NCBI GenBank assembly: GCA_938041625.1
Contig: CALISK010000047.1
Span: forward strand, 1 to 38,724
From: an uncultured Tenacibaculum sp.
GTDB lineage: Bacteria > Bacteroidota > Bacteroidia > Flavobacteriales > Flavobacteriaceae
Direction of reading: 5' to 3'
Length of the DNA: 38,724 bases
Shown: positions 1 through 38,724 of the stretch, piece after piece
How positions within the stretch are numbered: the stretch's first letter is position 1
How the letters are laid out: every line of letters starts with the position of its first letter
Made by a program: the position numbers and the translations under genes
The notes under the pieces: model-generated
Database searches by the model: none
The model's input: the letters and a program-made list of their open reading frames with translations, nothing else
What the model was told of the DNA's origin: nothing

Positions 1-372
1 AATAGAAGATGGGCCTACTAAAGGAATCACTTGTATTCCTTTTTCATGTGCTTGCTTAACCACCATTGCTCCTGGATCTGCAACTCCTGGAACACCTGCT
101 TCAGATAAAATACCAACAGAAACTCCTTCATTACAAACATCAAGGTAATTTCTTGTTTCTAATTCATGTGAATATTTATCAATTGTCATAAAGTTTAATG
201 ACGATTGTGATTTATTTGGCGTTATTTTTTTAATATACCTTCTAGCAGTTTTCTCATTTTCAACAACAAAATAATCTAATTTTTCAATTACTTTTTTCAC
301 TGAAATTGGCATTACTTCTAGTGGTTCTGTATCTCCTAAAGTTGTTGGAATTAAATATAATTTACCTAGCAT
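1..372 (-). CDS. SAM-dependent (tetrapyrrole methylase / RsmI-like) methyltransferase, N-terminal part, truncated by window edge
   Basis: Reverse strand reads MLGKLYLIPTTLGDTEPLEVMPISVKKVIEKLDYFVVENEKTARRYIKKI...VGILSEAGVPGVADPGAMVVKQAHEKGIQVIPLVGPSS; the SEAGxPGVADPG...VIPLVGPSS motif is typical of the TP_methylase family. Start overlaps the end of the downstream-listed PTP gene. Confidence 0.88.
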   Translation of the reverse strand, partial: MLGKLYLIPTTLGDTEPLEVMPISVKKVIEKLDYFVVENEKTARRYIKKITPNKSQSSLNFMTIDKYSHELETRNYLDVCNEGVSVGILSEAGVPGVADPGAMVVKQAHEKGIQVIPLVGPSSI

Positions 373-823
373 TTTCATCAATTTTAGAAGCTATTATCGT
401 ACAAGCATCATTCAACATATTAAATACATTTTTAAAACCATCATCACCTCCATAATAAGGATCTGGAACGTTTAAATTTTGATCGGGAAAAGATTCATTT
501 AAAATCATCTTAACTTTTTGTTTATCAACTTCTTTATTTGAAAGTTTAATTACATCATTGTAATTACTTTCATCCATTGTATAAATTAGGTCAAAATTTT
601 CGAAATCTTCAACCACAAACTTCCTCGATCGTTGTTGTTTAATATCAATATTGTTTTTAAACGCAACTTCTATAGATCTTTTATTAGGTAACTCACCTTC
701 ATGAAAACCTGAAGTTCCTGCAGAATCTATAAATGTACCTTTAAAATTTACTTTAGATTGTAAAATACCTTCGGCAAGTGGTGAACGACATATATTCCCC
801 AAGCAAACCATTAGTATTCTCAT
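362..823 (-). CDS. low molecular weight protein-tyrosine phosphatase
   Basis: N-terminal P-loop VCLGNICRSPLAEG (CX5R[S/T]) and C-terminal VPDPYYGGDDGF, diagnostic for the LMW-PTP family. Confidence 0.95.
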   Translation of the reverse strand: MRILMVCLGNICRSPLAEGILQSKVNFKGTFIDSAGTSGFHEGELPNKRSIEVAFKNNIDIKQQRSRKFVVEDFENFDLIYTMDESNYNDVIKLSNKEVDKQKVKMILNESFPDQNLNVPDPYYGGDDGFKNVFNMLNDACTIIASKIDENAR

Positions 824-838
824 AAAAGTTATTGTTTT

Positions 839-2263
839 TTAAAATGTCAACTTTTTAGTTAAATCGTCAACATACTTTCTAAACTGTTTATCTGTTTCAG
901 TTAAGTTATCTACTGTTTTACAAGCATGCAACACTGTAGCATGATCTCTTTGACCTATTTGACTTCCAATACTAGCTAATGACGATTTTGTCATTCTTTT
1001 AGCAAAATACATTGCTAATTGACGTGCCTGAACTACATGTCTCTTTCTAGTTTTAGACTGTAAAGTAGCAACATCCATATCAAAATATTTAGATACTACT
1101 TTTTGAATATAGTCAATAGATACTTCTTTCTTTGTGTTTTTAACAAACTTATCAACTATTTGCCTAGCTAACTCTAATGTAAATTCTTTTCTATTAAAAG
1201 AAGCTTGTGCTATCATTGATATAACAACTCCTTCTAATTCACGAACATTAGATTTTACATTTTTTGCAATATATTCAACAATTTCTTCAGGCATTTCAAC
1301 TCCATCTCTAAACAATTTGTTTTGTAAAATAGAAATACGTGTTTCGTAATCTGGACTCTGTAATTCAGCAGATAATCCCCATTTAAATCTAGATAAAAGA
1401 CGTTGTTCTATATCTTGCATATCTACAGGAGCTTTATCTGATGTTAGAATCACCTGTTTCCCATTTTGATGTAAATGGTTAAAAATATGAAAGAAAACAT
1501 CTTGAGTTCCTGCCTTACCAGATAAAAACTGAACATCATCAATAATCAATACATCTATCATTTGATAAAAATGAATAAAATCATTTCTTGTATTTGATTT
1601 AACAGAATCTATGAACTGTTGTGTAAACTTTTCAGATGATATATATAAAACTGTTTTATCAGAATATTTATCTTTTATATCAACACCAATAGCGTGTGCT
1701 AAATGTGTTTTCCCTAAACCTACTCCACCATAAATTAACAATGGATTAAAAGAAGTTCCTCCAGGTTTATTTGCTACAGCAATACTTGCTGATCTTGCCA
1801 ACCTATTAGAATCTCCTTCTATAAAATTATCAAAATTATAATTTGGATTTAGCTGTGATTCTATTTTTACCTTTTGTAAACCAGGAATGATAAAAGGATT
1901 TTTTAATTCTCTCTTAGATTCTAGAGGTAATGTTACCCTTTGTGGTTTTAATGGGTTTCTATTAGAACTAGGTATTTTTACAGTTTGAGGGCTGTTACTA
2001 CTATATGTGTTCTCCATTCGAACATCATAAATTAATTTAGCATGCTCACCTAATTCTCTAACCAAAGCAACCCTAAGTAACTTTATATAGTGCTCTTCTA
2101 ACCACTCATAAAAAAACTTACTTGGCACTTGAATTGTTAATGCCTCCCCCGACAATTTCACAGGTTTTATAGGCTCAAACCATGTCTTGTAGGCTTGCGG
2201 TTTTATGTTATCTTCTATAAAAGACAAACAATTTAACCATACTAATTCAGCAGTTTTATTCAT
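839..2263 (-). CDS. dnaA: chromosomal replication initiator protein DnaA
   Basis: Walker A GGVGLGKTHLAHAIG, Walker B LIIDDVQFL, C-terminal DnaA signature IGQRDHATVLHACKTV. Confidence 0.99.
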   Translation of the reverse strand: MNKTAELVWLNCLSFIEDNIKPQAYKTWFEPIKPVKLSGEALTIQVPSKFFYEWLEEHYIKLLRVALVRELGEHAKLIYDVRMENTYSSNSPQTVKIPSSNRNPLKPQRVTLPLESKRELKNPFIIPGLQKVKIESQLNPNYNFDNFIEGDSNRLARSASIAVANKPGGTSFNPLLIYGGVGLGKTHLAHAIGVDIKDKYSDKTVLYISSEKFTQQFIDSVKSNTRNDFIHFYQMIDVLIIDDVQFLSGKAGTQDVFFHIFNHLHQNGKQVILTSDKAPVDMQDIEQRLLSRFKWGLSAELQSPDYETRISILQNKLFRDGVEMPEEIVEYIAKNVKSNVRELEGVVISMIAQASFNRKEFTLELARQIVDKFVKNTKKEVSIDYIQKVVSKYFDMDVATLQSKTRKRHVVQARQLAMYFAKRMTKSSLASIGSQIGQRDHATVLHACKTVDNLTETDKQFRKYVDDLTKKLTF

Positions 2264-2421
2264 TTAAGTTTTTCAGAAAAATTATAGTTTTTTTTACGGT
2301 TATCTCATAAAAAAAACAGTGTTAAATACCCTTTACTACGGACGGACAAAAATGTGAATAAAATTCAGTAAAAAAAAACCAAATTGGTATTGATTATTAT
2401 TTATTTTTTACGTAAGATTAA

Positions 2422-2847
2422 ATGAAATTAAAAAATTTAATCTTGATTAAACATTATTCAACTATTAGAGTTCGATATGCCGAAACTGACCAGATGGGGG
2501 TCGTATATCACGGAAATTATGCGCAATATCTTGAAATTGGTCGTACAGAATGGTTACGTTCTTTGGGGGTCACTTACAAAAGTATGGAAAAAACTGGAAT
2601 TATGTTACCAGTTATTTCATTAAATTGTAATTTTAAGAAATCAGCCCTCTATGATGATCAATTAACGATCACCACTTTTTTAAAAAAAACACCTAATGTT
2701 AAAATTGAATTTGATTATGAAATAAAAAATCAACACGATGAACTAATTTGTACCGGAAGTACAGTTTTAGCTTTTATGAATAGTGATTCAAAAAAACCTA
2801 TTCGATGTCCTGAGTTTCTTCTAAAAAAATTAATTAAAGAAATTTAA
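2422..2847 (+). CDS. acyl-CoA thioesterase (YbgC/4HBT-like hotdog family)
   Basis: RVRYAETDQMGVVYHGNYAQYLEIGRTEWLRSLG, the 4-hydroxybenzoyl-CoA thioesterase signature. Confidence 0.93.
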   Translation: MKLKNLILIKHYSTIRVRYAETDQMGVVYHGNYAQYLEIGRTEWLRSLGVTYKSMEKTGIMLPVISLNCNFKKSALYDDQLTITTFLKKTPNVKIEFDYEIKNQHDELICTGSTVLAFMNSDSKKPIRCPEFLLKKLIKEI

Positions 2848-2977
2848 AATAATCTTATTATTATCATTTATTGTTCCTATTTTTATGGCAAGACTATCTT
2901 CATTTTTTTTTGAACAACTCAAAAAATAAAGATTATCTATAAAGGAAATATTAAGTAAAAAAATCTAACAATTCAAA

Positions 2978-3550
2978 ATGAAAATATATACTAAAACTGG
3001 TGATAAAGGAACAACAGCTCTCTTTGGAGGAACTAGAGTACCTAAATATCATTTACGTATAGAAAGTTATGGAACTGTAGATGAATTAAATTCTTACATT
3101 GGTTTAATTAGAGATCAAGAGGTTGATGATAAGACTAAAGAGAATTTAATAAAAATACAAAATGAGTTATTTACTTTAGGAGCTATGTTAGCAACTCCAC
3201 AAGAAAAAGAAACTCTAAAAAACGGGAAAGAAAGATTAAACATTCCAAAGATAGATTCTGAATATATAAAATATTTAGAAGATGAAATGGATCGTATTAA
3301 TTCTTTACTACCAGCAATGAGTCATTTTATTTTACCTGGCGGACACACAACTGTGTCATTTTGTCACGTAGCTCGTTGCGTATGTAGAAGAGCTGAACGC
3401 TTATGTGCTGCTTTAAATGACGAAGAAGGCATAAACGAAAATATTTTAGTGTATTTAAACCGACTTTCTGACTACCTTTTTGTGTTGGCACGAAAGTTGA
3501 CTAAAGACTTACAAGCAAACGAGGTAAAATGGATACCTAAAAAGCTTTAA
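2978..3550 (+). CDS. cob(I)yrinic acid a,c-diamide adenosyltransferase (PduO/MMAB type)
   Basis: MKIYTKTGDKGTTALFGGTRVPKYHLRIESYGTVDELNSYIG and VCRRAERLCAAL, the PduO-type ATR signature. Confidence 0.95.
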   Translation: MKIYTKTGDKGTTALFGGTRVPKYHLRIESYGTVDELNSYIGLIRDQEVDDKTKENLIKIQNELFTLGAMLATPQEKETLKNGKERLNIPKIDSEYIKYLEDEMDRINSLLPAMSHFILPGGHTTVSFCHVARCVCRRAERLCAALNDEEGINENILVYLNRLSDYLFVLARKLTKDLQANEVKWIPKKL

Positions 3551-3593
3551 TTAAGTTCTTTTTTTTATTATTTACACATTTTTATAAAAAAAC

Positions 3594-3623
3594 TTGACTT
3601 TTAAAGTTTAAATTTTATTTTTG
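3594..3623 (+). promoter_or_regulatory. putative Flavobacteriia-type sigma-A promoter (TTG -33 / TAnnTTTG -7) upstream of the DUF2795 gene
   Basis: TTG at 3594-3596, 19-nt spacer, TATTTTTG at 3616-3623, ~25 nt before ATG 3649. Confidence 0.65.
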
Positions 3624-3648
3624 CAAAAAACAAAAAACAGATTTAGAA

Positions 3649-3870
3649 ATGTATTGGACACTTGAATTAGCATCATATTTAGCAGATGCACCATGGCCTG
3701 CAACTAAAGACGAATTAATAGATTATGGAATTCGTACTGGTTCTCCTCTAGAAGTAGTAGAAAACCTACAGGATATTGAAGACGAAGGAGAAATTTATGA
3801 TTCTATCATTGAAATATGGCCAGATTACCCAACCGAAGAGGATTATCTTTGGAACGAAGATGAATATTAA
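3649..3870 (+). CDS. DUF2795 domain-containing small acidic protein
   Basis: MYWTLELASYLADAPWPATKDELIDYGIRTGSPLEVVENLQDIEDEGEIYDSIIEIWPDYPTEEDYLWNEDEY resembles the conserved Bacteroidota DUF2795 family. Confidence 0.85.
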   Translation: MYWTLELASYLADAPWPATKDELIDYGIRTGSPLEVVENLQDIEDEGEIYDSIIEIWPDYPTEEDYLWNEDEY

Positions 3871-3890
3871 ATAAAATAATATAAATTAAA

Positions 3891-3919
3891 AGTCTCTTCA
3901 ATCAAGAGGCTTTTTTTTT
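3891..3919 (+). terminator. intrinsic terminator after the DUF2795 gene
   Basis: AGTCTCTT-caatc-AAGAGGCT followed by TTTTTTTT. Confidence 0.8.
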
Positions 3920-3987
3920 GCTTACTTTTAAGCATTATATAACTAACTGTAAACTAAGGTTTTACTTTAGATTAAAACGTATACAAA

Positions 3988-6900
3988 ATGAGCATTTTAA
4001 ACTCAATTATAAAATTATTTATAGGAGAAAAAAAAGAAACAGATTTAAAATTATTAAGACCTATTATTGATAAAGTTAAATCTTTTGAAGATCAAATTTC
4101 TAACTTAACTCATAACGAACTTAGAGCTAAAACTGCTGAGTTTAAGCTAAAAATTAAGGAAGCTACGAAAGAGTTCGAAACTCAGATAGATGATTTAGAG
4201 AAAGAAGTAAAAACTGCTGATATTGATAGTCAGGAAGAAATATATGCTAAAATTGATAAGCTAAAAGATGATGCCTATAATGCTTCTGAAAAAATACTAG
4301 AAGAAATTATGCCAGAAGCGTTTGCTGTTGTTAAAGAAACTGCTAAACGTTTTACTACTAATGACGAAATTGAAGTTACTGCAACTCCTTTTGATAGAGA
4401 ACTTTCTGCAACTAGAGATCACATTACTTTAGAAGATGATAAAGCTTTTTGGGCTAATTCTTGGGATGCTTCTGGAAAAGAAGTTACTTGGGATATGATA
4501 CATTATGATGTGCAATTGATTGGAGGGTCTGTATTACATCAAGGTAACATTGCAGAAATGATGACAGGTGAAGGTAAAACTTTGGTTTCTACACTTCCAG
4601 TATATCTAAATTCTTTATCAGGTAAAGGTGTACATGTTGTAACCGTAAATGATTATTTAGCAAAACGTGACCGTGCATGGATGGCTCCTATTTTTGAGTT
4701 TCATGGTTTATCTACCGATTGTATCGATTTTCATCAACCAAACTCTGAAGCTAGAAGAAAAGCATATAATGCTGATATTACTTACGGAACAAATAACGAA
4801 TTTGGTTTCGATTATTTACGTGATAATATGGCTTCATCTAAAGAAGATTTAGTACAACGTGCTCCTAATTATGCTATTATAGATGAAGTAGATTCTGTAT
4901 TAGTAGATGATGCTCGTACTCCTTTAATTATATCTGGACCAGTACCTCAAGGTGATAGACATGAATTCAATGAATTACGTCCTTTAGTTTCAGATATCGT
5001 AAATCTACAAAGTAAATATTTAGTAGGTGTTTTAGCTGAAGCTAAAAAATTAATAAGTGGTGGAGATTCTAAAGATGGTGGTTTTTTATTGCTTCGTGTA
5101 TATAGAGGATTACCTAAAAACAAAGCACTTATTAAGTTTTTATCTCAAGAAGGGGTAAAACAAATCTTGCAAAAAACAGAAAACTTTTATATGCAAGATA
5201 ATAATAAACTAATGCCAGAAGTAGATGCTGAGTTATGGTTTACTATTGAAGAAAAAAACAATCAAATTAATTTAACAGATAAAGGTGTTAACCATTTATC
5301 TGAAAAAACTCAAAATAATACATTTTTTGTTTTACCAGATATTAGTATAAAGATTGCTGAAATTGAGGAAGCTGAAACAACTCCTGAAGAAAAAGCGACC
5401 CTAAAAGAAGATTTATATCGTGATTTTAGTATTAAAAGCGAAAGAATTCATACTATGAATCAGCTTTTAAAAGCATATACTGTATTTGAAAAAGATGTAG
5501 AATATGTTGTTGTTGATAATAAAGTAATGATTGTTGACGAACAAACTGGTCGTATTATGGATGGTCGTCGTTATTCTGACGGATTGCACCAAGCTATTGA
5601 AGCAAAAGAAAATGTTAAGATCGAAGATGCGACTCAAACATTTGCTACAGTAACTTTACAAAATTACTTTAGAATGTACCGAAAATTGTCTGGTATGACT
5701 GGTACTGCTATTACAGAAGCTGGAGAATTTCTTGAAATTTATAAGTTAGATGTAGTAGAAATACCTACCAATAGGCCTATCGCTCGTGATGATAAAGATG
5801 ATATGTTGTATAAGACAACACGGGAAAAGTATAATGCTGTAATTGAGGAAATAGTAAAACTAGTAAATGATGGTAGACCTGTATTAGTAGGTACTACTTC
5901 TGTAGAAATTTCTGAATTATTAGGTAGAATGCTTAAAATGCGTAAAATATCTCACAATATATTAAACGCAAAATTACACAAGAGAGAAGCAGATGTTGTT
6001 GCTGAAGCTGGACAACCAGGTCAAGTAACTATTGCTACGAACATGGCTGGTCGTGGTACAGATATTAAGCTTACTGCCGAAGTAAAAGCTGCTGGCGGAT
6101 TAGCAATTATTGGTACAGAAAGACATGATTCTCGTCGTGTGGATAGACAATTACGTGGTCGTGCTGGACGTCAAGGTGATGTTGGTTCTTCTCAATTCTA
6201 TGTTTCTTTAGATGATAATCTAATGCGTTTATTTGGTTCTGATAGAATTGCCAAAATGATGGATAGATTAGGGCTTAAAGATGGTGAAGTTATTCAAGAT
6301 AGGTTAATTACAAGAACCATTGAAAGAGCACAAAAAAAGGTTGAAGAAAATAACTTTGGTATTCGTAAACGTTTATTAGAGTATGATGATATTATGAATG
6401 CGCAACGTGAGTTTGTTTACAAACGTCGTCGTCATGCATTAGATGGTAAGCGATTACAAATCGATATTGCTAATATGATTTATGATACTTGCGATGTGGT
6501 AATTAAACAAAACAAGTTAAATAAAGATTTTCAAAATTTTGAATTTGAATTAATTCGATTCTCTTCTATGACGTCTCCTTTTACAGAGGAAGATTTTAAT
6601 ACTAAAGATGAACAAGAATTAATTGATGAGCTTTATAAAATTGTTTCTGCCCATTATAAAAATGATTCTGAAAGAAATGCTGTACAAGCATACCCTGTTA
6701 TAAAAGGTGTTTTTGAAAATGAAGGAGATCGTTATGAACGTATTGTAGTTCCTTTTACAGATGGTACAAAAACGATTCGTGTAGTTACTAATTTAAAAGA
6801 AGCTTATGATAGTGAAGGAAAATCATTAGTAAATGATTTTGAAAAAAATATCACTTTAGCAATTATAGATGAAAACTGGAAAGATCATCTACGTAAAATG

Positions 6901-7338
6901 GATGAGTTAAAACAAACTGTTCAAAATGCTACTTACGAACAAAAAGATCCTTTATTAGTATATAAATTTGAAGCATTCGAACTTTTTCAAGAAACTATAG
7001 ATAAAGTAAATAAAGAAGTTTTATCTTTCTTATTCAAAGGTAAATTACCTACTGAAGATGAGTCTCAAATTTCTGAAGCTAGAGAACAAAAGAGAGAAAA
7101 ATTAGATTTAAGAAAGGATGAAGCTCAAAATTCTACGCAACAAGCTTTTAATAATGCTCGTGAACAAGAAACTCAAGAACAACAAGTTGTAGAAACTATT
7201 GTAAGAGATCAACCTAAAATAGGTCGTAACGAAAGAGTCACTATTAAAAATGTAATGTCTGGTGAAGAAAAAATTGTAAAATACAAGCAAGCAATACCTC
7301 TTTTAGAGCAAGGTTCTTGGGTTTTATATAATAAATAA
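3988..7338 (+). CDS. secA: preprotein translocase subunit SecA (long Bacteroidota form)
   Basis: [79 protein letters not shown]. Confidence 0.99.
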
Positions 7339-7360
7339 AAAGCTTCAAACAACATAAAAT

Positions 7361-7393
7361 AAAAAACTCGGAAATCACTTTCCGAGTTTTTTT
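7361..7393 (+). terminator. intrinsic terminator after secA
   Basis: AAAAAACTCGGAAA-tcac-TTTCCGAGTTTTTTT. Confidence 0.88.
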
Positions 7394-7554
7394 ATTTACA
7401 AAAATTTTACAATTCTTAGTTAAAATTCAACTTACGCTAACAATCTATTAATTTTTCATTTACTAAAAAGCTGAAGTTAAAAGGTAATTTAGTACAAACT
7501 ATAGAAATCTTTAATATACTCTATAATGAAAGATTATTAGATTAGACACTAGGA

Positions 7555-8433
7555 ATGAAAAAAAGTAAAAGACGTAAACTTGATATTGTAGTAATATCTG
7601 ATGTTCACTTAGGTACTTTTGGTTGCAGAGCAACTGAGTTACATAATTATCTAAAAACTATCAATCCTAAAACACTTATACTAAATGGAGATATTATAGA
7701 TATTTGGCAATTTAACAAAAGATATTTTCCTAAATCACACATGAAGGTAATTAAGCAATTAATGTCTTTTATTACTTCAAATACTAAAGTATATTATGTA
7801 ACAGGAAATCATGACGAAACTCTAAGGCGCTTTAAAGGTTTTAGATTAGGGAGCTTTGAAATTGTTAATAAAGTAGTTTTAGATATAGATGGTAAAAAAG
7901 GATGGTTTTTTCATGGTGATGTTTTTGATGTTACTATGCAACACTCAAAATGGCTAGCTAAATTAGGTGGTGTAGGTTATGATTCTTTAATAATGTTAAA
8001 TACTGCTGTTAATTGGATTAGCGAAAGACTAGGTTACAATAGATTATCTTTTAGTAAAAGAATTAAAAATAGCGTTAAAAGTGCTCTAAAATTCATTAAC
8101 AATTTTGAAATAACAGCTGCAGAGATTGCTATTGATAGTAATTATCAATATGTTGTTTGTGGACATATTCATCAACCAGAAATGAAAGTTATAGAAAATG
8201 AAAAAGGGAAAACAATGTATTTAAATTCTGGAGATTGGATTGAAAATTTAACTGCTTTAGAATACAATGAAAAAGAATGGAAAATATATGAGTATGAAAA
8301 AGACGAATTAGCAAAGAAAATACCTAACGACATAACCATAAATGATCCTGAATCTATAAAAGCTTCACAAAGTAACAGTCAACTTTTTAACGATTTATTA
8401 CAAGAATTTAACATCCAAAAGTCTTCCAAATAA
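7555..8433 (+). CDS. UDP-2,3-diacylglucosamine diphosphatase-like calcineurin metallophosphatase
   Basis: VVISDVHLGTFG, LNGDIIDIW, VTGNHDE, FFHGDVFD, VCGHIHQPE metallophosphatase motifs (LpxH-like). Confidence 0.85.
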   Translation: MKKSKRRKLDIVVISDVHLGTFGCRATELHNYLKTINPKTLILNGDIIDIWQFNKRYFPKSHMKVIKQLMSFITSNTKVYYVTGNHDETLRRFKGFRLGSFEIVNKVVLDIDGKKGWFFHGDVFDVTMQHSKWLAKLGGVGYDSLIMLNTAVNWISERLGYNRLSFSKRIKNSVKSALKFINNFEITAAEIAIDSNYQYVVCGHIHQPEMKVIENEKGKTMYLNSGDWIENLTALEYNEKEWKIYEYEKDELAKKIPNDITINDPESIKASQSNSQLFNDLLQEFNIQKSSK

Positions 8434-8435
8434 TT

Positions 8436-9452
8436 ATGAAAATTTTATACGCTATTCAAGGTACTGGTAATGGGCATGCAAGCAGAGCTTTAGAAATTGT
8501 TCCTTATTTACAAAAACGCGCAGAAGTAGATATATTAATAAGCGGCTATCAATGTGAGCTACAATTTCCTTTTGATATCAAATATAAATTAAATGGGTTA
8601 AGTTTTATTTTTGGTAAAAAAGGTGGAATAGATTTATGGGAAACATTAAGAAAATCTAAATTTAATCGTCTTTGGAAAGAAATTAAAACAGTACCTGTAC
8701 AAGAGTATGATTTAATAATTAACGATTTTGAACCTGTAACTGCTTGGGCATGTAAATTAAGAAATGTGCCTATAATATCATTAAGCCATCAAAACGCTGT
8801 TGCTGATGAAAATGCTCCCAAATACGGAAGTTTTAAATTTGAAAAGTTAATTCTTAAATATTATGCTCCTGCCAAAAACAAATTTGGTTTTCATTTTAAA
8901 ACTTATTCTTCTGCTACATTTCTTCCTATAATACGTAAAGAAATTCGTTATAAAAACACGATTAATAAAGGTCATTATACAGTATACTTACCCGCTTATG
9001 GTGATAAAAAATTAATAAAGATATTATCTCGATTTAAAACTGTTAAATGGCAAGTATTTTCTAAACACACCAATCAATTCCAATTACATAATAATATAAC
9101 TATTCATCCTATTAATGGAAAGGAGTTTATAAAAAGTATAGCTTCTTCTAGTGGAGTTTTATGTGGTGCTGGGTTTGAAACTCCCGCCGAAGCTTTATAT
9201 TTAAAAAAGAAACTGATGGTTATTCCTATGAAAAATCAATATGAACAACAATGTAATGCTTTAGCTTTAAAAGAAATGGGGGTACCTGTTTTAAAAAAAT
9301 TGAATAAAAAACAAATCCCTAAAATCGACAAATGGTTAAAATCAACCTCAATTATAGACGTTAATTATCCAGATGTAACTGAAGATATTCTAGACGCAAT
9401 AACATTACCTTATTACAATGATACATTAATACCAGAGATCACTACTGTTTAA
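8436..9452 (+). CDS. glycosyltransferase family protein (MJ1255/VC2487-like)
   Basis: MKILYAIQGTGNGHASRALEIVPYL N-terminus; C-terminal GAGFETPAEALYLKKKLMVIPMKNQYEQQCNALAL resembles a nucleotide-sugar-binding half. Confidence 0.85.
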   Translation: MKILYAIQGTGNGHASRALEIVPYLQKRAEVDILISGYQCELQFPFDIKYKLNGLSFIFGKKGGIDLWETLRKSKFNRLWKEIKTVPVQEYDLIINDFEPVTAWACKLRNVPIISLSHQNAVADENAPKYGSFKFEKLILKYYAPAKNKFGFHFKTYSSATFLPIIRKEIRYKNTINKGHYTVYLPAYGDKKLIKILSRFKTVKWQVFSKHTNQFQLHNNITIHPINGKEFIKSIASSSGVLCGAGFETPAEALYLKKKLMVIPMKNQYEQQCNALALKEMGVPVLKKLNKKQIPKIDKWLKSTSIIDVNYPDVTEDILDAITLPYYNDTLIPEITTV

Positions 9453-9494
9453 ATAAATTATACATAAACAATACTTATCTATTTAGGTTTTTAA

Positions 9495-9914
9495 TTACAC
9501 TCCTACTCTATTTACTATTATATCATTTAAAGTTGTTCTTAAAACATCAACACTACTATCTGTTAATGTTTCTTTTAACAATTTAATTGTCTTCTCTTTC
9601 TCTAACTCTTTATAAATAATAATAATTTTACGTTTTTCTATTTCAAAACTAACTAAATTATCATTTAAAATCATTTTCTTGTGCGCTATACTTGGTTGAA
9701 AAACAAAATGTTTTTGATAAAACTTAAAAACCTTAAGATTTGTATTTAAAAAACCTATAACAAGAAATATAAAACCAAAAATTAAAGGCATTAATGGTAA
9801 CTTTTTAAACGTTGCTCCTAAAAAAAGTGCTCCAACAATCATAATTCCGGCTAAAACAAAAGACCTGTTTCTTCCTTTCCAACTCAATCCTATTTCTTTA
9901 ATTACTTGTTCCAT
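9495..9914 (-). CDS. small membrane protein of unknown function
   Basis: 139-aa ORF with two hydrophobic segments; overlaps the next gene by 17 nt, consistent with co-transcription. Confidence 0.65.
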   Translation of the reverse strand: MEQVIKEIGLSWKGRNRSFVLAGIMIVGALFLGATFKKLPLMPLIFGFIFLVIGFLNTNLKVFKFYQKHFVFQPSIAHKKMILNDNLVSFEIEKRKIIIIYKELEKEKTIKLLKETLTDSSVDVLRTTLNDIIVNRVGV

Positions 9915-10200
9915 AAACCTCTTTGTTAAATTTCTCTTCTTTTAAATCACTTATTGTTTTTCCAATTCCCATAGCTGCAATCATACCTAACGGAACAAAA
10001 AATATGCTTCCTATAAAAAATAAAATGCTTCCTACTTTTATTTTATCAATCATCACTAATACAATCCCTACAACACATAATAAAAATGCAATCATTGCTG
10101 GTATAAAAAGGAATTGATATTTTTCTAAACATCCTATATAAACTAAAATCAAAGCATTTACAAATAGACCTAAATATGTTATTCTATTTACTTTATTCAT
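9898..10200 (-). CDS. small multi-spanning membrane protein of unknown function
   Basis: 100-aa ORF, largely hydrophobic (YLGLFVNALILVYIG..., MIAFLLCVVGIVLVMI, GSILFFIGSIFFVPLGMIAAMG). Confidence 0.65.
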   Translation of the reverse strand: MNKVNRITYLGLFVNALILVYIGCLEKYQFLFIPAMIAFLLCVVGIVLVMIDKIKVGSILFFIGSIFFVPLGMIAAMGIGKTISDLKEEKFNKEVYGTSN

Positions 10201-10450
10201 CTTTAAATTTTAAGTAAAGATATTTACTCTTATAATTAAAACTAGATGATATTTAAGATGTGTCTGTATTTAAGTTATAATTGCTATGCTTAAGTAAATT
10301 TTCGTTAAAGTATATTCCAGATTATTTACAATATGAAGTAATAGAAAGCTTAAATAAAAAATCTAAAGCATTTTAATGTAGTTTAACTATTTGATAATAA
10401 TTCAATTTATTTATTCACTGAAAGATTTAAATAATTAGCAATCAAATTAT

Positions 10451-11116
10451 TTACCAATGAATTAAAGGCAAACCTTTCTCTTTTAAAATGCTATTGGTCT
10501 TAGAAAAATGTTTATTACCAAACCAATATCCTCTATTTGCACTTAATGGCGATGGGTGGCCAGACTCTAAAACATGATGATTCTTCTTATCTATTTTAGC
10601 TCCTTTTTTCTTTGCATAACCTCCCCATAATAAGAAAACGACATCTTTCTTTTCTGACGAAATCTTACTAATTATAGCATTTGTAAATTGCTCCCATCCC
10701 TTTTTTTGATGACTTCCTGCTTCATGTGCTCTAACTGTTAAAGTTGCATTTAATAATAATATTCCTTGTTTTGCCCAACGCGATAAATCTCCAGAAATTG
10801 GATATGGAATATTTAAATCAGTTTCTAATTCTTTAAAAATATTAACCAAAGATGGTGGATGTTTTACTTCATCTTGTACAGAAAAACATAAACCATTAGC
10901 CTGACCTTCTCCATGGTAGGGGTCTTGACCAATAATCACCACTTTTAGATCATTAAAACCACAAAAATCAAAAGCAGAAAAAATATTTTCAGTCACAGGA
11001 TAACAAGTATTATTTTGATATTCTTCTTTTACAAACTCAGTTAAATTTAGAAAATAATCTTTTTCAAATTCTGATTGTAAAATATGTTTCCAATTATTAT
11101 TAATAGTCCTCTTCAT
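10451..11116 (-). CDS. ung: uracil-DNA glycosylase (family 1)
   Basis: VVIIGQDPYHGEGQANGLCFSV and ESGHPSPLSANRGYWFGNKHFSKTN. Confidence 0.98.
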   Translation of the reverse strand: MKRTINNNWKHILQSEFEKDYFLNLTEFVKEEYQNNTCYPVTENIFSAFDFCGFNDLKVVIIGQDPYHGEGQANGLCFSVQDEVKHPPSLVNIFKELETDLNIPYPISGDLSRWAKQGILLLNATLTVRAHEAGSHQKKGWEQFTNAIISKISSEKKDVVFLLWGGYAKKKGAKIDKKNHHVLESGHPSPLSANRGYWFGNKHFSKTNSILKEKGLPLIHW

Positions 11117-11334
11117 TTAAAAAAACTCTTTTATAAATCAAAGATACTTTTTTAATTAAAACAGTTCCTCTTATCAAACCTTTACTTCTTTAAATGAACC
11201 TTCAATTTTCATGTTGCATGTAATAAGTTTGTTTTACATAATTAGGGTAATATAATAATACAAAGTATTACTACTTGATTATAATATTTAATAATCCTCT
11301 TGTTAATTTTCAATCATTTAAATTTAAAACTATC

Positions 11335-14300
11335 ATGAAGACAATGCATTATTTACATTATTTCTTAAACAGATTTAACACTTTTAAGAGGAGTATTTTC
11401 TTCTTATTTTCTATTATTATTATTCCATACCAATTAACAGCACAAACTAACATATCTAATACAGTTACTATAGGTAACCACAATATGTACAAGTCTGCAA
11501 ATGTAGATTCTATAAAAACTGGAGCTCTTTTTAATTATAAGTTACATTTAACTATTTATGGAGATGGTAGTACTATAAACTTAACAGACTTACTGCCGCC
11601 TGATATAGAGTTTGTTGGTAATGTTCAACAAGAATTAAGAATTGAACCAGCAATCGCATTTACGACAATCAACAAATCGGTTGTTAATAATTTAGTTACT
11701 GTTTCTTTAACTCCTTTATCTGATGGAAGTAGTACTTATGTCGAAATTTTTATCCCAGTCCGTTTTAAAGGAGGAGTAACACCAGATGGTACCCTTGCTA
11801 TTAATACAGCTACCATGTCTATTAATAATCAATCAGTAACTACAAACCCAATTAATGTAGAAGCTATTGCTAAGTTAAATTGGGAGATTAAAAAAGAGAT
11901 TGTTTCTCCTACAGACAAAGATGCTGATGGTAATTGGATTATTTCACCTACTGGAGGGACAGCTAGATTTAAAATTACCATTGCAGAAAAATCTCCACAT
12001 TCTAATATTGGTGTTTTAAATCTATCAAACATACAAATATTAGATATACCGCAACCCTCTAATGTTACAATGAGTCTTGCTGGCGCATCAGGTAATGATA
12101 TTTATCCTACTGGAGTAAATTTAACAAATTCAACTTTTACAATACTCGATCCTCTAAAGTCATTAGATGCTACATTAACAAATAGTCAATTTTTTCTCTA
12201 TGTAGATATAACATATCCATCTAACTTAGCATTAGGTACTTGTTTTGGGAATGTTGCCGAAATTACAGCTGATTACCCTTCTCTAACGACAAATAACACC
12301 TTTACCGCTAGTAGTATTGCTTCTGGAAATAACACAAATTGCGTTACTGTAAGTAACTATTGTATTACCAATAATTGTAATCCTCCAACTTACAATTACA
12401 ATACTTATTTTAGAAAAAATTTAGCAATGCCTAATAAAACTATTGGCTGTAAAGGAGAATACTCATTAACTTTTCAAAATCAATCTAGTACTAACACAAA
12501 CATACTTAATTATTCAATCACAGATCAAATACCTCCAGGTATTACAGTTACTTATGTTAAATGGGAGTCAACTAATGGCTCAATACTTAACGCACTTCAA
12601 CAAACAGGTAACTATTACTTCAATGGAGCGCTACAAGGCTCCTTTACAAATTCTACCGGAGGCTCATTATATACAATTAATAACACTCCCAATGTAAATT
12701 CTATATCTTCTATTAAATTTGAAGTGAACTCTACTTTAATTAAATATAGGGCAATTAAACTTAAAATAGGCTTTATCATAAATAGTAATGTTACAACTAA
12801 TACTCTTATTAATAATACTGCTAATATTGAATATAACTTCGCAAATAACCCGAATTCAATTACAAAAACATCTAGTGCTAACTTTAGAGTAAAAGAATCA
12901 AAACCTGAAATATGTGTTGCTAAATTTGTTTGTCAAGGGAATGATGAATATTATAACCCCGGAGATATTATCAGATATAAGTTAGCTATTACAAATAAAG
13001 GTTCTTCTGCTTTAAACAATGCTATTATTACCGATCTATTAGATCCAAATTTCACATATCTTCCTGGTAGTGCGCAATACTATTCTACGACCAGTTCTTT
13101 TACAGGATGCTCCCCAACTATTACTGGAAATATACAAAATTGGGCGGTTACAGAAAATATTTCAAATATCCCTTCAGGAACACAATTAACTTGGACTATT
13201 CCTTCTATAGGATCTAATTGTAATTCTTTGCAAACATTTAATTGTACTACAAGTTCAACTGCTGGTTATGAAAAAAACTACATAGAATTTGATGTAAAAA
13301 TAAACGACAATGCTCCTCCTGGGTTGTACAAAAATAAGTTTACTGTTAATGGAGATGAAATTAACTCAGAAGTTACCTCTAATAACACTAGAGTGAATGT
13401 TAAAGAATTAGCTGGTATTTCTGTAATAAAACTACAAAGTTTAGATAATGGTACTACTTGGACTAACTCTACCACTACTCCTAATGTACTACCAGGTCAA
13501 GATATTCTTTACCGATTAAATATAAAAAATATAGGGAATTTAGAATTCAAAAATTTAGTAATAACAGACCCTTTACCAAATGTTGTATATGCTGGTGCTA
13601 TCAATTTAAATAATAATGCCAGTAATTTTAATACCCCTTCTTTTAATAATGGTACAATTACAATTTCTTCCTTACCAAATTATATCTTTTTAAATGGAGA
13701 TGAAATTAATATAGATGTCCCCGTTACTGTAGCTACTGATGCTCAAAACAATAGTGAAATATGTAATAGTTTTACTTTAACAGGCGTAGATCAATACAAT
13801 AGAGGAGCTCCTATTTACTTATCTCCTGCTAGTGTTTGTGCTACTATAAAAGATAATTGTCCTGGTATAGATAATGCTGCACAAACTGACACCGATGATG
13901 ATGGTGTTGGAGATGCTTGTGATAATTGTTTAATGGCTATAAATCCTAATCAACTAGATACAGACGGAGATGGTATCGGTGATGCTTGTGACAATTGTCC
14001 TACTACAGCTAATGAAGACCAGTTAGATACAGATGGAGACAGTATTGCTGATGCTTGTGATAATTGCCCTAATATAGCTAACAAAGATCAATTAGATACC
14101 GATGGTGATGGCATTGGTGATACTTGTCAATTAGATGATGATTGTTTCACTTTCGATACAGATTATGAAAAAGAAAATTGGCTAAACGATAGTTTAAGAG
14201 ATCTTAATTTTGAAACCGATACTAATCAAGGAAACTATATTTCGTTTGTAAATAATGAAAAAGAGTCTAGTCTTATTAATCATAAAGATTTTGCAGGTGA

Positions 14301-16212
14301 TTGGTTAGCAAATTATCCTGGTAATTGTATGTGTTTTGATTTTAAAGTAGATTATAAAGAAACTGGTAATAACAATATTGGTACTGCACCCAAATTAACA
14401 ATTTATACAGGAAGCACTATAAATACTATTTCACAATTAACAACTAGGTTAAGAGCCGTATTTGTTGGTCATACTACAAATCAAACACTTCCAGATAATG
14501 TTTGGAAAAACTATTGCCTACCTATTGATGAAGCAAGAAATGATGCAACCCCTAGTAATAACTTAGGTGGTTGGCAACTATTTGATGCTAATAGCACTAC
14601 GCAATTAACAGGTTCTTCAGCAGTAAATGCTTGGAATCAATTAATTATAGATGTAACAGGTATTTTATTTGACTCTGAATATGATGGCTCTGCCACAGAA
14701 GTTATCAGTTTAGATAACTTTTGTGCTACTGAATGTGATATTATTCCTTGTAAAGATGAAAAAGATACTGATAATGATGGTATTGGTGATGATTGTGATA
14801 ATTGTCCGGAAGCTTATAATCCAGACCAACAAGATTATGACGATGACGGTATTGGTGACGAATGTGATAACTGTAAAGAGGTTTCTAATAATAATCAATT
14901 AGATACTGATGCAGATGGTATTGGTGATGCTTGTGATCTTACTCCATGTGGAGAAATAGATAGCGATGGTGATGGCATATTTGATTTATGTGATAACTGC
15001 CCAGAGAAACCAAATAAAGAACAAATAGATACTGATGGAGACGGTATTGGTGATGCTTGTGATTCTCCTTGTGGAAATATAGATACTGATAATGATGGTA
15101 TATTTGATTTGTGTGATAATTGCCCTGACAAACCAAATGAAGACCAACTAGATACCGATGGTGATGGTATTGGTGATGCTTGTGATACTGACTGTAATGG
15201 TACTCTAGATTCTGATGGTGATGGCGTTCCTGATGTTTGCGATAATTGTCCTCAACATGCAAACCCAAATCAAGAAGATGCCGATAATAATGGTATTGGA
15301 GACTCTTGTGAACCTTGTATTATAGATAATATTTGTATTGGAAACGGTAGAGATTCAGATAATGATGGTATAGATGATAATTGTGACAATTGCCCTAAAA
15401 TTGCAAATTCGAATCAATTAGATACCGATAATGATGGTATTGGAGATATTTGTGATCCTGTAGAACCTCTTTGTTGTGTTATTATGACTGATTTAAACGA
15501 TTATAATTATGACATTTATGAAGACACAGGTGTTATACTTGTAAATGACAGTTATACATTTACTGTAGCTACTGAAACTGTAAAAGAAGTTAAAATTAAC
15601 TTAGTATATGCTGATATTGAAGAAAGTAACAAAGGTAAAACTCAAGATGCCTCTAAAATTAGTTTAGTTCCTAGTAAAAGTACTATCTCTGGTAACAAAA
15701 TGATTTTACAAACCCATGCTTATAGTAATAAAAATAGTGAAAATTCAATTTTTAATGAACTCTCATGGTTTTCTGAAAATGGGGAAGATTATAATAAAGA
15801 AGGAAAATTAAATGTAGCCTATAATTTACCTTATAGAAAAGACTGTAATAATTGTACTTATTTAGCTACTTTATATTTTAAACTTTCTATCCTTAATAAA
15901 AATGGAGATTATAAAGAGGAACTTATTTTAAGAAAAGTTGAAATAAAGAACAATAAAATCTTATCTATCAATAATCAAAATAATAAACAATCGTTTTTAA
16001 TCTATCCTAATCCAGCTAAAGATTACATTAACATACATAGCCAAAAAATCGGTGAAACAGTTTTATATGATATTAATGGTAAAGAATTAAAAAAGTTTAA
16101 AATTAAATCGGGTCACAATAAAATAGACGTAACTAACTTACCTAAAGGTATTTACATCTTAAAAACTATTAGTGGTGAATTAAGAAAAACAGCCAAAGTT
16201 ATTATTGAATAA
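11335..16212 (+). CDS. large secreted/cell-surface protein: DUF11-like repeats, thrombospondin type-3 repeats, internal CBM/laminin-B-like module, C-terminal T9SS type A sorting domain
   Basis: ATG 11335 gives signal peptide [37 protein letters not shown] (track ORF begins at TTG 11275); repeated [16 protein letters not shown]-terminal [14 protein letters not shown]...[16 protein letters not shown]. Confidence 0.9.
13849..14121 (+). repeat. TSP3 repeat block 1 (4 units)
   Basis: [92 protein letters not shown]. Confidence 0.9.
14749..15460 (+). repeat. TSP3 repeat block 2
   Basis: [38 protein letters not shown]...[37 protein letters not shown]; tandem Asp-rich units. Confidence 0.9.
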
Positions 16213-16220
16213 TTAATTTT

Positions 16221-16257
16221 TTAACCTTTTGTTTTATTCTATAAAGCAGAAGGTTAA
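16221..16257. other. intercistronic 17-bp perfect hairpin (2 wobble pairs, 3-nt loop)
   Basis: TTAACCTTTTGTTTTAT-TCT-ATAAAGCAGAAGGTTAA between the T9SS protein stop and the histidine kinase start; no U-tract immediately 3' on the + strand. Confidence 0.75.
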
Positions 16258-16303
16258 ATATTAAAAAAATGAGAATCGTATATTTGAAAAAAGAACTTTT
16301 TTA

Positions 16304-19156
16304 TTGAAAACTATACAACTCCATATCTCTTTATTTTTCATATTGATATGGAGTTTTTCATATGCTCAAGTGTATGAAAATTACACTACAAAAAATGGTT
16401 TACCAAGTAATCATATTTATAGAATAACACAAGATTACCAAGGTTTTATTTGGATTATTACTAATAAAGGGATTTCTAAATTTGATGGCAAAAATTTTAA
16501 AAACTTCACTACAAAAGAAGGTTTGCCTTCTAATGATATTTGGCATATAGGAATTACTCCTGATAATAAAATTTGGTATTTTTCTAAGGCTAATAAATTA
16601 GGATACATCAAAAATGATAAAGTATTTGCATTTCCTTCAAAAAGAAATAAAGTATTATATCCAAGAAACATTTTACAAGCTAAAAATACAATTGGTTTTA
16701 ATGATGGCGATTTTTATTATACCTTAAAAGATACACTTTGGGAAACAACTCCTAATATCTTTAATTCTTCTGCTTTTATAAAGCAAAAAGTAATACATCC
16801 AATTATTAATTACCATAGTATCAATAAAAATAGGGATAGTATAATTTTGTATAAAAAAGAAACAAAAATAAAGTTTCCTGTAAAAAAAGAATTATTCCAA
16901 AAAATAACAGAACACGGTCAAATTAATGATAGTTTATACCTTCATATTTTTAAACATTTTTACATTATAGAAAATTTTAATTCTGAAAAAATAACCACTT
17001 TTTCTTTACCTAATTTATCTTACCATAATCTTAAACATTTAAGATATCATAATGTAAACAATCAAATTCAATTTACAGGAATGAACTTTGTTAGTTATTT
17101 AAGCACTCATGGAACATTAAAAAATACAATTCATGTTCCAAAAAAACTAAACTCCCATTTTTCATTTATAGATAAAACAGGTAATATTTGGTCGGCAACC
17201 TTTAATAAAGGTGTTTTTCTACTACCTAAAGAAAAGAAACATGTACAAATAATAGCAAAAGATAAAAAAATACAACAATTACAATTAATTAAAAATGATT
17301 TATATACTGGTATTTATAAAGAAGGTTTTTTTAAAATAAAAGACACGCTACAACTTATTATAAAAAATAATAGTTTTCAATATAGTATTAACGATATAGA
17401 TGATTTACAAATTACTTTTTTTTCTTCTGAACATGATATTCATCATTATAAAAACAAAAAAACAACTACTCTTAATATATTAAAAGAAACACCTAATGTA
17501 AACACTTTTGCACGTAAGTTAATTCGTTTTAAAGGAGATTTATATGGAAATAATAGTTTCGGAATTTGTAAAATTGAACAAAAAAAATTTACTACTAAAA
17601 AATCATATAAATTATTTGGTGTTTCTTCTTTTTCTAAAACAGGAACACAATTATTTACAGGTAATCAATCTGGATTATTTTTATTGAAAAATGATGAATT
17701 TATAAAATTGAACACACATTCATTATTTAAAAAACCAATACTATGTCAAAAACAGCTGAATAATAATTACGTTGTAGTAGGGACAGATGGTTACGGAGCA
17801 TATATTACAGATGGAAACATACATAAATTTATTAAAAACTCTAAAAACTATAGTGTACAAAATATTTTTATTGATAAAAGAAAAAACATTTGGTTAGCAA
17901 CAAATGAAGGTGTACACAAAGTTCAAAAGCAAAATAAAGAGTATAAAATTATTGAATCTTTTTATGAATCAGACGGGTTAACATCTAACAATATAAATTG
18001 TCTTGCAGTTAAAAACGATTCTCTTTATGCAGGTACAAATACAGGTATTTCTATTCTTCCTTTAAAGCAGTTCAAAACAAATCAACTTCAAGCTTTATAT
18101 ATAAAGTCGATAAAAAACGAAACACAAAACTTTAAAGGAGATACTATTACTTTTTCTTATAAAAATAACAACTTTATTTCCGTTTCTTTTGGAACAATTT
18201 ATTTTAATAATCAGCAAAATTTAAAGTATCAATATGCATTAAACCCTATTCAAAAAGAATGGATTGATACCAATACTCCAAACATTAACTTTACAGATTT
18301 AAAACCAAACACTTATTCTTTACACCTAAAAGTAATCAATCATCATAAAAGAGAATGTTTAAAAACTATTGTTATTCAAGTACTTCCACTTTGGTATCAA
18401 ACTTGGGTATTTAAAGTTTTTTTATCAGTGTTCTTTTTAATAATATTCTATTTAGTAAATAAATGGAATCAAAAACGTATTAAAAAAATAGCTATTCAAA
18501 AAATTAAAATTCAACAAAAATTAGCGGAACAAGAATTACATGCTTTACGGTCACAGATGAATCCTCATTTTGTTTTCAACTCTTTAAATGCGATACAATA
18601 TTATATAACCAAAAATGAAATAGATTTATCTGAAAAATATTTAGTTAAATTTTCAAGATTAATACGCATGTTTTTTGATTTTTCAGCAGAAAAAACCATT
18701 ACAATAGACCAAGAAATTAAATTATTAAAAGGATATTTAGAAATAGAAAAAATGCGTTTTGGTAACGAGTTTTTCTATCATTTTTTGATTGATAAGCCTA
18801 TAAAATCAAAATCAAAAATACCTACAATGCTATTACAACCTATTGTTGAAAATGCTGTTAATCATGGTGTTTTTCATAACAATAGAAAAGGAAATATCTA
18901 TATTACATTTACTTTTATAGACAAAAATACTTTTAAGGTAATTATAGAGGATGACGGTATTGGTATTCAAAAATCAGAAGAAATAAAAGCTACTTCCTTA
19001 AAAAAACATCATTCTAAATCAACAAAAATAATTAAGGAGAGAATCGATTTAATTAATCAATCAAAAGATTGGCATATTTCACAAGAAGTTATTGATTTAA
19101 CCCAACAAAATAAGAACGGTACAAAAGTTACTCTATCATTTAAAAAATTAATTTAA
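16304..19156 (+). CDS. LytS-type sensor histidine kinase with N-terminal two-component regulator propeller and Y_Y_Y domain
   Basis: YTTKNGLPSNHIYRITQDYQGFIWIITNKGISKFDGKNFKNFTTKEGLPSNDIW (Reg_prop repeats); HALRSQMNPHFVFNSLNAIQYYI (His_kinase family) and N-box QPIVENAVNHG; TTG start. Confidence 0.93.
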   Translation: MKTIQLHISLFFILIWSFSYAQVYENYTTKNGLPSNHIYRITQDYQGFIWIITNKGISKFDGKNFKNFTTKEGLPSNDIWHIGITPDNKIWYFSKANKLGYIKNDKVFAFPSKRNKVLYPRNILQAKNTIGFNDGDFYYTLKDTLWETTPNIFNSSAFIKQKVIHPIINYHSINKNRDSIILYKKETKIKFPVKKELFQKITEHGQINDSLYLHIFKHFYIIENFNSEKITTFSLPNLSYHNLKHLRYHNVNNQIQFTGMNFVSYLSTHGTLKNTIHVPKKLNSHFSFIDKTGNIWSATFNKGVFLLPKEKKHVQIIAKDKKIQQLQLIKNDLYTGIYKEGFFKIKDTLQLIIKNNSFQYSINDIDDLQITFFSSEHDIHHYKNKKTTTLNILKETPNVNTFARKLIRFKGDLYGNNSFGICKIEQKKFTTKKSYKLFGVSSFSKTGTQLFTGNQSGLFLLKNDEFIKLNTHSLFKKPILCQKQLNNNYVVVGTDGYGAYITDGNIHKFIKNSKNYSVQNIFIDKRKNIWLATNEGVHKVQKQNKEYKIIESFYESDGLTSNNINCLAVKNDSLYAGTNTGISILPLKQFKTNQLQALYIKSIKNETQNFKGDTITFSYKNNNFISVSFGTIYFNNQQNLKYQYALNPIQKEWIDTNTPNINFTDLKPNTYSLHLKVINHHKRECLKTIVIQVLPLWYQTWVFKVFLSVFFLIIFYLVNKWNQKRIKKIAIQKIKIQQKLAEQELHALRSQMNPHFVFNSLNAIQYYITKNEIDLSEKYLVKFSRLIRMFFDFSAEKTITIDQEIKLLKGYLEIEKMRFGNEFFYHFLIDKPIKSKSKIPTMLLQPIVENAVNHGVFHNNRKGNIYITFTFIDKNTFKVIIEDDGIGIQKSEEIKATSLKKHHSKSTKIIKERIDLINQSKDWHISQEVIDLTQQNKNGTKVTLSFKKLI

Positions 19157-19896
19157 TGCATATAAAAACTATTTTAGTAGATGACGAAGAAAATGCAATA
19201 AAGAGTTTACAATTAAAGCTTGAGCGCTTTTTTCCTGATATCAGTATAGAAAATACTTTTCAAAACCCTCAAGAAGCAGTAACGTTTATTAATAACAATA
19301 ACTTTGATATTCTTTTTTTAGATGTTGAAATGCCTGTGTTAAGTGGATTTGATGTTTTAGCACAAATAAAAAAACCTGATTTTGAAATTATTTTTATTAC
19401 TGCATATAATAATTATGCTATTGAAGCTTTTCAATATTGTGCTATTGGCTATATTTTAAAACCAATAGATAATGATGAGTTAAAAACGGTAATTAATAAT
19501 GTCTTAAAAAATATTTCTCAAAATGAACTTTCTCGAAAAAACAAAGCTTTATTAAATAGACTTATAGAAACAACTTCTAAGATAAACAAGCTTATAATAC
19601 CAACAAATAAAGGTTTATCATTTATTCCGTATAATGAAATTTTTCATATAGAAGGTTATGATGGTTATACTAAAATTCATTTAACTGACTCCTCTACAAT
19701 TATAAGCTCTTATAATATAGGTAAGTACGAAAAAATATTGTCCGATAACTTTTTTAAATGTCATAAATCTCATATTGTTAACCTACAAAAAATACGTGCT
19801 TTTGAAAATGAAGGTTATATTTTATTAGAGAATAAAAAAAGAATAGCAGTTTCTAAAAGCAAACGAAAAGAATTTATAGATTTGTTCTCAACATAA
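19156..19896 (+). CDS. LytTR family response regulator
   Basis: ILVDDEENAIKSLQLKLE, LFLDVEMPVLSGFDVLAQ, C-terminal LytTR FFKCHKSHIVNLQKI; start overlaps the kinase stop. Confidence 0.95.
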   Translation: MHIKTILVDDEENAIKSLQLKLERFFPDISIENTFQNPQEAVTFINNNNFDILFLDVEMPVLSGFDVLAQIKKPDFEIIFITAYNNYAIEAFQYCAIGYILKPIDNDELKTVINNVLKNISQNELSRKNKALLNRLIETTSKINKLIIPTNKGLSFIPYNEIFHIEGYDGYTKIHLTDSSTIISSYNIGKYEKILSDNFFKCHKSHIVNLQKIRAFENEGYILLENKKRIAVSKSKRKEFIDLFST

Positions 19897-19907
19897 AAAA
19901 TATTTTT

Positions 19908-22115
19908 TTGAGCATACAAATTTCAGAAAAAACATTGCAAGATTTAGAATTCTCAACAGTTTTAGAACAAGTTGCGACTTCTTGTATATCAGAATTAGGT
20001 AAAAAAGAAGTTTTAAAGATCTCCCCTATTCATAATGAAGAAGTTCTTTTTTTTGAACTTCAATTAGTAAACGAATACTTAGCCTCATTTGAAAACGAGA
20101 ACCGACTACCAAATCATGGTTTCGATAATATTACTGATTTTATTAAACGTTTGTCTATAGAAAATAGTTATTTAGATACAGATGCTTTTTTAAAAATTGC
20201 TACGGTTACTGAAACTGTAAATGAATTAAAGAAGTTTTTAAAAAAGTTTCAAGAATATTACCCTTCTCTTTTTAAATTAGGTGACCGTATTGAGTTTACG
20301 ACCTTTATATCTGATACTATTTTAAAAATAATTACCTCTTATGGTGAGGTTGCTGATAATGCTTCTCCTACACTTAAACAAATACGACGAAGTATAAATT
20401 CTGTTAGAGGTAAAATAGGAGAAAGTTTTTCTCGAGCATTAAGCAAAAATATTGCTAGTGGCTATTTAGATGATATTAAAGAATCTATTGTTGACAACCA
20501 ACGTGTATTAGCTGTTTTAGCAATGCACCGTAAAAAAGTAACTGGTAGTTTACTAGGAACTTCTAAATCGGGAAACATTGTTTATATAGCACCTCAAGCA
20601 ACTTTAACATATAGTAGAGAGTTACAAAATTTACTCTATGAAGAAAAGCAAGAAGTAATTAAAATTCTAAGGGCCTTATCTAATGAAATTCGTCCTCTAA
20701 TACCTTTACTTAATGAATATTTAACTTTTTTAACGCATTTAGATGCAATTGGAGCTAAAGCAAAGTATGCTACTGAAATTAATGGCTTATTACCTAATAT
20801 AACGAAAGAAAAAAAGATTTATTTACGAGATGCATATCATCCTGTTTTATGGAAAAAAAATGCAGATCAAGGTATACATACCATACCTCAAACTATAGAA
20901 CTTAATAATAAACAACAAATAATAGTTATCTCTGGTCCTAATGCAGGAGGTAAAAGTATTACTTTAAAAACGATTGGTTTATTACAAGTAATGCTACAAA
21001 GTGGTTTATTAATTCCTGTACATGAACGTAGTGAAACTTCTTTGTTTGGCTCAATTTTAACAGATATTGGAGATAATCAATCTATAGAAAATCAATTAAG
21101 CACCTACAGTTATCGATTAAAAAACATGCGTAATTTTTTAAGAAAATGCGATGAAAACACCTTATTTTTAATTGATGAATTTGGTACGGGTTCTGACCCT
21201 GAGTTAGGAGGAGCTTTAGCTGAAATATTTTTAGAAGAATTTTATCATAAAAAATCATTTGGAATTATTACCACGCATTATGCTAATTTAAAAGTATTGG
21301 CAAATGAATTAGAAAATGTTACCAATGCTAATATGCAATTTGATGAGCGTACTCTAGAACCAAAATATAAGTTATTTATAGGTCAGGCTGGTAGTTCTTT
21401 TACATTTGAAGTAGCTCAAAAAAATGGAATTCCGTATAGTATAATTAATAGAGCTAAAAAAAGAGTTGAAAACGAAAAAATACGTTTAGATAAAACAATT
21501 TCTAAACTTCAAAAAGAACGTAATCGACTTCAAAAAACTTCTGATACTTTAGAAAAACAAAAATCTAAAGGACGAGAGCATATAGAAAACCTACAAGAAA
21601 AAGAATTAAAAGTTCGAGAAAAATTAGAAGGATTTCAAGAATTATATGATAATAATCAGCGCATGCTGGGTATAGGTAGAAAATTGAATGAGTTATTAAA
21701 CAAGTACTTTCAAACTAATAATAAAAAAGAATTATCTGTTAACTTCTTTAAATGGGTAGCTGCAGAAAAAACAAAGTTTACTAAAAAGAATCCTCCAAAA
21801 AAGAAAACAAAAACTGAAAAAGTTCAAGAAAAAGAAATAGCAACAAAACAAAAAGCTGCTATTAAAAAGGTGGAAGCTGAAGTATTACAAAAAGTAATTA
21901 AAGTAAGAGAAGAAAAGCAAATAGAGGCTAAGAAAATTGCGAAAGCAAGATCTGAATATATTTTTAAAGTTGGAGATAGAGTTCGATTGATAGATGGAAA
22001 TTCTGTTGGCTCTATAGATAAAGTAGAAAAGAAAAATGTTTTTATTAACTATGGTGTATTTACTACCAAAGCATCTATTGAAAAAATTGAGTTAGTTGAA
22101 AAAGCAAAAAGTTGA
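19908..22115 (+). CDS. mutS2: endonuclease MutS2
   Basis: ISGPNAGGKSITLKTIGLLQVMLQSGLLIPV, LFLIDEFGTGSDPELGGALAE, TTHYANLK; TTG start, 12 nt after the response regulator. Confidence 0.93.
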   Translation: MSIQISEKTLQDLEFSTVLEQVATSCISELGKKEVLKISPIHNEEVLFFELQLVNEYLASFENENRLPNHGFDNITDFIKRLSIENSYLDTDAFLKIATVTETVNELKKFLKKFQEYYPSLFKLGDRIEFTTFISDTILKIITSYGEVADNASPTLKQIRRSINSVRGKIGESFSRALSKNIASGYLDDIKESIVDNQRVLAVLAMHRKKVTGSLLGTSKSGNIVYIAPQATLTYSRELQNLLYEEKQEVIKILRALSNEIRPLIPLLNEYLTFLTHLDAIGAKAKYATEINGLLPNITKEKKIYLRDAYHPVLWKKNADQGIHTIPQTIELNNKQQIIVISGPNAGGKSITLKTIGLLQVMLQSGLLIPVHERSETSLFGSILTDIGDNQSIENQLSTYSYRLKNMRNFLRKCDENTLFLIDEFGTGSDPELGGALAEIFLEEFYHKKSFGIITTHYANLKVLANELENVTNANMQFDERTLEPKYKLFIGQAGSSFTFEVAQKNGIPYSIINRAKKRVENEKIRLDKTISKLQKERNRLQKTSDTLEKQKSKGREHIENLQEKELKVREKLEGFQELYDNNQRMLGIGRKLNELLNKYFQTNNKKELSVNFFKWVAAEKTKFTKKNPPKKKTKTEKVQEKEIATKQKAAIKKVEAEVLQKVIKVREEKQIEAKKIAKARSEYIFKVGDRVRLIDGNSVGSIDKVEKKNVFINYGVFTTKASIEKIELVEKAKS

Positions 22116-22215
22116 GGAGTTGGATAATAATTTAGATTTATCGTTTTTAAGTATACTTTTAGCGTATTTCTTTAGTATTTATTAAAATCCTATTTTAGTT
22201 GAAAATTATATAGGG

Positions 22216-23481
22216 ATGAATGATCAAAATACAAAAACGCCAACTAGTAAAGCATGGCTTCAAAAATTAAAAGAAGAAAGTTGGGAAGCTGAATTATTAG
22301 TTTCTGCAATTGCTATTTTTGGTACTTTTAAATTATTAGGATTAGTTGATTGGACTACCAATGTATTTATTAATCTTTTACCTCCAGCTCAATATCGTAT
22401 AGGTTATGCTATTGTCTTTTTTGGTCTTTTTGCGATTAGTATTTTAGCTTCCATGTTTGTAATACATTTCTTTTTAAGAGCGTATTGGATTGGCTTGGTT
22501 GGCTTAAATTCTGTTTTTCCAGATTATGGCATAGAAGACAGTATGTACTCAAAAATATATACTAAAAAGATAATTGAGTTTTTACCTAAATTAAAAAAAT
22601 CTATTGATGAAGTAGATGAGCTCTGTAGCGTTATTTTTTCTGCTGCATTTACTTTTTTACTCATGTACGCATACATGGCATTTTTTTCTAGCATATATAT
22701 TTTACTTTATAATTTTTTAGCCGAGTTTATTCCTTCTTATATTTTACTTATACCTCTAATCATTTTAATTTCTCTATTAATTTTCCAAATAGTATTCTCT
22801 ATATATGCTAATTTAAAATCTAATAAAGAAAAAAGTAATCTTCAACTCTTTTTATTCAAAATAATGAAATTTGTATCGAAGATAATGTATGGCCCTTTAT
22901 ATAAATCGATCTTACAAGTTAGTATGATATTTAGTTCTAACTTTAAAAAGAAAAAGAAATTATCTTATTTAATGATTGCATTTGTATTTAGTGGAACTTT
23001 TGTCGCTATTTATCAAATTGGTCAAACCAATATTCCTTATCTCATCTCTTATAAAAAACACTTTAGTGCTACTAAACTACAAGCTAATTTTTATGAAAAC
23101 AACAATACAAAAAACACCTATCTGTTAAATCCTGAAATTGAATCTGACATATTAAAAACTAGCATTATAAAAATATTTATCCCTTTGTATATGCATGAAA
23201 AAAAAATAAGAAAGGATATTTGCAACTATGAAAAAGATGGTTTAACAAAACTAGAAGAAGATGAACTTCTTTTAAAATGCTATAGTAAATACAATACTAT
23301 TTCTATCAATAACACAAAAATTAATACCGATTTTCTAAGATACATTCATCCAAGAACACATCAATTTGGTGTTATTACTTATATTAATACAAATAATTTA
23401 CCCTTCGGTAAAAATAGCATCACTGTAGAAAAAGGATCTGGTGTTAAGTGGAAGATTCCTTTTTATTATGCTTCTAATTAA
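22216..23481 (+). CDS. multi-spanning membrane protein of unknown function
   Basis: 421-aa ORF with several long hydrophobic segments; no motif recognised. Confidence 0.75.
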   Translation: MNDQNTKTPTSKAWLQKLKEESWEAELLVSAIAIFGTFKLLGLVDWTTNVFINLLPPAQYRIGYAIVFFGLFAISILASMFVIHFFLRAYWIGLVGLNSVFPDYGIEDSMYSKIYTKKIIEFLPKLKKSIDEVDELCSVIFSAAFTFLLMYAYMAFFSSIYILLYNFLAEFIPSYILLIPLIILISLLIFQIVFSIYANLKSNKEKSNLQLFLFKIMKFVSKIMYGPLYKSILQVSMIFSSNFKKKKKLSYLMIAFVFSGTFVAIYQIGQTNIPYLISYKKHFSATKLQANFYENNNTKNTYLLNPEIESDILKTSIIKIFIPLYMHEKKIRKDICNYEKDGLTKLEEDELLLKCYSKYNTISINNTKINTDFLRYIHPRTHQFGVITYINTNNLPFGKNSITVEKGSGVKWKIPFYYASN

Positions 23482-23568
23482 TGATCCATAAAACTACCAT
23501 ATTAAAGAAAAACCTGAACAATCAAAATAAAGAGACCTTAAACCTCTTGTTATTACTATAAAGTATTT

Positions 23569-24804
23569 ATGATAACAGTATTTAAAAATATAAAAGAGTT
23601 AATTCAAACACGAGAAGAAAACATTAATAAAGTTTCTGGGGAAGAAATGAATATTTTGCCTACGATTAAAAATGCTTTTTTAGTCATTGAAAATGATCGC
23701 ATTATTAATTTTGGATCTATGAAAAACATACCTACAATTACCAATGTTACTATTGTTGATTGTACTGGTAAAATGATTTTTCCTTCTTGGTGCGATAGCC
23801 ATACACATATTGTATATGCTGGTAATCGTGAACAAGAATTTGTTGATAGAATTAATGGATTAACTTATGAAGAAATTGCCAATCGTGGTGGTGGAATTTT
23901 AAATTCAGCAAAAAAATTACAAGACACTTCAGAAGAAGAACTGTACAGGCAATCAGCTAAACGCTTAGAAGAAATTATTTTATTAGGTACTGGTGCTGTA
24001 GAAATAAAATCTGGATATGGACTAACAGTAGCAGCTGAACTAAAAATGTTACGTGTTATTAAAAAACTAAAAGAGAATTTCGATATTCCTATAAAAGCAA
24101 CATTTTTAGGTGCGCATGCTTTTCCCGCAGCATATAAAACAAACGAAGAAGGATATATTGATGTAATTATAAACGAAATGTTACCAAAGGTAGCTTCAGA
24201 AAACTTAGCAGAGTTTATTGATGTATTTTGTGAATCTGGTTATTTTACTGTAAAACAAACAGAAAAAATAATACAAGCTGGTAAAAAACATGGTTTACAA
24301 CCTAAAATACATGTAAACCAATTTACTTCTATTGGTGGCTTAGAAGCTGGTGTAAGAAATAATGCTTTATCTGTAGATCATTTAGAGGTAATGACATTAA
24401 ATGATATTGCTGTTTTAAAAGGTAGTAATACAATGCCTGTTGCACTTCCCTCTTGTTCTTATTTTTTAAGTATTCCATATACTCCTGCTAGAAAAATAAT
24501 AGACACAGGTCTTCCTTTAGCATTGGCTACTGATTACAACCCTGGCTCTACCCCTTCTGGAAATATGAATTTTGTGGTTGCTACTGCTTGTGTAAAAATG
24601 AAAATGACACCTGAAGAAGCTATTAATGCTGCAACTATTAATGGCGCTTATGCAATGAATCTTTCTAATGAAGTTGGATCTATTACAAAAGGTAAAAAAG
24701 CAAACTTTTTTATTACTAAAGAAATTCCTTCTTATGGATTTTTACCTTATAGTTTTGGTACCAATGTTATAGAAACAGTATATGTTAACGGAAAAAATAG
24801 TTAG
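23569..24804 (+). CDS. hutI: imidazolonepropionase
   Basis: FPSWCDSHTHIVYAGNREQEFVDRINGLTYEEIANRGGGILNSAKKL, EIKSGYGLT, DYNPGSTPSGN. Confidence 0.97.
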   Translation: MITVFKNIKELIQTREENINKVSGEEMNILPTIKNAFLVIENDRIINFGSMKNIPTITNVTIVDCTGKMIFPSWCDSHTHIVYAGNREQEFVDRINGLTYEEIANRGGGILNSAKKLQDTSEEELYRQSAKRLEEIILLGTGAVEIKSGYGLTVAAELKMLRVIKKLKENFDIPIKATFLGAHAFPAAYKTNEEGYIDVIINEMLPKVASENLAEFIDVFCESGYFTVKQTEKIIQAGKKHGLQPKIHVNQFTSIGGLEAGVRNNALSVDHLEVMTLNDIAVLKGSNTMPVALPSCSYFLSIPYTPARKIIDTGLPLALATDYNPGSTPSGNMNFVVATACVKMKMTPEEAINAATINGAYAMNLSNEVGSITKGKKANFFITKEIPSYGFLPYSFGTNVIETVYVNGKNS

Positions 24805-24805
24805 T

Positions 24806-25822
24806 ATGTTACAGATTTTCTCTCAACAAAATATTTCTGATTTTATTACTACACGCGTAGGCGAAACAAAATTAGGAGAATGTATTCAAACAATTTCAAA
24901 TCAAAAAAAAGTTATTGAAGAACTTGAAAGTTCTTCTGCTAAATATGTTATTCTTGGAGTTCCTGAAGATATTGGTGTTCAAATGAATTATGGTAATTCA
25001 GGTGCGCACACTGCTTTCATTCCTGCTTTAAAAGCCTTATTAAATACACAACAAAACCAGTTTATTAACGGAGATGAAATTTTAATTCTTGGATATTTAG
25101 ATCTTTTAGATCTTTTAGATGAAGTAATCAATTTTGATAACTCTCAAAGAAAAGAAGGGGATCTTTTAGTCAAAAAAATTGATGAAGCTCTTTCTAAATG
25201 GATTAAAAAAATTATTTCTTCTAATAAAACACCTATCATTATAGGTGGCGGTCATAATAACTCTTATGGTAATATTAAAGGATTGTCTGAAGCAAAAAAT
25301 AAAAAAATTAATGTCATAAATTTAGATGCTCATACCGACTTAAGAAACTTAGAAGAACGTCATAGTGGTAATGGTTTTTCTTATGCTTTACATCATGGTT
25401 TTTTAGATCGTTATTTTATGTTTGGTTTGCATGAGAACTATACTCCTCAATATATTTTTGAATTCATTCATGATCGTATCAACTTAGAATACACGATGTA
25501 TGAAGAAATAGAAATAACTAAAACAGCTTCTTTTGAAAGTGAATTACTAAGAGCTTCTAATTTTGTAAATGAAGAGTTTTATGGTATTGAAATTGATTTA
25601 GATGCTATTCAATATTTTCCAAGTAGTGCCATGTCTCCTACTGGTTTTTCTCCAAAACAAGCTAGGCGTTTTGTACATGTTTTAAGTAATAATAATAATG
25701 CTTGTTATTTACATATTTGTGAAGGTGCACCTGCTATAACAGACGATAAAAATGCAACTGCACAGGTAGGTAAATTTATTAGTTATTTAATTACCGATTT
25801 TATAAAAGGTAGAGATTTATAA
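24806..25822 (+). CDS. hutG: formimidoylglutamase (arginase/ureohydrolase superfamily)
   Basis: IGGGHNNSYGN, INLDAHTDLR, FYGIEIDLDAI metal-binding motifs; adjacent to hutI. Track start 24782 overlaps hutI; in-frame ATG at 24806 seems likelier. Confidence 0.85.
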   Translation: MLQIFSQQNISDFITTRVGETKLGECIQTISNQKKVIEELESSSAKYVILGVPEDIGVQMNYGNSGAHTAFIPALKALLNTQQNQFINGDEILILGYLDLLDLLDEVINFDNSQRKEGDLLVKKIDEALSKWIKKIISSNKTPIIIGGGHNNSYGNIKGLSEAKNKKINVINLDAHTDLRNLEERHSGNGFSYALHHGFLDRYFMFGLHENYTPQYIFEFIHDRINLEYTMYEEIEITKTASFESELLRASNFVNEEFYGIEIDLDAIQYFPSSAMSPTGFSPKQARRFVHVLSNNNNACYLHICEGAPAITDDKNATAQVGKFISYLITDFIKGRDL

Positions 25823-25960
25823 TACATAGTTATGTAATTTTTTTAAATAAACATATTCTTATTGAAACTAACAGCGAATTAAAACTCTTTTCCTTCGAAT
25901 TTAACTTCTATGCTAACAAATTAAAACAAAAAGAATACATTCGTTTTCAATTAAATAAAA

Positions 25961-27508
25961 TTGATTTTGAATAACCTTAGAACAAAGCTTCAAGAAGTAT
26001 ATTTTCCTTTTTTAATTATCTCTATAATTACTGTTTTTTCTTACAACCTTTTTCGTTGGTTTTTCGATATTAGACTAAGTATTATTCCTTTAAAAGAAAA
26101 CTTACTTAATTTTTGGATTCCTTTTGCTATTCCTTGGATTCCAGTGCTTATTTGGTTATGTAAAAGAATCAGAATATTAAACATTAGAGGTAAAAATGAT
26201 AATGGTTATTTCTTATATCAGTTTGCAATGGTAGCTGCAATAGCTGCTCCTATTATAATAAGTCAAAATTATATTGAAAAAAGTTCTTTCGAGTTAAATA
26301 AAGTTTCATCTGTTACAGAAATAAAGGAATTGAAAAATGAAAAATATTTTAAAATAGGTTCTTTTGAAATTAATCAAAAACAAAGTCTTCCTTATGTTAC
26401 TGCTAGAACTTCTGGTAAGAATAATCAAAGTTTAACTTACTACTTATACCTTACCTGTCCTTTTCAAAACACAAGCTCTGTTTGGTATGGAGTTAAATAT
26501 CAAAAAAAATTAAGTAATCGACTTAGTGAAGAGCAAAAAGAATCGGAATACAAAAAATTTCTAGATCAATCGGAAAAAGATTTTGCTAATTATAATTTTT
26601 ATGAGGATAGTTATTTTGAAAAATTAAGATACTCAGATGATCATGATGGTTTTTTAGAAGCTCTTAAAAATAGTGCTCCAAATTTTAAAGGAAAAGACCA
26701 AATTATTCTTATTCCTAAAAAAGACGTTTTTAAAAATAGATTAGGAAATTCATTCTCATGGATTTTCAAATCTTTTAGTATTGGTGCTTTCATCCTTTTA
26801 ATTATGATATTAATTCCTAAAATTAATATGGAAGAATACAACCATTTCAAAGAAAACAAACCCTTAAAAGAAGATGATCTAAAAGATTTTATTCAATTTT
26901 TAAATCCTATAGGTCAGCATAAAGCCACAGCCATACTTTTACTTCTAAATATCACTGTATTCCTTATAATGATTTTTTCTGGTATTAATATAATAGCTCC
27001 TACTTCAAAAGAATTATTAGATATTGGAGGAAATAGAAGATTTGAAGTATTAAATGGAGCATATTGGAGATTATTTACTTCCATTTTTATTCATGGTGGA
27101 ATTATGCATATAGTTATGAACTTGTTTGGTCTTTGGTTTGGAACTATTTTTTTAGAAAATGTATTAAAACCAATTAAATTAATTCTAATATATATTATTT
27201 GTGGTTTAATAGCCAGTTTAGCAAGTGTTTTTTGGCATGAAAACATTGTTAGTGTGGGTGCTTCTGGGGCAATTTTTGGATTGTATGGTCTTGTTTTAGC
27301 TTTTACAGTATTTAATATTTATTCAAAGAATACAAGAGGAATTACTTGGATATTATTAGTCCTTTACGCAGGTGTAAGTTTAGTCCTTGGCTTTTTTGGA
27401 GGAATAGATAACGCTGCTCATATTGGTGGTCTTATAGCAGGTTTTATTATTGGAATACTTCTTATAGTAATAAATAAAGAAAAACTTAAGAAAAACGCTT
27501 TGCAATAA
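25961..27508 (+). CDS. rhomboid family intramembrane serine protease with long N-terminal extension
   Basis: HGGIMHIVMNLFGLWFGTIFLE, SVGASGAIFGLYGL (catalytic Ser), NAAHIGGLIAGFIIG (catalytic His); TTG start. Confidence 0.93.
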   Translation: MILNNLRTKLQEVYFPFLIISIITVFSYNLFRWFFDIRLSIIPLKENLLNFWIPFAIPWIPVLIWLCKRIRILNIRGKNDNGYFLYQFAMVAAIAAPIIISQNYIEKSSFELNKVSSVTEIKELKNEKYFKIGSFEINQKQSLPYVTARTSGKNNQSLTYYLYLTCPFQNTSSVWYGVKYQKKLSNRLSEEQKESEYKKFLDQSEKDFANYNFYEDSYFEKLRYSDDHDGFLEALKNSAPNFKGKDQIILIPKKDVFKNRLGNSFSWIFKSFSIGAFILLIMILIPKINMEEYNHFKENKPLKEDDLKDFIQFLNPIGQHKATAILLLLNITVFLIMIFSGINIIAPTSKELLDIGGNRRFEVLNGAYWRLFTSIFIHGGIMHIVMNLFGLWFGTIFLENVLKPIKLILIYIICGLIASLASVFWHENIVSVGASGAIFGLYGLVLAFTVFNIYSKNTRGITWILLVLYAGVSLVLGFFGGIDNAAHIGGLIAGFIIGILLIVINKEKLKKNALQ

Positions 27509-27510
27509 AT

Positions 27511-27963
27511 ATGTATATTATGAAACTCTATTTTTTATTTCTTTTTTCTTCTCTTTTTTTAATTAATTGTAGTAGTAATAAAAAAACTGATCATAGAATT
27601 ATTTATGAAATAAGTGAAACTGCATCAAATAAAATTACAGAAGTATATTTAAAAGAAAAAAATAAAAATGAAAGCAATTCTTTCTATATTACAATATATC
27701 CTTTAGAAAATGGTTCTGAAGAAACTTATTTTGGATTGAATAGTTGTGAAAAAAATCTTACTTGTATCTATTCAAATGAATTATATAAAAAAACCAATCG
27801 ATTTTTAAAACTAAACAACAATTTATATATCCCTATATTTTTCTTTTCCGATGTATTATTCGTGAAGAAAGAAACATTAGAACTCTCTCAAAAAATTGGA
27901 GGAGGTAAATTTTTCATCCTTGATATTAATGGAAATATAACCAAACAAGGTGTAAGCATGTGA
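27511..27963 (+). CDS. putative small lipoprotein
   Basis: MYIMKLYFLFLFSSLFLINCSSNKK lipobox; 2 nt after the rhomboid stop. Confidence 0.7.
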   Translation: MYIMKLYFLFLFSSLFLINCSSNKKTDHRIIYEISETASNKITEVYLKEKNKNESNSFYITIYPLENGSEETYFGLNSCEKNLTCIYSNELYKKTNRFLKLNNNLYIPIFFFSDVLFVKKETLELSQKIGGGKFFILDINGNITKQGVSM

Positions 27964-28031
27964 AAATTATGAATTCAATTAAACATACCTTTATCTAACT
28001 TTTTTTAATTTACAAACCTATTATACCAACT

Positions 28032-28571
28032 TTGAACGAAATTGAAAAAATAGTATTAATTCTTGATTTAGATGAAACTCTAATTCACGCTACAGAAACG
28101 AAACTTCATATTCAACATGATTATAAATACACTGATTATTATATATATAAACGCCCTAATGTAATTGAGTTTCTAATTGAAATGAACCAATATTTTAAAC
28201 TTGCTATTTGGTCTTCCGCAGATGATATATATGTAAATGATATAGTTCAATTAATTAAACCTAAAGAAATAAATTTCGAATTTATTTGGGGTCGGAGTCG
28301 TTGCACAACAAAACGTGACTATCAATTAGATAGATATATTCAAGAAAAAAGGTTGAAAAAAATTAAAAAGCAAGGTTTTCGATTAGAAAAATCTCTTATA
28401 GTAGATGATTCTCCTGAAAAAACAAGAGATAACTTTGGAAACGCTATTTATATATTGCCCTATGAAGGAAACATTGAAGATAATGAATTAATTATTTTAT
28501 CTAGTTTTCTTAAATCAATTAAAGATTCTGAAAATGTTAGAAGAATTGAAAAAAGAGGTTGGAGAAATTAA
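28032..28571 (+). CDS. HAD family hydrolase, NIF/FCP1-like (CTD-phosphatase-like) fold
   Basis: VLILDLDETLIHATE, YIYKRPNVIEFLIEMNQYFKLAIWSSA, KSLIVDDSPEKTRDNFGNAIYI; TTG start. Confidence 0.88.
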   Translation: MNEIEKIVLILDLDETLIHATETKLHIQHDYKYTDYYIYKRPNVIEFLIEMNQYFKLAIWSSADDIYVNDIVQLIKPKEINFEFIWGRSRCTTKRDYQLDRYIQEKRLKKIKKQGFRLEKSLIVDDSPEKTRDNFGNAIYILPYEGNIEDNELIILSSFLKSIKDSENVRRIEKRGWRN

Positions 28572-28784
28572 TATATAATGAAAAATATTTTGATGTAGCT
28601 ACTTTAGATACAATTGTTGTATTAGACAACAATATAAAGTTAAAGTTGGATACATTGTATAGAAAAAACCATGAATATTTCTAGGAGCAAACTAAAAGTT
28701 AACTTATAGTATTTTTGAGTCTATCTATTTATGATGTAATAGTTCAATATTATTCAGATTCATCGGTCAATAGTAATTTTTAAC

Positions 28785-28833
28785 TTAAAAAATTGTACGA
28801 GTATAATTAGTATTTCAATTAGCCTCGTACAAT
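28785..28833 (-). terminator. intrinsic terminator for the leucine-rich repeat lipoprotein gene
   Basis: On the minus strand ATTGTACGAG-N22-CTCGTACAAT followed by TTTTT; 10-bp perfect stem just 3' of the CDS stop. Confidence 0.7.
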
Positions 28834-28847
28834 ATATAGACAGTTTT

Positions 28848-29726
28848 TTATGGTAAGATATTAGCTTGTGGTAAACAGCTTTTTAAATCATCAATATCAG
28901 CTTTTTTTAACATTTGATTTCCTTGAATATTAATTGATCCATTAAAAGAAGAACCAAGGTTACATAAAGACTTTAAATCACTTAAATCATTTAAAGCTAC
29001 ATTAACTTCTTCTAATTTTTTTAAGTTCGAAATGGTATCTATAGAACTTAGTTCACAGTTTATTAATTCTAGTTTTTTAAGGTTACTAAGTCCGTTTAAA
29101 AAATCAAGATCATTTTTTAAATCGTTTGAAGTTAAGCTTAATGAAATTAAATTACTTAAATCTTTAATGTATGAGAAATTATCGATTAAACTTTCTTCTA
29201 AATTTAAATATGTAAGTTTGTTTAGTTCTTTAATCGTAGAAATTTCAGTTATTTGAGAACGTTGCAATTTTAATATTTTTAAATTAGGTAATCCAGTTAA
29301 CGGAGTTAAATCATCAATACTAGAATAGTTTAACTCAAGATGTTCTAACTTAGAAAGTTTAGACAATGGCGTTAAATCGGTATAACTAAGTTTAACGTCA
29401 CAAGGATTTGTGATTTTTAAATATGTAAGATTTGTGAAGTTTTCTAAACCGGATAAGGATGTTAAGTCTTCTTTTCCTCCAAAATCATTACACATTTCTA
29501 AACTTAAAGAGCTAATATTCTTTATGTCACCATAAGATATATCTTTACTAGTTATTTGTTGAGACTCTTTTATACGTTCTTTAAGGTTATTGTCTTTAAA
29601 TTCTATGATTAAATTATCATCAGGAACATCAGGTGTATCTGCAATATTCTCATTTTCAGTACATGAAATAAACGCCATTAAAATTGCTAGAGATAAAAAA
29701 GTTATTGTTTTTTTTAATTGAATCAT
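28848..29726 (-). CDS. leucine-rich repeat lipoprotein (internalin-like LRRs)
   Basis: MIQLKKTITFLSLAILMAFISC lipoprotein signal; repeated LTxLSGLxNLTxLxIxN / LKxLxKLExLELNYSSIDDLTPLTGLPNLKILKLQ units. Confidence 0.9.
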   Translation of the reverse strand: MIQLKKTITFLSLAILMAFISCTENENIADTPDVPDDNLIIEFKDNNLKERIKESQQITSKDISYGDIKNISSLSLEMCNDFGGKEDLTSLSGLENFTNLTYLKITNPCDVKLSYTDLTPLSKLSKLEHLELNYSSIDDLTPLTGLPNLKILKLQRSQITEISTIKELNKLTYLNLEESLIDNFSYIKDLSNLISLSLTSNDLKNDLDFLNGLSNLKKLELINCELSSIDTISNLKKLEEVNVALNDLSDLKSLCNLGSSFNGSINIQGNQMLKKADIDDLKSCLPQANILP

Positions 29727-29999
29727 AAATTTAGTTTTTATACATCTAGTACATTCTAATTTATAATTACCCTACCTTATTTTTAATAACTTTTATTTTA
29801 ATCATTTATAATATCTTGATTTAAAAGCTTTTTATTAATTAACAATTTCGATAAAAAATAATTCTATACATTCTAAAAACAATCATAATAGATTGTTTTA
29901 TAATCTAACTGTATTTTAATACTTTTAATAGAATCATTAATATAAGATGAGTTAATATTAAAAGTTTAATTTGAAACTGAATAGAGAAACTTTAAACGA

Positions 30000-30451
30000 A
30001 TGTTTTTTAGACTTATAATCATTAGTCAGCTACAAAATTTCATAGGTAAAAGTACAGTTGAAAACAATTATCAAATCATAAATCTAATAAATATTGTTAA
30101 CATTTCAACACCTAACAACATTACTTTACTGCATTACTTACAGTTACACCCAATAAAACAAAAAAACTAAATTACACAATTAGTTACATTAAAAATAATT
30201 ATGAATTTGACTACACTCCTAATGAATATTTCTATTTATTTAAAAACAAAAAACCTATTGACTCTATTATAAATGAATCCTCAATTTCTAAAATGATTGC
30301 TGTTCCAATATTTAGAGAATTTGAAGATTTATACATTGCTTATGAATTCATTCCTGATTCTGATATTTTTTGGACATCCCTTATTGGAATAGACTTCAAA
30401 AACAATAAACTAAAGAGATATAAAGGGAATAGATTAAATTTAAAAAATTAA
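30000..30451 (+). pseudogene. candidate frameshifted/decayed gene: two short ORFs in -1 relationship
   Basis: ORF A 30000-30170 (MFFRLIIISQLQNFIGKSTVENNYQIINLINIVNISTPNNITLLHYLQLHPIKQKN*); ORF B open 30116-30451 without ATG (QHYFTALLTVTPNKTKKLNYTISYIKNNYEFDYTPNEYFYLFKNKKPIDSIINESSISKMIAVPIFREFEDLYIAYEFIPDSDIFWTSLIGIDFKNNKLKRYKGNRLNLKN*). Confidence 0.45.
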
Positions 30452-30528
30452 ATAACTTACTCAATCTAAAAGATATTGATGTAACAAAATTCTCTGTTTT
30501 AAGTCTTCTTTAAAATCATCTAGAACAA

Positions 30529-31380
30529 ATGAAAACAACTTCAGAACATAAAGAAACTTGGAAAACGATCATTTTATTTTTATCAATACTATCTGTTCTG
30601 AGTTCAATATGTTACTATACTATTTTAAAACTAAATCCGACTAGTATATATATTAGTGCTTTAATGATGTCTCCTGCTTTAGCTTCATTTATTACCTTAA
30701 AAATTAGAAAAAGAACAATCTCTAGCTTGCCTTGGGGTTTAAAAGGTTATAAGTACTTAAAATTATCATATACAACGCCTCTTTTTTATATTTCTATTGC
30801 TTATACTTTAATTTGGTTATTTGGTTTTGGTAATTTTTTAAATAAAGAAAGAGTTTTCAAATGGAGTACTGAATTAGGTATAGACACTCCTCATCAAACT
30901 TTAGTCATAATTGTAATGATCTTTTTGTTACTAACCGTTGGTGTAATAAAAAACCTTGGTTCTACATTAGGGGAAGAAATTGGTTGGCGTGGTTTTTTTA
31001 TTTTTGAATTAAGAAAAGTAATGTCTTTTAAAGCTTTAACTATTGTTAGTGGAATTATTTGGGCCATTTGGCATTTTCCTATAATTAATTTAATGTATGG
31101 GAGAGGTGAAAACCTTTTATTTCACATGGGAACTTTTACCATTATGATAATAGGAATTTCAATAATTTTAGCTTACTTCACTTTTAAATCAAATAGTTTA
31201 TGGCCAGCAGCAATATTTCATTCTATTCATAATATTTATATTCAAAAGATATGTACTCCTTTAACTGTTTCTAATGATCATTCAACTTTTTGGATTGATG
31301 AATACGGATTAATGATTCCTATCATTACTTCTATTTTTGCTATTCATTATTGGAGGAAAGCTAGTATTGAAAACTTGTAA
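30529..31380 (+). CDS. CPBP family intramembrane glutamic endopeptidase (Abi/CAAX-like)
   Basis: LGEEIGWRGFFIFEL (motif 1 EExxWR-like), IWAIWHFPI (motif 2), LWPAAIFHSIHN (motif 3). Confidence 0.93.
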   Translation: MKTTSEHKETWKTIILFLSILSVLSSICYYTILKLNPTSIYISALMMSPALASFITLKIRKRTISSLPWGLKGYKYLKLSYTTPLFYISIAYTLIWLFGFGNFLNKERVFKWSTELGIDTPHQTLVIIVMIFLLLTVGVIKNLGSTLGEEIGWRGFFIFELRKVMSFKALTIVSGIIWAIWHFPIINLMYGRGENLLFHMGTFTIMIIGISIILAYFTFKSNSLWPAAIFHSIHNIYIQKICTPLTVSNDHSTFWIDEYGLMIPIITSIFAIHYWRKASIENL

Positions 31381-31497
31381 AATAGGTTACTTTACTTCTA
31401 TTTTTAAATTACTTTATTAATTTTTTAAGAAAAAAACTCTTATTCTAAAAAATGTAACCTAATTAGAATATATAACGTCATACAAGAAATTTAAATT

Positions 31498-32361
31498 ATG
31501 ACTAAGTTTCTTAAAGTTACAAAATGGTTTTTAATTACTATATCTTCATTAATCATTTTAACTATATTATATCTACGATTTTCTAGGTTTTCTGATAAGA
31601 TGATTTATCAAACAAACAATTCTAATTACTCTGAATTTTCATCTAGTTTAAATCACGAAGAATTTTATTTTAATCTTGATGAAAATATAAAATTACATGG
31701 AGTACTTTTTAAACCAGATTCAATTTCACCTATTGGTACTGTATTTCATTATTCAGGAAAAGGAATGCATTTAATGACTTCCTTACAAGAAACTTATAAA
31801 CCTCTTATAAAAAAAGGTTTTCAAATTTTTTGCTTTGAACGTAGAGGTTTTGGTAAATCTAACGGAAATGCAGACAACTCATTAGTACTAAAAAAAGACG
31901 CATTATTTGTTTTTGATAAAATAGCAGTTCTAAATAGTGTTGTTAATAAACCAATTATTATTTGGGGGCAATCTTTAGGTGGTGCATTTGCAACCATGAA
32001 TGCTAACAAAAGACAAGAAAAAATAAAAGGGTTAATATTAGAAGGTACTTTTAGTTCTTTTCCAGATATAGGAAAAGTATATGCACGTGCTTTGAATTTA
32101 GAAAACTTTAAATGGATGGTTCCATTAATAATGAATAATGATTTTCCTGCTGAAGAAGAAATAGAAAACTTAACAATACCTACTGTAATTTTACATAGTA
32201 AATCTGATAAACAAATACCTTATGAATTAGGCGAAAAACTGTTTAATGAAGCCAATAAAAAGAATACTGAACTATGGAATATTAAGAGTAAACACATTAG
32301 AGGAATGTATGATTATGAAACTAAATATGTTCAAAAATTTATGGAAATAATAAAGAAATAA
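31498..32361 (+). CDS. alpha/beta hydrolase
   Basis: N-terminal TM; FERRGFGKSNG, IWGQSLGGAFA nucleophile elbow, PTVILHSKSDKQIPYELG. Confidence 0.9.
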   Translation: MTKFLKVTKWFLITISSLIILTILYLRFSRFSDKMIYQTNNSNYSEFSSSLNHEEFYFNLDENIKLHGVLFKPDSISPIGTVFHYSGKGMHLMTSLQETYKPLIKKGFQIFCFERRGFGKSNGNADNSLVLKKDALFVFDKIAVLNSVVNKPIIIWGQSLGGAFATMNANKRQEKIKGLILEGTFSSFPDIGKVYARALNLENFKWMVPLIMNNDFPAEEEIENLTIPTVILHSKSDKQIPYELGEKLFNEANKKNTELWNIKSKHIRGMYDYETKYVQKFMEIIKK

Positions 32362-32510
32362 TTGTTATTAATTTTAATGAATAAACTTTACCACTCTCTA
32401 AAGAACATAATAAACAACTAACTTTTAGTTTCTTAAAATTAAATTAATTTCAATCTATTTTTTACTTAAATAAAAATCTTGTCTATTATATTTGTATAAA
32501 AACAAGAAAG

Positions 32511-33335
32511 ATGGAGAACATTAACCTCGAAAACATTTTAGCCTTAATTCAAAAAAATGCTATTATTTATATTCCTAAATTACTTTTAGGAGGGCTAATT
32601 TTATGGTTAGGAATGAAATTAATTAAACGATTAGTGACGTTTTTAGGCAAAATAATGGAGAAAGCTGGTTTTGATAATACCATCCGTCCATTTTTAGTTT
32701 CTATGATTGGTTTTGTTTTAAAAGGAGCTTTATTATTAATTATAGCATCAATATTAGGTGTTAATTTATCTAGCTTAGTAGCCATATTAGCAGCCGTTGG
32801 TTTTGCAATAGGAATGGCACTTCAAGGAAGTTTAGGAAATTTTGCTTCTGGTATTTTAATATTAACTTTAAAACCATACAAATCTGGAGACTGGATACAA
32901 GTAGAAGATAAGTTTGGTAAAGTAGAAGAAATAGGTATTTTTAGTACTTCTGTTATTTCTCCTGGTAATAAAACATTAATTATTCCTAACTCTAAAATTA
33001 CAGATGGTGTAGTTACTAATTACTCTAAAAAAGGAATGGTGCGTTTAGAAATTAATGTTACTATGCCTTATGCTGAGAGTTTTCCTAATGTAAAAAGTAT
33101 TATTGAAAATGCTATTGCTGGTGTAGATAACATTTTACAAGAACCCAAAACAGAAATAGGTATAGAAAATTTCGATTCTCATAGTATACAATTAGGTGTT
33201 CGCCCTTATGTACATCCTGAACATTTTTGGCAAGTAACTTTTGACACTCATGAAGTTATAAAAAAAGCGTTTAGTGATCATAAAATTCAAGTTGCTTATT
33301 CTGAAGGAATTGAATTAGGCGCTATCGGTAGTTAA
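32511..33335 (+). CDS. MscS family small-conductance mechanosensitive channel
   Basis: SLVAILAAVGFAIGMALQGSLGNFASGILILTLKPYKSGDWIQVEDKFGKVEEIGIFSTSVISPGNKTLIIPNSKI. Confidence 0.97.
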   Translation: MENINLENILALIQKNAIIYIPKLLLGGLILWLGMKLIKRLVTFLGKIMEKAGFDNTIRPFLVSMIGFVLKGALLLIIASILGVNLSSLVAILAAVGFAIGMALQGSLGNFASGILILTLKPYKSGDWIQVEDKFGKVEEIGIFSTSVISPGNKTLIIPNSKITDGVVTNYSKKGMVRLEINVTMPYAESFPNVKSIIENAIAGVDNILQEPKTEIGIENFDSHSIQLGVRPYVHPEHFWQVTFDTHEVIKKAFSDHKIQVAYSEGIELGAIGS

Positions 33336-33394
33336 TATTTTTCAATATAGAATTGTAAAAATTTAACTTTACCAGAGACTAAGAAAATAAAACA

Positions 33395-34075
33395 ATGCCT
33401 AAAAATTTAAATCAACTTTCAGAGCAACTTTTACTTGCTGTAAAAATGCAAGAAAACACTTTTGAAATTAAATTAGAATTAGAAAAAAAATCTTTCAACG
33501 AATTAGAAGGTTTTTCAGACGATAATACTAAAAAAGCATTCTGGATTAATATTTACAATGCTTTTTTTTTAATTTTAAGAAAAGAACAAAAAGTAGAAAA
33601 ACCAGCTATTTATAAGAAAAAACTAATTCGAGTGGCGAATATTAACTTTAGTTTAGATGATATTGAACACGGAATTTTAAGACGATATCGTTATAAATAT
33701 TCGTTTGGGTTTTTAAGAAATTTCTTTGCTCTCAAATTAATTAAAGATTTAGCTGTTTCTGAGGTTGATTATCGAATTCATTTTGCTTTAAATTGTGGTG
33801 CTAAAAGTTGTCCTCCCATTGCTTTTTACAATCTAGAAAAAATAGATAAGCAACTAAACTTAGCTACACAATCTTTTTTGGAAGGGGAAACTGATTTTTA
33901 CCCAGATAAAAAAGAAGTACATATTAGTATGTTATTTAAGTGGTACTTAGGCGATTTTAAAGGAACAAAAGGCATCAAAAAAATCTATTTGAACCAATTA
34001 AACAAGGATATCTCTACTTATAATATTAAATTCAAGCCATATTCTTGGGAAGAAGATTTAGATAATTTTTCTTAA
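33395..34075 (+). CDS. DUF547 domain-containing protein
   Basis: AFWINIYNAFFLIL...IRVANINFSLDDIEHGILR...RIHFALNCGAKSCPPIAFY. Confidence 0.92.
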   Translation: MPKNLNQLSEQLLLAVKMQENTFEIKLELEKKSFNELEGFSDDNTKKAFWINIYNAFFLILRKEQKVEKPAIYKKKLIRVANINFSLDDIEHGILRRYRYKYSFGFLRNFFALKLIKDLAVSEVDYRIHFALNCGAKSCPPIAFYNLEKIDKQLNLATQSFLEGETDFYPDKKEVHISMLFKWYLGDFKGTKGIKKIYLNQLNKDISTYNIKFKPYSWEEDLDNFS

Positions 34076-34550
34076 AAAACACTAATTTATCATATGTATT
34101 CCCTTTATTAATCTTTTACTTCATATATAATAATCAATTCAATTACACCATTTCAGTTTTACAGAATAGTTTAAGTTTTTTTATAAGAACTTTACACAAC
34201 TCTATAAAAATAATTCTATTCATTTTTAGAAAATAAAAAAACATCATAAAAATGAATGCGTTTAAAAAAGTGGTTTTTTAATATCACTTTTCCTTTGCTT
34301 TTTAAAATCATAATTAAACCTCCCTTTACTAAGTTTCACAAAACACATTAAATAAAACAAAAAGGTTTCAATTTAAAACATTAATCAAGCAAACAGGATT
34401 ACAATATAAAATAATAATCGTTATTTTGTATTTTATATACAACACAAACACATTAATACTTTATCTCATTTTTGTATTGATATTTACTTTATAGTATATT
34501 CAAAAAACAATTCCGGAATACATTAAATTTTAACTATAAAAACTAAAAAT

Positions 34551-35888
34551 ATGCTAACACTTATCGGAGTCCTTTTAATTATAATTGGACTATCAACTAT
34601 TATTTTAAACGCCTTTATAAAAAATCATAAACTATTAAAATGGTTTAGTGTTAAACGTAGTCTTAAAATTGGTCTACTGGGTCTCTTTTTAAGTATTATG
34701 AATGGTATGTTCTTTTATGCTGATGCTGGTACTGCTTATGCCGTTCAATATGTTACTGGTGGAGATAAAATGATTACAACACAAGGATTAAAACTAAAAT
34801 GGTGGGGAAGAATAATTCCTCTTTCTTATGAAACATCTATAAAAGATATTATTGTAAATGATTTAGTTGAACTACCAAAAAGCAGTCAAGGTATTTACAA
34901 TAGAAAAGCTCAAAAGTGGGAATTTAGCGATGCTATTAAAGCCGAAATAAGTACTTCTGTTATTGTTGGAGTAAATATTAATGATGAAGAGGTTTTTTTA
35001 AACATGGCAGATAGAAACAGAAGTGAGTCTAAATTAATTTATGGTAGAGTATTACCAAATATAGATGCTGCAATTAAAAATACTTGTAAGTTAATGGACG
35101 CTCAAGATTATATCTCTGGACAAGCTTCTGATTTCGATAGATACTTTAGAGATCAATTAGAAAACGGAATGTACCAAGTAGAACAGTATTACGAAGCAGA
35201 AAACGTTACTGAAGTTGTTGGAGATACTACTACTATTAGAAAAATTAAGGTTGGAAAATCTAGTAAACAAAAGAAATTCAGAATTAAGGAAGATAAAGAT
35301 GGAAGTATTATTAGAGACAATTCTAATACCTTAAAACAATATGGTTTAAAAATATATCAAGCTCAAGTTACTGGTATTGACTGGGAAGCTTCTTTTGATG
35401 AACGTTTAGATTTACAAAAAAATGAAGTTGCACAAACTCAATTAGAAAAACAACAAGCAGAACGAGAATATTATAGAGCTAAAAAAGAGGTTGCTAAAGG
35501 AGAATCTGAAAAGGCAAAAGAACGTGCCCGATTAGAAAAAGCGCAAATACAACAAACAATTGCTGCCGAAACTGAAGCTAAAGTTGCTGAATTCAACTTA
35601 ATTAAAGAAAAGAAACAATATGAAGTTGAACAGTTTAAAGCTAAAAGTAAAAAAGTAGCAGCCGATGCTCAGTATTACGAAAATGCTAAATTAGTAAGTG
35701 CTGGTTTAACTCCCCAAGAACGTGCTGAATGGGAATACAAAACCGCAGTTGGTGTTGCACAACAAATTAAAGATTTAAAATTACCTTCTACTTATATTGA
35801 AGGAAGCAAAAGTAATGATAGTGGAAATTTACTACAGTCGTTAATTGGTGCTGATTTAGCTAAGAGAATGATGAAAAACAATAAATAA
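34551..35888 (+). CDS. SPFH/prohibitin-like membrane protein
   Basis: Two N-terminal TM segments, then TQGLKLKWWGRIIPLSYETSIKDI... SPFH-like core and a long Ala/Glu/Lys coiled-coil (AQTQLEKQQAEREYYRAKKEVAKGESEKAKERARLEKAQIQQTIAAETEAKVAEFNL). Confidence 0.75.
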   Translation: MLTLIGVLLIIIGLSTIILNAFIKNHKLLKWFSVKRSLKIGLLGLFLSIMNGMFFYADAGTAYAVQYVTGGDKMITTQGLKLKWWGRIIPLSYETSIKDIIVNDLVELPKSSQGIYNRKAQKWEFSDAIKAEISTSVIVGVNINDEEVFLNMADRNRSESKLIYGRVLPNIDAAIKNTCKLMDAQDYISGQASDFDRYFRDQLENGMYQVEQYYEAENVTEVVGDTTTIRKIKVGKSSKQKKFRIKEDKDGSIIRDNSNTLKQYGLKIYQAQVTGIDWEASFDERLDLQKNEVAQTQLEKQQAEREYYRAKKEVAKGESEKAKERARLEKAQIQQTIAAETEAKVAEFNLIKEKKQYEVEQFKAKSKKVAADAQYYENAKLVSAGLTPQERAEWEYKTAVGVAQQIKDLKLPSTYIEGSKSNDSGNLLQSLIGADLAKRMMKNNK

Positions 35889-35900
35889 CAAAACTCTTAT

Positions 35901-35930
35901 GAGCGAAGTATATTTACTTCGCTCTTTTTT
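35901..35930 (+). terminator. intrinsic terminator after the SPFH gene
   Basis: GAGCGAAGTA-tatt-TACTTCGCTC-TTTTTT. Confidence 0.9.
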
Positions 35931-36004
35931 ATTTTTAACAGAACATATAAATAAAAAATCAGTTACTTTTATATGTCTCAAAACCAAAATATCTAAATAT
36001 AACA

Positions 36005-36595
36005 ATGGACAATATCAATACATTAATTAAGCATTTAGAATCTTTTGGTGAACTATCTAAAGAAGATAAAAAACTAATTATTAACTCTATACATTCTGTT
36101 GATATAAAAAAAGGTGAAACTTTTATTAAAACTGGTGAAATTGCTCATAAAATTGGGTTTATAATTTCTGGTGTTTTTAGATATTTTTTTTATGATATGA
36201 ATGGAAATGAAATTACTTCTCTTTTTCTAAAAGAAAACCAATTTGTTACCAACATTGTTAGTTTTAATGAATTAACACCTAGTTCGGGAACTATTTCATC
36301 AGAAACTCCTTGTACTATAATTCTAATAAACAGAGATAAATGGGATTTTTTATCTAACAAAATTCCTAATTGGAAAATCATATTTTCTAATATTAGTAAC
36401 AAAGCACTACTTGAAAAAACTAATTTTCAGCGTAAAATAATAAATCAAAATGCTCTAGATTCATATCTCTATTTTCTAGAAATACATCCTTCAATAATAC
36501 AAAGAGTTCCTTTAACTCATATTGCTTCTTTTTTAGGCATTACTAAGTTTTCTTTAAGTAGAATTCGTAATAAAATTATGGCAGAAAAGATTTAA
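36005..36595 (+). CDS. Crp/Fnr family transcriptional regulator
   Basis: cNMP-binding-like KKGETFIKTGEIAHKIGFIISGVFRYFFYDMNGNEIT; C-terminal HTH VPLTHIASFLGITKFSLSRIRNKI. Confidence 0.85.
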   Translation: MDNINTLIKHLESFGELSKEDKKLIINSIHSVDIKKGETFIKTGEIAHKIGFIISGVFRYFFYDMNGNEITSLFLKENQFVTNIVSFNELTPSSGTISSETPCTIILINRDKWDFLSNKIPNWKIIFSNISNKALLEKTNFQRKIINQNALDSYLYFLEIHPSIIQRVPLTHIASFLGITKFSLSRIRNKIMAEKI

Positions 36596-36663
36596 TTGTC
36601 ATTTGGCAACATTGACTTATTAAATACCTAATAGTTTTGCTTTTTAATGTAAAATTTAAATTT

Positions 36664-37587
36664 ATGACCCTTAAAAAGTATTATTTAATCATAATAACAA
36701 CATTACTATTAACATCTTGTAATAATTCTGAAAACATGCCTGAACCAATTAAAGATTTAAAGTCACCTCAAAAACATTTAGCAAAAGCCCAAATTTATAG
36801 ATGGTACCAATTATATGAAAGAGAGTTAAGTGATATTAGAATTAATAATACCATGGATATGCTTGCCGATGATATTTTTTTAAAATCTGCTGCTGGAGAA
36901 ATGAGAGGAAAAGATAATTATCCAAGTAGGTTAGAAGGCTTTAAAGGATGGAAAAATGCACATCATGTTAATAACATAGAAGTAAATATTGACGAAAATG
37001 GTCAATTATTGTTAGAAACAGACATTAACTATCAAAATATACAACCTAACGGAGATAAAAGCAGTTATACCATACATTATAATACCAAATTGAATAATGA
37101 TGGTTTTAATTTACCAGACTTTAATTCTATTGAAATTATACCAACAGGAGAAACTACTGAAACATTTGTTGATGCTTATCCAGTAAATAGGATTAAATCT
37201 CTTATGCATTATTGGTTAGCTAATATGGAACGATTAGATGGTGAGGTTACTCCTTTTAAAGAATTATTAGCTCCTAATTTTGAATTAAACTTTTCTACTT
37301 CTACTCAAATAACATCAATTGAGTCTTTAAAAACTTGGCTAAATGGTACTCCTAAACAACTTCAAGAAAGTCAACATTTTCCTAAAGATTTTTCTATAAG
37401 AAATATTACAGATAATGAATATGAAGTTACAGTTTCTTTTGATTGGAAAGGGACTACCAATGATGGTGTTAAAATGAAAGCTGTAACAAAACATGTATGG
37501 TATGTATTAGATAATATTAACGACCGATTTGCCAAAATATTAAAAGTTGATGTTACTCAAATTTCTCCCTTTGAGGTCATAGAATAA
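36664..37587 (+). CDS. lipoprotein with SnoaL/NTF2-like domains
   Basis: ATG 36664 gives MTLKKYYLIIITTLLLTSCNNSE lipobox (track start TTG 36637); two related NTF2-like halves suggested by repeated W..Y/E...L layout. Confidence 0.65.
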   Translation: MTLKKYYLIIITTLLLTSCNNSENMPEPIKDLKSPQKHLAKAQIYRWYQLYERELSDIRINNTMDMLADDIFLKSAAGEMRGKDNYPSRLEGFKGWKNAHHVNNIEVNIDENGQLLLETDINYQNIQPNGDKSSYTIHYNTKLNNDGFNLPDFNSIEIIPTGETTETFVDAYPVNRIKSLMHYWLANMERLDGEVTPFKELLAPNFELNFSTSTQITSIESLKTWLNGTPKQLQESQHFPKDFSIRNITDNEYEVTVSFDWKGTTNDGVKMKAVTKHVWYVLDNINDRFAKILKVDVTQISPFEVIE

Positions 37588-37596
37588 GATAAAAGC

Positions 37597-37640
37597 ATAA
37601 CAATTTCTTAGTTTTTTAAACTAAGGAATTGTTATATTTT
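37597..37640. terminator. probable (bi-directional) intrinsic terminator
   Basis: ATAACAATTTCTTAGTTTTTTAAACTAAGGAATTGTTATATTTTT stem-loop between convergent genes. Confidence 0.7.
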
Positions 37641-37701
37641 TATCAGAAGTTATTTAAAAAACACTCTTTTATTTTCATATATGAATTCTTTATACGGACT
37701 A

Positions 37702-37893
37702 TTAAAGCGCATGACAAAAACCACCTCCATCAATAAACTCACATTCATCATAGAGTGTTCCTGTACACTTACATCCTGACGGACAATAAACTCCACATAT
37801 TCGTATACTTATCATACCTCCACTAATTGATTTTTGTTCAGTACTAGTTAATACTGTTCCTAATTGTTGAATTTTGTTTATCCTTTTTTTAAT
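37702..37893 (-). CDS. double-glycine-leader Cys-rich peptide (bacteriocin/natural-product precursor-like), no canonical start codon
   Basis: Reverse strand, reading from ATT 37893: (I)KKRINKIQQLGTVLTSTEQKSISGG|MISIRICGVYCPSGCKCTGTLYDECEFIDGGGFCHAL*. Leader LGxxLxxxEQKSIsGG is the Bacteroidota GG-leader pattern; 6 Cys in the core; frame open to TAA at 37930-37932 with no ATG/GTG/TTG upstream of the GG. Confidence 0.6.
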   Translation of the reverse strand: MKKRINKIQQLGTVLTSTEQKSISGGMISIRICGVYCPSGCKCTGTLYDECEFIDGGGFCHAL

Positions 37894-38188
37894 TTTAGAT
37901 GGGTTAATTAAATAATATCTATATAGATATTAATTCGAATTGTTAATTTAAAACAAAAAGAATATTCAACCAATTATTAAAGTTAATTTATCTTTCAAAT
38001 CTTTTATTTTCAATAGATTATTCTTTCATTTTATTTAGTATTTTTAATGTAGCTAAATATCATTGGTAGAAAAAAGCTTAAAAAATTGTAATGATATTTT
38101 TCATTCTTTCGACCAAGTTATTATTATGTAATATAAATTACTTTTAATAAAATAAGTAAATACCAAATAAACTATTAATACATATAAA

Positions 38189-38724
38189 ATGAGCACAATT
38201 AGACTAGGTGATGAAGCACCAAATTTTACAGCAATAACTACGGAGGGAAACATTAATTTTCATGAGTGGTTAGGAAATGATTGGGGAATTTTATTTTCAC
38301 ACCCTGCTGACTATACACCAGTATGTACAACTGAACTAGGTACTGTTGCAAAATACAAATCGGAATTTGACAAAAGAAATGTTAAGGTTGTAGCATTAAG
38401 TGTAGATGGATTAGAATCACATAATGGTTGGATAAAAGACATTAACCAAACACAAAATACAGAGGTTAACTTTCCTATTATCGCAGATGAAGATAAAAAA
38501 GTAGCAATGTTATACGATATGATTCACCCAAATGCAGACAATAAGCTAACTGTAAGATCTGTATTTATTATTGACCCTAACAAAAAAATAAAATTAATTA
38601 TTGTTTACCCTGCTTCTACTGGTAGAAATTTTGATGAATTATTAAGAGTTATAGATTCATTACAGCTTACTGCATATCATAAAGTTGCAACACCTGCTAA
38701 TTGGAATAATGGAGACGATTGCGT
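38189..38724 (+). CDS. 1-Cys peroxiredoxin (Prdx6-like), truncated by window end
   Basis: MSTIRLGDEAPNFTAITTEGNINFHEWLGNDWGILFSHPADYTPVCTTELG...VAMLYDMIHPNADNKLTVRSVFIIDPNKKIKLIIVYPASTGRNFDELLRVIDSLQLT; PxDxTPVCTTE active site. Confidence 0.95.
   Translation, partial: MSTIRLGDEAPNFTAITTEGNINFHEWLGNDWGILFSHPADYTPVCTTELGTVAKYKSEFDKRNVKVVALSVDGLESHNGWIKDINQTQNTEVNFPIIADEDKKVAMLYDMIHPNADNKLTVRSVFIIDPNKKIKLIIVYPASTGRNFDELLRVIDSLQLTAYHKVATPANWNNGDDC

Follow-up and report, generated by a model that had tools for sequence, protein, structure and literature searches.

The peptide frame and its missing start

The minus strand of the window (the whole 38,724 nt stretch of DNA analysed here, from a draft genome of an uncultured Tenacibaculum sp., G000) carries a short frame that encodes a double-glycine leader and a Cys-rich core; from the upstream stop to the GG it contains neither ATG nor GTG nor TTG. 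This raises the question of whether the gene has lost its start codon, begins at an unusual one or was never a gene. The features of the region are listed in Table 1. Re-reading of the minus strand confirmed the frame as it had been described, with its placement, its GG leader and its 37-residue, six-Cys core. It is bounded upstream by TAA at 37930-37932, and its translation is YLYRYYLINPSKIKKRINKIQQLGTVLTSTEQKSISGG followed by MISIRICGVYCPSGCKCTGTLYDECEFIDGGGFCHAL; read toward the GG it gives ...KIKKRINKIQQLGTVLTSTEQKSISGG and then the core. The earliest ATG in frame is codon 1 of the core (37813-37815). The ATT and the ATA that the preliminary description proposed as candidate starts are at the positions it gave.

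Table 1. Features of the peptide locus and its surroundings (positions in the window)
Feature	Position	Strand	Remark
Precursor-holding open frame, stop to stop	37702..37929	-	75 codons plus stop
AGG at the family start-codon position	37882..37884	-	ATG in the G012 and G186 homologues
Double-glycine leader, 23 residues, (x)INKIQQLGTVLTSTEQKSISGG	37816..37884	-	Leader profile E 2.4e-8, positions 2-23 of 23
Core, 37 residues, six Cys	37705..37815	-	18 positions invariant across three species
Stop codon TAA	37702..37704	-	Conserved in G012
ATT, candidate start in the preliminary description	37891..37893	-	In G012 too, upstream of ATG
ATA, candidate start in the preliminary description; leader codon 2	37879..37881	-	ATA (Ile) in G012 too
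Convergent neighbour, predicted lipoprotein, 316 aa	36637..37587	+	No Pfam hit; same neighbour in G012
Divergent neighbour, peroxiredoxin (AhpC/TSA + 1-cysPrx_C)	38189..38722	+	Cut by window end; same in G012
Strong hairpin between peptide frame and lipoprotein gene	37588..37644	-	Fold z-score -10.2

A search of Pfam and NCBIfam with the frame gave no hits. The best match of the core in a PDB profile search had an E value of 0.16, and an AlphaFold model of the core (two sequences; pLDDT 66, pTM 0.36) was too poor for a fold search. Upstream of the frame there are only loose matches to a Bacteroidetes-type promoter, which are not informative.

Homologues and the inherited start codon

The nearest relative of G000 in the genus is G012, a MAG of an uncultured Tenacibaculum. 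It carries an orthologue at the same locus, between the same convergent lipoprotein-like and divergent peroxiredoxin genes. The orthologue is 88% identical, has retained the six Cys as well as the GG and the stop codon, and reads ATG at the position where the window has AGG (MINKIQQLGAVLTSTEQKSISGG). There is a third homologue in G186, the core of which is 49% identical to the window core and which has ATG at the same start position. When the three cores are aligned, the six Cys and 18 of 37 positions are invariant. A core profile run against 168 congeners matched the copies in the window, G012 and G186 only (E 4e-24 to 1e-25). Across these congeners and 400 genomes of the family, the one match beyond the known three was a fragment with stops (E 9.5e-4), and a contig scan of genomes for further orthologues returned the G012 record only. 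Findings that would have spoken against a precursor, namely a lack of homologues, an unrelated frame at this place or extra disabling mutations in relatives, were looked for and none was seen.

The preliminary description had favoured ATT or ATA as the start, and had asked whether orthologues have ATG at the position of the ATT. They do not: the ATG of the homologues sits three codons downstream, at the position of the window's AGG, and in G012 the ATT is unchanged. ATT was therefore ruled out as the inherited start. The inherited start is the codon that reads AGG in the window; both homologues and nearly all paralogues have ATG at this position, and the changed base directly follows a run of seven A. 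The stretch upstream of the gene is identical at 272 of 303 bases between the window and G012. Because the ATT of G012 precedes a normal ATG within this well-conserved stretch, its conservation is silent on whether initiation occurs there.

We compared the peptide in the window and G012 for signs of selection, as had been proposed. The values were dN 0.060 and dS 0.179, giving a dN/dS of about 0.33. With the start codon excluded, the leader has one non-synonymous and no synonymous change, and the core has seven and six, respectively. G186 was too distant to polarise the amino-acid changes and was dropped for this purpose. The dS lies in the range of four neighbouring genes (0.09-0.22), so the peptide locus is a plain orthologue. 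In a neutral simulation with 14 changes, 3% of the outcomes kept all Cys, the GG and the stop with at most eight amino-acid changes (P = 0.03). This suggests purifying selection on the peptide during most of the time since G000 and G012 split, and the constraint measured may come mostly from the time before the start was lost.

The hairpin between the peptide frame and the lipoprotein gene is also present in G012 (fold z-score -4.2 there), in which one base pair is altered on both sides, U-A to C-G, as judged by eye. It is terminator-like, and would serve both convergent genes in both directions. Only 3 of the 168 congeners have the lipoprotein gene itself, among them both members of the peptide-bearing pair.

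A family of double-glycine leaders in Tenacibaculum

A leader profile was built from 22 leaders, with the 23-residue consensus MKKsILNLGKxLNKxEQKxINGG (position 4 also given as x). The window leader matches it with an E value of 2.4e-8 and has the double-glycine pattern of C39/PCAT-exported peptides, in which hydrophobic and acidic residues are conserved in their spacing ahead of the GG. The profile match and the homologues together uphold the earlier reading of a GG-leader, Cys-rich precursor of the C39-exporter type with leader and core intact. On sequence grounds, the window frame is a homologue of C39-exported double-glycine peptides, a known kind, without a usable start codon.

The search for other peptides with the same leader in the genome, which had also been suggested, found 41 leaders in G000; there are 53 in G012 and 12 in G186, although these counts are not independent events because many G000 and G012 leaders are mutually orthologous. 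Among sampled congeners, 51 of 168 match the profile, and the best genomes in that scan have at least 52 leaders. In a draw from the whole family, matches were found in 34 of 400 genomes and 26 of 237 genera. ATG stands at the first profile position in 89 of the 106 leaders catalogued in G000, G012 and G186 and within six codons in 11 more, which leaves six with none, the window copy included. The cores of the 106 most often have four Cys (59 members), followed by six (16), five (15) and eight (5). None of the family members scanned reached a Pfam or NCBIfam cut-off. As they fall below every curated model tested, most of them are probably annotated as hypothetical or not annotated at all. None of the papers covered by a literature search described this leader family in Tenacibaculum.

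The preliminary description had called the precursor an orphan, with no exporter or modification gene in the window. As far as tested this is correct for the window, where the 21 proteins scanned with Pfam included neither a C39 peptidase nor an ABC exporter nor HlyD (nine ORFs of at least 80 aa lay outside the scan), but it does not hold for the genus. In G003, the genes between which leaders are found encode a C39-VKOR-thioredoxin protein of 529 residues, a C39-ABC exporter and an HlyD adaptor. G186 has a C39-ABC/HlyD operon of this kind, in which HlyD is directly followed by the homologue of the window core. On contig C74 of G012 there are 15 leaders, together with HlyD and the end of the ABC gene. 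The matching contig of G000, C233, holds eight leaders and ends before HlyD. In the search of the window genome for C39 exporters, which had been called for, G000 showed a C39-VKOR gene, as a fragment at the edge of contig C311; HlyD and a full C39-ABC gene were not found in this assembly, which is about 70% complete.

In the loci L038 (6358-7944) and L065 (2-1045), C39 is fused to VKOR, and in the full-length copy also to thioredoxin; the fusion accompanies the exporter operon. In the VKOR fusions, C39 is matched only from profile position 22-26 onward, and the domain thus lacks its beginning.

These arrangements point to the way in which a member of the family would work. The C39-peptidase ABC exporter would cut the 23-residue leader after the GG during export and release a short core, usually with four, six or eight Cys. 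Disulfide bonds in the core would then probably be formed by the operon's C39-VKOR-thioredoxin protein, a fusion that fits such a step. The likely role of the peptides is that of a bacteriocin-like toxin or a signal.

Start loss in other members of the family

Start codons were surveyed in 162 leader frames from several genomes, and an in-frame ATG was present in the stretch scanned for 152 of them. In five, the A-run directly downstream of the ATG has changed by one base, so that ATG and leader no longer share a frame. These are two members on G012 contig C74 (L068, near 12321 and 15705), one on G012 contig C21 (L119, at 38709), one on G012 contig C29 (L069, at 3206) and L041:19431. The lengths of the A-runs in the five are 8, 8, 10, 7 (after ATGTT) and 5; in-frame members have A-runs of at most 7. 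One further frame (L040:13059), in the 99% complete genome G027, has AAG for ATG, and its core is truncated. The remaining four frames had been counted as having no ATG, but one is present nearer to the leader and they are not silenced.

The five out-of-frame members show that silencing at the start recurs. There is also a mirror image of the window case: in the G012 member at L068:12321-12383 the start is out of frame and the GG is changed to GR, whereas its G000 orthologue (contig C233; L054:10311-10379) is in frame and has an almost identical core. Different members are thus silenced in different species. A further leader relic in G000, L112 (contig C273, 3157-3219), has an in-frame TAA. 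The pattern of start loss fits the birth and death of members of a large family, and a switch is possible; the frame changes at A-runs could likewise be a possible switch or simple decay.

Explanations for the window copy

The preliminary description had left the choice between a recently silenced precursor and one with a non-canonical start. We keep both readings in view and prefer recent start loss, as the homologues have ATG. In our judgement the window copy, a member of the Tenacibaculum family of C39-exported peptides, has probably lost its start recently and is most likely silenced. With AGG in place of ATG, the precursor would most likely no longer be made, or be made in traces only. 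The loss would be recent because leader, core and stop are otherwise intact. The same intactness would be expected if the AGG were an error of sequencing, assembly or strain mixing, the organism having ATG and a normal gene. This deserves some weight, although we think it unlikely. The G000 assembly is an incomplete draft of metagenome type (426 contigs), so that a single wrong base is possible, and the base in question comes directly after the run of seven A. However, the change is a substitution and not an error in homopolymer length, and unusable starts occur elsewhere in the family, even in the nearly complete G027. We are more doubtful that the gene is live, with low output from a near-cognate start at the ATA or the ATT. 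The leader and core are kept, the ATT is conserved in G012, and the ATA (codon 2) is the position of the ATG in seven other catalogued members; initiation there would shorten the leader by one residue, to the length found in members with a start at +1 (MKKLLIIG, MKNLLSIG). Against this, none of the 106 catalogued members was seen to rely on a start of this kind, members that lack an in-frame ATG close by appear to be disabled, and the conservation of the ATT is accounted for by the overall identity of the upstream stretch. ATA and ATT starts are, moreover, generally very weak in bacteria.

Two further explanations fare worse. A leaderless product could be made from the ATG at core codon 1, which is in frame, the first of the frame and present in G012 too; the peptide would then stay in the cell or leave by another route. 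The G186 core begins with Phe, so this Met is not conserved in the family, and the intact GG leader of G012, with its ATG, argues for export with the leader as the normal route, which makes the leaderless product very improbable. The chance that the frame merely resembles a leader peptide is close to nil. It is short, lies in A+T-rich intergenic DNA and has no usable start, but the loose leader regular expression that matches once in the window had no match in 200 random windows with the window's dinucleotide composition (Markov-1). Moreover, its orthologue and the third homologue keep all Cys, and on this evidence from the sequences the frame is not a chance one.

Recent start loss, the reading that we prefer, makes the window copy a clear example, open to checking, of how a short gene for a secreted peptide, of the sort that gene callers miss, loses its start codon. 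Beyond this one gene, it points to a family of peptides that roughly one in three sampled species of Tenacibaculum carries, with as many as about 50 members in one genome. Both fish pathogens and bacteria of marine surfaces belong to this genus. Start silencing of different members in different species would offer a testable system for the gain, loss or switching of toxins or signals. We consider it speculative, and rather improbable, that these bacteria hold a large and scattered arsenal of disulfide peptides, exported by a small number of C39 transporters, whose members are toggled at the start, mostly by A-run slippage and here by a point change. If such switching were real, silent copies with intact cores would be a standing reserve and not dead genes.

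Comparison with known systems

The leader model NF047798 (leader_Chryseo) of NCBIfam, named for Chryseobacterium bacteriocin-like proteins, matches 4 of 30 members of the Tenacibaculum family weakly. The best of these has an E value of 0.056, which is far from family level, and the window frame does not match. The peptides share with PCAT substrates (class II bacteriocins and microcins) the double-glycine leader and, in the relatives' operon, the C39-ABC and HlyD genes, but at cut-off their cores match no bacteriocin family in Pfam or NCBIfam, and no gene for immunity was identified.

The bacteroidetocins, which are class IIf bacteriocins (Coyne et al., 2019; PMC6671954), are also found in Bacteroidota and also have a short GG leader for a C39-type ABC exporter and a Cys-bearing core of about 40 residues. 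Their locus consists of genes for the peptide, a thiol oxidoreductase, C39-ABC and a five-TM protein; the relatives' operon has C39-VKOR-thioredoxin and C39-ABC, and the VKOR-thioredoxin fusion parallels the thiol oxidoreductase. Killing has been shown for the bacteroidetocins, whereas the Tenacibaculum peptides are known here from genes alone. The bacteroidetocin leader has 15-16 residues in contrast with 23 in the Tenacibaculum family, which adds an HlyD adaptor and the fusion of C39 to VKOR-thioredoxin. Finally, the bacteroidetocins have one peptide per four-gene locus, whereas in Tenacibaculum there are tens per genome, many of them far from any exporter.
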